Shown here piece after piece: positions 1 to 64,000 of a stretch of 64,000 nucleotides of DNA (position 1 is its first letter; every line of letters starts with the position of its first letter). The position numbers and the translations under genes were made by a program. Source of the DNA: Cellvibrionales bacterium (GTDB lineage: Bacteria; Pseudomonadota; Gammaproteobacteria; Pseudomonadales; JAHEIH01). The notes below the pieces were generated by a model, which saw only the letters and a program-made list of their open reading frames with translations, was not told the DNA's origin and ran no database searches. The stretch covers positions 124,001-188,000 of the forward strand of contig JAHEIH010000005.1 of NCBI GenBank assembly GCA_024639455.1, read 5' to 3'.

Positions 1-824
1 AACTGGCGGTTAGTGGTGGCGAGAATACGCACATCCAACTCGATAGTTTTTCGGCCTCCCAGACGCTCAACCTCACGTTCTTGAATCACTCGCAGTAGCT
101 TGGCCTGCAGGGCGAGATCCATCTCGCTAATTTCATCCAATAATAGGGTGCCACCGTTGGCCTGTTCGAACTTACCAGGGGCGCTGGCGTAGGCGCCGGT
201 GTAGGCTCCCTTCTCGTGACCAAACAGGGTCGCTTCTAACATATTCTCTGGAATAGCCGCACAGTTGATCGCCACAAAGGGCTGCCGAGCACGCTTGGAT
301 TTACGGTGAATATAGCGCGCCAACACTTCCTTACCTGTGCCGCTCTCGCCTGAAATCAATACCGTTGAATCCGATTGAGCCACCCGCTCTGCTAGCTGGA
401 ATAATTGTTGACTATAGCGATCAACCGCCACTGGTTCGTCGTCATCACCCACTTGGTGATCGACAAACTTGCCAATAATGCTGACCAATTCCTTGGTCGG
501 AAAAGGCTTCACCAAATAGTCGACAGCGCCGTTCTTGATCGCGTCGATCGAGGCGTCGATAGTGGCGTAGGCCGTGACCAATAGCACCGGCATTTGGGGC
601 CAATGTTTCTTTATTTGCGCCAATAACGCATGGCCGTCCATACCGCCCATATTGACGTCTGACACCACCATGTCAGCACTGTGCTTTGCCATCCAAGCGA
701 GCGCGACTTCTGCGGATTCGGCTTGAGCACAGCGATATCCGGCAAGCTCAATGGTATCGGCCACCGCTTCACGCAGATGGTGGTCGTCTTCGACGACTAA
801 AATACAGGGCTTATTCGTTGCCAT
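1..824 (-). CDS. fleR: Two-component sigma-54 response regulator FleR/FlrC (3' end cut by window)
   Basis: This is a NtrC-type activator of mid-class flagellar genes and the partner of the adjacent kinase. About 274 codons are present and the C-terminal part lies beyond the window. An N-terminal receiver domain has the phospho-acceptor Asp at about residue 56 (VSDVNMGG). A sigma-54 AAA+ domain follows, with Walker A GESGTGKE, a GAYTGA loop (a GAFTGA variant) and Walker B LLLDEI. The ATG at 824 sits behind AAGGAG with 7-nt spacing. It overlaps the end of the kinase gene by 14 nt, so the two are translationally coupled. Expression is probably from the sigma-54 promoter at 2099-2115. The missing part should hold the Fis-type HTH. 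The family call is firm; the choice between FleR and FlrC names is only nomenclature. Confidence 0.9.
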
Positions 825-2064
825 GCGAGGTCTCCTTGGAATGTATAAGTGGGAGTTTCATGCCTACTTTGGCACCCGTTGAAGGCTTTTCGATTAAAAA
901 ACGGCCGTGGTGGGCGGCAGCTACCGCGCGCACCACGGACAAACCGAGGCCTGTGCCTGTAGATTTGGTGGTAAAGAAGGCTTCCTGAATTCCCAGTAGC
1001 GCTTCCTTTGTAAACCCGGGGCCGTTATCACGCACCCACAGATAAAGACTGTCGCCGTCTGATTGCACCGACAGCGTCACCCATTTTGTATCGCGCTTTG
1101 CATCCTGCAGCGCTTGGCAGGCGTTGTTAACCAGATTAGTCATGGCCCCCAACAATATATCTTTATTACAGGCCACCAGCACGTCTTGCAGCTGATCATC
1201 GCCATCCAATTCAAGGGTCACCGCATGGTCACGTGCGATGTCCAAGGATTGTTCTAGCCAGATATCCGCCAACTGCTGACCCGACATTACCTCGCTGATG
1301 TCTACTTCACCGCGGGCAAACACCAACATGTCGCGCACTTGCGCCTCAAGATTTTGTAACCGCGATAACACCTTACCCGCAAAACGACGCGTCATCTCAG
1401 GGCTTAATGCTTCGTTGTGTAAATGCTCGGCATACAACATTGCAGAAGACAAAGGCGTGCGGATCTGATGCGCCAGTGACGACATCATTTTACCCATGGC
1501 AGATAAGTGTTGGTGGCGACTCAACAACCCCTGCAAACGGCGTGTTTCGGTCTGATCGGTCAACAGCACAATTTGGCCGTTGCCGTCAGGCAGCGAACTG
1601 GTTGCCAAGCTGACACGGCGACCATCTTTTAAAGAAATTTCACAGCCGTCGTCATTTCGTGGTGCAAAATTGCGCTGAATAATATTTGTCCAGCGCTCAC
1701 CGCATAATGGCTCACCTAAGAAGCGAATCGCTACCGGATTACATTCAATGACCACCCCGTGGTTGTCGATAATCACCACCCCGCCCGGCAAAATTTCCAG
1801 CAAACTGGCAAAGCGGTCATTGAGCATCCGCTTATCGAGTTGGGCCTGATCAACTTGTAGGTTGACTTCTTGCAACTGATCGGTGAGTTCGCAAACTCTA
1901 TGCTCAAGAAATGAATACGACTGACTCAATTGCTGCGACATGGCGGTAAAACTATCCACCATTTGGTCTAAAGCTTGATCTCGTGAGGCAATAGGTGGCA
2001 ACACGGTTTTCGCCACGAAAGGCGTCACGTTGGTAGGTTTTTCTATAGATTTGAGTTGTGGCAT
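811..2064 (-). CDS. fleS: Flagellar sensor histidine kinase FleS/FlrB
   Basis: This 417-residue cytosolic PAS-histidine kinase would phosphorylate the neighbouring regulator to switch on middle and late flagellar genes. A coiled-coil stretch (about residues 30-85) precedes a PAS-like domain (about 87-175). The dimerisation/phospho-acceptor helix has His199 in [11 protein letters not shown]. The ATPase domain has an N-box (LVNNACQAL), G1 (DNGPGF) and G2 (GTGLGLS). No transmembrane segment is visible, as expected for FleS/FlrB. The start codon follows GAGAGGG. A -24/-12 promoter lies 35 nt upstream, which places fleS-fleR under FleQ and sigma-54. Confidence 0.9.
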
Positions 2065-2098
2065 AACACCCTCTCGATCTCGACTATGGAACTAGTAG

Positions 2099-2115
2099 AG
2101 CAAGGGCTATGCCAA
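2099..2115 (-). promoter_or_regulatory. Sigma-54 promoter of fleSR
   Basis: The minus strand reads TTGGCATAGCCCTTGCT. This has the GG-N10-GC spacing and matches the consensus TTGGCAC-N5-TTGC in all key positions. It lies in the 113-nt gap between fleQ and fleS and points at fleS, as expected for a FleQ-dependent class II promoter. Confidence 0.8.
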
Positions 2116-2177
2116 GCGATTTTTATAATTTAAAAACAATAAGATACAAGCGTTGCGTCAAGTTTATGACAAGAGAT

Positions 2178-3821
2178 TTAACGACTCATATCGTACTTGC
2201 GCATTTTTTCGACGAGGGTCGTACGGCGCATTTGAAGCAGTTCAGCAGCGCGTGCCACTACCCCTTCAGATTCGTCTAAGGCTTGTTGTATGAGGTCTTT
2301 TTCAATGTTGGCGATGTGCTCTTTCAGGTCAATACCATCGCTACCAAGGGTAATGGTGTTGCTCGCGGGCTCATCATCAGCAGGTCCAAATAACGCGGCG
2401 CGCTCATCGGCGTTCACATGGGTGCTGTCGTCGTGGCCGTTACTGTGGCCATTGGTGTAGCCATTGGCCTTGGGCTCTGCCGCCTGCGGCGCTTCGCTCT
2501 GTACGCGATTGTCACCCATGATGCTGTAGCGGTATTTCTGCGGCAGATCACGCAATCCCACCACTTCGCCGGGGTACATAATCATGAGCCGCTCAAGCAG
2601 GTTAGATAACTCGCGAATATTACACGGCCAATTGTGGCGCGCCAGGGATTCAATCGCGTCTTGGTCAAGCCCGATGGTGGTTTTGTGCTGGTCTGCTAAG
2701 CGCTTCACCAACACGGGGACCAACTTACCCAAATCCGCCACGCGCTCGCGCAGTGCCGGTACATCGATGGGGAAAACATTCAAACGATAGAACAAGTCGG
2801 CACGAAAACTCTGCTTTTCAATCATTTCTTCCAAGTTGCGGTGGGTCGCTGCAATCACTCGCACATCGCATTCCTTGGATTTGGTCGAGCCCACCCGCTC
2901 GAACACCCGCTCTTGCAACACTCGCAGGATTTTCACCTGCATGTTAAGCGGCATGTCGCCGATCTCATCCAAAAACAACGTGCCACCTTCGGCAATTTCA
3001 AACCGCCCTGCCCGCGCCGCGATGGCACCGGTAAAGGCGCCTTTTTCGTGGCCAAATAATTCGCTTTCCAGCAGTTCGGCGGGGATCGCGCCGCAGTTAA
3101 CCGGCACAAAGGCCTTATTACGGCGCGGCGATAAGTCGTGTAGCATTCGCGCCACCACTTCCTTACCTGTGCCCGACTCGCCCAAAATCAGCACCGACGC
3201 GTTTTTGTCGTGTACCCTAGCGATCATGTCTTTCACATGCTGCATGGCTTCGCAGTCACCCACTAGGTTTTCATCCAGGTGCTGTTTAGAGGTCGCATTA
3301 AGTTCGCGCGATTTGCGCTTAGGGCGCGGCAATTCTTCGCCGCTCTCTTCTTGAAAACCCAAAGCGGTAGGATCGAGCGAAACGTTAAGCTCGGCTAAAG
3401 CGGTATCGATTTCTTCGCGCACATAGGATTGTAGCGCAACTGTTTTAGAAAGACGCGCCCAGTGGGCGTCGGCAGCGTAGAGGAATTGCTGTAGCTGATC
3501 GAAGGTGGGCATGTTACGCACGCCACCGATGACGAAGCTCATGTCTTCCAAACCACCCATGTGGCCTGTGAGCACCATTGGCATCGCCACTTCTTCACCC
3601 AAGATACGGGCAATAATTTGCAGCGACATTTCCGGCATTTCTTCATTAAAGGGGACAAAACAAGCTCGAGACTGATGGATATAGCCCGGGATGGTGTCTT
3701 CAATGCAGTCTTGCACATACAGCACATTGACCTGCAAGCCCATAAATTCGAGCACAAGCTTTAGCTGTTTACCAAATTCTTGTCCGTTATCGACGATAAC
3801 GAGTGATTGTTTTGATGACAT
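2178..3821 (-). CDS. fleQ: Master flagellar regulator FleQ/FlrA (sigma-54 activator)
   Basis: This 547-residue protein is the top-level activator of polar flagellar genes and in relatives a c-di-GMP-binding regulator. The N-terminal 120 residues form a receiver-like FleQ domain without a convincing phospho-Asp pocket. The AAA+ domain has Walker [16 protein letters not shown] and Walker B GTLFLDEIGDM. The C-terminal Fis-type HTH has VVARAAELLQMRRTTLVEK. A low-complexity Asn/Gly/His linker (NGYTNGHSNGHDD, about residues 455-470) separates the ATPase from the HTH region. fleQ sits between the fliT-like gene and fleSR, the usual order in Pseudomonadales. The upstream Shine-Dalgarno is weak and no clear sigma-54 site precedes it. 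Confidence 0.93.
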   Translation of the reverse strand: MSSKQSLVIVDNGQEFGKQLKLVLEFMGLQVNVLYVQDCIEDTIPGYIHQSRACFVPFNEEMPEMSLQIIARILGEEVAMPMVLTGHMGGLEDMSFVIGGVRNMPTFDQLQQFLYAADAHWARLSKTVALQSYVREEIDTALAELNVSLDPTALGFQEESGEELPRPKRKSRELNATSKQHLDENLVGDCEAMQHVKDMIARVHDKNASVLILGESGTGKEVVARMLHDLSPRRNKAFVPVNCGAIPAELLESELFGHEKGAFTGAIAARAGRFEIAEGGTLFLDEIGDMPLNMQVKILRVLQERVFERVGSTKSKECDVRVIAATHRNLEEMIEKQSFRADLFYRLNVFPIDVPALRERVADLGKLVPVLVKRLADQHKTTIGLDQDAIESLARHNWPCNIRELSNLLERLMIMYPGEVVGLRDLPQKYRYSIMGDNRVQSEAPQAAEPKANGYTNGHSNGHDDSTHVNADERAALFGPADDEPASNTITLGSDGIDLKEHIANIEKDLIQQALDESEGVVARAAELLQMRRTTLVEKMRKYDMSR

Positions 3822-3914
3822 GCCAACCCAATGGAAATTTATTGTTCTATAGGTTTAACGCATAAACGACTTTTACGCCAAGGTTTTGACGTAAATAAAT
3901 TGACACACCAACAA

Positions 3915-4169
3915 TTAATCGTGATTGTGGGCAAAAAGATCAGGGTTAGCACTGACTTGCAGCACATATTTATACAACTGCATGTTGCGACTAATTTCAC
4001 GCGCCAGCTCGGTTTTCGACAAAAAACCGTCATCCATGCTTTGGTCGACAAGTTCCGCCATACGCCGGTCTAGCTCTCGAACCTTATCCCAATCCTGCTC
4101 TCGCGTGGCGACCAAGAGGTCGATACGAATGGCATGAAAGACTTTGGGTAATAGTGAAATACAGCTCAC
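3915..4169 (-). CDS. FliT-like flagellar chaperone, small
   Basis: This is a small, mostly helical acidic protein of 84 residues if started at the GTG at 4169. That start is preceded by GAGGAG with 6-nt spacing, much better than the GTG at 4205, which would add 12 residues. Its position directly downstream of fliS and upstream of fleQ is where FliT/FleP-type export chaperones sit. The heptad-like helix with DWDKVRELDRRM resembles FliT proteins. Assignment rests mainly on position, size and helical pattern. FliT proteins are poorly conserved, so it should be called FliT-like. Confidence 0.6.
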   Translation of the reverse strand: MSCISLLPKVFHAIRIDLLVATREQDWDKVRELDRRMAELVDQSMDDGFLSKTELAREISRNMQLYKYVLQVSANPDLFAHNHD

Positions 4170-4281
4170 GGCGCTCTCCTCGGTTGTGAACATAGGAGAA
4201 CTCACTGCTCACCATCTGCTCCCGAGTTCTATCGGCCAACCGAGGGCAGACTTAACGCGCCATTGCCACATTTGTGTCAAT

Positions 4282-4668
4282 TTAAGCGTTAACCGCCTGC
4301 GCCTGTTCTGCGAAATCTTCGATGCCGTCCAAGCCTGATTTGATTTCTTCCATCAATTCATAGACTTCGGCTAGCGCTTTTACATCAACGTCTTCGAATG
4401 CTTGGTTTAAACGCGCCTGCATATATTCGTACAGGCTATCTAGATTATCAGCGATGCTGCCACCGTTTTGCAGATCAAGACTAGCGCGCAAACCCAGAAT
4501 GTAGCCGTGAGCCTTAACAATAGACGAACACCAACCTTCGCCAGAACCCGCGTCAAAGGCATCGGCCGCTTCTTGCATGTAGTTGAGTGCATTTTCCATC
4601 AGCATACGAATCATGTTGTAAGACGATTCTTGTGCTGCGGTATTGATGTTGTGATTAATTGCATTCAT
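4282..4668 (-). CDS. fliS: FliS-family flagellin export chaperone, second copy (fliS2)
   Basis: This 128-residue protein has the FliS helical bundle pattern: an N-terminal M..AI-type segment, the MIRMLMENALNYMQEA helix, an ILGLRASLD core motif, NLDSLYEYMQARL, and a short C-terminal helix. FliS binds the flagellin C-terminus in the cytosol and prevents premature polymerisation. The start follows GAGGG with 7-nt spacing. A sigma-54 promoter at 4717-4733 gives it its own transcription start. It is clearly divergent from the other fliS at 5491-5877. This copy is more acidic and ends in AQAVNA. Whether it serves a different flagellin or another partner cannot be told from sequence. Confidence 0.82.
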   Translation of the reverse strand: MNAINHNINTAAQESSYNMIRMLMENALNYMQEAADAFDAGSGEGWCSSIVKAHGYILGLRASLDLQNGGSIADNLDSLYEYMQARLNQAFEDVDVKALAEVYELMEEIKSGLDGIEDFAEQAQAVNA

Positions 4669-4716
4669 GGTTTTACCCTCTTGCTGACGCCAGATAGCGG
4701 CGTTTGCAATGGGTAA

Positions 4717-4733
4717 TGCAGAAACAATGCCAA
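4717..4733 (-). promoter_or_regulatory. Sigma-54 promoter of fliS2
   Basis: The minus strand reads TTGGCATTGTTTCTGCA, with GG-N10-GC spacing, 48 nt upstream of the fliS2 ATG. It lies between the end of ccdB (4751) and fliS2. The flagellar unit downstream of the toxin-antitoxin pair therefore keeps an independent promoter. Confidence 0.7.
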
Positions 4734-4750
4734 CATTTTTTTGACGCGTC

Positions 4751-5068
4751 TTAAATACCTGTAATCACGAAATCAATTGCTGCGATGATTTCGTCACGAA
4801 AAGCTCTTAAATGGCCGACCGGGGAATTTAAGATGTTCATGGGGACACTGGTCATTTGATGGGTTAGGAGAGCATAGCTCCCTTCTGGAAGTTCAAATAT
4901 TGGGCAGAGATTATTGGGTGCTTTACCCGATAAAATTGAAATAGGCGTAAGCGGTATCACCAACCGCGTATTCAATGCTTCTAGAAAATCACTCTGGACA
5001 TCAACGAGAAAAGGATACCTATCCGACGTGCTTTTATCGTTGTTTCTATAAAGATTAAATTGTGACAT
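4751..5068 (-). CDS. ccdB: CcdB-family toxin
   Basis: This 105-residue CcdB-like protein belongs to a family that poisons DNA gyrase. It has the family start MSQFNLYRN, the YPFLVDVQSDFLEALNTRLVIPL strand pattern, and the C-terminal helix RDEIIAAIDFVITGI. Canonical CcdB ends in a Trp-Gly-Ile gyrase-contact tail. Here the tail is T-G-I, so the Trp is replaced, which could weaken activity. The ATG at 5068 overlaps the ccdA stop by one base (TGATG), so translation is coupled to the antitoxin. Confidence 0.88.
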   Translation of the reverse strand: MSQFNLYRNNDKSTSDRYPFLVDVQSDFLEALNTRLVIPLTPISILSGKAPNNLCPIFELPEGSYALLTHQMTSVPMNILNSPVGHLRAFRDEIIAAIDFVITGI

Positions 5069-5331
5069 CAAAACGGACGATATTTATCAGAAAACAGACC
5101 ATGTGTTTCTGCCAGTTCATTACAGGCATCGATGGCTTCGGCATTTTGAGCCAACCATTCTGCTTTTCTGCGCTCACTCACTTCGTTCTGAAGTGCTTTT
5201 TCTAGAGTAGCTGACAAATTTATTTTTAAACGCTTAGCCTCGGCTAACAAATCGCTGTTTACTGTTAAATTCGCCGATTTTTTTACCGAATGCTGGTTAA
5301 TTACATCTCTCACAACAAACCCCATGCGCAT
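5068..5331 (-). CDS. ccdA: CcdA-family antitoxin
   Basis: This protein of up to 87 residues has a ribbon-helix-helix DNA-binding N-terminus (ANLTVNSDLLAEAKRL-type) and the disordered toxin-neutralising tail. The tail includes AEWLAQNAEAIDACN and the signature GLFSDKYRPF end. It would bind CcdB and repress its own operon. The start is uncertain: ATG at 5331, ATG at 5325, or GTG at 5313, the last having the only Shine-Dalgarno-like GGGG at good spacing. With the GTG start, the repeated ATGCGCAT boxes would lie just upstream in the leader, where an operator belongs. Confidence 0.87.
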   Translation of the reverse strand: MRMGFVVRDVINQHSVKKSANLTVNSDLLAEAKRLKINLSATLEKALQNEVSERRKAEWLAQNAEAIDACNELAETHGLFSDKYRPF

Positions 5332-5344
5332 TATCTATGCGCAT
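5324..5344. promoter_or_regulatory. Duplicated ATGCGCAT palindrome, candidate CcdA operator
   Basis: Two perfect 8-bp palindromes (ATGCGCAT at 5324-5331 and 5337-5344) are separated by TATCT, giving a 13-bp period at the 5' end of ccdA. Ribbon-helix-helix antitoxins bind short repeated palindromes near their own start, so this is a plausible autoregulation site. That function is inferred. Confidence 0.55.
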
Positions 5345-5408
5345 TTAAGATACACACATAAAGCACATTCCGCAATTCACCCTTCGATACAGCGGCAAAT
5401 CTTTATGT

Positions 5409-5442
5409 AGAAAAATAAAAAAAGAGAGCCAATGCTCTCTTT
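5409..5442 (-). terminator. Intrinsic terminator of fliS
   Basis: A 9-bp stem AAAGAGAGC/GCTCTCTTT with a 4-nt loop spans 5421-5442. On the minus strand a U-rich run (from 5420 down to 5409) follows it. It ends fliS transcription, so fliS is a stand-alone unit separated from the ccdAB pair. Confidence 0.75.
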
Positions 5443-5490
5443 ATAAATTTCTGTGGAAATATATACAAGCTGACCCGAAGGCCAAATCAA

Positions 5491-5877
5491 TCAGCGCTGT
5501 TGACCAATTTCCGCCCACGCGCTAGCGATATTGCCCATCAACTGACCCACTTCATCAAGCTTCTCTTCCGAAGGAATTCGGTGGGCATCTAACAAAGAAC
5601 GAACCATGTAGTCATACAACGCCACCAAGTTTTCAGCAAGCTCACCACCTTTCTCAACATCCAAGAAATCTTTAAGACCGAGGATGATTTCGGTGGCGCG
5701 GGTAATCTTCTTACCGCGAAGTTCAATATTACCCTGGCGAATCGCGCCCTTGGCTTGAGCAATCGACTCCAGCGCACCTCTCATCAATAAAAGAATGAGG
5801 TTGTGAGAATCTGCCCCTTCTACCGCGGCATCGCGACTGACAGATCCGTATTGTTTCATTGCAAAAGAGGCATTCAT
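5491..5877 (-). CDS. fliS: FliS flagellin export chaperone
   Basis: This 128-residue FliS starts MNASFAMKQYGSVSRDAAVEGADSH-like and has the conserved LILLLMRGALESIAQAK helix, the KITRATEIILGLKDFLD core, and the NLVALYDYMVRSLLDA helix. It keeps flagellin monomeric before export. It has a textbook sigma-28 promoter (5914-5940) and its own terminator (5409-5442), so it is a monocistronic late flagellar gene. The fliD gene normally found directly upstream is not present. The start follows AAGGA. Confidence 0.92.
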   Translation of the reverse strand: MNASFAMKQYGSVSRDAAVEGADSHNLILLLMRGALESIAQAKGAIRQGNIELRGKKITRATEIILGLKDFLDVEKGGELAENLVALYDYMVRSLLDAHRIPSEEKLDEVGQLMGNIASAWAEIGQQR

Positions 5878-5913
5878 GGATAAATTCCTTGGTCATGTTT
5901 GCGTTCCCGTATT

Positions 5914-5940
5914 CTGTCGGCGCCTCTCAAATAAGCTTTA
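5914..5940 (-). promoter_or_regulatory. Sigma-28 (FliA) promoter of fliS
   Basis: The minus strand has the -35 box TAAAGCTT, an 11-nt spacer, and the -10 box GCCGACAG. This is close to the FliA consensus TAAAGTTT-N11-GCCGATAA. It lies 37 nt upstream of the fliS start, so fliS belongs to the late flagellar class. Confidence 0.8.
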
Positions 5941-6012
5941 CCCTAAAAATCACTTTTTTATTGGTAGCGAACGGGTTAGTGTTTTCTGAATTTTTGAAAA
6001 AGACCGTATCCC

Positions 6013-7341
6013 GTGGCCTCAGAGAAAAACACAAGCAAAGACATGTTTAGCGGTAGCACCGCCACCGCCATTGTGGTCGCCAACATGATCGGCACCGGCG
6101 TGTTCACCTCACTTGGCTTTCAACTGGTGAGCATCCAAAGCGGTGTCGGCATTATGGCACTGTGGCTAATTGGCGGCATCGTGGCGCTATGTGGCGCCTT
6201 GAGTTACGCCGAGCTCGCCTCTCGCTTGCCTAGATCCGGCGGTGAATACAACTTCCTCAGCGAAATCTACCACCCCTGCGCCGGTTTCATTTCTGGCTGG
6301 GTATCCGCCACGGTTGGCTTTGCCGCCCCCACCGCGCTCGCTGCCATGACCTTTGGCGTATATTTGCAAGCGGTAGTACCCAGTGCGCCCCCCATGCTTT
6401 CCGCTACCTTACTGGTGATTATCAGTGTTGTGGTGCATGCCACGAGCCACCGCAACAGCGGCGCCCTGCAAGCCATCTTCACCAAGCTCAAAATTCTATT
6501 AATTGTTGGCTTTTCAATCGCCGCGCTTATTAGCCTAACCGAATGGCAGCCGGTAAGGTTCGTTCCCAACACATCAGATATCGCCACCCTTACCTCAAGT
6601 GATTTTTTTGTGTCACTGATTTACGTTAGCTTTGCTTACAGCGGCTGGAACGCCGCCACCTACTTAGCCGGCGAAGTTGACGACCCACAAAGACAGCTCC
6701 CCAAAGTCCTTGGGCTCGGTACCCTGCTCGTCATTGGCTGCTATTTACTCCTTAATGTGGTGTTCATGTTAAGCGCGCCAACGGAGGCGTTAGCCGGCCA
6801 ACTAGAAATTGGCGTTATCGCCGCCAAAGCCGCTTTTGGAGACCTTGGCGGTAAAATCATGGGGGGCATGCTTGCTATCTTGTTGGTATCTACCGTAAGC
6901 GCCATGATCATTGCCGCGCCCAGGGTGCTGCAAATGGTTGGGGAAGACTACCCCTTCTTTGCCTGGTTGGCTCGACGCAACAAACACAATATTCCCACCG
7001 TGGCGGTTTATACCCAAGGGGCAATAGCGCTGATGTTTATGTGGAGCGCCTCGTTTGAAAGTATCTTGATCTTTTCTGGGGCCACCATGGCGCTGAATAC
7101 CTTGTTTAGTGTGGTGGGGTTATTTATTTTGCGCCATAAGCATCAAGGTACCCCCGCGTTTAAACAACCGTATTACCCTTTCCCTGCCCTCATTTTTACA
7201 GCCATCACCACCGCCACCTTAATATTTTTGACCCTGCAACGCCCCACGCAACTGTTGGTGAGCTTGGTTATTATTGTCAGCGGCGCTACCCTTTACTTTC
7301 TGGTGACCCCTCGAAAAAAACACCCAAATAGAGCACACTAA
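6013..7341 (+). CDS. APC-superfamily amino acid permease
   Basis: This 442-residue inner-membrane transporter has about 12 hydrophobic segments. The APC signature lies in TM1 (VVANMIGTGVF) with the conserved Gly-rich unwound segment. YAELASRLPRSGGEYNFL follows in the TM2-TM3 region, typical of cationic/neutral amino acid permeases. The substrate cannot be assigned. Start choice is weak: GTG at 6013 or ATG at 6043, neither with a strong ribosome binding site. It is unrelated to motility and lies between fliS and the flagellin, which is unusual. An intrinsic terminator follows at 7380-7402. Confidence 0.85.
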   Translation: MASEKNTSKDMFSGSTATAIVVANMIGTGVFTSLGFQLVSIQSGVGIMALWLIGGIVALCGALSYAELASRLPRSGGEYNFLSEIYHPCAGFISGWVSATVGFAAPTALAAMTFGVYLQAVVPSAPPMLSATLLVIISVVVHATSHRNSGALQAIFTKLKILLIVGFSIAALISLTEWQPVRFVPNTSDIATLTSSDFFVSLIYVSFAYSGWNAATYLAGEVDDPQRQLPKVLGLGTLLVIGCYLLLNVVFMLSAPTEALAGQLEIGVIAAKAAFGDLGGKIMGGMLAILLVSTVSAMIIAAPRVLQMVGEDYPFFAWLARRNKHNIPTVAVYTQGAIALMFMWSASFESILIFSGATMALNTLFSVVGLFILRHKHQGTPAFKQPYYPFPALIFTAITTATLIFLTLQRPTQLLVSLVIIVSGATLYFLVTPRKKHPNRAH

Positions 7342-7379
7342 AAGCGCCATCACACACACGGCAAAGGTGTTTTTCATGG

Positions 7380-7402
7380 CGGCAAACCCTTGCCGATTTT
7401 TT
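7380..7402 (+). terminator. Intrinsic terminator after the permease
   Basis: A CGGCAA/TTGCCG stem with loop ACCC is followed by ATTTTTT, 39 nt after the permease stop. It isolates the permease from the flagellin gene. Confidence 0.6.
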
Positions 7403-7492
7403 GACTACCCCCCGTTGCCGGCGCGAGATACCACACACAAAAAATCAAAAATAATATTAAAAATCATAAGCTTAATTATACATAAAACACTT

Positions 7493-7509
7493 TTGGCACA
7501 GCTATTGCT
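7493..7509 (+). promoter_or_regulatory. Sigma-54 promoter of the flagellin gene
   Basis: The sequence TTGGCACAGCTATTGCT matches the -24/-12 consensus at nearly every position, with correct GG-N10-GC spacing. It lies 78 nt upstream of the flagellin ATG in an AT-rich region. Some polar flagellins (for example Vibrio FlaA) use sigma-54, while others use sigma-28. Confidence 0.82.
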
Positions 7510-7587
7510 CTGACACTCCCAGAACAATCGTGTTGGCCATCACGCTGTGTGTTGGCATAAGAGTTTGGATTAAGTGGAGTACAAGCC

Positions 7588-8877
7588 ATGCCATTGATTA
7601 TCAATACCAACGTCAGTGCACTTAACGCACAGCGTCAATTAGTAAAGTCTGGCCAAGACATGTCGCAGGCGATGGAGCGACTGTCGTCAGGTAAACGCAT
7701 TAACGGTGCCGGAGACGATGCCGCGGGTATGGCGATTGCCAGCCGCATGACATCGCAAATCCGTGGCCTCAACCAGGCAATTCGTAATGCCAACGACGGC
7801 ATATCTCTGATCCAGACCGCTGGAGGTGCCCTAGAAGAGTCGACCAACATCCTACAACGGATGCGCGAACTGTCGATTCAATCTGCCAACGGTATTTATA
7901 CCGATGCCAACCGTGTGTCGTTAAACGCCGAGGTAGAACAGCTGAAATCAGAGCTAACGCGTATCGCTGAGACCACCTCATTCAACGGCCTGAAAATTCT
8001 TGACGGCACACTCGGTGACATTGAACTGCAAGTAGGTACCGAAGCTTACGAGACCATTGCGGTGAATATCGGCGATGGCTTTGATGCAGAATCACTGGGT
8101 AAATCGCTAACCGAGCAAGCGTCTGGTACCTACACCCTAAAACAGGCCGTGAATGGAGCCCAAAGCGGAGATCCGGGTTCACTTAATGGTCTTATGGCTA
8201 ATGAGATGCTTATAAATGGAGTCGCAGTACCTGCAGCTGAGCTCTATGACACGGTGTCCACTTCAGATAATGGGGCTAGTGCATTAGGTATTTCTGAAGC
8301 GATAAATAGTGTTTCTGATCAAACGGGTGTGGTTGCAACTGCTGAAAATACTCTAAGTCTCGGTACAGTAACTACAAGTAGTATCGTAGACCTAGGAGCA
8401 CTTGCTTACACAGAGGCAGTAGACGCTACGGGTATTGTTTTTGCAACTGGTGAACTGGTGATTGACGGGGTAGATTTCGCTGGTGAAACCTTAGGGGCGG
8501 GAACAGGAACGACAAATGCTTCAATTATCGCTGAAATGAATACCATTCTTGACGCAGGTGGATCTGATGTCGTCCTTTCTATAGATCCAACTAGTGGAAA
8601 TGTACTTGCCACTAAAGGCGATGGTGGCGAATTTACTATCTACAGTAACGAAGCTGCTCTCTCAGCAGCTGCCGGCGATGCATTTAAAATTGGAACTTAT
8701 GATTTCGACGTTTCGACAGGCGTATCTGCAACCGTCCAGGGTCAAATCACTTTAGGCACTGGAGATTTCGTCGTAAATGGAACATCTATTACGGGTTCTT
8801 TTTCTTCTAATAGTGAATTTGCGAATTTGATAACTAGCCAATCCGGATTAACGGGTGTAACCGCATCAATGAGTTAG
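7588..8877 (+). CDS. fliC: Flagellin, 3'-truncated (N-terminal and variable regions only)
   Basis: This 429-residue product begins with a canonical flagellin N-terminus ([18 protein letters not shown], then [19 protein letters not shown]). The D0/D1 helices run to about residue 150. The rest is a variable region with three Flagellin_IN-like repeats (INGVAVP..., [10 protein letters not shown]..., [10 protein letters not shown]...). The conserved C-terminal D1/D0 helices, needed for polymerisation and for FliS binding, are missing. The reading frame stops at TAG just after entering sequence that looks like flgN. From about 8150 the base composition is more AT-rich and codon use differs, as is common for flagellin variable domains. 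Upstream signals (sigma-54 promoter, ribosome binding site) are intact. A functional filament protein is unlikely in this form. Confidence 0.88.
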
Positions 8878-9011
8878 TGGTCAACCGTTCGCTGAAAGCC
8901 ACCCAACGGGTACTGAGCATTTTGCGCGGCGGTAGTGTCGAACAGAACCTGTACAGCAAAGCCGGTGATAAGGTGAAAGCCCGCGCTGTAGGTAGCTATT
9001 TGAGTGTCTAA
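8862..9011 (+). pseudogene. flgN: 3' fragment of flgN (flagellar chaperone), fused to the flagellin
   Basis: An open frame overlapping the end of the flagellin encodes about 49 residues, R-I-N-E-L-V-V-N..., ending in TAA at 9009-9011. The pattern NELVVNRS, then VLSILRGG, then NLYSKAGD and a YLSV end matches the C-terminus of Pseudomonas-type FlgN: an Asn-rich helix, L.ILRG, LY...G and a final LS. The start and the first two thirds of flgN are missing. The junction with the flagellin falls near 8862-8873. Confidence 0.6.
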
Positions 9012-9018
9012 GAGGATT

Positions 9019-9090
9019 CAGCCGCAACAGGAATCGAACCTGTAATTACCCCTTAGGAGGGGGTCGTTATATCCATTTAACTATGCGGCC
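9019..9090 (-). tRNA. tRNA-Arg (anticodon CCT)
   Basis: The minus strand folds as a 72-nt tRNA. The acceptor is GGCCGCA/TGCGGCT (closing G-U), the D arm is AGTTAAATGGATATAACGA, and the anticodon loop is CTCCTAA with an ACCCC/GGGGT stem. The T arm is ACAGG-TTCGAAT-CCTGT. The body closely resembles E. coli argW. No CCA is encoded. tRNA-Arg(CCT) genes are frequent integration sites. This one lies 8 nt from the flgN fragment. Confidence 0.93.
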
Positions 9091-9112
9091 ATAATATTGA
9101 AGAAATGCGAAT

Positions 9113-9130
9113 AAGGGGCCTGCGCCCCTT
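9113..9130 (-). terminator. Intrinsic terminator at the end of the DUF1244 gene
   Basis: A perfect 7-bp stem AAGGGGC/GCCCCTT with a CTGC loop lies directly after the DUF1244 stop. U-rich sequence follows on the minus strand, and a T5 run also follows on the plus strand, so it may work in both directions. It separates the DUF1244 gene from the tRNA. Confidence 0.6.
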
Positions 9131-9131
9131 T

Positions 9132-9422
9132 TTATTTGGCGTTTCTGGCCTCAAAGGCCGCCAATTGTTCAGGCGTCGCCTCTTGCTGATAATGGTCTTT
9201 CCACTCGCTATAAGGCATGCCGTAGACGATTTCACGCGCGGCTTCATAATCGACGCTATCGCCCTCTTCAGCAGCGGCAGCAGAATACCACTTGGCAAGG
9301 CAGTTGCGGCAAAAATTCGCCAGAATCATCAAATCGATGTTTTGCACATCTTTGTTGTCATCTAAATGTTTCAATAGACGTCTAAAAACAGCGGCTTCAA
9401 TGGCAGTTTGCTTATCGCTCAC
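9132..9422 (-). CDS. DUF1244 family protein
   Basis: This 96-residue conserved protein has the DUF1244 pattern: AIEAAVFRRLLKHLDDNKDVQNIDLM, the FCRNCLAKWY motif with two cysteines, and YGMPYSEWK. Its function is unknown. I chose the GTG at 9422 because AGGAGA lies 6 nt upstream and family members begin at this SDKQ position. The in-frame TTG at 9437 has no such signal. It is a single-gene unit, widespread in proteobacteria. Confidence 0.85.
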   Translation of the reverse strand: MSDKQTAIEAAVFRRLLKHLDDNKDVQNIDLMILANFCRNCLAKWYSAAAAEEGDSVDYEAAREIVYGMPYSEWKDHYQQEATPEQLAAFEARNAK

Positions 9423-9589
9423 ACTAGTTCTCCTCAATGTACTGGCAAGTATTGTAGCGGTCTTGCCGGCGATTGTCTGTGTTATTACTCATTGATCTTA
9501 TGATGACACATTAAATACGAAAATAGTCCTACGACGTTAGCTTTTGACTGCTATAACTTAGGTTGAAAAAAGATTTTAAAGGAAGATGT

Positions 9590-11611
9590 ATGTTTTCGAT
9601 TGCGCACGGTTCAACCTTCGGCAATCAATCCTTGCACGAGGCATTACACAAACGTGGTATTAACTGCGTGAATGTGCAGTCTCCCGAACAATTACTGTCT
9701 ATCAAACCCGCTTGCATCGTACTCGATGACGATCTGTTATCGACAGCAAGCCTTGAACGCTGGCGCAATCACGCCCTTCTCGCCACCCTGTTGAGCAGCA
9801 AACCAACCGAAGATGACAACATCATTGTGCTTCCGGATCATACGCCGGAAAATTCTGCTATGGCCATTCTTCGACTGGCCTGTCAGCAATGGGCGATTCG
9901 CAAGCGCAACGCCGAAACACAGCGCCTACTGAAAGAAAAAGAAGGCCACGTCAGCCTTCTGACCGACATTGGTATCGCACTTTCGGCAGAGAAAAGCCTC
10001 ACCAAGTTGCTAGATAAAATTCTCACCGAGGCACAGAACATCGCCTGCTGTGATGCGGCGTCGTTATTTTTAATCGACGACAGCGACCCAAAAAACCCAC
10101 AGTTAGCATTCAAACTCACCAAAAATGACTCGATCCAAATGGATTTTAAGGAGATTCGCTTCCCCTTAAACAAGCAGTCTATTTCGGGTTACAGCGCTAT
10201 TTTTGGAGTGGAACTTTGTATCGATGACGTCTATGCCCTCGGCGACGACGTGCCCTATTCTTTCAACCGCGACTTTGACCTGCAAAACGGCTATCGCACA
10301 CGCTCGGTGTTGACTGTTCCCATTAAAGACCACCGCAACGACGTGATGGGTGTTTTGCAGTTTTTGAACCGCAAACGCGAGCGGGAGACCATGCTGCGCT
10401 CTGAAGCCCAAACCATGCGCGAGACGCTGCCATTCGACGAGAGTACCCGCCAAGCCCTACGCGCTCTAACCAGCCAATCAGCAGTGGCGCTAGAAAACCA
10501 CGATTTGATGGCAAGCATCAATCACCTGTTCTCGGGTTTTGTACGCGCCTCGGTAACCGCCATTGAACAACGTGACCCCACCACCTCGGGTCACTCGTTC
10601 CGGGTCGCTGATCTGACCTGTGCACTGGCGAGAGTCCTGCCCCTTTCCAACGTATCGCGCTTTAAGAACACCCGCATTAACGATAACGAAATGCGCGAAC
10701 TGCGCTACGCCTCATTGCTTCACGATTTCGGTAAAGTTGGGGTGCGTGAAAGTGTTTTGGTTAAGGCAAAGAAATTGCCCGACGGCGGATTTGATAGTAT
10801 CCGCCAACGTATTCGTTTCACCCAGGAACGCCTAAAACGTAAAGCATTAGAAAAGATCCTCCACGGCGGCAAGGAAAGTCAAAAAGAGATCATATTGGCG
10901 GAAGTTCAAGTCGAACTCGATAAGCTTGATGAATTTTTGAAAGCCATCCAGCAAGCCAACCAACCCACCATACTACCCGATGGTAGCTTTGAATATTTGC
11001 GACAAATTGCCCAGTATCCGCTTGATAGCGACGACGATAACATGCCGCCGTTCTTAATCACCGAACAAGAGCACCGCGCACTATCGATTCGCAAGGGGAG
11101 CTTAACCAACGAAGAGCGGCTTGAAATAGAATCCCATGCCACCCATACGGCTAACTTTCTTAAATTAATTCCTTGGACGCCCGAATTAGCCCGTATTCCA
11201 GACATTGCCGGCGCCCACCACGAGAAACTCAATGGTAAGGGCTACCCCAACGGTAAGACCGATTTGGAAATACCATTGGGCGCCAAATTAATGACCATCT
11301 GCGACATCTTCGACGCCTTGACCGCATCGGATCGCCCCTACAAAAAGGCCATGCCACTTGAGGGCGCACTGAAGATCCTGGGCTTTGAGGCAATAGATGG
11401 CCACCTTGACCAAGACTTAGTTGACATCTTTATCAACTGCCAGGTTTATAAAGTGCTTGAAGGTCGCGATTACCGCGCTGATTTGATGGGCGCCAACTTA
11501 GGCGTCAAAAAAGGCATGTGCGATTTCGATCTCGACAGCGAAGGCGAACAAGTCCACACCAACCACGTATGTGACCACGGCTGCTTCGAGAGGCACGCCC
11601 ACAAACTATAA
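9590..11611 (+). CDS. GAF/HD-GYP signalling protein, atypical
   Basis: This 673-residue cytosolic protein has a short N-terminal response-regulator-like region (about 1-110) and a helix. A GAF domain (about 120-290) follows, then a C-terminal HD-GYP domain. HD-GYP proteins hydrolyse c-di-GMP. The His-Asp pair is in LLHDFGKVG (about 378-379). The second motif is HHEKLNGKGYP (about 543), so the usual Asp of HHExxDGxGYP is Asn here. The two motifs are about 165 residues apart, some 100 more than typical, with a charged helical insertion (RQRIRFTQERLKRKAL onward). A Cys/His-rich tail (MCDFD...HVCDHGCFERHAH) could bind metal. The ATG at 9590 follows GGAAG. Confidence 0.85.
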   Translation: MFSIAHGSTFGNQSLHEALHKRGINCVNVQSPEQLLSIKPACIVLDDDLLSTASLERWRNHALLATLLSSKPTEDDNIIVLPDHTPENSAMAILRLACQQWAIRKRNAETQRLLKEKEGHVSLLTDIGIALSAEKSLTKLLDKILTEAQNIACCDAASLFLIDDSDPKNPQLAFKLTKNDSIQMDFKEIRFPLNKQSISGYSAIFGVELCIDDVYALGDDVPYSFNRDFDLQNGYRTRSVLTVPIKDHRNDVMGVLQFLNRKRERETMLRSEAQTMRETLPFDESTRQALRALTSQSAVALENHDLMASINHLFSGFVRASVTAIEQRDPTTSGHSFRVADLTCALARVLPLSNVSRFKNTRINDNEMRELRYASLLHDFGKVGVRESVLVKAKKLPDGGFDSIRQRIRFTQERLKRKALEKILHGGKESQKEIILAEVQVELDKLDEFLKAIQQANQPTILPDGSFEYLRQIAQYPLDSDDDNMPPFLITEQEHRALSIRKGSLTNEERLEIESHATHTANFLKLIPWTPELARIPDIAGAHHEKLNGKGYPNGKTDLEIPLGAKLMTICDIFDALTASDRPYKKAMPLEGALKILGFEAIDGHLDQDLVDIFINCQVYKVLEGRDYRADLMGANLGVKKGMCDFDLDSEGEQVHTNHVCDHGCFERHAHKL

Positions 11612-11613
11612 AG

Positions 11614-12315
11614 TTACCAACCGCACACGCTTCGTACGAAAGGCACAGTGAGTTTTCGCTGCGCCTCTATCGTAGCGCTGTCGAGTGTATCTAACACGTG
11701 TAGTAACTGACTAAAATCACGCGACGAACGACTTAAGATATACTTTGCCACCTCATCGGTCATATCCATTCCACGCGCCCGCGAACGCAGTTGCATGGCG
11801 TTGATTTTATCTTGGTCGCTCAAACTTGGCAGCTTAAAGGCAATGCCCCACGCCAAGCGCGATCGCACATCGGCGGTATGCAACGGCATATCGTTGACAG
11901 CCATCGAAGCAGAGATCAGTAACTGCCCTGCACGCTCGTGCATGGCGTTATAAAGCGCAAACAAAGCATGCTCCCAGGCAATATTACCCGCTAAGGCATC
12001 GACATCATCCAAGGCCAACAAGTCAAAGCTATCCAAGCCTTGCAGTAGTGCGTCGGGATCCATCGCCAGCATGTCTCGGCAGGGCAGATAGAGCGCGGTA
12101 AGACCACGACTATCCCAATCACTGACGGTGGCTTGTAAAAGGTGACTACGGCCACAGCCAGAACCGCCCCACAGCGCAATGCTTTGAAAGCTGCCGCTCG
12201 GATGCCAAGCCGTTAAATACTGCACGGCTTGCGAGGATTCAGGTGTGACAAAGAAGTTGTCAAAACTGAGTCCGTCCTGCAATGAGACGTTGAGAGCTAG
12301 TTGGGGAGACAGCAT
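11614..12315 (-). CDS. hda: Hda, regulatory inactivator of DnaA
   Basis: This 233-residue AAA+ protein is homologous to the DnaA ATPase region. With the loaded beta clamp it stimulates DnaA-ATP hydrolysis to stop re-initiation. It starts with the clamp-binding-type segment MLSPQLALNVSLQDG. The nucleotide loop is the Hda-type GGSGCGRSHLLQA, with Arg in place of the usual Lys. Walker B is LLALDDVDAL, and the sensor segment is SRLAWGIAFKLPSLSD. It lies just downstream (8 nt) of a PerM-like gene, an order seen in Pseudomonas relatives. Confidence 0.93.
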   Translation of the reverse strand: MLSPQLALNVSLQDGLSFDNFFVTPESSQAVQYLTAWHPSGSFQSIALWGGSGCGRSHLLQATVSDWDSRGLTALYLPCRDMLAMDPDALLQGLDSFDLLALDDVDALAGNIAWEHALFALYNAMHERAGQLLISASMAVNDMPLHTADVRSRLAWGIAFKLPSLSDQDKINAMQLRSRARGMDMTDEVAKYILSRSSRDFSQLLHVLDTLDSATIEAQRKLTVPFVRSVCGW

Positions 12316-12323
12316 GATTCGGG

Positions 12324-13388
12324 CTATGGCTCGCTTGATCGATGATACAGGTCGCTACTGCGATAGTGGTCGTGCAGGTGGCGCAAGAATACCACCAAAA
12401 CCGCCGCCACGGGCAAAGCCAATAGCACCCCCATAAATCCGAACAACTGGCCGCCAGCGAGAATCGCGAAGATGACCGCTACAGGATGTAAGCCGATACG
12501 CTCGCCGATTAACCAAGGCGTCAACACCATGCCTTCTAAGACTTGACCAATACCGAACACAATGGTGACCCAAAGCAAGCTGAGGGGATCACCGCTTTGT
12601 ACGATGGCGGCAAGGCCCGACAACAACAAGCCAACAATGACACCTAAATAGGGAACCACGCTGGAAAGCCCGGCGATCATGCCAAGTAAAAGTGCTCCTT
12701 CGATACCCGCCAGCCACAAACCTAAAGAGTAGATGACGCCTAAAATGAACATAATAGATAACTGACCGCGGAAAAACTCACTGAGCACCGCATCGCATTC
12801 GGCCGCTAATTCAGCAGTTTTTGGTTCTACACGACGGGGTAGGGCTTCGCGGATCCACGCCACCATATGATCCCAATCGCGCAGCAGATAAAAAGTCACC
12901 ACCGGTACCAAGATCAAATTGGCAAAGGTCGCCACCAAGGCAAGGCCTGAGGCGGTGATTTGCTTCAAGATGGGCGCGGCAGCGCTACCGGCTTGTTGCC
13001 AGTGCTGCAGAATGGCAGCCTTGATATCATCAAATGGTAAGGCGATGGTTTCTAGCCCCAACCAAGCAGAGATCGCCGGCATGACCGTATTTTGGAACCA
13101 CGCCAAAACGGCCGGCATGCGCTGTACAAACATGTCGGCCTGATGCACTAGGGAAGGAATAATTACCAATAAAGACAGCACAAAGGCTACGATAAAAACC
13201 ATGAATACGGTGCTCACCGCGGCAGTTCTGCCAAATCCACGGGCTTCTAAACGGTCTGCCAATGGATCACCTATGTAGGCCAAAAACGCCGCGATAATGA
13301 AGGGCGACAAAATGGGCTCCAATAGATAAATAGTGAACGCCAAACCCACCAGCGCAATGGCAATCATGGCTAGACGGCGATTACTCAT
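12324..13388 (-). CDS. perM: AI-2E family transporter (PerM-like)
   Basis: This 354-residue inner-membrane protein has about 8 hydrophobic segments and the AI-2E/PerM C-terminal block PYLGVIVGLLLSGLAAI, GMVLTPWLIGERIGLHP and FGFMGVLLALPVAAVL. Members export or exchange small solutes, but this subgroup's substrate is not known. The gene overlaps the end of the DUF2066 gene by 8 nt and is followed at 8 nt by hda, forming a three-gene operon. Confidence 0.88.
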   Translation of the reverse strand: MSNRRLAMIAIALVGLAFTIYLLEPILSPFIIAAFLAYIGDPLADRLEARGFGRTAAVSTVFMVFIVAFVLSLLVIIPSLVHQADMFVQRMPAVLAWFQNTVMPAISAWLGLETIALPFDDIKAAILQHWQQAGSAAAPILKQITASGLALVATFANLILVPVVTFYLLRDWDHMVAWIREALPRRVEPKTAELAAECDAVLSEFFRGQLSIMFILGVIYSLGLWLAGIEGALLLGMIAGLSSVVPYLGVIVGLLLSGLAAIVQSGDPLSLLWVTIVFGIGQVLEGMVLTPWLIGERIGLHPVAVIFAILAGGQLFGFMGVLLALPVAAVLVVFLRHLHDHYRSSDLYHRSSEP

Positions 13389-14481
13389 TGAAGTCTCCTA
13401 CCCATCGGTATTGCAAATCAAAATTCTGTGTCAGTGCGCGCTGAGATTCTGGGATCATTTTTTGATCCAGCGTGATGGCGTTTTCAAACTGCTCTAAACT
13501 GCCGCTTAAATCAATCCTAAACACTACCAAATCGCCATCTAGCAAATCGACATCTGCCTTGTCGATAGCGGTCAAACCGTTCAGATAGGCATTGATCGCC
13601 GCATAATCGGCGAAACCTTTAAGACCGAGCACGCGCAGACTCAAAGAGGTGTGGTCAGCATCGCTAACAACCGCGTACTTTGCGGCGATAGCGTCAGCCA
13701 CACGATTGACACCGAGCGATAAAAATTCATCTTTGTTGGCACCGAGAACATCGAATTGCCGCAACTGGCCGTCCAGAGAAAAACGCCACTGCCCAATCCA
13801 CGTGCCATCGCTGGTTTGAACAGCCTGCCCCGCCACCACCACGTCGTGGTTGTAGCGCGCAGAAGCAGCACCTACACGACTGTAATCACGCGCCAGTAGC
13901 TCGCTCGGTTGCAAGGCAAAGTCGTCTTCAAAATCAGCCAGCGGAAAATGGCTTGGAATGCCACGTTGTTGCGCCAATTGGCGTAAGGAAGTGGCGGTTT
14001 CGGGTTGCCGTTCGGGCGTAACCCATGTGGTTTGTTGGTAGTCGTCCACGGCCAGCCAGATGAGCACGTCGGGCCGGTTGGGCGACCACAGCGGTAAGCC
14101 GCTGCGCCGCACGAGCTGCAAGACGGAACCGCGTAAAAACGCCACGCGCATGACTCGCTGGGTGGTCGTTTCAATGCCAAACTGCAGACGCTGCTCTTCG
14201 TTCGCCATGACGTCTTGCGAGTGAAAACCAAATTCCCTGACGAAATTGCGTGGCGCCGCCAACGCTTCAAGGACTAGCTCATTATCGATAAAGTCGGTTT
14301 GGCCGGTCACTTTAACCAGCACGTTGCGCAGGGCATCACCCACCAACGGCGAATCCAATCCTGGGGTTTGTCCGTCGGGAACGACCACCTCGGCCTCATA
14401 CAAACCGTCAATCACGGTCGCTGCCGTGGCGGGCAGTGAAAAAAACAGGCAACAAGCCAAGGCTCGTAGCAATAACTTCAT
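13381..14481 (-). CDS. DUF2066 family exported protein
   Basis: This 366-residue protein of unknown function has a signal peptide (MKLLLRALACCLFFSLPATAA). The ATG at 14481 was chosen because it gives this clean signal peptide. Upstream in-frame ATGs (14511, 14538) would bury it. The domain begins VIDGLYEAEVVVPDGQ, typical of DUF2066 proteins encoded next to purM and perM/hda in gammaproteobacteria. It heads the DUF2066-perM-hda operon, divergent from purM. Confidence 0.85.
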   Translation of the reverse strand: MKLLLRALACCLFFSLPATAATVIDGLYEAEVVVPDGQTPGLDSPLVGDALRNVLVKVTGQTDFIDNELVLEALAAPRNFVREFGFHSQDVMANEEQRLQFGIETTTQRVMRVAFLRGSVLQLVRRSGLPLWSPNRPDVLIWLAVDDYQQTTWVTPERQPETATSLRQLAQQRGIPSHFPLADFEDDFALQPSELLARDYSRVGAASARYNHDVVVAGQAVQTSDGTWIGQWRFSLDGQLRQFDVLGANKDEFLSLGVNRVADAIAAKYAVVSDADHTSLSLRVLGLKGFADYAAINAYLNGLTAIDKADVDLLDGDLVVFRIDLSGSLEQFENAITLDQKMIPESQRALTQNFDLQYRWVGDFNE

Positions 14482-14585
14482 ATCGCGGAAATCCTTAATC
14501 AATGGCCTCATTTTAACGCGCCTTGCCACATTCGCCACCGTTTTTACTGGATTGAGGACTTTTTACAAACGACGAGCGACAAAAC

Positions 14586-14615
14586 CTGACTTTTTAGCAA
14601 CTTGTCTGGTAAAAT
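14586..14615 (+). promoter_or_regulatory. Sigma-70 promoter of purMN
   Basis: CTGACT (14586-14591) is followed by an 18-nt spacer and an extended -10, TGGTAAAAT (14607-14615), 36 nt before the purM ATG. No convincing PurR palindrome is visible. Confidence 0.45.
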
Positions 14616-14651
14616 GCGCGCTTCTTTTTACTGCAGCATGGCACCCTGACA

Positions 14652-15695
14652 ATGACTGACAAACAATCCCTGAGCTACAAAGACGCTGGTGTTGATATCG
14701 ACGCTGGTAACGCCCTTGTTGACCGCATCAAACACGTCGCAAAAAGCACCACTCGCCCCGAAGTTCTCGGTGGTTTAGGTGGCTTTGGCGCCCTGTGCGA
14801 ACTTCCCAGCGGCTACAAGCAGCCAGTCTTGGTTTCGGGTACTGACGGCGTCGGCACCAAACTGCGCTTAGCGATGGATCTCGGTATCCACGATACTATC
14901 GGCATCGACTTGGTGGCTATGTGCGTTAACGATTTGGTGGTCGCAGGCGCTGAACCCTTGTTTTTCCTCGACTACTACGCCACGGGTAAGCTCAATGTCG
15001 ACACTGCCGCGGCAGTGGTAACAGGTATTGGTGAAGGCTGTCGTCAATCTGGCTGCGCACTGGTCGGTGGCGAAACCGCCGAAATGCCCGGCATGTACGA
15101 AGGCGACGATTACGACCTGGCTGGCTTCTGCGTTGGCGTGGTTGAAAAAGACGGTATTATCGATGGTAGCAAGGTCAATGAAGGTGACGCCCTTATTGGT
15201 ATTACGTCCAGCGGCCCCCACTCCAACGGTTACTCGCTGATTCGCAAGATCATCGAAGTCTCTGGCGCTGACACCTCGGCCACTTTTGGCGATTCAACCC
15301 TCGGTGAAACCCTGATGCAGCCCACACGCATTTACGTTAAGTCACTGCTGAAACTGATTGCCGACATGCCTGTTCACGCGCTGTCGCACATCACCGGTGG
15401 CGGCCTGACGGAAAACATTCCTCGGGTACTGCCCATAGGCGCAAAAGCGGTCATCGATGTCCAAGCGTGGGAAATGCCCGCCATTTTTAACTGGCTACGC
15501 GACAACGGTAATGTTGTACCCAGCGAAATGTACCGCACTTTTAACTGCGGTATTGGTATGGTCGTGGTGGTTCCTGCTGACCGCGCCAACGATGCCATCG
15601 ATCATCTGCAAGCCTCGGGCGAAACTGCCCTGCTGATCGGCCACATTGCCAGTAAGGCCGAAGGCGAAGAAGCGGTAGAACTGCTCAACGCATGA
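14652..15695 (+). CDS. purM: Phosphoribosylformylglycinamidine cyclo-ligase PurM
   Basis: This 347-residue AIR synthetase catalyses the fifth step of purine synthesis, FGAM plus ATP giving AIR. It has [13 protein letters not shown] at the N-terminus, the [15 protein letters not shown] nucleotide-binding segment, [30 protein letters not shown], and [13 protein letters not shown]. The length is normal. The stop overlaps the purN start (ATGA), so the two are translationally coupled. Confidence 0.97.
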
Positions 15696-16333
15696 TGCGT
15701 ATCGTCGTCCTCATTTCCGGTAGCGGATCCAACCTGCAGGCCATCATCGATGCCTGCAGTGACGGTACCATCTCCGGCAACATCGCAGCCGTCATCAGCA
15801 ACAAGGCTGACGCCTTTGGTCTGGAGCGCGCCAAGCGAAGCGGGATAGCGACCGCAGTGATCAACCACAAGGATTTCGCTGACCGCGAAAGTTTTGATGA
15901 CGCTCTGTTAACCTGTGTTAACGCCTACCTACCAGATTTAGTCATTATGGCGGGTTTCATGCGTATCCTAACGCCCAATTTCATCACGCCGTTACTCGGC
16001 AAAATGATCAACATCCACCCTTCTCTGCTGCCTAAATACACCGGGCTACACACCCACCAGCGCGCGATTGACGCCGGGGAAAAAGAAGCGGGAGCAACAG
16101 TTCATTTTGTTACTGAGGAACTTGATGGCGGTCCGCCTGTCATACAAACAGCGGTGCCAATTTTTGCTGGCGATGACGCCTCGCAATTGGCAGCGAGAGT
16201 ATTACAACAAGAACATAAGATCTTCCCGCTGGCTACGAAGTGGTTCTGCGAAGGAAGATTGACACTCGAAAATGGTAAGGCACTTCTCGATGGCGACATC
16301 CTACCCGATACAGGTTTTACGTTTAACGACTAG
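15692..16333 (+). CDS. purN: Phosphoribosylglycinamide formyltransferase PurN
   Basis: This 213-residue enzyme transfers a formyl group from 10-formyl-THF to GAR. It has [16 protein letters not shown] at the N-terminus and the catalytic block [17 protein letters not shown] (Asn-His pair), then [15 protein letters not shown] with the catalytic Asp. It is coupled to purM. Its 3' end overlaps the DUF3108 gene by 44 nt in another frame. Confidence 0.96.
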
Positions 16334-17057
16334 CGCTATCGCGCTGGTCGGCTCACTCTTTATTCCTGCCGCTCAAACGCAGGAAAGCCACCGTCTTCCT
16401 AGCTATAATGCCATTTACGAAACCTCTATTAAGGGTTTCACAATCGATGGTTATCGCAGCCTGCGGCGCGATGAAAACGGCATCTACCATCTCAACATGA
16501 AAGCCAAAGCGCTGTTGATGACGCTCACAGAAGAAAGCTTTTTTGCGCTGGCTGATGACGGCACATTGATTCCCCACAGCTATCAATACACCTTTACCAA
16601 GCCCATTGGTCGCCCTCGCGAGCAGTCGATTACGTTTGATTGGTCTAACATGGTGGTCAACGGACAAACCAAAAAGTCATGGCAGGTGCCATTGATGCAA
16701 GGCATGAGTGACCGTCTTAATGTGCTCACCGCGTTGCGGATGCACATGCTTTACAATGGCAACTCTGACTATCAGGCCAACATCGTCGACAAGGGCGAGA
16801 TAAAATCCTACACCGTGAGTTTCCATGGCGCGGAGCGAATTAAAACGCCCTTGGGAACGATCGATACGGTCTTGATGGCGCGAGATGACGACATGCGCAA
16901 ATCGTATTTTTGGCTTGCACCGGCTTGGAACTATCAATTGATACGTTTTGTGCAGGAAGAGTCCGACGGCGATCGCTACGAATTAAATTTGAAGCATCTC
17001 GAGTTTGCCCCTGGAGAAGAGCCATCAGCGCTCACCTTAGCAAGTACCGAGGCATAA
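16290..17057 (+). CDS. DUF3108 exported protein
   Basis: This 255-residue protein has a signal-peptide-like start ([19 protein letters not shown]) and a DUF3108 beta-rich domain beginning LPSYNAIYETSIKG and ending near YELNLKHLEF. The function is unknown; it is probably periplasmic. It follows purN in many Pseudomonadales. The ATG at 16290 is inside purN, so the genes overlap. The upstream ATG at 16272 would only lengthen the leader of the signal peptide. Confidence 0.82.
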   Translation: MATSYPIQVLRLTTSAIALVGSLFIPAAQTQESHRLPSYNAIYETSIKGFTIDGYRSLRRDENGIYHLNMKAKALLMTLTEESFFALADDGTLIPHSYQYTFTKPIGRPREQSITFDWSNMVVNGQTKKSWQVPLMQGMSDRLNVLTALRMHMLYNGNSDYQANIVDKGEIKSYTVSFHGAERIKTPLGTIDTVLMARDDDMRKSYFWLAPAWNYQLIRFVQEESDGDRYELNLKHLEFAPGEEPSALTLASTEA

Positions 17058-17061
17058 TCCA

Positions 17062-17628
17062 CTAGGTGCGTGGCAGGGTCACGCCCGTCTGGCCTTGATA
17101 CTTACCGCCGCGATCCTTATACGACATGTCGCACACTTCATCCGACTCGAAGAATAGCATCTGTGCCACGCCTTCGTTGGCATAAATCTTTGCCGGCAGG
17201 GTGGTAGTATTTGAAAACTCTAGCGTCACGTGGCCTTCCCACTCGGGCTCCAAGGGCGTCACATTGACAATAATGCCGCAGCGGGCGTAGGTCGATTTAC
17301 CCAAACACACGGTCAGTACCGAGCGAGGAATGCGGAAATACTCCACTGTGCGCGCCAGGGCAAAAGAGTTGGGCGGAATAATACACACGTCGCTTTGCAC
17401 ATCGACAAAGCTATTGGGGTCAAAATTCTTGGGATCCACCACCGCCGAGTGAGTGTTGGTGAAGATCTTGAACTCGTTGGCGCAGCGCACGTCGTAACCG
17501 TAAGATGACGTACCGTAAGACACCAACTTGGTGCCGTCTTGTGCGTAACGAACTTGGCCTGGTTCGAAGGGCTCGATCATGCCCTCGTTTTCCGCCATGC
17601 GACGAATCCACTTATCTGACTTAATCAT
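17062..17628 (-). CDS. dcd: dCTP deaminase
   Basis: This 188-residue enzyme deaminates dCTP to dUTP for thymidylate synthesis. It has FMAENEG-like [46 protein letters not shown] (catalytic Arg/Glu segment) and LEFSNTT. Length and ends fit the homotrimeric Dcd family. It converges on the DUF3108 gene with a gap of only 4 nt. Confidence 0.97.
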
Positions 17629-17687
17629 GTTATTCCCTCTTAAAATGCGCGCCCATCATAGCGAGCGCAGTGCACGCTGAAAAGTGC

Positions 17688-18494
17688 TTATTCGTCGTCG
17701 ATACTAATTTCAGGCAGCTCGTCGCCAGCGACTGCATCGGCGCGCTCCATCAGCGCTTGTGCGATCGCTAAATAGGCTTTAGCAATCTCACCGTCGGGAT
17801 CAGCCACCACGCTGGGCTTGCCATCATCGACACTCTTGCGAATGCTAATATCCAATGGCAGTGCACCGATCATAGCGGTGTCGTAACTCGCCGCCATGCG
17901 CTGGCCCCCGCCCTCGCCAAAAACATGCTCAGCGTGACCGCACTGGCTGCACACGTGTACCGCCATGTTTTCTACGATACCTAGCACCGGCACCTGCACC
18001 TTGCGGAACATCTCTACCGCCTTAACCGCATCCAACAGGGCAATATCTTGTGGCGTTGTGACCACCAGAGCACCGGTCAGGTTGGCTTTTTGCGCTAAGG
18101 TCAGCTGAATATCGCCCGTACCGGGTGGCAGGTCGATGATCAAGTAATCCAAATCACCCCAATCGGTCTGGGTCAAAATCTGCTGTAACGCACCAGCCGC
18201 CATGGGTCCACGCCATACCATGGGCGTGCTATCGGTTACCAAATACCCCATCGACATCGACGCCACACCGTGCGCCACGACAGGCGCCATGCGACTTGGC
18301 CCGGTTTGCTCTGGGCGCACATTAGATGCCACACCCAACATCAGCGGCTGTGAAGGACCGTATATATCGGCATCTAATAGGCCGACCTTCATGCCCATGT
18401 GGGTCAACGCCAAGGCCAGGTTGACCGAGGTGGTCGATTTGCCAACCCCACCTTTACCCGAGGCGACCGCGATGATGTGTTTGATGTTTTCCAC
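17688..18494 (-). CDS. apbC: Mrp/ApbC-type iron-sulfur carrier ATPase
   Basis: This 268-residue P-loop NTPase of the Mrp family is thought to load Fe-S clusters onto target proteins. It has the deviant Walker A VASGKGGVGKSTTSVNLA, DADIYGPSQP, LIIDLPPGTGDIQL, and a C-terminal CSQCGH (CxxC) for cluster binding. The N-terminal MIP18/DUF59 domain of longer Mrp proteins is absent. I chose the GTG at 18494 (AGGGA 6 nt upstream) over an ATG at 18533. It is divergent from metG. Confidence 0.9.
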   Translation of the reverse strand: MENIKHIIAVASGKGGVGKSTTSVNLALALTHMGMKVGLLDADIYGPSQPLMLGVASNVRPEQTGPSRMAPVVAHGVASMSMGYLVTDSTPMVWRGPMAAGALQQILTQTDWGDLDYLIIDLPPGTGDIQLTLAQKANLTGALVVTTPQDIALLDAVKAVEMFRKVQVPVLGIVENMAVHVCSQCGHAEHVFGEGGGQRMAASYDTAMIGALPLDISIRKSVDDGKPSVVADPDGEIAKAYLAIAQALMERADAVAGDELPEISIDDE

Positions 18495-18610
18495 AGTGTT
18501 TCCCTTGTGCCGAATTCGAAAGGGGCAAAGCATAGTGTTTCAGCCTTCCGGACGCAATCGCCATCTCCGCTAAAAGCCTTGTTTCGAGGTTCTTTTCACG
18601 CCGCAACCTC

Positions 18611-18619
18611 TGGTATAAT
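18611..18619 (+). promoter_or_regulatory. Extended -10 promoter of metG
   Basis: TGGTATAAT (18611-18619) is a perfect extended -10, 32 nt before the metG ATG. There is no good -35, as is usual for extended -10 promoters. Confidence 0.55.
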
Positions 18620-18650
18620 CACGTTTTTTAACACACAATAAGCCGATACT

Positions 18651-20693
18651 ATGAGCACACGCAAAATCCTTGTTACCAGCGCCCTTCCCTACGCCAACGG
18701 GGCCTTGCACCTTGGCCATGTCATGGAGTACATCCAAACCGACATCTGGGTGCGTTTTCAACAACTGCGTGGCCACCAGTGTACCTACGTGTGTGCCGAC
18801 GACGCCCACGGCACAGCCATCATGCTGAAAGCCGAGGAGCTAGGTATTACCCCCGAGCAGCACATCGCCAACATGAAGGCTGAGCACGAGCGCGACTTCC
18901 GCGGTTTTTTAATCAACGTGGCCAACTATCACTCGACCCACTCGGAAGAAAACCGCTACTACTCGGAAATGATCTACAAGCGCCTGCGCGACAACGGTCA
19001 TATAGCCTCGCGCACCATTACCCAGGCCTTTGACCCGGAAAAAGAACTGTTCCTCGCCGACCGCTATATCAAAGGCACCTGTCCCAAGTGCAAGACCGAA
19101 GACCAGTACGGCGACAACTGTGAAGCTTGCGGTGCCACTTATAGCCCCACCGAACTGATCGACGCGCGTTCCGTCCTGTCCGGAGCCAAACCCGTCGCTA
19201 AAGAATCAGAACACTTCTTCTTCAAACTGCCCGAGTTCAGTGATTTCCTCAAACACTGGACCCGCTCTGGCACCCTGCAAAACGAAGTGGCCAACAAACT
19301 GGCCGAGTGGCTCGACGCCGGTCTTCAAGAATGGGACATCTCTCGCGATGCGCCCTACTTCGGCTTCGAAATCCCCGACGCCCCCGGCAAGTTCTTCTAC
19401 GTATGGTTGGACGCCCCTATCGGCTACATGGCTAGCTTCAAAAATTACTGCGACCAGACCGGCATGGATTGGGACGAGTACTGGGGTGAAAAATCTGAAG
19501 CTGAGCTGTACCATTTCATCGGCAAAGACATCGTCAACTTCCACGCCTTATTCTGGCCCTCAATGCTGCATTCGGCTAAGTTCCGCACCCCCACCAAGGT
19601 TTGCGTGCACGGATTCTTGACCGTCGACGGCAAAAAAATGTCGAAGTCGCGTGGCACGTTTATCACTGCCGAGAGCTACCTGAAGCACCTTAATCCCGAA
19701 TACCTGCGTTACTACATGGCGGCAAAACTCGGCCCCGGTGTGGATGACTTAGACCTCAACCTGACTGATTTCGTACAAAGGGTAAACGCCGACGTAGTAG
19801 GCAAGGTGGTTAACATCGCCAGCCGCACGGCCAAGTTTGTCGCTAAGTCCGGCGGCCAGTTATCGCACAACATCGCCGAGCCCGACCTGTGGCAGCGCTT
19901 TGTGGATGCCAGCGACACTATCGCAAGCTATTTCGAAAACCGCGAATACGCCAAGGCGATCCGCGACATTATGGCGCTGGCGGATGCCGCCAACGAATAC
20001 ATTGCGGACAAAGCACCGTGGGCACTAGCCAAGCAAGAAGGCTCCGAAGCCGAGGTGCTGAATATTTGCTCACTGGGCGTGAATATGTTCCGCGCATTGA
20101 TGGTATTCCTGAAACCGGTGCTGCCGGAACTGGCGGCCAAGGCGGAAGCATTCTTGAACGACGAGCTGAGCTGGGACAGCTTAAGCGCGCCCTTACTGGG
20201 GCACAATGTTAATGCCTTCACACCCATGGTCAGCCGTGTGGAAAGCGACAAGGTCGATGCCATGATTGAAGAAAATAAAGCGGCTGCCGAGGCGCAAGCG
20301 GCTGCCATTGCCGCCAACAAGCCCGCACCAGCCCCAGAGGAAGCTAGCATCGAGCCGATCGCCGAGCAAATCAACTTCGACCAGTTTGCCGCCGTTGACC
20401 TGCGCGTAGCGCTGATTGTTAACGCCGAATTGGTGGAAGGTGCCGACAAATTGTTGCAATTAACGCTAGATATCGGCGAAGAAAAGACCCGCAACGTATT
20501 TGCCGGCATCCGCTCGGCCTACGCCCCTGAGGGCTTGATCGGCCGCCACACGGTGATGGTGGCCAACTTGGCACCGCGCAAAATGCGCTTTGGCATGTCG
20601 GAAGGCATGGTATTGGCAGCAGGACCTGGCGGTGGTGACATTTGGATTCTGTCCCCAGATGCAGGCGCACAACCCGGTATGCGAGTAAGTTAA
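18651..20693 (+). CDS. metG: Methionyl-tRNA synthetase
   Basis: This 680-residue class I synthetase has [13 protein letters not shown] (HIGH motif), a four-cysteine zinc knuckle ([17 protein letters not shown]), KMSKSRG (KMSKS motif), and an anticodon domain. A C-terminal EMAP/Trbp111-type tRNA-binding domain (from about residue 575, [14 protein letters not shown]) is joined by an Ala/Glu-rich linker. The fused C-terminal domain gives dimerisation, as in E. coli. It is transcribed toward the rsx operon. Confidence 0.97.
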
Positions 20694-20716
20694 GCGGTCT
20701 ATTTAAATAACCAAAG

Positions 20717-20742
20717 ATTCTAAAAAATAATATTTTTAGAAT
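20717..20742. repeat. AT-rich inverted repeat after metG
   Basis: Ten-base arms ATTCTAAAAA/TTTTTAGAAT are separated by 6 nt in the metG-rsxA gap. There is no G-C core, so it is a poor terminator. It may be a protein-binding site or a chance palindrome. Confidence 0.35.
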
Positions 20743-20791
20743 TGTTAGCAACTAAGGCATTCATTAAAATGCCGCCTAAATTGATCAAACT

Positions 20792-20811
20792 GTCGCCGGG
20801 ACGCCGGCGAC
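20792..20811 (+). promoter_or_regulatory. GC-rich hairpin immediately before rsxA
   Basis: A perfect 8-bp stem GTCGCCGG/CCGGCGAC with a 4-nt loop lies about 3 nt before the GAGGA ribosome binding site of rsxA. No T run follows, so it is more likely to affect translation or mRNA stability than termination. Confidence 0.4.
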
Positions 20812-20825
20812 ACTGAGGATAGCCA

Positions 20826-21404
20826 ATGTTGGTGGAATACAGTTTGTTGCTGCTGAGCACGGTGCTCGTGAACAACTTTGTATTGGTCCAGTTTCTGGGC
20901 CTGTGCCCCTTCATGGGCGTCTCTAATCGCCTCGAAACTGCCATGGGCATGGGCGCCGCTACCACCTTCGTGCTCACGCTGGCGTCGGTTTGCTCCTACC
21001 TCACCTTCAACTACATTCTCGCCCCGCTCGATCTAGAATACCTGCGCACCATCTCCTTTATTTTGGTGATCGCGGTCGTGGTGCAGTTCACCGAAATGGT
21101 GGTGCGTAAAACCAGCCCCTTGTTGCACAAGGTGTTAGGTGTTTATCTGCCGCTCATTACTACTAACTGCGCGGTGCTCGGTGTCGCCCTGCTCAACGTC
21201 AATAAACAGCATAACTTCACCCAATCAGCGGTGTACGGCTTTGGCGCCGCCATTGGCTTTACCCTTGTGCTGGTGTTGTTTTCAGCGATGCGTGAACGCC
21301 TCGCCGCGGCCGACGTACCCAAACCCTTCCAGGGCGCGGCGATTGGCATGATCACCGCGGGGCTTATGTCGCTGGCCTTCATGGGCTTTGCGGGGCTGGT
21401 GTAA
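20826..21404 (+). CDS. rsxA: Rsx/Rnf complex membrane subunit RsxA
   Basis: This 192-residue, six-helix inner-membrane subunit of the Rnf-type ferredoxin:NAD oxidoreductase belongs to the NqrE/RnfA family. It has [19 protein letters not shown] at the start and [12 protein letters not shown] with the conserved Cys that helps hold the membrane Fe-S cluster. It is the first gene of rsxABCDGE. Its stop overlaps the rsxB start by one base (TAATG). Confidence 0.96.
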
Positions 21405-21997
21405 TGATCGAATTCATCACCGCTAATCCGCTGCTTGCGGCGTTGTTTGCACTGGTCGGCCTGTCGCTGATTTTCGGCGCTGTGCTGGGCTTTGCGTCGG
21501 AACGCTTTAAGACCGAAGGGGACCCAATCACGGACCAAATTTGTGACCTGCTACCACAAACCCAATGCGGTCAGTGTGGCTACCCTGGTTGCCGTCCCTA
21601 CGCCGAGGCCATCGCCGAAGGCGAGCGCATCAACCGCTGCCCACCCGGCGGCGAAGCGACTATTCAAGCACTGGCCAACCTACTCGACACTGAGGTGTTA
21701 CCCTTAGATGAAGACGTCGGTGAAGAAAAACCCAAGAGCGTGGCAGTGATTCGCGAAGACGAGTGCATCGGCTGTACCAAATGTATTCAGGCCTGTCCGG
21801 TAGACGCCATCCTTGGCTCGGCCAAGCACATGCACACCGTCATCGCCAGTGAGTGCACCGGTTGTGACCTGTGTGTTGAACCCTGCCCGGTAGACTGTAT
21901 CGATATGGTTGAGATTCCTGTCACCTTGAAAAACTGGCACTGGCAAAACCCCGCTAAGGCGAATGACATTATTGCGACCGACGGTGGACAGGCATGA
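21404..21997 (+). CDS. rsxB: Rsx/Rnf complex iron-sulfur subunit RsxB
   Basis: This 197-residue protein has an N-terminal membrane anchor, a 4Fe-4S domain ([15 protein letters not shown]), and two ferredoxin-type motifs ([14 protein letters not shown] and [15 protein letters not shown]). It passes electrons between the soluble donor and the membrane subunits. It overlaps rsxC by 4 nt (ATGA). Confidence 0.97.
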
Positions 21998-23961
21998 GCG
22001 ACATCATTTTTAAACTGACCGGTGGTGTCCACCCGCCGCAGAATAAGCATCAGTCTACCCAACGCCCTATTGCAGCGGCAGGCATACCCAACACTCTGGT
22101 GATTCCGATGAGTCAGCACTTGGGACCACCGAGCAAACCGATCGTTGCCGTAGGCGACCGTGTCCTTAAAGGGCAATGCATTGGCGCCACAGACACCCTT
22201 AAAAGCGCCTTTGTGCACGCCTCGACATCGGGTACTGTCGTCGCTATTGAAGAACGCCCTCACAACCACGCCTCGGGACTGCCCGCGCTTAGCGTGGTGA
22301 TCGAGAGCGATGGTCGCGACGAATGGCAACTGATGCCGGCGATAAAAGATTGGCATTTGGCGGACCGCGACACCCTGTTACAGCGCATCCACGAAGCGGG
22401 TGTGATCGGTATGGGTGGGGCGGGTTTCCCGGCCGCGTCAAAGCTGTCGACAGACAAAAACATTCACACCTTGGTAATGAACGGTGCTGAGTGCGAGCCC
22501 TACATCACCGCCGACCAAATGCTAATGACCGAACGCGCCGAAGAGATCATCCTCAGTTGCGAACTGCTGATGCATTTGCTGGGCGCCGAAAAAACCCTGT
22601 TTGGTATTGAAGACAACAAGCCCGAGGCCATTGCCGCGGTAAACGCTGCCCTGATCGAGCGCGGCAATGACAACATCAAGGTCATCGTGGTACCAACGGT
22701 CTATCCCTCGGGGGGCTCCAAGCAGTTGATCCAAATTTTGACCGGCAAGGAAGTGCCCTCGCCCGGTCACAGCAGCGACCTTGGCATCATCATGCAGAAC
22801 GTCGCCACCGCCGTGGCGGCCTATCGCGCTATTGCACTGGGCGAAGCGTCGATTTCGCGGATCACCACGCTTAGCGGTGACGCCATCGGCGAGCCACAAA
22901 ACATTGAAGTGCTCATCGGCACGCCACTGTCGCAGCTACTGGAACAATGCCAGTGGCAACCCGCACGCGCCGACCGCATCGTTATCGGTGGACCAATGAT
23001 GGGTTACACCATCACCGACACAAGTTTACCGGTGATAAAAACCACCAACTGTCTCTTGGTACCGACCCGTGAAGAGTTGCCGCCGCCACCCCCAGCACAA
23101 GCCTGTATTCGTTGTGGTCTGTGCGCCGAAGCCTGCCCGGTCAGCCTATTGCCACAGCAGTTGTACTGGTTCTCGCGCGCCGGTGAACACGATAAGCTGC
23201 AAGATCACAACCTGTTCGACTGCATCGAATGTGGCGCCTGCTCATACAGTTGCCCATCCAATATTCCGCTGGTGCAATACTACCGCGCCTCCAAAGCCGA
23301 GATTCGCCAAGCGCAAGCCGATACGGAAAAAGCCGAGCACGCCAAGCAACGCTTCGAGGCGCGCCAAGCACGACTGCAACGCCTGGAAGAAGAAAAAGTA
23401 GCGCAGCGAGCTGCCCGTGCAGCAGCCGCCAAAAAACGCGCCGAAGAAGCCGCCACCGCAAGTGCTAAGAAAGATGAGGTCGATCCCATCCAAGCCGCCA
23501 TTGAGCGAGCTAAATCCAAGCGGGCCGGTGGGAATACGGCGGCAACAAACGAGAGTGTCAATCAGGTGACCAAGCTAGAAAAACGCCTCACCGCCGCCAA
23601 AATTAAATTGGCGTCGGCGGAAACCGTCGATTCTGACAAAGTGCCAGTTCTGCAAGAGGCGGTCGACAAACTGACGCAACAATTGGCAGAGGCCAAGGCC
23701 AACCCAGTGACTACCAGTCACGACGCAGCGGTCGACCCTGTGCAGGCCGCCATTGAGCGCGCCAAGGCCAAACGCGCTGGAAACGCAGCGCCTGCTAGCC
23801 CGGCAGATGAAATTGCCAAGCTGGAAAAACGCCTTGCCTCGGCCATTCAAAAACGCGATATGGCTCGCGACAGCATGCCCGATAAACTCGAGGCCTTTGA
23901 AAGCGCTGTCGCCACCCTGGAAGAAAAATTGGCCGCGGCCAAAGCCAAGGCTGGAGAATAA
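21994..23961 (+). CDS. rsxC: Rsx/Rnf complex NADH/FMN subunit RsxC
   Basis: This 655-residue protein has the RnfC core: GGVHPPQNK at the start, the Gly-rich [13 protein letters not shown] nucleotide segment, [12 protein letters not shown], and two 4Fe-4S motifs ([27 protein letters not shown]). After about residue 440 comes a charged, coiled-coil-like extension with two long tandem repeats (23479-23730 and 23731-23958). Such Ala/Lys/Glu tails occur in gammaproteobacterial RsxC and vary in length. It is followed at 3 nt by rsxD. Confidence 0.96.
23479..23958 (+). repeat. Tandem repeat in the RsxC tail
   Basis: Two consecutive units each start with V-D-P-(I/V)-Q-A-A-I-E-R-A-K-(S/A)-K-R-A-G and end with a K-L-E-K-R-L coiled-coil segment. 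They are about 84 and 76 codons long. The second begins at 23731. They are diverged at DNA level but clear in protein. Confidence 0.75.
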
Positions 23962-23964
23962 TTC

Positions 23965-24957
23965 ATGGCCCTATTGAACGTCACGTCACCCCACGCTCAC
24001 GGCCCGCTATCAACGGCGACAGTGATGCAGTTGGTCTTGCTCGCCACTGTGCCAGGCATTGCCGCCTTAGTGTGGATTTTTGGCGCCGGCGTACTGGTCA
24101 ATTTAGCGATCTCGGCGGCGGTATCATTGGCCTGTGAAGCGGCTATTTTAAAAGTGCGCGGCCGCCCAGTGGGCTTTTATCTAAAGGATTACAGTGCACT
24201 GGTCACCGCCATACTGCTGGGTATCGCGCTGCCGCCCTACGCCCCTTGGTGGGTGGTCGCCATCGGCGCCTGCTTTGCCATAGGTGTGGCCAAGCAACTA
24301 TATGGCGGCTTGGGCTACAACCCTTTCAACCCCGCTATGGCGGCCTACGTAGTACTGCTGATTTCATTGCCCGTACAAATGACACAGTGGGGGGCTCCCT
24401 TCAGCAATCCCGCCATGGGACTAGGCGATGCGCTAGCCAGCAACCTGTTCGGCAGTGTCGACGCCGTCACGTCAGCCACCCCCCTCGATGCCTTGAAACA
24501 AGGCATCGGCGAAGCCGGGCAAACTTTTGGTAGCCTTGGTGGCTTCGGCTGGGAATGGATCAACTTGGCCTTTTTGGCCGGCGGCTTGTACTTGCTGTGG
24601 CGAGGCATCTTTACCTGGCACGCCCCCATCAGCATGCTAATAGCACTGGCTGTTATGGCGTTTTTGTTCCCCAACGAAGCGCAGGGACGAATCCATTCGG
24701 TGCTGTTCCACTTGTTCAGCGGTGCCACCATGTTTGGTGCCTTCTTCATCATTACTGACCCAGTAAGTTCGGCCACCACCCCGCGCGGCAAAATCGTCTT
24801 CGGCGCCCTCATTGGTGTACTGATTTACGCCATTCGCCATTGGGGCAACTACCCTGACGCGGTGGCATTCGCCGTCATGCTGCTCAATTTGGCCGCGCCC
24901 TTTATCGACCAATACACCCAGCCGCGAACCTTTGGCCACCGAGGTGCACGCTCATGA
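23965..24957 (+). CDS. rsxD: Rsx/Rnf complex membrane subunit RsxD
   Basis: This 330-residue NqrB/RnfD-family membrane protein has about 9-10 helices. The covalent FMN attachment motif is SATPLDALK (Thr within SATP). GYNPFNPAMAAYVVLLI and the ITDPVSSATTPRGK C-terminal loop are also family marks. It overlaps rsxG by 4 nt. Confidence 0.96.
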   Translation: MALLNVTSPHAHGPLSTATVMQLVLLATVPGIAALVWIFGAGVLVNLAISAAVSLACEAAILKVRGRPVGFYLKDYSALVTAILLGIALPPYAPWWVVAIGACFAIGVAKQLYGGLGYNPFNPAMAAYVVLLISLPVQMTQWGAPFSNPAMGLGDALASNLFGSVDAVTSATPLDALKQGIGEAGQTFGSLGGFGWEWINLAFLAGGLYLLWRGIFTWHAPISMLIALAVMAFLFPNEAQGRIHSVLFHLFSGATMFGAFFIITDPVSSATTPRGKIVFGALIGVLIYAIRHWGNYPDAVAFAVMLLNLAAPFIDQYTQPRTFGHRGARS

Positions 24958-25589
24958 TGCCCATCGCCGCCATCGGTCGTAATGGCCTACTGTTAGCCGT
25001 GTTTGGCCTGCTTACCACGGCGGGTATCGCCCTGACCTATCAAAGCACCAAAGACACCATCGCCGAGCAAGAACGTCTAGCGCAGGCGCGCGCCCTACTG
25101 GAAATTATGCCGGCTAACAGCCACAGCAACGACATGTTGGACAGCCAGTTTGACCTACCCGCCTATGCCGAACTGGGTCTTCGCCATAGCGACACGGGCT
25201 ACCGCGCCCTCGACGATGCGCAGGAAACCTTGGCGGTGTTACTGCCGGTGCTGACCCGCGATGGTTACAGCGGTGATATTCGCCTGCTAGTAGGCATATA
25301 TGCCGACGGCAGTCTAGCCGGCGTACGCACGCTGAATCACAACGAGACACCAGGATTGGGCGATAAGGTAGAACTGAAAAAGTCGCCCTGGATCCTAAGC
25401 TTTAATGGCAAATCATTGCGCGACCCCACGCCACAGCACTGGGGCGTGGTAAAAGATGGCGGTGTATTCGACGCCTTTACCGGCGCTACTATTACACCGC
25501 GGGCAGTAACCGGTGCCGTAAAACGCGCACTGCAATACTTCGACAAACATCGCGATGTGCTGTTAGCCAGCACCCCGGAGGCGCCTTAA
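24954..25589 (+). CDS. rsxG: Rsx/Rnf complex subunit RsxG
   Basis: This 211-residue protein has one N-terminal membrane anchor and a periplasmic FMN domain. The flavinylation motif is [11 protein letters not shown] (S/T-G-A-T), and [13 protein letters not shown] precedes it. It overlaps rsxE by one base. Confidence 0.95.
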
Positions 25590-26302
25590 TGAGCAGCCCT
25601 AGTTACAGCGAACTGACCCTCAATGGTCTGTGGAAAAACAACCCAGCGCTAGTGCAATTACTGGGGCTCTGCCCACTACTGGCGGTGACTGGCTCGGTGG
25701 TCAACGCTCTCGGCCTTGGCCTAGCCACCATATTTGTGCTGACGCTGTCTAATAGTGCGGTATCGCTGATTCGCCACTTCGTCACCGACGCCATACGTCT
25801 GCCAGCGTTCGTGATGATTATTGCGTCGTTTACCGCCTGTATTGAACTGCTTATGAAAGCCTACGCCTATGAGCTTTATCAAATACTCGGTATTTTTATT
25901 CCTTTAATCGTGACCAACTGTTCTATTCTGGGGCGCGCCGACGCCTTTGCTTGTAAAAACCCCGTGCTACCTGCCGCCTATGACGGTTTGATCATGGGTA
26001 TGGGTTTTGCCTTGGTATTAGTGGTGATCGGTGGCCTGCGTGAAGTGATAGGCAGCGCTACCTTGTTCGACAACATGCAGTTGTTGTTCGGCGCAGGCGC
26101 TGAAAGCTGGAAGATTGTGCTATCTGAAGACTACCCAGGATTTTTGGTCGCCATTTTGCCACCCGGGGCTTTCTTGGTGGTAGGGTTCATTATTGCTGCC
26201 AAAAATGTGGTCGATGCAGAACTAAAACGACGCGCTGATGCGCGCCGTGAAAAACCTGTCCCCGGCGCCCAACGCGCCAGGGTGACCGGTCATATTAGCT
26301 AA
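25589..26302 (+). CDS. rsxE: Rsx/Rnf complex membrane subunit RsxE
   Basis: This 237-residue RnfE/NqrD-family subunit is paralogous to RsxA. It has [21 protein letters not shown] at the start, [14 protein letters not shown] with the conserved Cys, and [15 protein letters not shown]. It ends the operon. The nth gene that follows rsxE in many relatives is absent, and the convergent msrA overlaps its last 8 nt. Confidence 0.95.
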
Positions 26303-26951
26303 AGAGTCCTACCGGACAAGTCACGCCAGTGCCGCCAATACCGCAGTAGCCGTTGGGATTTTTTGCCAAGTACTGTTGATGGTAGGTCTCGGCGTAAAAG
26401 AAATCGTTGGCGGGTTTAATTTCGGTGGTGACTTTGCCGTAACCCGCACCAGCCAGCTCCTCGCCGTATTTCAAAGCCACACGCTTGGCCGTTTCAAATT
26501 GCTCATCGTCATAGGTATAAATCGCCGAACGATACTGGGTACCCAGGTCGTTGCCCTGGCGCATACCCTGAGTGGGGTCATGCGACTCAAAGAACAATCC
26601 CACCAAGGTTTCGTAGCTTATTTCGCTTGGATTGAACACCACCAACACCACTTCGGTGTGCCCCGTCAGGCCACGGCAAACCTCCTCGTAGGTGGGGTTG
26701 GGCGTTATGCCGCCAGCGTACCCCACGGCAGTGACTTGAACACCGTGTTGTTTCCAGAACAAGCGTTCCGCCCCCCAAAAACAACCTAAACCAAACATGG
26801 CCACCTGCGTACCCTTGTCAAAAGGAGGAAAAATACTGCGGCCATTAATGTAGTGTACCTTTTCGACCTGCAGGGCTTGTGAACGCCCTGGCAACGCCTC
26901 ATCGGCGGTGGGAAGATGGGTTTTATCGCGACGTGTATCAAATAGACTCAT
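26295..26951 (-). CDS. msrA: Peptide methionine-(S)-S-oxide reductase MsrA
   Basis: This 218-residue enzyme repairs Met-S-sulfoxide. The catalytic Cys57 is in [13 protein letters not shown], then [16 protein letters not shown] and [15 protein letters not shown], which holds a likely resolving Cys. The N-terminal extension of about 50 residues resembles E. coli-type MsrA. It converges on rsxE and is divergent from the ion channel gene. Confidence 0.96.
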
Positions 26952-27068
26952 AAAGATTCCTCACAAACGTTGATGTCAGTATATCCACAATTGACGATTG
27001 AACGAGGTCAGGGCTTGTCAACTGTGCGGCGGGCGATTATTTTGAAGGTAATCAATAAGGAACGGGCA

Positions 27069-27920
27069 ATGGAAGATAAACCGCAAGAAAGTACACTGAG
27101 ACTGCGTATCCGCGAAATCATTTTTGGGACCAACACCCCTGCCGGTAAGGCCTTTGATGTGGCGTTGATCGTTACTATCATCGCCAGTGTCATCGCCATT
27201 ATGATGGATTCGGTAGAGGGATTTTCACAGCGCTACCACGACCAGATTTTTAGGATTGAGTGGTTTTTCACCCTGCTATTTACCATCGAGTATCTGCTGC
27301 GTATTTACTCATCCCCCCACCCCACCCGTTACATGCGCAGCTTTTTCGGCATCATAGATTTGATGGCCATCCTACCCACTTATTTGTCCCTGTTCGAACC
27401 CTCCCTCAATTACTTGATGGTGATTAGAGTGCTTCGTGTACTGCGCATCTTCCGTGTCTTAAAGCTGATGCGCTACTTGAACGAGGCCAGCGTTTTGCTG
27501 CGAGCGATTCGCGCCTCGGGGCGTAAGATATTCGTATTTTTTACAATGGTGCTTACCTGCACCTGCGTATTCGGTACTGTGATGTATCTACTAGAAGCGC
27601 CCCACCATGGCTTTACCAGCATCCCAAAATCAATCTATTGGGCGATCGTCACCATCACCACGGTGGGTTACGGCGACATCGCACCGCAGACCGTTATGGG
27701 CCAGGCAGTAGCGGCCATGGTAATGATGACCGGCTACGCGATCATTGCCGTACCAACGGGGATTATTTCTGCGGAGATCTACCGTGACATGCGCGCCCAG
27801 CGCGACTTTAGGGAGTGTTTGTCGTGTCGTCGCTCGGGCCACGAGCACGATGCTGACTTTTGCCGCTTTTGCGGGTTTGAGCTGGAAAAGGTGACGCCCG
27901 AGGAAACAAAACCCGACTAG
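27069..27920 (+). CDS. Voltage-gated-type ion channel with C-terminal zinc ribbon
   Basis: This 283-residue six-transmembrane K+-channel-type protein has an arginine-rich S4 helix (RVLRVLRIFRVLKLMRYL) and the selectivity filter TVGYGD (198-203). After S6 the cytosolic tail carries two CxxC pairs (Cys250/253 and Cys265/268, CLSC...CRFC). This is a zinc-ribbon layout that could sense metal or redox state. The ATG at 27069 follows AAGGA at good spacing. An in-frame ATG at 26970 would add 33 residues with no signal. It overlaps the small gene on the other strand tail to tail. Confidence 0.85.
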   Translation: MEDKPQESTLRLRIREIIFGTNTPAGKAFDVALIVTIIASVIAIMMDSVEGFSQRYHDQIFRIEWFFTLLFTIEYLLRIYSSPHPTRYMRSFFGIIDLMAILPTYLSLFEPSLNYLMVIRVLRVLRIFRVLKLMRYLNEASVLLRAIRASGRKIFVFFTMVLTCTCVFGTVMYLLEAPHHGFTSIPKSIYWAIVTITTVGYGDIAPQTVMGQAVAAMVMMTGYAIIAVPTGIISAEIYRDMRAQRDFRECLSCRRSGHEHDADFCRFCGFELEKVTPEETKPD

Positions 27921-28090
27921 CTACACTGCTTAAACATGGCGCCAAGTAGGGTCAAGAACACCAGTACCATAATGATCTTGCTGTAGCGCTGTTGTTGTTC
28001 CGCATCCAGCGGTTTGCCTTTTTTCTCGGTAATTTTTACCACGATGGCGAGTGCTGCAAACAGCGCCACTAGAATTAAAATTAGGTTCAC
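27917..28090 (-). CDS. Small two-helix membrane protein, unknown function
   Basis: This 57-residue protein starts at GTG 28090, with GGAGG 4 nt upstream. It has two hydrophobic segments (LILILVALFAALAIVV and IIMVLVFLTLLGAMF) joined by a charged loop, TEKKGKPLDAEQQQRY. I do not recognise the family. The strong ribosome binding site supports it as a real gene. It is divergent from htpX. Confidence 0.65.
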   Translation of the reverse strand: MNLILILVALFAALAIVVKITEKKGKPLDAEQQQRYSKIIMVLVFLTLLGAMFKQCS

Positions 28091-28119
28091 AACCCCTCCA
28101 AAAATATTTTTTGTTCGGC

Positions 28120-28148
28120 CTTTAAAAATGTCGCGCTGGCGCCATATT
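28120..28148 (+). promoter_or_regulatory. Sigma-32-like heat-shock promoter of htpX
   Basis: CTTTAAA (28120-28126), a 13-nt spacer, and CGCCATATT (28140-28148) match the heat-shock consensus CTTGAAA-N13/14-CCCCATNT with two mismatches. It lies 40 nt before htpX, a membrane quality-control protease. Confidence 0.6.
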
Positions 28149-28188
28149 AAGCGTATATACATACGTCACCTTCGGAGAACTCGCCCAC

Positions 28189-29070
28189 ATGATGCGTATC
28201 GCTCTTTTCTTAATAACCAACATGGCCATTTTGCTGGTGGCCAGCGTGACCCTCAATTTACTTGGCTTTAACTCCATCATGCAAGCCAATGGTGTCGATC
28301 TCAACCTCAATGCATTACTCGTGTTCTGTGCCGTATTCGGTATGGCAGGATCGCTTATTTCACTATTCATTTCTAAGTGGATGGCCAAGCGCAGCACCGG
28401 CACCCAGCTCATCAGCCAACCCCGTAACGCCGACGAAAAATGGCTATTGGATACGGTAGCTGAGCTTGCCAAAAAAGCCGGCATTGGGATGCCCGAAGTA
28501 GGTGTATTCAACTCAGCCAGCTCAAACGCCTTTGCCACCGGCTGGAACCGCAACGACGCACTGGTTGCCGTCAGCACCGGACTGTTGCAACGCTTTAGCC
28601 GCGATGAAGTGCGTGCGGTATTGGCTCACGAAATCGGCCACGTCGCCAATGGCGACATGATCACCTTGAGTTTGGTGCAGGGCATCGTCAATACCTTCGT
28701 CATGTTTTTCGCGCGAATCATCGGCCACACCGTTGACCGCGTGATATTTAAAACCGAGCGCGGTCATGGCATTGGCTACTACATTGCCACCATCTTTGCC
28801 GAAATCATCCTGGGTATTTTGGCCTCGATGATCGTTATGTGGTTCTCACGCTGGCGCGAATACCGCGCCGATGCGGCCGGTGCCAATTTGGCCGGTCGCC
28901 AGTCGATGATCAACGCACTGCAACGCCTGATGATGGAACAACAGCACGCCCAAGAATTGCCCGGCGAACTCACCGCCTTTGGTATCAGCGGCGGTCGCAA
29001 AAGTCTCAGCGAGCTGTTCATGACCCATCCCAAATTGGAAGACCGCATCGCCGCCCTGCAACGCGGATAA
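28189..29070 (+). CDS. htpX: Membrane zinc metalloprotease HtpX
   Basis: This 293-residue inner-membrane protease degrades damaged membrane proteins. Two N-terminal helices are followed by the HEIGH zinc site (147-151, [12 protein letters not shown]), two more membrane segments, and the third zinc ligand in EYRADAAGA. The C-terminus [12 protein letters not shown] is typical. The ribosome binding site is GGAGA, and two adjacent ATGs are possible starts (28189, 28192). Confidence 0.96.
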
Positions 29071-29083
29071 TTGTGAATCGCCA

Positions 29084-29122
29084 TAGGCACTTACCGGTTG
29101 ACATCAACCGACCAAGTGCCTA
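29084..29122. promoter_or_regulatory. Long bipartite hairpin between htpX and fbp
   Basis: Outer arms TAGGCACTT/AAGTGCCTA (9 bp) enclose an inner CGGTTGA-CA-TCAACCG stem (7 bp), separated by small bulges. It ends 44 nt before the fbp ATG. There is no T run. It could end htpX mRNA, stabilise it, or act in the fbp leader. Confidence 0.5.
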
Positions 29123-29165
29123 CCTTGCGAGGTGTCACTGCACATGGCCCACAAGGAAACCAACA

Positions 29166-30176
29166 ATGAAAAACCCAACTACGCTCGGAGAGTTCATCTT
29201 CGAGTGTCAGGCTGAATATCCCGAGGCCACTGGCGCCTTAACCTCCATCTTTTCCTCCCTTCGCCTCGCTGCCAAAATTGTCCACCGAGAGATCAATAAA
29301 GCAGGCTTAGTCGATATCACCGGCGCCGCCGGCGAGATCAACGCGCAAGGGGAAGCGCAACAAAAACTCGACGTGTTCGCCAACGAGAAATTCAAAGCGG
29401 CGCTTGCGGCGCGCGGCGTAACCTGCGGCATTGCCTCGGAAGAAGAAGACCACTACGTGTTCTTTGACGAAGGCCACAACCTGAACGCCGAGTACGTGGT
29501 GTTAATGGACCCGCTGGATGGCTCATCGAACATTGATGTGAACGTATCGGTCGGCACCATCTTTTCGATCTATAGGCGCATCTCGCCAGTAGGTGAACCC
29601 GTCACCATGGATGATTTCTTGCAGCCCGGCCGCAATCAGGTGGCGGCGGGCTATATAATCTATGGTTCGTCGACCATGATGGTGTACACCACGGGCAACG
29701 GCGTCAATGGCTTTACCTATGACCCTTCGGTAGGCGTGTTTTACCTGTCGCACCCCAACATGCAAACGCCTACCACCGGCACGATTTACTCGATCAACGA
29801 AGGGGGGTACGAGCGTTTCCCGGCGGGTGTGAAACAGTATATTAAGTACTGCCAGGAAAACGACCCATCCACCCACCGCCCCTATAGCTCGCGCTATATC
29901 GGCTCGTTGGTGTCCGACTTCCACCGCAACCTGATCAAAGGGGGTATATACATGTACCCCACGTCGACCAGTTATCCTCAGGGTAAATTGCGACTACTGT
30001 ACGAATGCAACCCGATTGCCTTCCTCGCTGAGCAAGCCGGCGGCAAGGCTATTGCTGGAGTCAGCACGCGTATCCTCGACATCAAACCCGAGAAACTTCA
30101 TCAACGCGTCCCCTTCTTAGTCGGCTCGCCAGAAATGATCGACAAGGTGGAAGAGTTTTTGCGGGTATTTGGCTAG
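29166..30176 (+). CDS. fbp: Fructose-1,6-bisphosphatase, class I
   Basis: This 336-residue gluconeogenic enzyme has the metal/phosphate motif [21 protein letters not shown] and the substrate segments [20 protein letters not shown] and [11 protein letters not shown]. The ATG at 29166 gives the normal class I N-terminus ([11 protein letters not shown]). Earlier in-frame starts lie inside htpX and are spurious. It is transcribed with or after htpX. Confidence 0.96.
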
Positions 30177-30193
30177 CGCTTTGCTTATGCGGG

Positions 30194-30199
30194 TATAAT
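30194..30199 (+). promoter_or_regulatory. -10 box of the rlmD promoter
   Basis: A consensus TATAAT lies 27 nt before the rlmD ATG, just downstream of the fbp stop. The -35 is weak (TTGGCT, 19-nt spacer). Confidence 0.45.
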
Positions 30200-30225
30200 G
30201 CCCCTTTTACCGAAGGGTCTCCCGC

Positions 30226-31533
30226 ATGAGTCAGCCTCCCAGCCGAGAATACAACATCGACAGCCTCAGCCACGATGGTCGGGGCATCGCCCGCCACGCG
30301 GGCAAGGTGTGTTTTATCGCAGGCGCCCTTCCCGGGGAACGCGTCAAGGCCCACATCCAGCAGCAAAAGTCATCCCACGACCAAGCGATTCTCGTGAGTG
30401 TTGAAGAGCCATCCAGCGAACGCGTGAGCCCACCCTGCCCCTATGTTGAGCAATGCGGTGGCTGCCAATTACAACACCTCTCCCACCAAGGCCAACTCGC
30501 CTATAAACAAGCCAGTCTGCTCGACATGCTACAGCGCCAAGCCGGTTTGAGCCCCGCTCGCTTGCTCGCGCCTATAGTAAGCCAACCCTTCGCTTATCGC
30601 CGTCGCGCCCGCCTGTCGGTATACACACCCAATAAAGGTCGCCCGCTGGTGGGTTTCCGCGAAGCCAGCGGCCACAAAATTACCCCTATCGATAACTGCA
30701 TGGTGTTGGTGTCGGCGCTGCAAGCGCTGCCGGTAGCGTGCCAAACCATGGTGGCACGTTTTGCCAACCCCAAGATCATTGGCCATATCGAGCTGAGCTT
30801 GGTGGAAAACGACGGCGTTGAGGTGCCCTTGATTCACCTGCGCACCACAGAATACCCCAGCCCGGAAGATTTTCAGTGGCTGCGCCAATTTGCCACTGAG
30901 CACGCCTGCCGCGTCAGCGTGCATTACGGAAACGATGGCTACGAAGCACTTGATAACAACGAGCAACATATTAGTATCGCCGGGGGTAGCATTACCATGG
31001 ACTATCGTGGCGGTGATTTTATGCAGGCTAACCAGGGCGTCAATGAAGCGATGGTGGCCAGAGTTGTCGAGTGGATGAAAGATGTCGAAGGAGACATCCT
31101 AGACGCCTTCTGTGGTCTGGGTAACTTTAGTCTAGCGCTAGCCAAGCATGGCCACCGCGTGGTAGGCGTCGAAGGCGATGTTGCCATGGTGCAGCGTGCC
31201 CAAGCCAATGCCGAAAAAGCAGGTTTTGAGGCTGAATTTTTATGCCGAGATTTGTTCGGCGACAACAAACAATTAGCGCGTCGCAAGTTCGCTGCGGTCG
31301 TGCTCGACCCACCGCGCGATGGTGCTTTCGCCCTCGTTAGCGAACTGGTCAAAAAGAAAATCGACCGCATCGGCTATGTGTCGTGCAACCCTGCCACCAT
31401 GGCCCGCGACGCGGCGGTATTAGCCAAGGCGGGTTATCGATTAGTTGAAGCCGGCATTGCTGATATGTTCCCACAAACGGGACACATTGAAGCGATGGCG
31501 CTGTTTGAATTTGCCGGCAAGCGCAAGAAATAA
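30226..31533 (+). CDS. rlmD: 23S rRNA (uracil-1939-C5) methyltransferase RlmD
   Basis: This 435-residue SAM-dependent RNA methyltransferase begins with a TRAM domain (LSHDGRGIARHAGKVCF). It has a four-cysteine Fe-S site (CPYVEQCGGCQLQH plus Cys in the region after), the SAM motif LDAFCGLGNFSLALA, VLDPPRDGA, and the catalytic YVSCNPATMARD. Length and motif order fit RlmD rather than RlmC or TrmA. Confidence 0.95.
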   Translation: MSQPPSREYNIDSLSHDGRGIARHAGKVCFIAGALPGERVKAHIQQQKSSHDQAILVSVEEPSSERVSPPCPYVEQCGGCQLQHLSHQGQLAYKQASLLDMLQRQAGLSPARLLAPIVSQPFAYRRRARLSVYTPNKGRPLVGFREASGHKITPIDNCMVLVSALQALPVACQTMVARFANPKIIGHIELSLVENDGVEVPLIHLRTTEYPSPEDFQWLRQFATEHACRVSVHYGNDGYEALDNNEQHISIAGGSITMDYRGGDFMQANQGVNEAMVARVVEWMKDVEGDILDAFCGLGNFSLALAKHGHRVVGVEGDVAMVQRAQANAEKAGFEAEFLCRDLFGDNKQLARRKFAAVVLDPPRDGAFALVSELVKKKIDRIGYVSCNPATMARDAAVLAKAGYRLVEAGIADMFPQTGHIEAMALFEFAGKRKK

Positions 31534-31535
31534 CA

Positions 31536-31568
31536 TGTGAGGCCTTATGCCCAGCACAAGGCCTCACA
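31536..31568. terminator. Inverted repeat between rlmD and the GH31 gene
   Basis: A perfect 11-bp stem TGTGAGGCCTT/AAGGCCTCACA with an 11-nt loop lies between two converging genes. It has no clear U tract on either strand but is placed as a shared bidirectional end. Confidence 0.5.
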
Positions 31569-31587
31569 GTGGGAGCGAATGTAAAAC

Positions 31588-34008
31588 TTACTTCACCAGT
31601 AATATCTTACGGCCGTGATCCCAGTCAAAGCTCACCCGCAATTGCTTGCTCGCCGCATCATACTCACCCTTTACCGCCGCGCCATCAATAAGCACACTGC
31701 CGCTGGCGTCGATGTTATGTACCACTAGCGTGATACGGCGCTGCTCGGGCATACCTTCGTATACACTGCCAGGCACTAATCCCAACCAACCGCGCACGGT
31801 GCGTTCGATGCCGTCTGGCACCAACTCACCACCACGCTCCGCAGTAAACGAGAGGGCTAGGCCTTTTTCCGCACTGTAGCCGGCCTTGAAGAGCAATGTT
31901 TCATACGCGCCGCGTGCAAAAGCACCAGCGGTTTGGCCGTCGTCCTCATACATGTAGCCTTCGGCACTCGTCACCTCGGGGTGGTGGTAATAGTGCACGG
32001 TAAGTTTTTCACTGCTGTAGTCGCGGGCGATCATCACCTCGTCTACCATAGGTACGAAGCTACCGGCTTTAACCAATACGGGAATGGTCTGGATGTCGAC
32101 CGGAACATTTTGCACGCGACCACCGCGGCAGACGTCACCGTTCCAGAAGTTAATCCAATTGCCGTTTGGCAGCGTCACCGGCCACTCACTTACGCCGGGT
32201 TTGGTCACCGGAGACACCAAGAAGGCATCGCCCCACATGTAGGTGTCGCGCACGTCAATCAGGTCGACGCTGTCCTGCTGAAAAAACAGCGGGCGGAACA
32301 GCGGTAAACCGCGGTTTTCTGCTTCGTGCGCCAAGGTGTAGTTGTAGGGCATCAAGCGGTAGCGCAGTTCGATGTAACGGCGAATATTCTCGCGAATACT
32401 GTCTTCATGAAACACCGGCTCAGGCGCGATGGGCTCGATACCGTGAGGGCGATAAATGGGTTGGAACACCCCGTATTGCAGCCATCGTGTATAGGCTTCG
32501 GGCACCCAATCCTCAGTCGCGAAACCACCCAAATCGGAGTGTTGGAAGGCCATTCCAAACAGGCCCATCTGCAGATTTAATTCCACTTGTGGCCACAGAC
32601 CGCCCCAGCCGCGCTTCACATCGCCGGTCCAGGGAATCATGCCGTAGCGTTGCGAACCGGCAAAACCGGCACGCATCAGTAAGAATAAGCGGCGATCGGG
32701 ATAGGTTGCCACCCAGTTGTCATAGACAGCCTGAGCCCACTCGTGGCCATAGGCGTTGTGGACTTCATCGCCGCGGCCATCAACGTGAATAATGTCATCG
32801 GGGTGAACTTCAGGCTCACCCAAATCGCCCCACCAGCCGGCCACACCACTGTCGGTGTGGTGTTGGTAGATATCCCAAAACCAGTCCTTAGCCTTGTTAT
32901 CGAACAAGTCCAACAAGCCCGTATTGCCAAAATAGAAGTCAAATTTGTAGGGTTCACCCGCCTCGTTCTTGGCAATCACATCGGCCTCTTCCGCGTCCTG
33001 CCAGCGATCAGAGGTGGTTAATATATAGGGTTCGGTGATCAGAATAGTGTTCACACCCTTATCACGCAGGTCATCCATCATCTCGATCGGGGTAGGCCAG
33101 AATTTATAATCCCAGTCCAATTTACCCATATGCCCCTGGATGTCTTTGCCAAACCAATACAGGTCGATCACAATACCATCGACCGGCAGTTTGGCTTGAT
33201 CAAACAGATCGATAGTGTCACGCACCTGTTGCTCGCTGCGATAGCCGAAACGGGAGGCGATATAGCCCATCGCCCAGCGTGGCGGCATGGGCTGGCGACC
33301 GGTTAACGCGGTGTAATTTTCAACGATGCCAGCAAAGCTGGGCGCTGCCACGATGTAGTAAGCACTGCGTCCACCCACGGTTTCAAAACTCAGTGTATCG
33401 GCCTCGGTAGCGCCGATGTCCATGGTGCCCTTAGCCGCGTTATCGAACATCAACATATATTTGTTGCTCGACACGTAACCCGGCATGGAAAAGTTAGCTT
33501 CGTAGGTTTCGTTTTCTACCCACGCGGGTTTGTTATAGAGCGACAGTCGATGGCCGCGGCGATCCATACCGAGCACACGCTGACCACCGCCCATGATTTT
33601 TTCATCCTTGGCCAGTGCAAAATCTACCGCGACACGACGTGTTTCGTTTTGTAAGCCGCGACGTTCACTCACCAGCTCACGTCCTTCGCTGCTATAACTG
33701 AGCAGCATACTGGCTTTATCAAGCGCTACCGTAAGACCCGTTTGGCTGTAAACCAGTTGCTGAGGGAATTCCTGTAAGCTTCCACCAACAGGCGCTAGGC
33801 CAGGCTTAAGGCTGTAGCTGCGATGCAATTCACCACCACTGGGGGTAAACGAGGCCTCGGCCGCCCAAGGCGATAGAAAGGCCACCCGCAACTCTCCGTC
33901 GTCGGCTTGAATAATCAGGGCATTGCCCTCGGTGCGGTGCCCCACATATTCACGGGCCTGCGCCCCCAGTGAAATGACAGCTACAACAACGAACAGTATT
34001 AAGCGCAT
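31588..34008 (-). CDS. GH31 alpha-glucosidase, exported
   Basis: This 806-residue glycoside hydrolase of family 31 has an N-terminal signal peptide (MRLILFVVVAVISLGAQA). A beta-sandwich and the (beta/alpha)8 barrel follow. The likely nucleophile is Asp395 in WWGDLGEPE and the likely acid/base is Asp463 in WTGDVKRGW. HSDLGGF follows at about 490. The C-terminal beta domains include a DUF5110-type YEDDGQTAGAF. GH31 members cleave terminal alpha-glucosyl or related residues; the exact specificity is open. It is the second gene of the GH97-GH31 operon (15-nt gap), probably periplasmic or surface-associated. Confidence 0.92.
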   Translation of the reverse strand: MRLILFVVVAVISLGAQAREYVGHRTEGNALIIQADDGELRVAFLSPWAAEASFTPSGGELHRSYSLKPGLAPVGGSLQEFPQQLVYSQTGLTVALDKASMLLSYSSEGRELVSERRGLQNETRRVAVDFALAKDEKIMGGGQRVLGMDRRGHRLSLYNKPAWVENETYEANFSMPGYVSSNKYMLMFDNAAKGTMDIGATEADTLSFETVGGRSAYYIVAAPSFAGIVENYTALTGRQPMPPRWAMGYIASRFGYRSEQQVRDTIDLFDQAKLPVDGIVIDLYWFGKDIQGHMGKLDWDYKFWPTPIEMMDDLRDKGVNTILITEPYILTTSDRWQDAEEADVIAKNEAGEPYKFDFYFGNTGLLDLFDNKAKDWFWDIYQHHTDSGVAGWWGDLGEPEVHPDDIIHVDGRGDEVHNAYGHEWAQAVYDNWVATYPDRRLFLLMRAGFAGSQRYGMIPWTGDVKRGWGGLWPQVELNLQMGLFGMAFQHSDLGGFATEDWVPEAYTRWLQYGVFQPIYRPHGIEPIAPEPVFHEDSIRENIRRYIELRYRLMPYNYTLAHEAENRGLPLFRPLFFQQDSVDLIDVRDTYMWGDAFLVSPVTKPGVSEWPVTLPNGNWINFWNGDVCRGGRVQNVPVDIQTIPVLVKAGSFVPMVDEVMIARDYSSEKLTVHYYHHPEVTSAEGYMYEDDGQTAGAFARGAYETLLFKAGYSAEKGLALSFTAERGGELVPDGIERTVRGWLGLVPGSVYEGMPEQRRITLVVHNIDASGSVLIDGAAVKGEYDAASKQLRVSFDWDHGRKILLVK

Positions 34009-34023
34009 TGGTGTTCGGTAGAG

Positions 34024-36027
34024 TTATTGTTTAACGAAACGTAGCGCGGCACCACCGCCGGGCTTCATGTCGAGGATGAGGGTTTCACCGGCGTGAAGTG
34101 TACGCTGGGTAATGATGTAATCCATAGGGTTATCGCGCCAGTGGGCAGCCTCGCCATCGGCGTAGATCTCCACCTGGTAGATCGCACCACTATCGAGGAA
34201 GTCGGTGACCAAGGCGTACTGGCGAGGTAACTCGTTGCTGGCGGCACCGACATACCAGTCGTCGCTGTGGCGATCTTTGCGGGCAAATACCAAGTATTCT
34301 CCTACCTCTCCTGCCAAGGCGATACTCTCGCTCCAATCCGCGGGCACATCGTCGATAAATTTAAAGGCGGGGTGGCCTTGATAGTGCTCAGGCAGATCTG
34401 CCGCCATCTGTAACGGACTGTAAATGGTCACATAAAGGGCCAGTTGCTTCGCCAGCGTGGTCGGCACACGGTTGAAGGGGCGGTGCTTTTGGTAGTCAAA
34501 CTTAAACACCCCGGGGGTATAGTCGGTCGGACCAGACAATCCTCGGGTAAAGGGGAACAGCACCGTGTGATTGGGCAAATTGCCGGTATCGGGGCTGCCA
34601 CCGTTGTATTCCATCCCACGCACGCTCTCGCGGGTCATCAAGTTCGGGTAGGTGCGGCGCAAGCCGGTATCCTTGATAGTTTCATGCGCGTTGACCATCA
34701 CGCCATATTTGGCGGCTGTCTCTACGACTTTACGGAAGTGACGCACCATAAACTGGCCGTGGTGCCACTCTTTACCGTTTTCCAGACGCGTGCCCACATA
34801 GCCCATTTTCACCGAGGTAATACCCAGTTTCTGATAGTAGGCAAAGGCTCGCTCCATCTGTGCTTCGTAATGGCTAATACCCGCGGCAGTTTCGTGGTGA
34901 CCAATTAAACGCAACCCTTTTTCTTGCGCATAGCGACTAACCTCTTCAATATCGAAACCATCCACCGGTTGATCGAACAAGAACGTGGGTTCACGGCGCC
35001 ACCACTCACCTTCCCAACCCTTATTCCAGCCTTCCACTAGCACACCGTCGATATCGTGTTGTGCGGCAAAATCGATGTATTGCTTGGCGCGCTCAGTGGT
35101 AGCACCTTGGTCAGAACCGGGGCTCCAGTTGGCGAGGCCAGTATGCATTTCCCACCAAATACCCATGTACTTGCCGGGTTTCACGTAACTCGACACGTCG
35201 CCCAGCTTGTTGGGTTCGTTTAAGTTGAGGAGTAAATCGGAGTTCATCAACGCTACCGCACTGTCGGCGATTTGAATGGTGCGCCATGGTGTTTTCATCG
35301 GCGCACTGGCATATACGCGAACGCCATTCGCCCAAGGTACCAAGTCAGCGCGAAACACTTTTTGATTATCATCGATATTGCGCAGGGTCATCGAGGCGTA
35401 ATCCACCAAAGCCGCTTCGTGCACAGCAATGGCAATTCCGTCGCCTTGCAACGTCAACGGTGTATGTGCCACATCGATCGAGCTCACCGCCGAGCGAAGA
35501 TACTGGTATTCATAGCGTTGATTGCGGTAAGCAGGAATCCACCAAGACTGATAATTTTGCGCAAAGGCAAATTCGGTAAGCTCTTCGTCAATGATAAAGT
35601 CTTGCAGGTTGGCTTGTTCGGGGAATTCATAGCGGAAACCGAGTCCATCGTCATAAACGCGGAAGGTCAGACCCAAGGTACGCTTGTCACCATTTTGTTC
35701 ACGCAACTGTAAAGACAATTCATTGTAGTGGTCATTAATTTGTAACCGCTCACCCCACACCGTTTGCCACTGTTGACGAATCACTTCGCGGTCTTCAGTC
35801 AGCACCGACAGATTGTCCTGCAGCGGTGCCTGATCGCGTATTTGGAAACCCAAATTTGACGAGCGTATGACTGGCTTTCCTTTGTATGTCACGCTATACG
35901 ATGGTTTTCCAGCGGTGATGTCGACCACCACGCGGATATCACTGTCGGGGGATTGGACATTAAATTGCTCAGCAAGAGTGTTGCAAGAAAGCGAGGCAGT
36001 GATCATTAGAAACAACCAATGGCGCAT
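34024..36027 (-). CDS. GH97 alpha-glucosidase (SusB type), exported
   Basis: This 667-residue family-97 glycoside hydrolase has a signal peptide (MRHWLFLMITASLSCNTLA). The ATG at 36027 follows GGAG with 7-nt spacing; an upstream in-frame start has none. The barrel contains NAHE (Glu449) and RGMEY (Glu473). The 24-residue spacing equals that of the catalytic glutamates of Bacteroides SusB. This suggests the inverting, glucose-releasing subgroup rather than the retaining alpha-galactosidase subgroup. The motif WWEMHTG and the LVEGWNKGWEGEWW segment also fit. It is the first gene of the operon, from the promoter at 36155-36184. Confidence 0.92.
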   Translation of the reverse strand: MRHWLFLMITASLSCNTLAEQFNVQSPDSDIRVVVDITAGKPSYSVTYKGKPVIRSSNLGFQIRDQAPLQDNLSVLTEDREVIRQQWQTVWGERLQINDHYNELSLQLREQNGDKRTLGLTFRVYDDGLGFRYEFPEQANLQDFIIDEELTEFAFAQNYQSWWIPAYRNQRYEYQYLRSAVSSIDVAHTPLTLQGDGIAIAVHEAALVDYASMTLRNIDDNQKVFRADLVPWANGVRVYASAPMKTPWRTIQIADSAVALMNSDLLLNLNEPNKLGDVSSYVKPGKYMGIWWEMHTGLANWSPGSDQGATTERAKQYIDFAAQHDIDGVLVEGWNKGWEGEWWRREPTFLFDQPVDGFDIEEVSRYAQEKGLRLIGHHETAAGISHYEAQMERAFAYYQKLGITSVKMGYVGTRLENGKEWHHGQFMVRHFRKVVETAAKYGVMVNAHETIKDTGLRRTYPNLMTRESVRGMEYNGGSPDTGNLPNHTVLFPFTRGLSGPTDYTPGVFKFDYQKHRPFNRVPTTLAKQLALYVTIYSPLQMAADLPEHYQGHPAFKFIDDVPADWSESIALAGEVGEYLVFARKDRHSDDWYVGAASNELPRQYALVTDFLDSGAIYQVEIYADGEAAHWRDNPMDYIITQRTLHAGETLILDMKPGGGAALRFVKQ

Positions 36028-36154
36028 AAAGGAACTCCATATCTGTATAGGTAATGTATGCGCCAACTTTTCGAGTTAACACAATCGATGGCCAAAATGT
36101 AACTTAATTACAAAATGTTCAGTTTTTTTGAATATTTTTTAATTGACTTACAAG

Positions 36155-36184
36155 ATAATACTGGTAAAGTACCCTCATGTGCAA
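36155..36184 (-). promoter_or_regulatory. Promoter of the GH97-GH31 operon
   Basis: On the minus strand, TTGCAC (36179-36184) and TATTAT (36155-36160) are separated by 18 nt. This gives a leader of about 120 nt to the GH97 ATG. The -35 overlaps the operator at 36180-36193, so repressor binding would block RNA polymerase. Confidence 0.55.
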
Positions 36185-36193
36185 CCGGTTGTA
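36180..36193. promoter_or_regulatory. LacI/GalR-family-type operator
   Basis: TGCAACCGGTTGTA fits the family consensus TGnAAnCGnTTnCA, with a central CG and 6 of 7 symmetric pairs. It lies over the -35 of the GH97 promoter and at about +4 to +17 of the divergent plus-strand promoter. No lacI-family gene is in the window, so the regulator would be encoded elsewhere. Confidence 0.6.
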
Positions 36194-36258
36194 TATCTGT
36201 GTTGTTACTGTTTCCGTGAAAGCTGAGTTTATGTGCAGTGAACCCAGCGATTTTTTTG

Positions 36259-36285
36259 GGGCTCCTTATGGAGCCCTTTTTTTTT
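36259..36285 (+). terminator. Strong intrinsic terminator of the candidate small RNA
   Basis: A 7-bp perfect GGGCTCC/GGAGCCC stem with a TTAT loop is followed by nine T residues (36277-36285). It reads on the plus strand only; the minus strand lacks a U tract. Confidence 0.8.
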
Positions 36286-36303
36286 GTACATGGATGTACT
36301 TAT

Positions 36304-36374
36304 GCCGCGGAAGGCAGGACGCCTGAGAGCGGCGTTAGAAAGGATTTAACGCTAACAACGTCGCTATTTTTTTG
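36304..36374 (+). promoter_or_regulatory. Attenuator-like leader upstream of slyD
   Basis: The arm GCGGCGTT (36329-36336) can pair with AACGTCGC (36357-36364, one G-U) followed by TATTTTTTTG, giving a terminator. Its 5' half can alternatively pair with GCCGC at 36304-36308, closing a hairpin with an inner AGGC/GCCT stem. The two pairings exclude each other. I recognise no known riboswitch class. Confidence 0.4.
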
Positions 36375-36533
36375 AGTCCAACGTTTGGGCTCGTCATTTA
36401 GGACGACTAAACTTCTCACCCAAAAGTCGTACTCGCCTTAAACTCGCATCCACGCCAACGCTTCATGCTTCACGGCATGGAAATTTATGCCCAATTCCGC
36501 CATACTGTCGGATCATTCATACGAGGTACTATC

Positions 36534-37019
36534 ATGACTATTTCTGAAAACAGTGTTGTAGCGTTTCACTACACACTGACCGACGACGACGGCAACACCA
36601 TCGACAGCTCAGCGGGTGGCGAGCCCCTGCACTACCTGCACGGCGCCGGTAACATCATCCCAGGTCTGGAAAAAGAACTGGTTGGCAAAAAAGTAGGTGA
36701 CAACTTACAAGCGAAGGTGTCTCCTGCTGAAGGCTACGGTGAAATGATCCCCGAGATGATCCAGCAAGTACCCAAGGCCGCCTTCCAAGGCGCCCCTGAA
36801 CTTGAGGTAGGCATGCAATTTGAAGCGGCAACCCAAGATGGCGGTCGCGTACCTGTGACCATTACCGCGATCGAAGACGATACCGTCACCGTTGACGGTA
36901 ACCACCCTCTGGCAGGTAAAAACCTTAACTTCGACGTCACCATTGAATCCGTTCGTGAGGCGTCTGAAGAAGAGCTACAACACGGCCACGTGCACGGCCC
37001 CGGTGGTCACCACCACTAA
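36534..37019 (+). CDS. slyD: SlyD-type FKBP peptidyl-prolyl isomerase
   Basis: This 161-residue cytosolic prolyl isomerase/chaperone has the FKBP core VVAFHYTLTDDDGNTIDSS and LHYLHGAGNIIPGLEKEL. An insert-in-flap domain and the NHPLAGKNLNFDVTI segment follow. The tail HGHVHGPGGHHH is His-rich but shorter than the E. coli SlyD metal-binding tail. The ATG at 36534 follows GAGG at 7 nt; an in-frame ATG at 36465 is rejected. The dedicated terminator at 37035-37058 makes it a separate unit. Confidence 0.92.
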   Translation: MTISENSVVAFHYTLTDDDGNTIDSSAGGEPLHYLHGAGNIIPGLEKELVGKKVGDNLQAKVSPAEGYGEMIPEMIQQVPKAAFQGAPELEVGMQFEAATQDGGRVPVTITAIEDDTVTVDGNHPLAGKNLNFDVTIESVREASEEELQHGHVHGPGGHHH

Positions 37020-37034
37020 GCCAGCACAGCAAAA

Positions 37035-37058
37035 ATCACCGCCCTGCGGTGATTTTTT
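37035..37058 (+). terminator. Intrinsic terminator of slyD
   Basis: An 8-bp stem ATCACCGC/GCGGTGAT with a CCT loop is followed by a T run. It ends slyD 15 nt after its stop codon. Confidence 0.85.
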
Positions 37059-37086
37059 TGCGTCTCAAACATACCAAAGGTGCACT

Positions 37087-38940
37087 ATGCGTCCAGTCAA
37101 AAAATATGCTTTGGCAATGATTTGTTTGTGCTTAATGTCTGCCTGCAGCCAACCTGAAGAACCTGCGACCATGAATGAAGCGACCTATCAAAAGCCCATC
37201 GTGTATCAAATGTTTACTCGGCTGTTCGGCAATAAAATAAGTACCAACAAACCATGGGGTACGATCGAAGAAAACGGCGTTGGCAAATTTAACGACATCA
37301 ACGACGCGGCGCTTGAAAGCCTGGCGAATCTTGGCATAACCCACATTTGGTACACCGGCATCCTGCATCATGCCACGGTCACCGATTACACGGCCTTTGG
37401 TATTAGTCAGGATGACCCTGATGTGGTGAAAGGACGAGCGGGCTCGCCCTATGCGGTAAAGGATTATTACCAAGTGGCCCCCGATCTCGCCGTGGATGTA
37501 GACAACCGCATGAAAGAATTTGAAGCATTGATCGAACGGACGCATCACCATGGCATGAAGGTTATCATCGACATTGTGCCCAACCACGTCGCACGCCATT
37601 ACTACTCTCTGGGAAAACCCGAGGGTGTCAGCGACTTTGGCGCCAACGACGATAGCAGTGTGGAGTATGCCCGCGACAATAACTTTTACTATGTGCCAGG
37701 CCAGGCCTTTGACGTTCCTGAAAAGCCCTACCGTGACCTTGGGGAAGAAGAACACCCGCTGCTTGATGGAACATTTAGCGAGCAGCCCGCCAAATGGACG
37801 GGCAACGGGGCACGAGCCGCTAAACCCGGGGTGTGGGACTGGTATGAAACGGTGCGTATCAACTATGGCGTAAAACCCGACGGCAGCTATGACTTTCCCA
37901 ACCTGCCCGCGGAATACGCCAACAAGAGCATTGCCGAGCACGCCGTCTTTTGGGCGGGCGTCGACGTGCCTGATTCGTGGCGCAAATATCGTGACATCGC
38001 CCTATTTTGGCTCGACAAAGGCGTTGATGGCTTTCGCTTCGACGTGGCTGAACTCGTGCCTGTCGAAGTATGGAGCTATTTAAATAGCGCTATCAAGCAG
38101 CGCAACCCTGACGCCTTTTTACTGGCCGAAATCTATACCCCAAATATCTATAGAGACTACCTTAACCTCGGCAAGATGGATTACCTTTACGACAAGGTCG
38201 GTCAGTACGATGCGCTCTTCGCCATCATGCAAGGCCGCGGTCACACCAAACAGCTGTTTGACATCAACCAAGACCTTGCCGATATCCAGGGGCAACTACT
38301 CCGTTTCTTAGAGAATCACGACGAAAGACGCCTCGCCAGTGACGGCTTCGCCAGCGATGCGCAAATGGGCAAGCCAGCCATGATCACCGCAGCCACTTTG
38401 CATAGTGGGCCAGTGATGCTGTACTTCGGCCAAGAGCTTGGTGAGCGCGCTGAGGGCAATGCTGGCTTTGGCGGGTTAGAGGAAGGCACTTGGTTCGACA
38501 CGACCATTTTCGATTACTGGGGCGTGCCTTCTATCCAAGCGTGGATGAACAATGGCGCCTTCGATGGCGGCCGCTTGGACGCAGAGCAAGCAGGCCTGCG
38601 TCACTGGTACAGCAAGCTGTTCAATACTGTGCAACAGGCCGCCGCCCCCTTTGGTACAGTGACCCAGCTATTGGCTACTGAAAGCCGACTCGCCTATCTG
38701 CTGGATCACAGCGCACAACGCTGGATCGTCATAAGCAACTTTGATCGCCACCAAGCCTGGGCAAGTCAGTTAGCCATTTCCAAAGAGACAATTGAGGCGC
38801 TAGGCCTCGCCGAAGGGCGTCACAGCCTACAAGGACAATTGTCGGGCAGCATGGCCACCTTGCAAATCAACAACGGGCAGGGGCGCCTCAATGTAAGTAT
38901 TCCATCCATGGATGGCGAGATTTTTGAATTCGTTCACTAA
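37087..38940 (+). CDS. GH13 alpha-amylase-family lipoprotein
   Basis: This 617-residue glycoside hydrolase of family 13 begins MRPVKKYALAMICLCLMSACSQ. The lipobox LMSAC suggests an anchored lipoprotein. The barrel motifs are VIIDIVPNH, GFRFDVAEL (nucleophile Asp319), LLAEIY (acid/base Glu348) and ENHDERR (Asp412). LGITHIWYTGILHHAT near the N-terminus replaces the commoner WxxP form. The amylolytic subfamily is not assigned. The start at 37087 was chosen for the signal peptide; a longer frame begins inside slyD. It has a partial terminator after it and no gene for uptake nearby. Confidence 0.9.
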   Translation: MRPVKKYALAMICLCLMSACSQPEEPATMNEATYQKPIVYQMFTRLFGNKISTNKPWGTIEENGVGKFNDINDAALESLANLGITHIWYTGILHHATVTDYTAFGISQDDPDVVKGRAGSPYAVKDYYQVAPDLAVDVDNRMKEFEALIERTHHHGMKVIIDIVPNHVARHYYSLGKPEGVSDFGANDDSSVEYARDNNFYYVPGQAFDVPEKPYRDLGEEEHPLLDGTFSEQPAKWTGNGARAAKPGVWDWYETVRINYGVKPDGSYDFPNLPAEYANKSIAEHAVFWAGVDVPDSWRKYRDIALFWLDKGVDGFRFDVAELVPVEVWSYLNSAIKQRNPDAFLLAEIYTPNIYRDYLNLGKMDYLYDKVGQYDALFAIMQGRGHTKQLFDINQDLADIQGQLLRFLENHDERRLASDGFASDAQMGKPAMITAATLHSGPVMLYFGQELGERAEGNAGFGGLEEGTWFDTTIFDYWGVPSIQAWMNNGAFDGGRLDAEQAGLRHWYSKLFNTVQQAAAPFGTVTQLLATESRLAYLLDHSAQRWIVISNFDRHQAWASQLAISKETIEALGLAEGRHSLQGQLSGSMATLQINNGQGRLNVSIPSMDGEIFEFVH

Positions 38941-38948
38941 ACGAAAAA

Positions 38949-38966
38949 GGCCAGCAAGTGCTGGCC
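38949..38966 (+). terminator. Hairpin after the GH13 gene
   Basis: A 7-bp stem GGCCAGC/GCTGGCC with an AAGT loop lies 8 nt after the stop, followed by a weakly U-rich stretch. It may serve both the GH13 gene and the opposing DUF3718 pseudogene. Confidence 0.55.
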
Positions 38967-39009
38967 TGTATTGTCCCGAGGACGGTAGAGCTATGTCGCG
39001 AAAGTGTAC

Positions 39010-39349
39010 TTAGCGAGAAGCCACTTCTTCCATGGTGACGCGAGTACCCACAGCACCACGCGTTTGCAAATAAGCCACTGAATTCTGCGCATCCATTTCA
39101 TGGGCAAATCGATCAGCGCCAGATCGTTGCAGCTGTAGTAGTTGTGAATGGTGCTATATGGAATTGGGCTATAATAAGCCGCTCTTTTTAATGAACTTTT
39201 CAGTGCTTTGGCGTCATCACCAACGATCGACATACACACTTTCTTAGCACTTTGGTCGCCTTTATAAACGACGTTTGGGCTGTATTAACATGTGTAGTAG
39301 CAAGAGTTAAGGCGGCAACGGCTGCGATCATTCTCAATTTTGTAAACAT
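39010..39349 (-). pseudogene. DUF3718-like gene, frameshifted copy 1
   Basis: This is a remnant of a small exported protein similar to the intact copy at 39605-39949. It has an N-terminal signal segment in one frame (MFTKLRMIAAVAALTLATT), then YKGDQSAKKVCMSIVGDD, SLKRAAYYSPIPYSTIHNYYSCND and ALIDF in a second frame. The C-terminus AHEMDAQNSVAYL to MEEVASR is in a third. Two single-base losses explain this, one near the A run at CAAACGTCG and one at GATTTGCCC. Function unknown. Confidence 0.75.
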
Positions 39350-39556
39350 AACGAAATTCCTTCTAGGACAATGTTATTTTTTAAACGTCTCAATAACGTT
39401 TCCTTGTGCCACCTGTGAAACCGTCACAATGACAAGCGCTGTAACTTGGTAATCATCATGTCAGGATCTAAAAATTACGCATGATGGAAAAATGATGTTT
39501 TATAAAATCTTCCGCTTTTGTAATCTTATTATTAATCAACAACTTAAAAAATAATA

Positions 39557-39575
39557 GGGCCAGCATTGCTGACCC
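39557..39575 (-). terminator. Intrinsic terminator of the intact DUF3718-like gene
   Basis: On the minus strand a GGGTCAGC/GCTGGCCC stem (one mismatch-type pair) is followed by TATTATTTTTT. The stem core resembles the terminator at 38949-38966, consistent with a duplicated unit. Confidence 0.65.
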
Positions 39576-39604
39576 TCATCATGTATTCATCATGATCAAC
39601 ACGT

Positions 39605-39949
39605 TTATCTTGATGCCAGCTCCTGCATCTCAACATGCGAGCCAACTTCTCCTTTGCGTTTTAGGTAGGTTTTGATCTCTTCAGCTTCCATCGAGTAAGC
39701 GAAGTCGATCAATTTCATGTCGTTGCACGAATAGTAGTTGTGGATCTTGTTGTAAGGAATGGGGCTAAACGCTGCGGCACGCTTGAGGGAAAACTTCAAC
39801 GTCATAGCGTCATCGTCAACAATAGACATACACACTTTTTTAGCGGGTTGCTGGCCTTTGTAATCAACCTCAATGCTCCCTGCTGTTGCTTGCATAGCGG
39901 TAAGCGAAAGGGTCGCTGCAGTTGTAAAAATACCTAATGATTTGATCAT
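39605..39949 (-). CDS. DUF3718-like small exported protein
   Basis: This 114-residue protein has a signal peptide (MIKSLGIFTTAATLSLTAMQATAG) and a mature part with two cysteines in the pattern KKVCMSIVDDD...YYSCNDMKLIDFAYSM. This fits DUF3718-family proteins known from Vibrio- and Shewanella-type genomes. It is probably periplasmic, with Cys pairing. Function unknown. It is the only intact copy of three in tandem, all in the same direction. The family call rests on the Cys-x(n)-CN...L..FA pattern only. Confidence 0.65.
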   Translation of the reverse strand: MIKSLGIFTTAATLSLTAMQATAGSIEVDYKGQQPAKKVCMSIVDDDAMTLKFSLKRAAAFSPIPYNKIHNYYSCNDMKLIDFAYSMEAEEIKTYLKRKGEVGSHVEMQELASR

Positions 39950-40394
39950 AACAATATCCTTTTAAGAGAAAATTAAAAATCAACCTAAGCCACTGCGTGC
40001 CTCCACATCACGCAAAGTGAAGTAACCAATACCCGAGGATCACCCGGGCGACATGTAAAGGTATACGACAAATAAATAGATTGATCTTAATAATATTTTG
40101 ATCAAATAATTCGAAAAAATAACACATAAGAAAAAGAGCGTAAAAAATTAAAAAACAAAAAACTTTAAAACTAACAAAGCATTGATTTAAAAGCACTTTA
40201 ATCGAAACATAAATAACAAAAATCTCATCGATTAGAACAAAAAGAAATATAGTAACTAATTATTGTCACACGCCGTTTACGAAAATACTAATAGGCAATT
40301 ACAAACCAAAAACAATTAAAAAAACCTTGAAACAGAAAATAAAAAAACCAGTAAAACCGGCTTTAAAAATACCACCTCAATGACCAATAATGAC
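39950..40394. other. 445-bp AT-rich stretch without a credible gene
   Basis: This stretch is strongly AT-rich with many A and T runs. A 62-codon frame near 40008-40196 has no ribosome binding site and a low-complexity product. The only site I can support is the terminator at 40348-40367. The promoter of the intact DUF3718-like gene probably lies in the first 100 bp, but no clear -35/-10 pair stands out. Confidence 0.5.
40348..40360 (-). terminator. Terminator of DUF3718-like copy 3
   Basis: On the minus strand a CCGGT-TTT-ACTGG stem (one G-U) is followed directly by a T7 run (40341-40347), 35 nt after the ancestral stop codon. Confidence 0.6.
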
Positions 40395-40739
40395 TTATCG
40401 CGACGCCAATTCTTCCATGGTGATGCGTGTTTTGACTGCTCCACGGGCTTCAAATACGTGATGGTATGAATCGCTTCGACCTGATAGGCAAAATCAATCA
40501 GTGCCATGTCATTGCAGGCGTATTCGGTATGGATAGTACGATAGGGTATCGCATTAAACTGAGCAGCTCGGATCAAATGAATCCGCAATTGCTTGGGTTT
40601 GTCGCGAACAATGGCGCGGCATATCTTTTTCGCGCTTCGATCCACCTTGATAGGTGTGGGACTTTTGCAAAGAGGCCGCTAGGGTAGCTAGGATAAGGCT
40701 GGCAAGTGCAGCAAACAACACGGCAGGCTTCATAAACAT
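40395..40739 (-). pseudogene. DUF3718-like gene, frameshifted copy 3
   Basis: The signal segment (MFMKPAVLFAALASLILATLAAS) and SHTYQG are in the first frame. Then DRSAKKICRAIVRD, AIPYRTIHTEYACNDMALIDFAYQVEA are in a second frame, and ARGAVKTRITMEELASR in a third. An extra G at GGTGGATCG and a lost base near TTGAAGCCC would restore one 114-115-codon gene. A good ribosome binding site (GGAGA) remains before the ATG at 40739. The positions of the lesions mirror those in copy 1. Confidence 0.72.
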
Positions 40740-40888
40740 CACATCTCTCCTTTTGACGTTGAATGTTTAACGCTTGCCCCTATAGGATAGAGCCCGCACA
40801 CAGATGCCGGAGTAATCTGCTACAAATTGCTTCGAAGTTCATGATTCTTAGATGATGATTTTAAAATATTTTGCAAATTCCTGGCATG

Positions 40889-41172
40889 CTAGGGATTTTC
40901 GTAAGGTGTTAGCAAGCGCAGCAGCGCGTGGCTTTCTATCGGTTTCAGCAGGATATCAGTCCCCCCTTTTGCATAAGCCTTGATGCGCATCGCCTTGTTG
41001 TCATCACTCACGCAGGCAATTGAGCGGTAAAAAAAGCCTTACGCATCGCTTCATGGTTAGCGGCACTCTGCTGCTGTGCTGCAAAAATAGAAGCACCCAG
41101 ACCAGCCACTAACACAAAGACACGTGGCCAACGGCGGCGCCTTGTGAGTTGAGAGTTTTCAGCGTCGTTCAT
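40889..41172 (-). pseudogene. Membrane segment plus receiver-domain remnant
   Basis: An ATG at 41172 opens a 54-codon frame (MNDAENSQLTRRRRWPRVFV, then a hydrophobic stretch VLVAGLGASIFAA), stopping at 41008. In the next frame the sequence goes on as IACVSDDNKAMRIKAYAKGG, then TDILLKPIESHALLRLL and a stop at 40889. That is the last third of a response-regulator receiver domain with its conserved Lys-Pro. A T7 run sits at the frame change. The first two thirds of the receiver domain are missing, so this looks like an internal deletion of a hybrid sensor kinase plus a slip. Confidence 0.55.
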
Positions 41173-41231
41173 TTTTAAATTTTTCTAAAAAAGACGACGC
41201 TATCATAACCTGTTCGATAGTCGATGTGCGA

Positions 41232-41627
41232 TTAATCGTCCATATCTAAATCGAAGCCGCCACCAAAATCATCATCACCACCACTGTCGTCGATATCATC
41301 ATCGAGATTGCGGCTGCGCGACACTGGCGCACTAGCTGGCGCTGATCGCGACGGGATCGTATGGGTTCGAATGAACTCCTTTTTTATCCCTTCCCAATGA
41401 TTGGCAATGCCCTCTTGAAGCTCTGCCAACTCTTGCTCGGTTAAATCGCGCAGACGTGGTGAGACCAAATCGTGCACATACTGTACGACTTGACCACGAT
41501 CGTGATTATAGAGGTAAAGCTTACCCTTGGGCGGCTCTGGCAGCTCAGGGTCAAAAAGTACGATGTTACTGAAGTTCGGAGTATCCAGTTTACCGTACCA
41601 AAGTGTTTTGCGGTTGGTGTTCAGCAT
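41232..41627 (-). CDS. Small acidic-tailed protein, unknown function
   Basis: This 131-residue cytosolic protein is not recognised. The N-terminal half (MLNTNRKTLWYGKLDTPNF) is rich in aromatic residues and beta-like, followed by LYLYNHDRGQVVQYVHDLV and a helical EQELAELQEGI. The last 35 residues are Ser/Arg then strongly acidic with Gly (DDDIDDSGGDDDFGGGF, ending DLDMDD). The ATG at 41627 was chosen because AGG lies 9 nt upstream. A longer frame from 41699 adds a non-conserved-looking segment. A good promoter lies at 41761-41789. Confidence 0.7.
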   Translation of the reverse strand: MLNTNRKTLWYGKLDTPNFSNIVLFDPELPEPPKGKLYLYNHDRGQVVQYVHDLVSPRLRDLTEQELAELQEGIANHWEGIKKEFIRTHTIPSRSAPASAPVSRSRNLDDDIDDSGGDDDFGGGFDLDMDD

Positions 41628-41760
41628 AAATATCAGCCTCGCATCAATAGAATCAATACTGTCGAATCGTCTCCGCCGATTCGGTCGACCATGGCACAAA
41701 TTGTGTGCCAGATACCGTGGAGGCTTCTGTGTTTAGAACCGCATAACGCTCCACAAAAGC

Positions 41761-41789
41761 CTTATAATAGGAAAGTTTTTTTTTGGCAA
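41761..41789 (-). promoter_or_regulatory. Sigma-70 promoter of the acidic-tailed protein
   Basis: On the minus strand, TTGCCA (41784-41789) and TATAAG (41761-41766) are separated by 17 nt. The leader of about 125 nt contains an imperfect palindrome, GGCACA-N5-TGTGCC, at 41694-41710. Confidence 0.55.
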
Positions 41790-41813
41790 GCAATAATTGC
41801 ATGTCATATAAAA

Positions 41814-42269
41814 TTAGTAGATACCCATCGCCAATGCGGCGGCAAATGCCTCGCCCATGGCGCGACATTCGCTGCCGTGCTGTGCGCTCAGCTCACCTTG
41901 AAAAACCGTGGCAGGTTGACACTGCCGCATGCCCATGGCGCCTAAAAAGTTCTCAAGATAACGCAATGCCCCCGCGCCACCATTACCCGTGGACATCACC
42001 ACGGCGTAGGGCTTCCCCGCTAAGGATTGTTTAGCGCCATAAAACTGGCGGGCTAGGCAATCCAGCATCATGCCATTGGGAAGACCAAAGTTTTCCGCCC
42101 CCAGCCACACAACAGCATCGGCACGCTGCAGGTGCGCTAACTCAACATCAACACTGCGCAGTAATTTTACCCTCACCTCGCCGCCACGCCGTGCACCAAG
42201 ATAGAGCTGCTCCGCCAGATGCTCGTTTCGCCCCGACTGACTGTGGTAGATCAGTACCAACTGTTTCAT
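41814..42269 (-). CDS. Flavodoxin-fold FMN-dependent protein
   Basis: This 151-residue protein starts KQLVLIYHSQSGRNEHLAEQL, a phosphate-binding loop of the flavodoxin/NADPH-dependent FMN reductase fold. WLGAENFGLPNGMMLDCLARQFYG and VVMSTGNGGAGALRYLENFL follow, the latter contacting the flavin. It is likely a small oxidoreductase; the substrate is unknown. It overlaps the upstream quinone oxidoreductase gene by 4 nt, so a redox pair is coupled. Confidence 0.82.
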   Translation of the reverse strand: MKQLVLIYHSQSGRNEHLAEQLYLGARRGGEVRVKLLRSVDVELAHLQRADAVVWLGAENFGLPNGMMLDCLARQFYGAKQSLAGKPYAVVMSTGNGGAGALRYLENFLGAMGMRQCQPATVFQGELSAQHGSECRAMGEAFAAALAMGIY

Positions 42270-43255
42270 GGGGTGACTTCTAACACGGCCTTGCCCAACA
42301 AGGTATTACTTTCCATCGCCGCGTGGGCTTCTGAAACACGCTGCCAAGGCAGGCACAGTGCCACGGTAGGCACAATACGCTTGGCTTCTATAAGCGGCCA
42401 AATTTGCTGTTGCAGTTGCTGGGCGATCTTAGCCTTGTGCGCTGTCGTGCGTGGTCGCAACGTTGACCCCCCTAGGGTCAAACGCTTAAGCAATACCGGC
42501 ATCAGGTTGACGTCAACCTGAGAACCTCGTAGGAAGGCAATATTGACAATACGGCCCTCGACAGCAGCACATGCAATATTACGCGACACATAATCACCGC
42601 CAACCATATCCAAAATAACGTCAGCACCACGCTTGTCGGTGAGTGACTTAGTCACCTCAACAAAATCATCGCGTTGGTAATTAATCGCCTCACTTGCCCC
42701 TAAGTCACGGCAATACTGGCATTTTTCGTCACTCGAGGCGGTAGTGATCACGCGACACCCCATCGCCGAGGCCATTTGTATGGCCGCACTGCCGATACCA
42801 CTTGCACCGGCATGGACTAAAAAAGTCTCCCCGGGTTGTAGATGTGCATCCATAAAGACATTGGTCCAGACGGTAAACATGACTTCAGGCAAACTTGCCG
42901 CCTCGGCCATGCTCAATCCCGCAGGAATTGGGAGGCACTGTCCGGCGGGCACCGCGCAATACTCAGCGTAGGCACCGCCATTAGCGAGCGCGCACACCCT
43001 TTCGCCCACTTGCCATTGACTCACGCCCTCGCCCAGTGCCACGACCTCACCCGACAACTCCAAACCCAATATGGGTGACGCGTCAGCTGGAGGTGGGTAG
43101 AGGCCTAAACGCTGCATTACGTCGGGACGATTGATGCCAAAATGGCTCAGCTTTATCAGCACTTCGCCTGTGGCGGGTTCGGGGCGAGGCCCATCGACAA
43201 GGGCTAATGCCTTCGCATCGGTGGCGGGGTGGTGGATATATCGCATGCTAGACAT
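42266..43255 (-). CDS. NAD(P)H quinone oxidoreductase, MDR/PIG3 type
   Basis: This 329-residue medium-chain reductase without catalytic zinc has GINRPDVMQRLGLYPPP and SPILGLELSGEVVALG near the N-terminus. The nucleotide fold has VHAGASGIGSAAIQMASAMG and DMVGGDYVSRN. The motif set matches the TP53I3/PIG3-like quinone reductases. It is translationally coupled to the flavodoxin gene and divergent from the MFS transporter. An alternative start is the fourth codon (43246). Confidence 0.9.
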   Translation of the reverse strand: MSSMRYIHHPATDAKALALVDGPRPEPATGEVLIKLSHFGINRPDVMQRLGLYPPPADASPILGLELSGEVVALGEGVSQWQVGERVCALANGGAYAEYCAVPAGQCLPIPAGLSMAEAASLPEVMFTVWTNVFMDAHLQPGETFLVHAGASGIGSAAIQMASAMGCRVITTASSDEKCQYCRDLGASEAINYQRDDFVEVTKSLTDKRGADVILDMVGGDYVSRNIACAAVEGRIVNIAFLRGSQVDVNLMPVLLKRLTLGGSTLRPRTTAHKAKIAQQLQQQIWPLIEAKRIVPTVALCLPWQRVSEAHAAMESNTLLGKAVLEVTP

Positions 43256-43340
43256 GTCAGTTTTGCGCTCTCTCTATGAAGGTATTTCCGTTATACTAGC
43301 TAACTATTTATCACCACACTAGCCGCGCCCAAGGATTGCT

Positions 43341-44540
43341 ATGAGTTCAACAAACAGCGCCGACAATCATCTGTCGGGAAAACAACTGATGTTGTTAGCG
43401 CTGTGTATGTACTGCATCAATATGGGCCAAACATTAGTGTTCGCCATTCTTCCGGCGCTGGGTCGCGAAGTGGGGCTACGCGAAGTACAGATCACCTTTC
43501 TAATATCTACCTCAGCCCTGATTTATTCCTTCATGAGCGTGCACTGGGGACGCTTGAGCGACCGTTTTGGACGACGCCCACTGATCATCCTTGGGTTGGC
43601 AGGTTACAGCGTTGGCAACGCCTTGTTCGCCGGCAGTTTCTATCTAGGACTCACCGCGGTACTGACCGGCACTACCTTTTACGTGGTGGCTTATATGACA
43701 CGCCTGATGCAGTCCAGTGTCATGTCGGCAACCAACCCTGCGGTCACCGCCTATATCGCTGACAACGCTGCCCCTGCGGAGCGACAACGCGCCTACGCCA
43801 AAATTGGTGCGGCGACCAACCTCGGCACCATTACTGGGCCGGCCGTGGCTGGTTTTTTAGCCAGTATCAGCTTATTGGCGCCCTTGCTATTCAGTTCAGT
43901 GTTAACCTTCTTCGCCATGCTAGGTATCGCGGTTATGCTTCCCGCCTCGCGCCAGTTAATCAACAGTAATACCCGCGCCAAATTGCGCTATAACGATGCG
44001 CGTTATCGCCATTTTATACTCGCGACACTGGGGGTTTTCTTGGCCTATTCGAGCGTGCAACAAACCCTGGCCTTTACCCTGCAGGACAGCCTTGGTCTGG
44101 ATGCTGTAGACACGGTGCAATACACCGGTATGATACTTATGCTCGGGGCGATAAGCTCGGTGTTCGCTCAAATGGTATTAATTCAAGGCTGGGACTTAAG
44201 CCCTCAGCAGTTTATTCGCCGAGGGGTCAGCCTTATGACCGCGGGATTATTGATCTACGCCACGGTACCCAACTTTTACGGGGTATTAATTGGTATGTGC
44301 ATTCACGGCTTGGGATTAGGCCTAACCATGCCCAACATTTTTTCTGGGGCATCAATGTCGGTAGAAGTCCACGACCAAGGCGCGATTTCTGGGCTGATTT
44401 CCTCTATTCCCGCCATGGGCTTTATCCTTGGTCCCGTGCTGGCAGGGTTACTCTACCAATGGACACCTGCAGCCCCGCCCTACTTCGCCTTTGCGGTGAT
44501 GAGTGTGACCGCCAGCTGGCTTTGGTGGGAACACCACTAA
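43341..44540 (+). CDS. MFS transporter
   Basis: This 399-residue inner-membrane protein has about 12 helices. The A-motif between TM2 and TM3 is GRLSDRFGRRPLIILG. NPAVTAYIADNAAPAERQRAYA follows TM4, and ATNLGTITGPAVAGFLA in TM5 is like the C-motif of drug exporters. An efflux function of the 12-TM DHA1/TetA type is likely, but the substrate cannot be read. A TATACT -10 at 43292-43297 lies in the divergent gap. The end overlaps the opposing transglycosylase gene by 4 nt. Confidence 0.87.
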   Translation: MSSTNSADNHLSGKQLMLLALCMYCINMGQTLVFAILPALGREVGLREVQITFLISTSALIYSFMSVHWGRLSDRFGRRPLIILGLAGYSVGNALFAGSFYLGLTAVLTGTTFYVVAYMTRLMQSSVMSATNPAVTAYIADNAAPAERQRAYAKIGAATNLGTITGPAVAGFLASISLLAPLLFSSVLTFFAMLGIAVMLPASRQLINSNTRAKLRYNDARYRHFILATLGVFLAYSSVQQTLAFTLQDSLGLDAVDTVQYTGMILMLGAISSVFAQMVLIQGWDLSPQQFIRRGVSLMTAGLLIYATVPNFYGVLIGMCIHGLGLGLTMPNIFSGASMSVEVHDQGAISGLISSIPAMGFILGPVLAGLLYQWTPAAPPYFAFAVMSVTASWLWWEHH

Positions 44541-45141
44541 AACCAGTCAAAGAAGCCTTTGCGTTCGAGCTGCTTTTCACAAGCATCTAATTGCTTACGA
44601 TAGGTTCGGGCTCGCTGCTGAACCTTCTGAGCCACTTTTTTCAGCCACGCCTTTTTGTTGTAGGTACGGCGGTTATAGCCACCGTGCCCCTCGTGATAGG
44701 CCAAGTAGGACGCGTAGGTATCGCCGCGATTTATGCCGCAGCGCTTATACGAGGTATTCGTGTACCATCCGACAAAATCCGCGGCGTCTTCAAAGTCATC
44801 GCGATCGGCACCGTAGGCACCAGTGGCCCGCTGATAGGTTTCCCAGGTCTCGGTTTTAGCTTGCGGATAGCCATAGGCGCTGGATAGCCTAGGCCCTGGA
44901 ATGATCCATAAAATTTTGCGTCGTGGTGGCTGGGCGTCGTGCACAAAGCGCGACTCTTGATGGATGATCGCCATAATATCTTGAACAGGCACATTCCATT
45001 TTTCCGCGGCATCCGCCGCATCGTCGTACCAGTCGTCCTTTTCTTCAAAAATATCGCAAATATCGTTAACGTTGCTCGGCGGTGCCGTGCTACAGGCCGG
45101 CAATAAAATCACTGCCGCAACAATAAGGAATAATCTAGACA

Positions 45142-45142
<1 letters not shown>
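44537..45142 (-). CDS. Lytic transglycosylase-like (SLT) lipoprotein
   Basis: This 201-residue protein has a lipobox LLPAC (Cys17). The SLT-type catalytic Glu63 is in AIIHQESRFVHDA, then LSSAYGYPQAKTETWE, a variant of the usual SSAxGxxQ block, and YLAYHEGHGGY. The C-terminal tail has many Lys/Arg residues. It would cleave peptidoglycan from the outer membrane. It follows ligA with a one-base stop/start overlap. Confidence 0.85.
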
Positions 45143-48509
<3,367 letters not shown>

Positions 48510-48522
48510 AGCTAGACGATTC

Positions 48523-51500
48523 CTACATGGCTGCCAATTCAGCAGCTTCCTCAACATCGACGGTCACAAGTCGCGACACGCCTGGCTCGTGCATGGTGAC
48601 ACCCAACAGATGACTCGCCATTTCCATGGCAATCTTATTGTGGGTAATGTAAATAAATTGAACGTGTGCAGACATCTCGCTCACCATGCGGGCGTAGCGT
48701 CCAACGTTTGCGTCGTCGAGCGGCGCATCGACCTCATCCAGCATACAGAACGGCGCTGGATTGAGTCGGAAAATAGAAAATACAAGCGCGATCGCTGTGA
48801 GCGCTTTTTCACCACCTGAAAGCAAGTGAATGGTAGAGTTACGCTTGCCAGGAGGGCGCGCCATAATGGCGATACCGGTGTTGAGCATATCATCACCGGT
48901 CAGTTCTAAGTAGGCATGACCACCACCGAATACACGGGGGAAGAGCTCTTTCAAGCCATTATTGACCCTATCGAAGGTTTCTTTGAAACGGGTACGGGTC
49001 TCGCGATCGATCTTTTTAATCGCGTTTTCTAATGTCTCCAACGCCTCTAGCAACTCGTCGTTTTGGGCATCGAGGTAGTCTTTGCGCTCGGCTTGGGTTT
49101 TGTATTCATCGATAGCGGCTAAGTTGATAGCGCCTAAGCGATTGATTCGCGCCGCCATGTCTTCAAGCTGTTTGCTCCAACCGTCTTCGGTAGCCTCTTC
49201 AGGCAACAATGCCAACACCGCCTCAAGTTTGAAGCCGGATTCTTCCAGTTGCTGTTGCAGACCAGCACGACGCACATCGACGGTCTGTGCGTCGAGGCGG
49301 ACCTTCTCTAATTGGCCACGCAGTGAATTAGCACGTTGCTCGGCATCGTTGCGCTTGCGTTCCACCTCACGCATGTCCTGCTCTAACATTTCCAGTGCAC
49401 GACGCGCGTCTTCTAATTCGGCTTCCACTTCCATACGCTGCTGCAAAAGGGCCTCGAGGGTTTCTTGAATATCCTCGATGGGGTTGCCCTCTTCCGAAAG
49501 CGAAGCCTGCAAATCACGGCGGCGTTCCGCTAACTGAGCCACTTGCTGCTGGCTGCGCTCACAGCTTTGTTTAACTGACGCCAACTGAGTCATCAATGAC
49601 TGGTGGCGCATTGCCAACTGGTGTCCCATATCGCGCTGGTGGCGAGCTCTTTGACGGACGTCATCTAACCCGGCACGTAACGCGTCGCGCTGGCGTAATA
49701 AGGCTTCACGCTGGTCGGTATCACTCTCCATCAACTCTAGCGCTTCTTGCAACATCATCCGCGATTCGGCTAGTGCCTCGTTTTCTGCGGCGTACTGCTG
49801 TTTAGCGTCGTTGATATCGGTGGCGAGTCGTTCACGCTGCACCAAACTCTGTTCGATGCGCACCCGCTTGGCACTCAACTGCGCGGTGAGGTCGCCTTGC
49901 TTTTTGTTGATGTCGGCCAGTTCGCGTTGGTATTGATCGCGCTGCTGCTCACACTGACGTATGGCTTCTTGCGCGTCTTGCACGCTGCCTTCGCATTCGC
50001 CAACACGCGCTTCTTCAGCGTTGATAGCCTCGCCGATAGCCTCTAGATCTTGCTTGCGCTGCATCACCCCTTCACTGACGTCACGGGCAGCGAAAATTCG
50101 AATCCAATCTGCGCCGAGCCACTCCCCGCGGCGGGTGACGATGGACTCGCCTGGCTGTAACTGATTACGCTGCGCGAGTGCTTCATCTACATCGGTGGCA
50201 GCGTAGATGCCGTGCAATAGACTGGTTGCCCCCTCGACCATACTGGCGAGCGCTGGCAATGAAAAATCGCGTGCCGCCGGCGCGGTGTTGTTCTCTAGCA
50301 GCTGTAGGGAGCCTTTGGCCAATCCGCTTATTTCAGAGGCATAAACAATGATTTCATCGACAATTACCGCTTGCAGGCACTCGCCCAACACGGTCTCAAC
50401 GGCTTTTTCCCAGCCTTCGTTAACGACCAAACTATCTGCTAAGCGCGGTTGTGAGGCTAGGCTTTGTTTATCAAGCCAGCACTGCACATCCCCTCCGGCA
50501 GCGCTCTGAGCCGCTTGCTGCAGGGCTTCAAGAGAGGCTTGCTTACCCCGCAATCGCTGCAATTCAGTGCGGGCTGTATCTAGCGTTGCTGCATGTTGCT
50601 TGGCTTCACTACGTGCTTGCTCAAGCGCTTCGATATTTTCTTCCAGTCGCGCTTGCTGGTCTTGGCTGTGCAACTCGAGTTCGGCAATTTGTTCGCTCAA
50701 CAGATCGATGTCTTCACCGCCATCGTCACCTTGTAAGCAGTCTAACTCCACCTGTAAACGCTTCACGCGCTCGTTTAAGCTTTGCAGCACTTTTTCGGCG
50801 TGTTGAATACGCGACTGTTGGACTTCGGCGTGCTGTCTAGGTTGGGCAGCGGTTTGGTTGAACTGATCCCACTGCTGCTGCCAGGCGTTCATCTGCTCTT
50901 CAGCCTGCAGTAGTTCATCTGATGACTCATCGGCGGCAGCTTGCTGCATCTCCAACTCGGGCTCGACCTGAAGTAACTCTTCTTCCCACGCTTCCAGCTT
51001 TTGCTTGTCGTCTCGCAGGTGTTCGCTGGCCTGTGCCAAATTGTACTCGGTCTGCTCAAGGTCGGCCGCCAACTGGCGGTTGCGTTCTTTGCGGTGCTGA
51101 ATAGTCTGCTCGTTACGGGCGATTTCAGCGCCCACACTGTAGAAGCGACCCTGTACTTGATTGAAGTGATCGCCGGCATCGGTATAGGCCTGACGCTTGG
51201 TCTCAATCGCCGTGATGGCCTCGCGTTGCTCGGTGATAATAGCTTCTAAATGGGTTTCTAAGGTGGCCACCGCCACATTGCGCTGCTCGGTTTGCTCATC
51301 CAACTTTTTCCACTGGATGGCTTGCAACTGCGCCTTGAGCACACGTTCCTCTTTCTTGTACTCGGTGTATCTTTCTGCGGCGGCCGCTTGACGCTTTAAA
51401 TGCTGCAACTGCCGTTCAAGTTCTTCGCGCAAGTCGGTGAGACGTTCGAGGTTTTCATGGGTGCGACGGATACGGTTCTCGGTGTCGCGGCGGCGCTCTT

Positions 51501-52026
51501 TATACTTTGAAATACCGGCCGCTTCTTCGATATAAACACGCAGTTCCTCAGGCTTGGCTTCGATCAAACGCGAGATCATGCCTTGTTCAATGATGGCGTA
51601 ACTGCGGGGACCCAGGCCAGTGCCGAGGAAGATATCTGTGATATCGCGGCGGCGGCACTTGGTGCCGTTGAGATAGTAAAAATTCTGACCTTCGCGAGTC
51701 ACCTTACGGCGAATGGAGATTTCATTGAATGCGGCGTATTCACCGGTGAGCTTGCCGCTGTCTTCGCTATTGTCGAATATCAGCTCAATCGAGGCCTGGC
51801 CGACCGGCTTGCGCGCCCCTGACCCGTTGAAGATAACGTCGGTCATGTTTTCGCCGCGCAGGTTTTTCGCTGAGCTCTCGCCCATTACCCAGCGCACGGC
51901 GTCGATGATGTTGGATTTACCACAGCCATTGGGGCCAACAACTGCGCACAAATTGCCGGGCAAGGTCACCGTCGTGGGGTCCACGAATGATTTAAAACCA
52001 GCAAGTTTGATTGATTTAAGGCGCAT
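48523..52026 (-). CDS. smc: Chromosome segregation ATPase SMC
   Basis: This 1167-residue protein has the N-terminal Walker A head VGPNGCGKSNIIDAVRWVMGE and two long coiled coils. The hinge is at about 500-680 (VVNEGWEKAVETVLGECLQAV). The C-terminal head has LLSGGEKALTAIALVFSI (signature) and LDEVDAPLDDANV (Walker B). The ATG at 52026 starts at MRLKSIKLAGFKSF, the normal beginning of SMC; an upstream frame start is spurious. It precedes zipA and ligA. Confidence 0.96.
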   Translation of the reverse strand: MRLKSIKLAGFKSFVDPTTVTLPGNLCAVVGPNGCGKSNIIDAVRWVMGESSAKNLRGENMTDVIFNGSGARKPVGQASIELIFDNSEDSGKLTGEYAAFNEISIRRKVTREGQNFYYLNGTKCRRRDITDIFLGTGLGPRSYAIIEQGMISRLIEAKPEELRVYIEEAAGISKYKERRRDTENRIRRTHENLERLTDLREELERQLQHLKRQAAAAERYTEYKKEERVLKAQLQAIQWKKLDEQTEQRNVAVATLETHLEAIITEQREAITAIETKRQAYTDAGDHFNQVQGRFYSVGAEIARNEQTIQHRKERNRQLAADLEQTEYNLAQASEHLRDDKQKLEAWEEELLQVEPELEMQQAAADESSDELLQAEEQMNAWQQQWDQFNQTAAQPRQHAEVQQSRIQHAEKVLQSLNERVKRLQVELDCLQGDDGGEDIDLLSEQIAELELHSQDQQARLEENIEALEQARSEAKQHAATLDTARTELQRLRGKQASLEALQQAAQSAAGGDVQCWLDKQSLASQPRLADSLVVNEGWEKAVETVLGECLQAVIVDEIIVYASEISGLAKGSLQLLENNTAPAARDFSLPALASMVEGATSLLHGIYAATDVDEALAQRNQLQPGESIVTRRGEWLGADWIRIFAARDVSEGVMQRKQDLEAIGEAINAEEARVGECEGSVQDAQEAIRQCEQQRDQYQRELADINKKQGDLTAQLSAKRVRIEQSLVQRERLATDINDAKQQYAAENEALAESRMMLQEALELMESDTDQREALLRQRDALRAGLDDVRQRARHQRDMGHQLAMRHQSLMTQLASVKQSCERSQQQVAQLAERRRDLQASLSEEGNPIEDIQETLEALLQQRMEVEAELEDARRALEMLEQDMREVERKRNDAEQRANSLRGQLEKVRLDAQTVDVRRAGLQQQLEESGFKLEAVLALLPEEATEDGWSKQLEDMAARINRLGAINLAAIDEYKTQAERKDYLDAQNDELLEALETLENAIKKIDRETRTRFKETFDRVNNGLKELFPRVFGGGHAYLELTGDDMLNTGIAIMARPPGKRNSTIHLLSGGEKALTAIALVFSIFRLNPAPFCMLDEVDAPLDDANVGRYARMVSEMSAHVQFIYITHNKIAMEMASHLLGVTMHEPGVSRLVTVDVEEAAELAAM

Positions 52027-52110
52027 TGAGCGGCGTTTACCCAAGGTGTTTTTATTAGCCCTATACCATACCAAATTTGACGCTAAAGTGTACCCTCTTA
52101 GGCCAGAAAA

Positions 52111-52683
52111 TTACTCGTTTTCCGGGTCTTTTGCTGCATGTTTAACCAAGTCTGGCCATGCAGCGTTAAGATAGATGATCATCGACCAAAGCGTCAGGCC
52201 CGCCGCCACGTAGAGCGCGACCAAACCTAAGTAAGACATCGAGCCCGAGCCGTTGGGAAAAGCCAGCAATACCGTGAGCGCTCCCATTTGCACAAAGGTC
52301 TTCACTTTGCCGATAAAAGACACCGCCACCGACGTACGTTTACCCAGTTCAGCCATCCACTCGCGGAGGGCGGAAATTACGATTTCTCGGCCGATAATGA
52401 TGGCGGCTGGTACTGCAAACCATGGCGAACTGTACTGCTCAGTCAGTAGCACTAACGCCACTGCCACCATGATTTTATCCGCCACCGGATCGAGGAAAGC
52501 ACCAAAGGGCGTCATTTGATTGAGTTTGCGCGCGAGATAACCGTCAAAATAGTCGGTCACAGCCGCGGCCAAAAAGACAGCACAGGCCGCAGTGTAGTTC
52601 CAACTCACTGGCAGGTAGTACACCAACACAAGCACCGGGATAAGCAGGATGCGGAAACCGGTGAGGATGTTTGGGATGTTCAT
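52111..52683 (-). CDS. pgsA: CDP-diacylglycerol-glycerol-3-phosphate 3-phosphatidyltransferase PgsA
   Basis: This 190-residue membrane enzyme makes phosphatidylglycerol-phosphate. The CDP-alcohol phosphotransferase motif is [18 protein letters not shown] followed by AFLDPVADK, with all metal-binding Asp residues. It starts [19 protein letters not shown], as in E. coli. It lies 15 nt after uvrC, the common uvrC-pgsA pair. Confidence 0.96.
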
Positions 52684-52698
52684 GCAGTGTCCTTAGGC

Positions 52699-54537
52699 CT
52701 AATGCGTATGCAGGGCGTCGTAAATATCTTGTGCCATTTTCTTGTTGATCGATGACACGGCCAGTAACTCTTCCACAGAGGCGCGCTGCACCCCCTGAAT
52801 ACCACCAAAGTGATTGAGCAATTCCTTGCGTCGCTTGGGACCAATCCCCGGGATTGACTCCAAGCTCGATGTCTGACGTTTCTTTCCTCGACGCGCGCGG
52901 TGACCCGTAATCGCAAAGCGGTGGGACTCATCTCGAATATGCTGCAAAAGATGCAGCGCTGGATGATCAGAGGGTAACACAGATTCTCGCCAAACATCGC
53001 CTTCTCGACAAATGAGAGTTTCAAAACCGGCCTTACGCGTGGTGCCTTTGGCGATACCGATCACCGGAATACTGACCTGCACCTGTAACAACGCCTCTTC
53101 GGCCTGCCCCACTTGTCCCTTACCGCCGTCGATAACCAAGAGATCGGGCAATTTTTGTTCGTCATCGCTCTTGCGCTGGTAGCGGCGTTCAATCGCTTGA
53201 TTCATGGCGGCGTAATCGTCACCCGGGGTAATATCCTTGATGTTAAAGCGTCGATAGTCAGACTTGAGCGGCCCCTGGGTATCAAACACGACACAGGACG
53301 CCACGGTGAGTTCGCCACTGCTGTGGCTGATATCAAAACATTCCAAGCGGCGCGGCATGTCATCCCACTGCAAGATCTCGCGCAGTGACTCAAAGCGTTG
53401 CAGCACATTTTGCTTATCGTTGATGACCGACATCAAATTTTGTTGCGCGGTATTAACCGCTAGATTTAGCCAGCGCTGGCGCTCGCCGCGCAACTCACTG
53501 CGAATTGCGGTACGGCGCTTGAAGTGTTCACTTAGCGCTTCTTCAAGCAAGCCCTTCTCCTCCAACCCGGCGTTGACGAAGATTTCCTTCGGCGCGCTAA
53601 ACTGACTGTCGCTGGCGAGATAACGCTGAGCGATGTAGTTGCTAAGAATATCCTGATGCGACGCTTCTAGACGCAGCTTGGGGTAGTGACTACGACTTCC
53701 CAACACCTGTCCATTGCGAATATAGAGGTGCTGAATGCAAGCGTGGCCGGCCTCCGACACCACTGCCAGCACATCGATATCGCCGGTTTCGCCGCTGACG
53801 TACTGCGAAGCCTGTAAATGCCGTAAATAATTGACCCTATCGCGGTATTCAGCCGCGCGCTCAAAGGCCAGCGACATCGACGCCTCTTCCATGCGGGCAA
53901 TCAATTCCTTAGTAACCTCCTCGCTTTTGCCTTCGAGGATATGCACGGTATCTTCCACCGCTTGATGGTAGTCCTCGCGACTTACCCTATCAGTACAGGG
54001 CCCAAGGCAGCGGCCAATTTGATATTGCAAACAGGGGCGAGTACGGTTGGCAAAATAGCTATCTTCGCATTGCCTTACTTGGAATACCTTTTGCAAAAAC
54101 TCCATACTTTGGCGCACCGCCGCGACGTTGGGATAGGGACCAAAATAGCGCCCCTTGGCTCGACGCGGCCCACGGTGGACCGACAAGCGCGGCCAATCAC
54201 CATCGGAGACAAATACATAGGGGAAGGACTTATCGTCGCGCAGCAGAATGTTGTAAGGCGGCTTATGGGTGCGGATCAGGTTGTGTTCCAGCAATAGCGC
54301 TTCGGTCTCGGTGCGGGTGACGGTGACTTCAATACTGGCAATTTTATTCACCAAGGCCACTGTCTTGGCGCTCAGCCCACGCGCCCGAAAGTACGACGAC
54401 ACTCGATTCTTGAGATTCTTGGCCTTGCCGACGTAGAGCAACTCCCCAGCAGTATCAAACATTTGGTAAACACCCGGTCGGGTGGTCAAGGTCTTCAAGT
54501 AGGATTTGTGTTCAAAACCCGCGGCGTTGCTATCCAT
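52699..54537 (-). CDS. uvrC: Excinuclease ABC subunit C
   Basis: This 612-residue nucleotide excision repair nuclease has a GIY-YIG domain (RPGVYQMFDTAGELLYVGKA) and a UVR motif. The RNase H-like 5'-nuclease domain has FDISHSSGELTVASCVVF and LLVIDGGKGQVGQ. A C-terminal tandem HhH (LESIPGIGPKRRKELLNHFG) ends it. The ATG at 54537 overlaps the murB stop by 8 nt. The longer upstream frame lies wholly within murB in another phase. Confidence 0.96.
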   Translation of the reverse strand: MDSNAAGFEHKSYLKTLTTRPGVYQMFDTAGELLYVGKAKNLKNRVSSYFRARGLSAKTVALVNKIASIEVTVTRTETEALLLEHNLIRTHKPPYNILLRDDKSFPYVFVSDGDWPRLSVHRGPRRAKGRYFGPYPNVAAVRQSMEFLQKVFQVRQCEDSYFANRTRPCLQYQIGRCLGPCTDRVSREDYHQAVEDTVHILEGKSEEVTKELIARMEEASMSLAFERAAEYRDRVNYLRHLQASQYVSGETGDIDVLAVVSEAGHACIQHLYIRNGQVLGSRSHYPKLRLEASHQDILSNYIAQRYLASDSQFSAPKEIFVNAGLEEKGLLEEALSEHFKRRTAIRSELRGERQRWLNLAVNTAQQNLMSVINDKQNVLQRFESLREILQWDDMPRRLECFDISHSSGELTVASCVVFDTQGPLKSDYRRFNIKDITPGDDYAAMNQAIERRYQRKSDDEQKLPDLLVIDGGKGQVGQAEEALLQVQVSIPVIGIAKGTTRKAGFETLICREGDVWRESVLPSDHPALHLLQHIRDESHRFAITGHRARRGKKRQTSSLESIPGIGPKRRKELLNHFGGIQGVQRASVEELLAVSSINKKMAQDIYDALHTH

Positions 54538-55567
54538 GGCCGCCTCCCACGCACTGAGGTTCGATCTCAAGCGCGACACCAAAGCGGGCGGCGACATCCT
54601 GCGCCACCTTGTCGGCCAACGCCAAGACTTGGGCGCCGTTCGCACCGGAAGGATTGGTAAGCACTAGCGCCTGTTTGTCGTGCATAGCGACCGGCCCAAG
54701 GCCTTTGCCACGCCAACCGGCGCGGTCAATTAACCAGGCAGCGGCTAATTTTTGCTGTCCAGCAGCGGCAGGGTAATGCGGCATATCGGGGTATTGTTCG
54801 AGCAACCGATCGACTAACGCCGATGAGACCACAGGGTTTTTAAAGAAACTTCCCGCATTGGGCAGCTCAGCGGGGTCTGGCAGCTTGCTTTGGCGCACCG
54901 CCACCACAGTGTCGATCACTTGCTGTGGACTAGGATTTTCACTCGGTAAAGCATCGCGCAAAGCGGGATAGTTCAACACCGGGCAAAAGTAGCTAGATAA
55001 CCTCAGAGTGACGGCCGTGATAAGGTACTTACCCGCCGCCTGAGTTTTGAAAATGCTATCGCGGTAGCCAAATTGGCATTGCTCACGGCTCAACTGCGCC
55101 GCCTTACCACTCGACAACTCCACCACGTCGAGGCTTTCTACCAAGCTTTCTAGCTCGACCCCGTAGGCACCTATATTTTGCATGGGAGCGGCACCGACAC
55201 TACCGGGAATGAGGGCAAGATTTTCCAATCCATGCCATCCTTGCGCGCTGCAATGGAGTACCAAGTCGTGCCACACAACACCGGCACCGGCGCGTACCAA
55301 GACGTCATCGCCATCACGCTCAACAACGGACACAGCAGTATCGCGGAATTGCAACACCAGACCGTGCCAGTCACCGCGCAACACCAGGTTACTCCCACCC
55401 CCTAGTAGCAACAATGACAACGACGCTTCTCGCTGCCATAGCAGTACCTCTCTCAGGTCTTCAACATTCGACACGCGGGCAAAGTAATCTGCCTGTGCGG
55501 CAATGGCAAGGGTGTTGAGGGGCTGTAAATCCACCCCCACTTTTACGCAGGTGGGCCGCTTAGCCAT
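54530..55567 (-). CDS. murB: UDP-N-acetylenolpyruvoylglucosamine reductase MurB
   Basis: This 345-residue FAD enzyme completes UDP-MurNAc. It has LLLLGGGSNLVLRGDWHG (FAD site), LALIPGSVGAAPMQNIGAYG, and the catalytic Ser in LPNAGSFFKNP, with a C-terminal domain of the E. coli type I form. The ATG at 55567 overlaps the upstream phosphatase gene by 8 nt; a longer frame starts inside that gene and is rejected. murB is coupled at both ends. Confidence 0.95.
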   Translation of the reverse strand: MAKRPTCVKVGVDLQPLNTLAIAAQADYFARVSNVEDLREVLLWQREASLSLLLLGGGSNLVLRGDWHGLVLQFRDTAVSVVERDGDDVLVRAGAGVVWHDLVLHCSAQGWHGLENLALIPGSVGAAPMQNIGAYGVELESLVESLDVVELSSGKAAQLSREQCQFGYRDSIFKTQAAGKYLITAVTLRLSSYFCPVLNYPALRDALPSENPSPQQVIDTVVAVRQSKLPDPAELPNAGSFFKNPVVSSALVDRLLEQYPDMPHYPAAAGQQKLAAAWLIDRAGWRGKGLGPVAMHDKQALVLTNPSGANGAQVLALADKVAQDVAARFGVALEIEPQCVGGGHG

Positions 55568-56039
55568 GTTGCTGTTGAATGCGCTGTAGTAAACCGCGGC
55601 TGGCGGCTTCACACAATTGGTAGACGTGATCGAAGCCATCCTCGCCCCCATAGTAGGGGTCGGGCACATCCTCGGAACGATCGGCAAACTCAAGGAAACG
55701 GCACAGGGTACCGCCGAACTGCGCGGGGCACATGGCCTGTAACTCGCGCAAATTGGCACTATCCATGGCAAGGATGTAATCATAGTGATCGAAGTCCTCA
55801 ACCAAAACCTGCCTTGCTCTCAGGGGCTCAATATCGCAGCCGTGACGCTGGGCAGCCTCGATGGCACGAGGATCGGGAGGTTGGCCAACATGCCAGGCGC
55901 CGGTTCCTGCCGAATCGACGTCTATTCGCTTGCCGAGCGGATGTTGCTGCGCCATTTGCTGAAAAATACCGTGCGCGGTGGGTGAACGGCAAATATTGCC
56001 TAAGCATACAAACAACACGCGAATATCGCCTGCCATCAT
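55560..56039 (-). CDS. Low-molecular-weight protein tyrosine phosphatase
   Basis: This 159-residue phosphatase has the active-site loop VCLGNICRSPTA (Cys12, Arg18) and the general acid in VPDPYYGG. In gammaproteobacteria this gene next to kdsB and murB is a housekeeping-type LMW-PTP rather than the capsule-linked Wzb. It overlaps the lptF stop by 4 nt. Confidence 0.93.
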   Translation of the reverse strand: MMAGDIRVLFVCLGNICRSPTAHGIFQQMAQQHPLGKRIDVDSAGTGAWHVGQPPDPRAIEAAQRHGCDIEPLRARQVLVEDFDHYDYILAMDSANLRELQAMCPAQFGGTLCRFLEFADRSEDVPDPYYGGEDGFDHVYQLCEAASRGLLQRIQQQHG

Positions 56040-57136
56040 CGCCCCCTTCGCTTAATCGCCATCACCAAGCGCTCGTAGTACAGCAGCAATAAGCCTATAC
56101 CTAGAAACACGCCATGCAATGGCCAAAAACTGACGGCAGGGGAAATTTTGCCGTCTTCAATACCGTTGCGCACGGTGCTCATCAACACCAAGTAAAGCAA
56201 ATATAAAATCACCGCTGGCAACATCTTCGAGTAGCGACCCTTACGATGATTCGTCCGACTCATCGCCAGCGCAATAATCGCCACAATAGGCACGGTCAAT
56301 GGAAGGGCAATGCGCCACTGCAGGGCAGCCACCGCTTCGAGATCACTTCGCTGCAATAATTCGAACGTCGGTGTGGCGTCAACATCTGGTCGTTGCGCGA
56401 TATCGCGGTCGCGTTCATCAATACGCTGGCCTAAGGTACCAAAGCGAGTAATTTCAGCCTCGCGATGCCCAGGGGTCACCACGTAGCGATGGCCACGATC
56501 CAATTCCATGTAGCGAACAGCGTTGTCTTTGTCAGCGCGAATACGCCCTTTCTCTGCCAAAATGACTTGTACCCTGCCCTCGCGATTTTCCTCCGGGATA
56601 CGGGTAGCAATAAAGACATTTTCCATCTCGGTGCGCGTATCGTTAAGGCTGCGTGTATAACTGACACGTGAGCCGTCACCATAGGTTTTAAAGCGCCCCG
56701 CCACCAGCGTATTGATACCCTCTGAATTGCGCGGATCGTTACTGATATCGCGCGCCTTTTGCCAGGCCGCCGGCGTGACATAGAGACTGACAAAACCGAC
56801 CAACAAGGCAACCAATACCGCCGATACCATGGTGTAACCCGCGAGTTTGCGGGTCGATACGCCGCAGGCTGACAACACAGTCATTTCACTTTCAACATAG
56901 AGCCGACCGTAGGCGAGCAAGATGCCCAAGAACATCCCCAAAGGCAGAATAAGTTCTAAAAAGCTAGGCATGCGATAGAGGAGCATCCAGAACAGAACAT
57001 CACCGGCAATATTGCCCGACGCTGCCTGCGACAGCAGGCGCACCAGGCGGCCACTGACCACAATTAACATCAACGAAAAGCTCACAGCAAACATACTGAC
57101 CATGACTTCTCGCATGAGATAACGAAGTACTATCAC
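56036..57136 (-). CDS. lptF: LPS export permease LptF
   Basis: This 366-residue inner-membrane permease of the LptBFG transporter extracts LPS from the membrane. It has six helices in two triplets around a periplasmic beta-jellyroll. It starts [20 protein letters not shown], with [29 protein letters not shown] after TM2 and the final helices [17 protein letters not shown]. The sequence fits LptF better than LptG. lptG, normally the next gene, is absent here. The gene is embedded between kdsB and the phosphatase gene, with overlaps on both sides. Confidence 0.92.
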
Positions 57137-57900
57137 GCGGCAGATCCCGCGGCGATAAAGGCGCGCACTCGCTCTAAATCCGCCGGCGTATCGACACCAC
57201 CGGGAATGGCTTGACAGGTCTCCGCCACGGCGATAATGCCACCATTGGCCATCACGCGAAGTTGTTCAAGCTTTTCGATGGATTCCAACGGCGCCAACGG
57301 CCAACCTACAAAGGCATTGAGTGTCGCAACTCGATAGGCATAGATGCCAATGTGGCGCCAGTATTGGCCGGCACTCAGCTGTTGTTTGCCCGCAGCAAAG
57401 CCGTCGCGATCCCACGGTATAGGGGCACGTGAAAAGTACAGCGCGCGCTGGTGCTGATCGGCCACCACTTTTACTACCGCGGGATTCATTAGATCGTCGT
57501 AACGCTGTATGGCTTCACAAAGCGTCGCGACGTCAGCCGCGCTGGCGCTATTGATAAGCGCTGCCACTTGGTCGATAACCTGGGGAGGAATCAAAGGTTC
57601 ATCGCCCTGCACATTGACCACCACATGATCATCTGGCCAAGCCATATTAACAGCGACTTCCTGCAACCTATCGGTGCCCGACTCATGGCTATCTGAGGTC
57701 ATCACCGCGCGACCGCCAAAAGCTTCCACCGCATCCAGAATCCGCTCATCGTCGGTGGCAACCAACACCTCACTGGCGGAGGATTTTAAGGCTTGCTGAT
57801 AAACGTGTTGCACCATTGGCTTGCCCGCGATTTCTTGGAGCGGTTTGCCTGGCAGTCGGGTGGACGCATAACGCGCCGGAATCACCACCGAAAATGTCAT
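57133..57900 (-). CDS. kdsB: CMP-KDO synthetase KdsB
   Basis: This 255-residue cytidylyltransferase activates KDO for lipid A-core assembly. It has [17 protein letters not shown] (nucleotide loop), [16 protein letters not shown] and [16 protein letters not shown]. It overlaps lpxK and lptF by 4 nt each. Confidence 0.96.
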
Positions 57901-58880
57901 GCCTGTTGTTCTCCTATCAGCGCGACAATCTTATCGAGCGCGTCATTAAAGCCGTTATTGTGCCATAGCGCCGTGACTTCGACATACCAGCAAGCCTCTG
58001 CACAAGCTAATTGGGCGCATTTTACCGCGTCTTTTTCTGTCATCAACACTCGTTCGTCGCTCGGCAAATCACCCTCCGCAAATTGGTGGTGATCGGGGAA
58101 ATCAAGGTATTGCCCCTGAAAACCATGACCTGTGAGCTGCTTAAAGAAGCGTTCTGGGTGGCCTATACCTGCCACGGCGAATGCTGCCTCGGCAAAGTTA
58201 AAATCTTCAATCGGCACACGCTCACCGCTAGCGACATTCACCACCGCGAGCCACTGCAGCACAAAACCCTCGGCCTGATCGCCATTGATGAAATGTGCGT
58301 CGACATGTTGCAGACGGGACACCGGTTCGCGCAGCGGCCCCAGCGGCAAGAGAAAGCCGTTACCAAAACCGCGTGCCGCATCACTGACGACGATTTCAAA
58401 GGCGCGCCCCATAGCGTAGTGCTGAAGCCCATCATCGCTAATAATGACATCGGCAGAAAACTGTTGATTGAGGTAGTCCACACCGCGACAGCGATCGGGA
58501 TCTATTACCAGCGGGCAATGGGCGCGACGTGCTAACAGCAAGGGTTCATCGCCTACTTCACTAGCGCTGTCTGTGGCGTGTACCACGCGGGGAAAATCAA
58601 CACACTGGGCGCCGTAACCGCGGCTGACAATGGCAGGCTGTATGCCTCGCGCTTGTAAAGCCTCCACCAAGGCAAGTGTCACCGGTGTTTTACCGGTGCC
58701 ACCAACACTAATATTACCTACCACCACTACTGGCGCTGTGCTCTGACAAGCGTGACGCTGCCCGAGGCGATACTGGGCACGACGAATGCCGCTTAGCAAA
58801 GCAAAAATAGCGCTGAGTGGACCCAGCGTGACAAACCAAAGCGCATCGCGCCAGGTGAGTGAGCGGTACCAGAAATCCAC
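57897..58880 (-). CDS. lpxK: Tetraacyldisaccharide 4'-kinase LpxK
   Basis: This 327-residue membrane-associated kinase phosphorylates the lipid A precursor. The Walker A motif is [17 protein letters not shown], then [19 protein letters not shown] and [12 protein letters not shown]. The small Trm112-like gene usually found between lpxK and kdsB in Pseudomonas-type genomes is missing; the two genes overlap directly. Confidence 0.95.
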
Positions 58881-60682
58881 TAGGCATCCTCAAATTGACG
58901 ACTGTGGAGTTGAGCGTAGCGGCCACCGGTTGCCAGCAATTCAGCATGCACGCCCTGTTCTATTATGCACCCCTGTTCCATGACCACGATACGATCGGCC
59001 TGCTCGATAGTAGACAGACGATGGGCAATCACAAAGGTCGTGCGATCCTGCATCACCGCATCCAACGCCTGCTGAATATAGCGCTCGGATTCGTTATCCA
59101 GCGCCGAGGTGGCCTCATCGAGAATCAAAATAGGTGCGTTTTTCAACAACGCACGCGCCAGTGCAATACGTTGCCGCTGACCACCCGACAATAATACCCC
59201 GTCGTCGCCCACCATGGTCTGCAAGCCCTGTGGCAACTTGGCAATAAAGTCATCGGCATGGGCGGCATTGATCGCCGCGTGCACGTCAGCCGGATCGGCG
59301 TCGGCGAGACAGCCATAGGCAATGTTGTTATAGATGGTATCGTTGAATAGCGTCACCTGTTGGGACACCAGAGCGATGTGCTGGCGCAACGCGTCGAGCG
59401 GCAAGGCTTGGATAGGTACGCCATCAATACTAATCGTGCCCGCACTCGGCTCGTAAAAACGCGTGAGCAAGGACATCAAGGTCGACTTACCACTCCCGGA
59501 CAAGCCTACCAGAGCAACAGTTTCACCCGCCGCCACCTGAAAATCGATGGCATCGAGTACCTTGCGCTCAGGGGTGTAGAAAAAATCCACTTGGTTAAAC
59601 GTCACATCGCCGCGCACATTACTCAGGCGTTCAACACCTTCGTCGCGTTCGCGCTCGCTGTCGAGTAATTCAAAGATATCCTCAGCCGCCGCGAGACCTT
59701 TTTGCACCACCGAATAAACCTCACTTAGGGAGCGCACAGGCTTGTGCAACATGCCGGCCGCCGCCAAAAAAGCCACGAACTGGCCAGGACTCATGGTCGC
59801 CGCCATGTCGGGCGCCAATACCAACCAGACCAAGATCGACAGCGCCAATGAGATAAACATCTGTAGGATTGGCGGGCTCAATGCATCGGTCAGCGCCATT
59901 TTCAGAAACTGCACACGGTTGTATTCACTGGCCTTGAAGAAGCGCTCGCGCTCAACATGCTTGGCACCAAACATACGCACCTCGCGATAGCCTGAAATGG
60001 CTTCGCTAGAGACATGGGTGATATCCCCCATGGAATTCTGGATACGGCGACTAATACGGCGAAAACGCTTGCCGACATAGGCCACGACGAGGGCAATCAA
60101 AGGGGTAATAGCCAACAACACCAACGACAAGCGCCAGTTGATATAAAGCAGGTAAGCCAACAATCCGATCACCAAAAAACCCTCGCGCACTACCGTGCGG
60201 ATGGCATTGGTTACCGCATCAGCCACCTGCTCGACATTGAAGGTGATTTTAGAAATTAGAAAACCATTGGTGTTTTGGTCGTAGTAGCTTGAGGGGGCGT
60301 CCACTAAGTGGTCAAAGACCGCGCAACGCATACTGTGAATGACCTGCCGGGCCACGACGCGAATGAAGTAGTTGCCGAGCACGAAACCCAAACCACGCAT
60401 CGTCGCCAACACCATCATGGCGGTGGGTATAATCACCCGCAATTGATCACTAGTGGCGCCATCCAAGCCGATAAAGTGATCCACCACCTTGGACACAACC
60501 CCCATATCAAGGGAAGATTTACTGCCCAAACTATCGATAATGAACTGCATCAGATCCGCCAACAGAACATCAGCCGCGGCAAACAGGAAAAATCCCAAAA
60601 TACTCACCAAAAACAGCTTCCACGCCGGTAACGCGTACGTCAGCAGCCGTTTATAGGTTGAAAAGTCCGAGGGCGAGGCCAT
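58880..60682 (-). CDS. msbA: Lipid A export ABC transporter MsbA
   Basis: This 600-residue half-transporter has an N-terminal six-helix membrane domain and a C-terminal ATPase. Walker A is GLSGSGKSTLMSLL, the signature LLSGGQRQRIALARAL, and Walker B ILDEATSALD. It flips core-lipid A across the inner membrane. The stop/start overlap with lpxK by one base is the classic msbA-lpxK pairing. Confidence 0.94.
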   Translation of the reverse strand: MASPSDFSTYKRLLTYALPAWKLFLVSILGFFLFAAADVLLADLMQFIIDSLGSKSSLDMGVVSKVVDHFIGLDGATSDQLRVIIPTAMMVLATMRGLGFVLGNYFIRVVARQVIHSMRCAVFDHLVDAPSSYYDQNTNGFLISKITFNVEQVADAVTNAIRTVVREGFLVIGLLAYLLYINWRLSLVLLAITPLIALVVAYVGKRFRRISRRIQNSMGDITHVSSEAISGYREVRMFGAKHVERERFFKASEYNRVQFLKMALTDALSPPILQMFISLALSILVWLVLAPDMAATMSPGQFVAFLAAAGMLHKPVRSLSEVYSVVQKGLAAAEDIFELLDSERERDEGVERLSNVRGDVTFNQVDFFYTPERKVLDAIDFQVAAGETVALVGLSGSGKSTLMSLLTRFYEPSAGTISIDGVPIQALPLDALRQHIALVSQQVTLFNDTIYNNIAYGCLADADPADVHAAINAAHADDFIAKLPQGLQTMVGDDGVLLSGGQRQRIALARALLKNAPILILDEATSALDNESERYIQQALDAVMQDRTTFVIAHRLSTIEQADRIVVMEQGCIIEQGVHAELLATGGRYAQLHSRQFEDA

Positions 60683-61098
60683 CAGTCATCCTCTCGTTGG
60701 GCGGCGATGACCAAGCGTTTGTATCCCAGTGACGCCGCCACATCCATAACATTCACAAAAGCTTGGTGCGGCGCTTGCGCGTCGGCACTGACAATAATTT
60801 GCGGAGATTCTTGACCGTTAGCCGCTTGGCGCAAGGCGCCGCGCAACACATCTCGATCCGCGGTAGGTAGCGCTTTGCCACCTATAGCAATTTGGCCGTC
60901 GCGACCAATGCCGATATCGATGCTCGCTACAGCTTCCTCAACCTCTTCGCCACTGGCGCTTGGAAGATCTACCTGTAATTGGGTTTCACGGCTAAAGCTG
61001 GTCGAGACCATAAAAAAGATCAGCAACAAAAACACCACGTCTATCAGCGGTGTGAGATTGATATTAACCGGGTCGCGTAGCTGACGGCGAAACTGCAT
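60682..61098 (-). CDS. exbD: ExbD/TolR-family energy transducer
   Basis: This 138-residue protein has one N-terminal membrane helix with the proton-path Asp (LTPLIDVVFLLLIFFMVST) and a periplasmic domain. It pairs with the ExbB-like gene upstream. Its location beside msbA and comEC is conserved in Pseudomonas-type genomes and separate from tonB or tolA loci. The final partner is unclear. Confidence 0.9.
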   Translation of the reverse strand: MQFRRQLRDPVNINLTPLIDVVFLLLIFFMVSTSFSRETQLQVDLPSASGEEVEEAVASIDIGIGRDGQIAIGGKALPTADRDVLRGALRQAANGQESPQIIVSADAQAPHQAFVNVMDVAASLGYKRLVIAAQREDD

Positions 61099-61099
61099 G

Positions 61100-61720
61100 T
61101 TAGTCGAGGCTCACACGACGCTTGCTGTACAAAGCATCCACCAGTTTTACAGTCTGCTGCTCCATATGCACCACCAGGCTATCGACCTTACGGCTAAAAT
61201 GGCGGTGGGCAATGAGCGTAGGAATGGCAACAGCCAAGCCCGCTGCGGTGGTAATCAAGGCCTCTGAAATACCCCCTGCCAAAACACCAGCGTTGCCTGT
61301 ACCGTACTGCATAATTTCGCTAAACACTTTGATCATACCGATCACCGTACCAAGCAAGCCTAGCAGTGGGGTAATGGCGGCGATCGTGCCGAGGGTATTG
61401 AGGTACCGTTCCATATCGTGCACAACTTGGCTAGCGACCTCTTGGATGCTTTCCTTCATGATTTCGCGGCCGTGCTTGGCGTTGTTTAGCCCCGCCGCCA
61501 TGATACCGCCAAGGGCGCTGTCTTGAGCTAACTTTTCCAGTTTCGGGGCGTCGAGTTCATTCTTTTTGAGCCAGGCCCAAACATCGCTAAGCAGGCGAGC
61601 AGGTGCCAATTTTTCGGACCTGAGCGCCCAGCTGCGCTCAATGCAAATAGCCGTCGCGATTACCGAGCAAAGCACGATGGGCAACATCAACCAACCGCCC
61701 TTCAGTAAAATCTCAAACAC
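61100..61720 (-). CDS. exbB: ExbB/TolQ-family proton channel
   Basis: This 206-residue protein has three membrane helices. The MotA/TolQ/ExbB core is LNTLGTIAAITPLLGLLGTVIGMIKVF, followed by GGISEALITTAAGLAVAIP. It lies 1 nt before exbD. No tonB-like gene is seen nearby. Confidence 0.92.
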   Translation of the reverse strand: MFEILLKGGWLMLPIVLCSVIATAICIERSWALRSEKLAPARLLSDVWAWLKKNELDAPKLEKLAQDSALGGIMAAGLNNAKHGREIMKESIQEVASQVVHDMERYLNTLGTIAAITPLLGLLGTVIGMIKVFSEIMQYGTGNAGVLAGGISEALITTAAGLAVAIPTLIAHRHFSRKVDSLVVHMEQQTVKLVDALYSKRRVSLD

Positions 61721-61783
61721 CCTGTTTATCTCCCCGAATTAGATACTCAAACTGTAACACATCTACAGCAAACTGGGCATGAA

Positions 61784-63994
61784 TCAATGCCAAAATGCCG
61801 GCCTTACGCGCCGCGAGGTAGTAATCGTCAAGCGACCATTTCGCGCCACTTCGATACGGACACCACCATCGCGCGCTGTCCACCAGTCGTGTGCGTCAAT
61901 GGAGCGATAACGGGCCATGACGTCACCGTGGGGATGTCCGTAGCGATTTCGGTAGCCACTCTCCACCACCACGTGACGCGGCTGCAGGGCCTTCACAAAA
62001 GCATGGCTACTGGAGGTCTTGGATCCGTGATGCGGCACTAAAAGCACATCCACCGACGGCAAACCTTGGGCCACTAAGCGACCCTCTACACCAGATTCAA
62101 TGTCGCCAGGTAACAACAGGCGCCGGCCCGCAACCTCGAGCAGCAGCGTACAAGACTGGTTATTAGGTTCGCGACGACGGTCGCCAGACGGTGGCCACAG
62201 CGCCGTGATAGCGATATCACCCAAGCGCCAGAACTGGCCTTGCTCGCATCGTTGAGCGTGCGGAAGTGCCGCCTTAAACACCGGCAACGCGTTACGTAAT
62301 GCATGCCAACCGCCGCTGTGATCACTATCGCTGTGCGACACCCATACCTGATCGAGCTTTTCGATACCTAGACGGCGCAACGCCGGCAGCAGCTGGGACT
62401 GCATCGCCGTGTAGTCACCATATCTTGGACCAGTATCGTAGAGCCCAACCTGCGCACCGCTTTGCAACAGCACAGCACTGCCCTGACCCACATCAAAAAC
62501 ATCCAGCCTGAGCATCGCATCATTGCGCGGTTTTGGCGCACATAAGGCGATCAGTATGACCGGCCATGCCAAGGATCGCCACGGCAACGCAGGTGGTAAC
62601 AACACGATAGCCCCGCCAACAAATAAGAGCGCTATCGAAAATGCCATTAATAATGGATAAGAGTTAAAGGCCCAACCCACATCGGCCGCGCTATGCATAA
62701 CCCAGTGCAGGGCTTCAAGGCACTGCTGTAGTGGCCACCAAAACCACGGCGACAGCACTGTACCTAAACTGAACAGTAAAAGCGCGGGTAGCAACAAGGA
62801 CATCGCCGGCACCAATAGCAGGTTAACCAGTGGTGCTATTGTACTTATGGTACCCGTTTGCCACCACAAAAGCGGCGTCGAAAACCCTAGACAACGCCCC
62901 TGCGCGAGGAGCAGTTGCCGCCACCAAGTCACACCACCATGGGTATTGCCGCTACCCGCTATTAACGCCGCAACAAGGCCGAAGCTGAGCCAAAACCCCA
63001 AACTCAAACCCGCCATGGGCTGCGCCAGAAGCACCGCCATACACGCTACCCCCCAACCCTGCCAGGGAGACAACGAACGCCGCCGCAGGCAATACCACAC
63101 CGCCACAGTCAACATAATAACCGCACGCTGAGCCGGCAAGCCCCAGCCGCTCAACAAGGCAAAGGCGACGCCGCCAAGCCACCCCCCCAACCAAGCCTGA
63201 CGCCGGCGCGATAGCCAGCCAAAGCTACTTGGCCAGCACCAGGCGAGAGCAAAAAATAGAACGTAGGCGCTCAATGCCGCCATACCAACATGCAATCCCG
63301 ATACAACCAACAGATGCACCGTGCCACTGCGGACACTATCCTGCCATAGCGCCCTGTCAAGCAAACTTTTATCGCCCAATATCAGGGCCGCCAGTAAGCC
63401 CCTCTGGGTATCAGATAGCGGCGCGTCAAGGATCCATCGTTGTAGCGAAGATCGTTGTCGTAGCAAGGCATCGTGCCAACGGCTATCGAGCTCACCGTGC
63501 CACTGCCGGATGTAACCCTGTGCAACAATACCTTGCGCCACCGACTGCGCCGATCGATCTGGCAGCGTGAAGTTGTGCAACGAATGAGGCCGCTTAAGCT
63601 TCACCTCCAGGGAATAGCAATGCCCTGCGTGCAACGGCCAACCCGCATAATCCCCCAAGTGCACGCGACCACGCCAGCGATGGCCCTTAGTGCTGACCAC
63701 ATCCATCGTTACCCGCCGATAACGGCCATCAAAGGGTGAAAACAGCTTGGCCACACAGGCCTCCACTTGAAGGGGTTGCCCCTCCAACTCGAATGGAAGT
63801 CTCGAAGTCAAATAGTGCTGGCCCTGCAAGGTGACCCACGCCATGGCCAACAGAGCGGCCATCATCGGCTTAGATACCCGCCAAAAAACAATAGCTAGCG
63901 AAACCATCAACCAGGCCGTAGTCACATTAGGTAGGCTAGGTACATGGGGAAAAATCGCCGCCACACTGCAGAAAACAAGCATCCATAACGGCAT
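61784..63994 (-). CDS. comEC: DNA internalization protein ComEC/Rec2
   Basis: This 736-residue competence protein has an N-terminal DUF4131-type region, a Competence domain with many helices (LHVGMAALSAYVLFFALAW), and a C-terminal metallo-beta-lactamase-like domain. The last has DVGQGSAVLLQSG, SHSDSDHSGGWHAL and LLVPHHGSKTSSS. It moves single-stranded DNA across the inner membrane. The ATG at 63994 is 6 nt from the window edge and no stop lies upstream of it, so the true start may be outside. Length is near normal. Confidence 0.9.
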   Translation of the reverse strand: MPLWMLVFCSVAAIFPHVPSLPNVTTAWLMVSLAIVFWRVSKPMMAALLAMAWVTLQGQHYLTSRLPFELEGQPLQVEACVAKLFSPFDGRYRRVTMDVVSTKGHRWRGRVHLGDYAGWPLHAGHCYSLEVKLKRPHSLHNFTLPDRSAQSVAQGIVAQGYIRQWHGELDSRWHDALLRQRSSLQRWILDAPLSDTQRGLLAALILGDKSLLDRALWQDSVRSGTVHLLVVSGLHVGMAALSAYVLFFALAWCWPSSFGWLSRRRQAWLGGWLGGVAFALLSGWGLPAQRAVIMLTVAVWYCLRRRSLSPWQGWGVACMAVLLAQPMAGLSLGFWLSFGLVAALIAGSGNTHGGVTWWRQLLLAQGRCLGFSTPLLWWQTGTISTIAPLVNLLLVPAMSLLLPALLLFSLGTVLSPWFWWPLQQCLEALHWVMHSAADVGWAFNSYPLLMAFSIALLFVGGAIVLLPPALPWRSLAWPVILIALCAPKPRNDAMLRLDVFDVGQGSAVLLQSGAQVGLYDTGPRYGDYTAMQSQLLPALRRLGIEKLDQVWVSHSDSDHSGGWHALRNALPVFKAALPHAQRCEQGQFWRLGDIAITALWPPSGDRRREPNNQSCTLLLEVAGRRLLLPGDIESGVEGRLVAQGLPSVDVLLVPHHGSKTSSSHAFVKALQPRHVVVESGYRNRYGHPHGDVMARYRSIDAHDWWTARDGGVRIEVARNGRLTITTSRRVRPAFWH

Positions 63995-64000
63995 TAGCGT

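Follow-up and report, generated by a model that had tools for sequence, protein, structure and literature searches.

A predicted small RNA gene with HexR-type and LacI-type control sites in a Cellvibrionales bacterium

A 64,000-nucleotide stretch of DNA from a Cellvibrionales bacterium (the window) contains, between a GH97 gene and slyD, what is very probably a small RNA gene. The RNA is previously undescribed, and although small RNAs of this kind are known, its wiring is unusual. Our preferred reading, with a probability of roughly two in three, is that of an independent gene for a trans-acting RNA of about 109 nucleotides (nt) that belongs to a central sugar regulon, is locked by HexR and a LacI-family repressor, and exerts Hfq-aided repression through the open stretch UGUUUCCGUGAAA. 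The control sites point to central sugar flux, signaled by KDPG, as the first input and to sucrose and alpha-glucosides as the second.

The gene occupies positions 36177 to 36285 of the plus strand (109 nt), with a predicted start near 36177. It is preceded on the same strand by the promoter TTGACT-16-TAAAGT (36143 to 36170), whose -35 hexamer TTGACT lies at 36143 to 36148 and whose -10 hexamer TAAAGT, with an extended TG, lies at 36165 to 36170. Taken alone, the promoter is at chance level: 3 promoter-like matches were found against 4.0 expected in the 4.5 kb scanned. The predicted transcript contains hairpin 1 (GUGCAACCG...UGUGUUGUUAC, 36179 to 36208), a fully conserved open stretch of 13 nt (36209 to 36221), hairpin 2 (GCUGAGUUUAUGUGCAGUGAACCCAGC, 36222 to 36248) and an Hfq-type 3' end composed of a U7 run, an intrinsic terminator stem-loop and a U9 tail (36251 to 36285), all on the plus strand. 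The terminator, GGGGCTCC-TTAT-GGAGCCCT followed by T9, has a GC-rich and perfect stem. The 109-nt unit folds at -34.5 kcal/mol (z = -4.0), and none of 200 shuffled sequences is equally stable. Under a strict rule, the 64 kb contain two perfect strong terminators, that of the RNA and that of slyD (37034 to 37054), and 100 Markov-shuffled windows contain none. The terminator of the RNA serves no coding gene, because its left neighbor, GH97, is encoded on the minus strand.

The preliminary description of this DNA, made from the letters alone, placed on the plus strand at 36143 to 36285 a promoter, a 109-nt unit with an internal hairpin, a U7 run, a perfect terminator and a U9 tail, in a spot where no gene needs a terminator. 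This anatomy is confirmed, and slyD has a terminator of its own. The Hfq module that it proposed is consistent with the type of 3' end and with the presence of hfq in the genome (G000:C7, E 4.5e-29). No Rfam family matches the RNA at gathering score. The best sub-threshold family, RyhB, reaches 23.1 bits where 55 are needed; identity with RyhB was rejected, as the similarity at 23 bits lies mainly in the U run and the terminator.

The unit is conserved in a second genome of the same genus (G001; the window genome is G000), which keeps the promoter hexamers and their spacing (TTGACT-16-TAAAAT). The RNA core includes a run of 55 nt without substitution between the two genomes, while slyD is 75% identical to its G001 copy with a longest identical run of 14 nt, and rlmD is 59% identical with a longest run of 20 nt. 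The two RNAs are predicted to fold alike into hairpin 1, UGUUUCCGUGAAA, hairpin 2 and the terminator, and the open stretch is mostly unpaired in the predicted ensembles of both. Pairing is kept in the G001 terminator stem (GGGAGTC-TTCG-GACTCCC), where both partners of two base pairs have changed. Hairpin 1 shows a single one-sided pair change in G001 (G-U to A-U) and hairpin 2 is invariant; thus, two sequences cannot prove these two hairpins by covariation. The promoter, the 55-nt core, the hairpins and the doubly changed terminator stem are all kept in G001, which indicates that the RNA gene is real and not an artefact, a conclusion held with high confidence for 36177 to 36285. Loss of the promoter or terminator in relatives had been named beforehand as evidence against the RNA, and G001 retains both.

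The RNA is known from two genomes, one of which is a metagenome-assembled genome (MAG) that is 75% complete. Among 84,980 named species, the exact core pattern occurs only in the sister MAG JALRIU010000307.1 (Pseudomonadales bacterium QJ.27), to which the G001 contig with the RNA looks identical. A DNA search of 391 genomes of the order gave nothing beyond the genus except short partial matches, nearly all of them to terminators, and a covariance-model search of the same genomes accepted no relative outside the genus. Two weak covariance matches, in G362 and G012, were rejected by their context: one is a hairpin resembling a terminator downstream of an mla-type operon, the other a spot adjoining a tRNA. 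The RNA is absent upstream of slyD in 28 genomes of other families, and no viral contig matches it.

Two HexR-type boxes, which the preliminary description does not mention, are found at the RNA promoter. Box 1, TGTAACTTAATTACA (36098 to 36112), lies upstream of the -35 hexamer and is centered near -72, and box 2 (minus-strand TGTAAGTCAATTAAA, 36138 to 36152) overlaps the -35 hexamer. G001 has TGTAATTCAATTACA in the place of box 1, with one difference, and the distance from box 1 to box 2 is 40 bp in both genomes (positions 6097 and 6137 of G001:C228). Searched without mismatch, TGTAANTNAATTACA has a single match in each genome, the box 1 site. In the whole of G000, the box palindrome with at most one mismatch occurs nowhere but at two sites in the RNA promoter, between hexR and pgi, and at a single site within a coding region. 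This pattern was derived from the RNA promoter and recognized as HexR-type after the match at hexR-pgi; it was not predicted beforehand. A pair of boxes with a distance of 52 bp is conserved in the hexR-pgi intergenic region of G000 and G001. The regulator beside pgi, a member of the RpiR family, has as its best NCBIfam model PRK11302 HexR, at 294.7 bits, which is 1.3 under the cut-off of 296, and its gene is divergent from pgi-edd-zwf-pgl-eda-gap-pyk (L124 6994-16000, G000:C22). These seven genes encode a near-complete Entner-Doudoroff pathway in a single operon, with HexR-type boxes and a LacI-type operator.

Because the boxes are common to the RNA promoter and hexR-pgi, membership of the RNA in the Entner-Doudoroff (HexR/KDPG) regulon is the most likely reading, and HexR-type control of the RNA is probable on sequence grounds. 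Box 1 differs at two positions from the Vibrio HexR consensus TGTAATTAAATTACA, a motif that leads to repression from positions downstream of the promoter and to activation from upstream positions (PMC11906056). KDPG is the ligand of HexR in Pseudomonas (PMC5489143). The position of box 2 over the -35 hexamer suggests repression relieved by KDPG, and box 1 near -72 could either help cooperative binding or serve activation. A further HexR-like box, TTTAATTAAATTACA, is present in G001 at L037 1501-1515 (G001:C30), about 235 bp upstream of a gene for a POT-type oligopeptide transporter.

A palindromic LacI-family operator, TGCAACCGGTTGTA (36180 to 36193), spans RNA positions of about +4 to +17 and also covers the -35 region of a possible divergent GH97 promoter. 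The 2.88-Mb genome has just one further exact match to it; this match precedes an amylosucrase-like GH13 gene and has a second copy of the motif 23 bp away. With at most one mismatch, about nine distinct places are found, seven of them before sugar genes and three with a tandem copy 21 to 23 bp away. One-mismatch operators occur in tandem before a gene pair for a LacI-family regulator and a ScrK-type fructokinase, likewise in tandem before a TonB receptor gene, and also before two GPH sucrose symporter-like genes and before pgi. Two further one-mismatch places are inside unrelated genes and look like chance. Judged from its sites, this is a genuine operator of a sucrose/alpha-glucoside regulon. 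The TonB receptor gene of this regulon is followed, within L127 5100-11146, by two genes whose N-termini, read by eye, resemble FAD-dependent tryptophan halogenases.

At the RNA, the operator is degenerate in G001 (TACAACCGATTATG, with 3 mismatches to the operator pattern, hence absent from the matches with at most one mismatch), and at pgi in G001 it is degenerate or absent. The RNA and the Entner-Doudoroff operon thus carry both kinds of site in G000 and HexR-type boxes only in G001. LacI-type control of the RNA in the window species is fairly probable, slightly less so than control by HexR. The operator noticed in the preliminary description is therefore genuine and located at the RNA start, but it is not conserved there in G001; control of the RNA by sugar, its broader proposal, is upheld as the best reading of the sites. 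The RNA level probably rises when sugar is eaten.

The neighborhood of the gene bears on its partners. In the window, GH97 (34024 to 36027, minus strand) is divergent from the RNA and is followed by GH31 (31588 to 34008), and these two genes part the RNA from an rlmD/rumA-type RNA methyltransferase gene (30226 to 31533, plus strand). The conserved downstream neighbor, slyD, encodes an FKBP-type prolyl isomerase (36534 to 37019, plus strand) and forms a separate unit. The gene order in G001 is rlmD-RNA-slyD, and the first HexR-type box begins there about 5 bp past the rlmD stop; GH97 is found on a different contig and is preceded, about 60 to 70 bp from its start, by an operator of its own, TGCAACCGATTGCA. 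The preliminary description tied the RNA to the glucosidase operon, and an RNA of that operon controlled solely by the operator common with GH97-GH31 would account for an operator that is real, rare, part of the sucrose/alpha-glucoside regulon, and placed both over the RNA start and upstream of GH97. The tie does not survive the comparison with G001, where the RNA has no GH97 beside it, GH97 and its operator are elsewhere, the operator at the RNA is degenerate and the conserved element is the pair of HexR boxes. GH97-GH31 is thus, as far as the two genomes tell, a neighbor of the RNA and no conserved partner, and this explanation is unlikely. Of the conservation and covariation that had been suggested for a check upstream of GH97 in relatives, G001 shows the RNA, its promoter, its terminator and the double changes in the terminator stem, with GH97 on the other contig. 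An equally unlikely alternative keeps the small RNA as described but has its boxes bound by a different regulator responding to a different signal. Both genomes encode a second RpiR-family paralogue, and RccR, of the same family, binds related boxes of the type TGTAGT/ACTACA (PMC5489143); however, the boxes at the RNA fit the HexR type TGTAAT/ATTACA instead, they recur in the hexR-pgi intergenic region, and the locus of the paralogue itself yielded no strong box.

Two other explanations dispense with an independent RNA. The unit could be the leader of slyD with a premature terminator acting as an attenuator, as slyD comes next and is encoded in the same direction in either genome. This is very unlikely, given that the distance from terminator to slyD is about 249 nt in one genome and 75 nt in the other with a poorly conserved spacer, that a CATACT-like -10 motif just upstream of slyD is conserved, that the sequence offers no apparent alternative antiterminator pairing, and that the slyD loci of other families lack the RNA. 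Still less credence is due to a small protein translated from a leaderless ATG at 36177, in place of a functional RNA. A frame read by eye is open from this ATG through the terminator, but crossing a terminator itself speaks against a coding role, the ATG is missing in G001 (CAGTAC...), no Shine-Dalgarno sequence is present, and synonymous changes are entirely missing from the 55-nt core, whereas the neighboring genes are 59 to 75% identical.

For the preferred reading, an independent RNA in the central sugar regulon, the following course of events is proposed. Without sugar, HexR on the two boxes, one of them over the -35 hexamer, would keep the RNA promoter down. When sugar enters, Entner-Doudoroff flux would produce KDPG, HexR would leave, and the RNA would be made together with the Entner-Doudoroff enzymes, the same release by KDPG being expected for the pgi-edd-zwf-pgl-eda-gap-pyk operon. 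In the window species, a LacI-family repressor bound at +4 to +17 would be a second lock, one that the RNA shares with GH97-GH31 on the divergent side. Once made, the RNA would use UGUUUCCGUGAAA to base-pair with mRNAs, assisted by Hfq; by analogy with Spot 42, its most likely effect would be repression of genes for the use of other carbon sources as long as sugar is available.

The open stretch is the probable target-pairing (seed) region, and its UUUCC is complementary to ribosome sites of the GGAAA type. Among 111 gene starts from the window and selected genome stretches, RNAduplex ranks apbC/mrp best, at -18.2 kcal/mol against a mean of -9.5. The predicted pairing joins the open loop of the RNA to an apbC/mrp-like leader at 18533 to 18580 (minus strand). 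The target prediction with the single-stranded part, which had been proposed earlier, gave no target conserved between G000 and G001: a search of both genomes with the complement of the conserved loop found no site common to the two.

Spot 42 (spf, RF00021) of enterobacteria and vibrios is an intergenic RNA with an Hfq-type 3' end that acts on mRNAs of carbon use and is held down by CRP-cAMP. The window RNA resembles it in length, intergenic location, 3' end and expected abundance on sugar, but differs in having HexR-type and LacI-type sites and rlmD and slyD as neighbors. The Spot 42 covariance model has no match in the window at gathering score, nor any with E up to 5 in 36060 to 36560. The comparison with Spot 42 drawn at the outset thus holds for the logic and fails for sequence, which is unrelated, and for the regulators, which are different. 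The CrcZ and CrcY RNAs of Pseudomonas are also small RNAs of carbon catabolite control that act with Hfq; they are longer, A-rich Hfq/Crc decoys, whereas the window RNA is short and U-rich, lacks repeats of that sort and is not recognized by any Rfam model.

The HexR regulons of Shewanella, Vibrio and Pseudomonas have pgi and Entner-Doudoroff genes as co-members (PMC11906056, PMC5489143, PMC5343134). They share the box type and these genes with the regulon described here, but their described members are protein genes. Bns1 of Neisseria meningitidis, a small RNA induced by glucose, is controlled by a GntR-family regulator and is unaffected by a hexR knock-out (PMC4423775). As is proposed for the window RNA, it is held down by a sugar-related repressor, and it is divergent from genes for regulators of carbon metabolism (PMC4423775); it differs in answering to a GntR-family regulator and not to HexR, and it belongs to a different bacterial class. 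The SuxR sucrose regulon of Xanthomonas (PMC1790865), likened by gene content, also combines a LacI repressor, a TonB receptor, a sucrose transporter and an amylosucrase, but the set in the window genome is scattered and also takes in the pgi-Entner-Doudoroff operon, GH97-GH31 and the small RNA.

A literature search, largely confined to papers outside subscription, found no HexR-controlled small RNA. The chances are about even that the RNA represents a new small RNA family that serves the HexR/KDPG Entner-Doudoroff regulon as a dedicated RNA arm, which would make it the first small RNA under HexR, and in one species also part of a sucrose regulon. Since its control sites are common with those of the Entner-Doudoroff operon, the RNA would report Entner-Doudoroff flux via KDPG. 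The sugar-responsive small RNAs of enterobacteria, such as Spot 42 and SgrS, answer to CRP or to sugar-phosphate stress. If the proposal is true, bacteria without Spot 42 would have a sugar-flux-sensing RNA, a regulon whose described members are so far protein genes would gain an RNA layer, and a neighboring operon could tie a small RNA to a second sugar regulon.

The surroundings of the gene show two further features. The position of GH97 differs between the two genomes of the same genus, with a LacI-type operator nearby in both, which suggests that it has moved since their split. Directly after the RNA terminator, at 36289 to 36330, lies a REP-like element (CATGGATGTACTTATG...). A related element is present in three tandem copies after another terminator of the genome (L008, about 1512-1650), and a 21-bp identical match to the REP-like element occurs in a genome of another family (L003).
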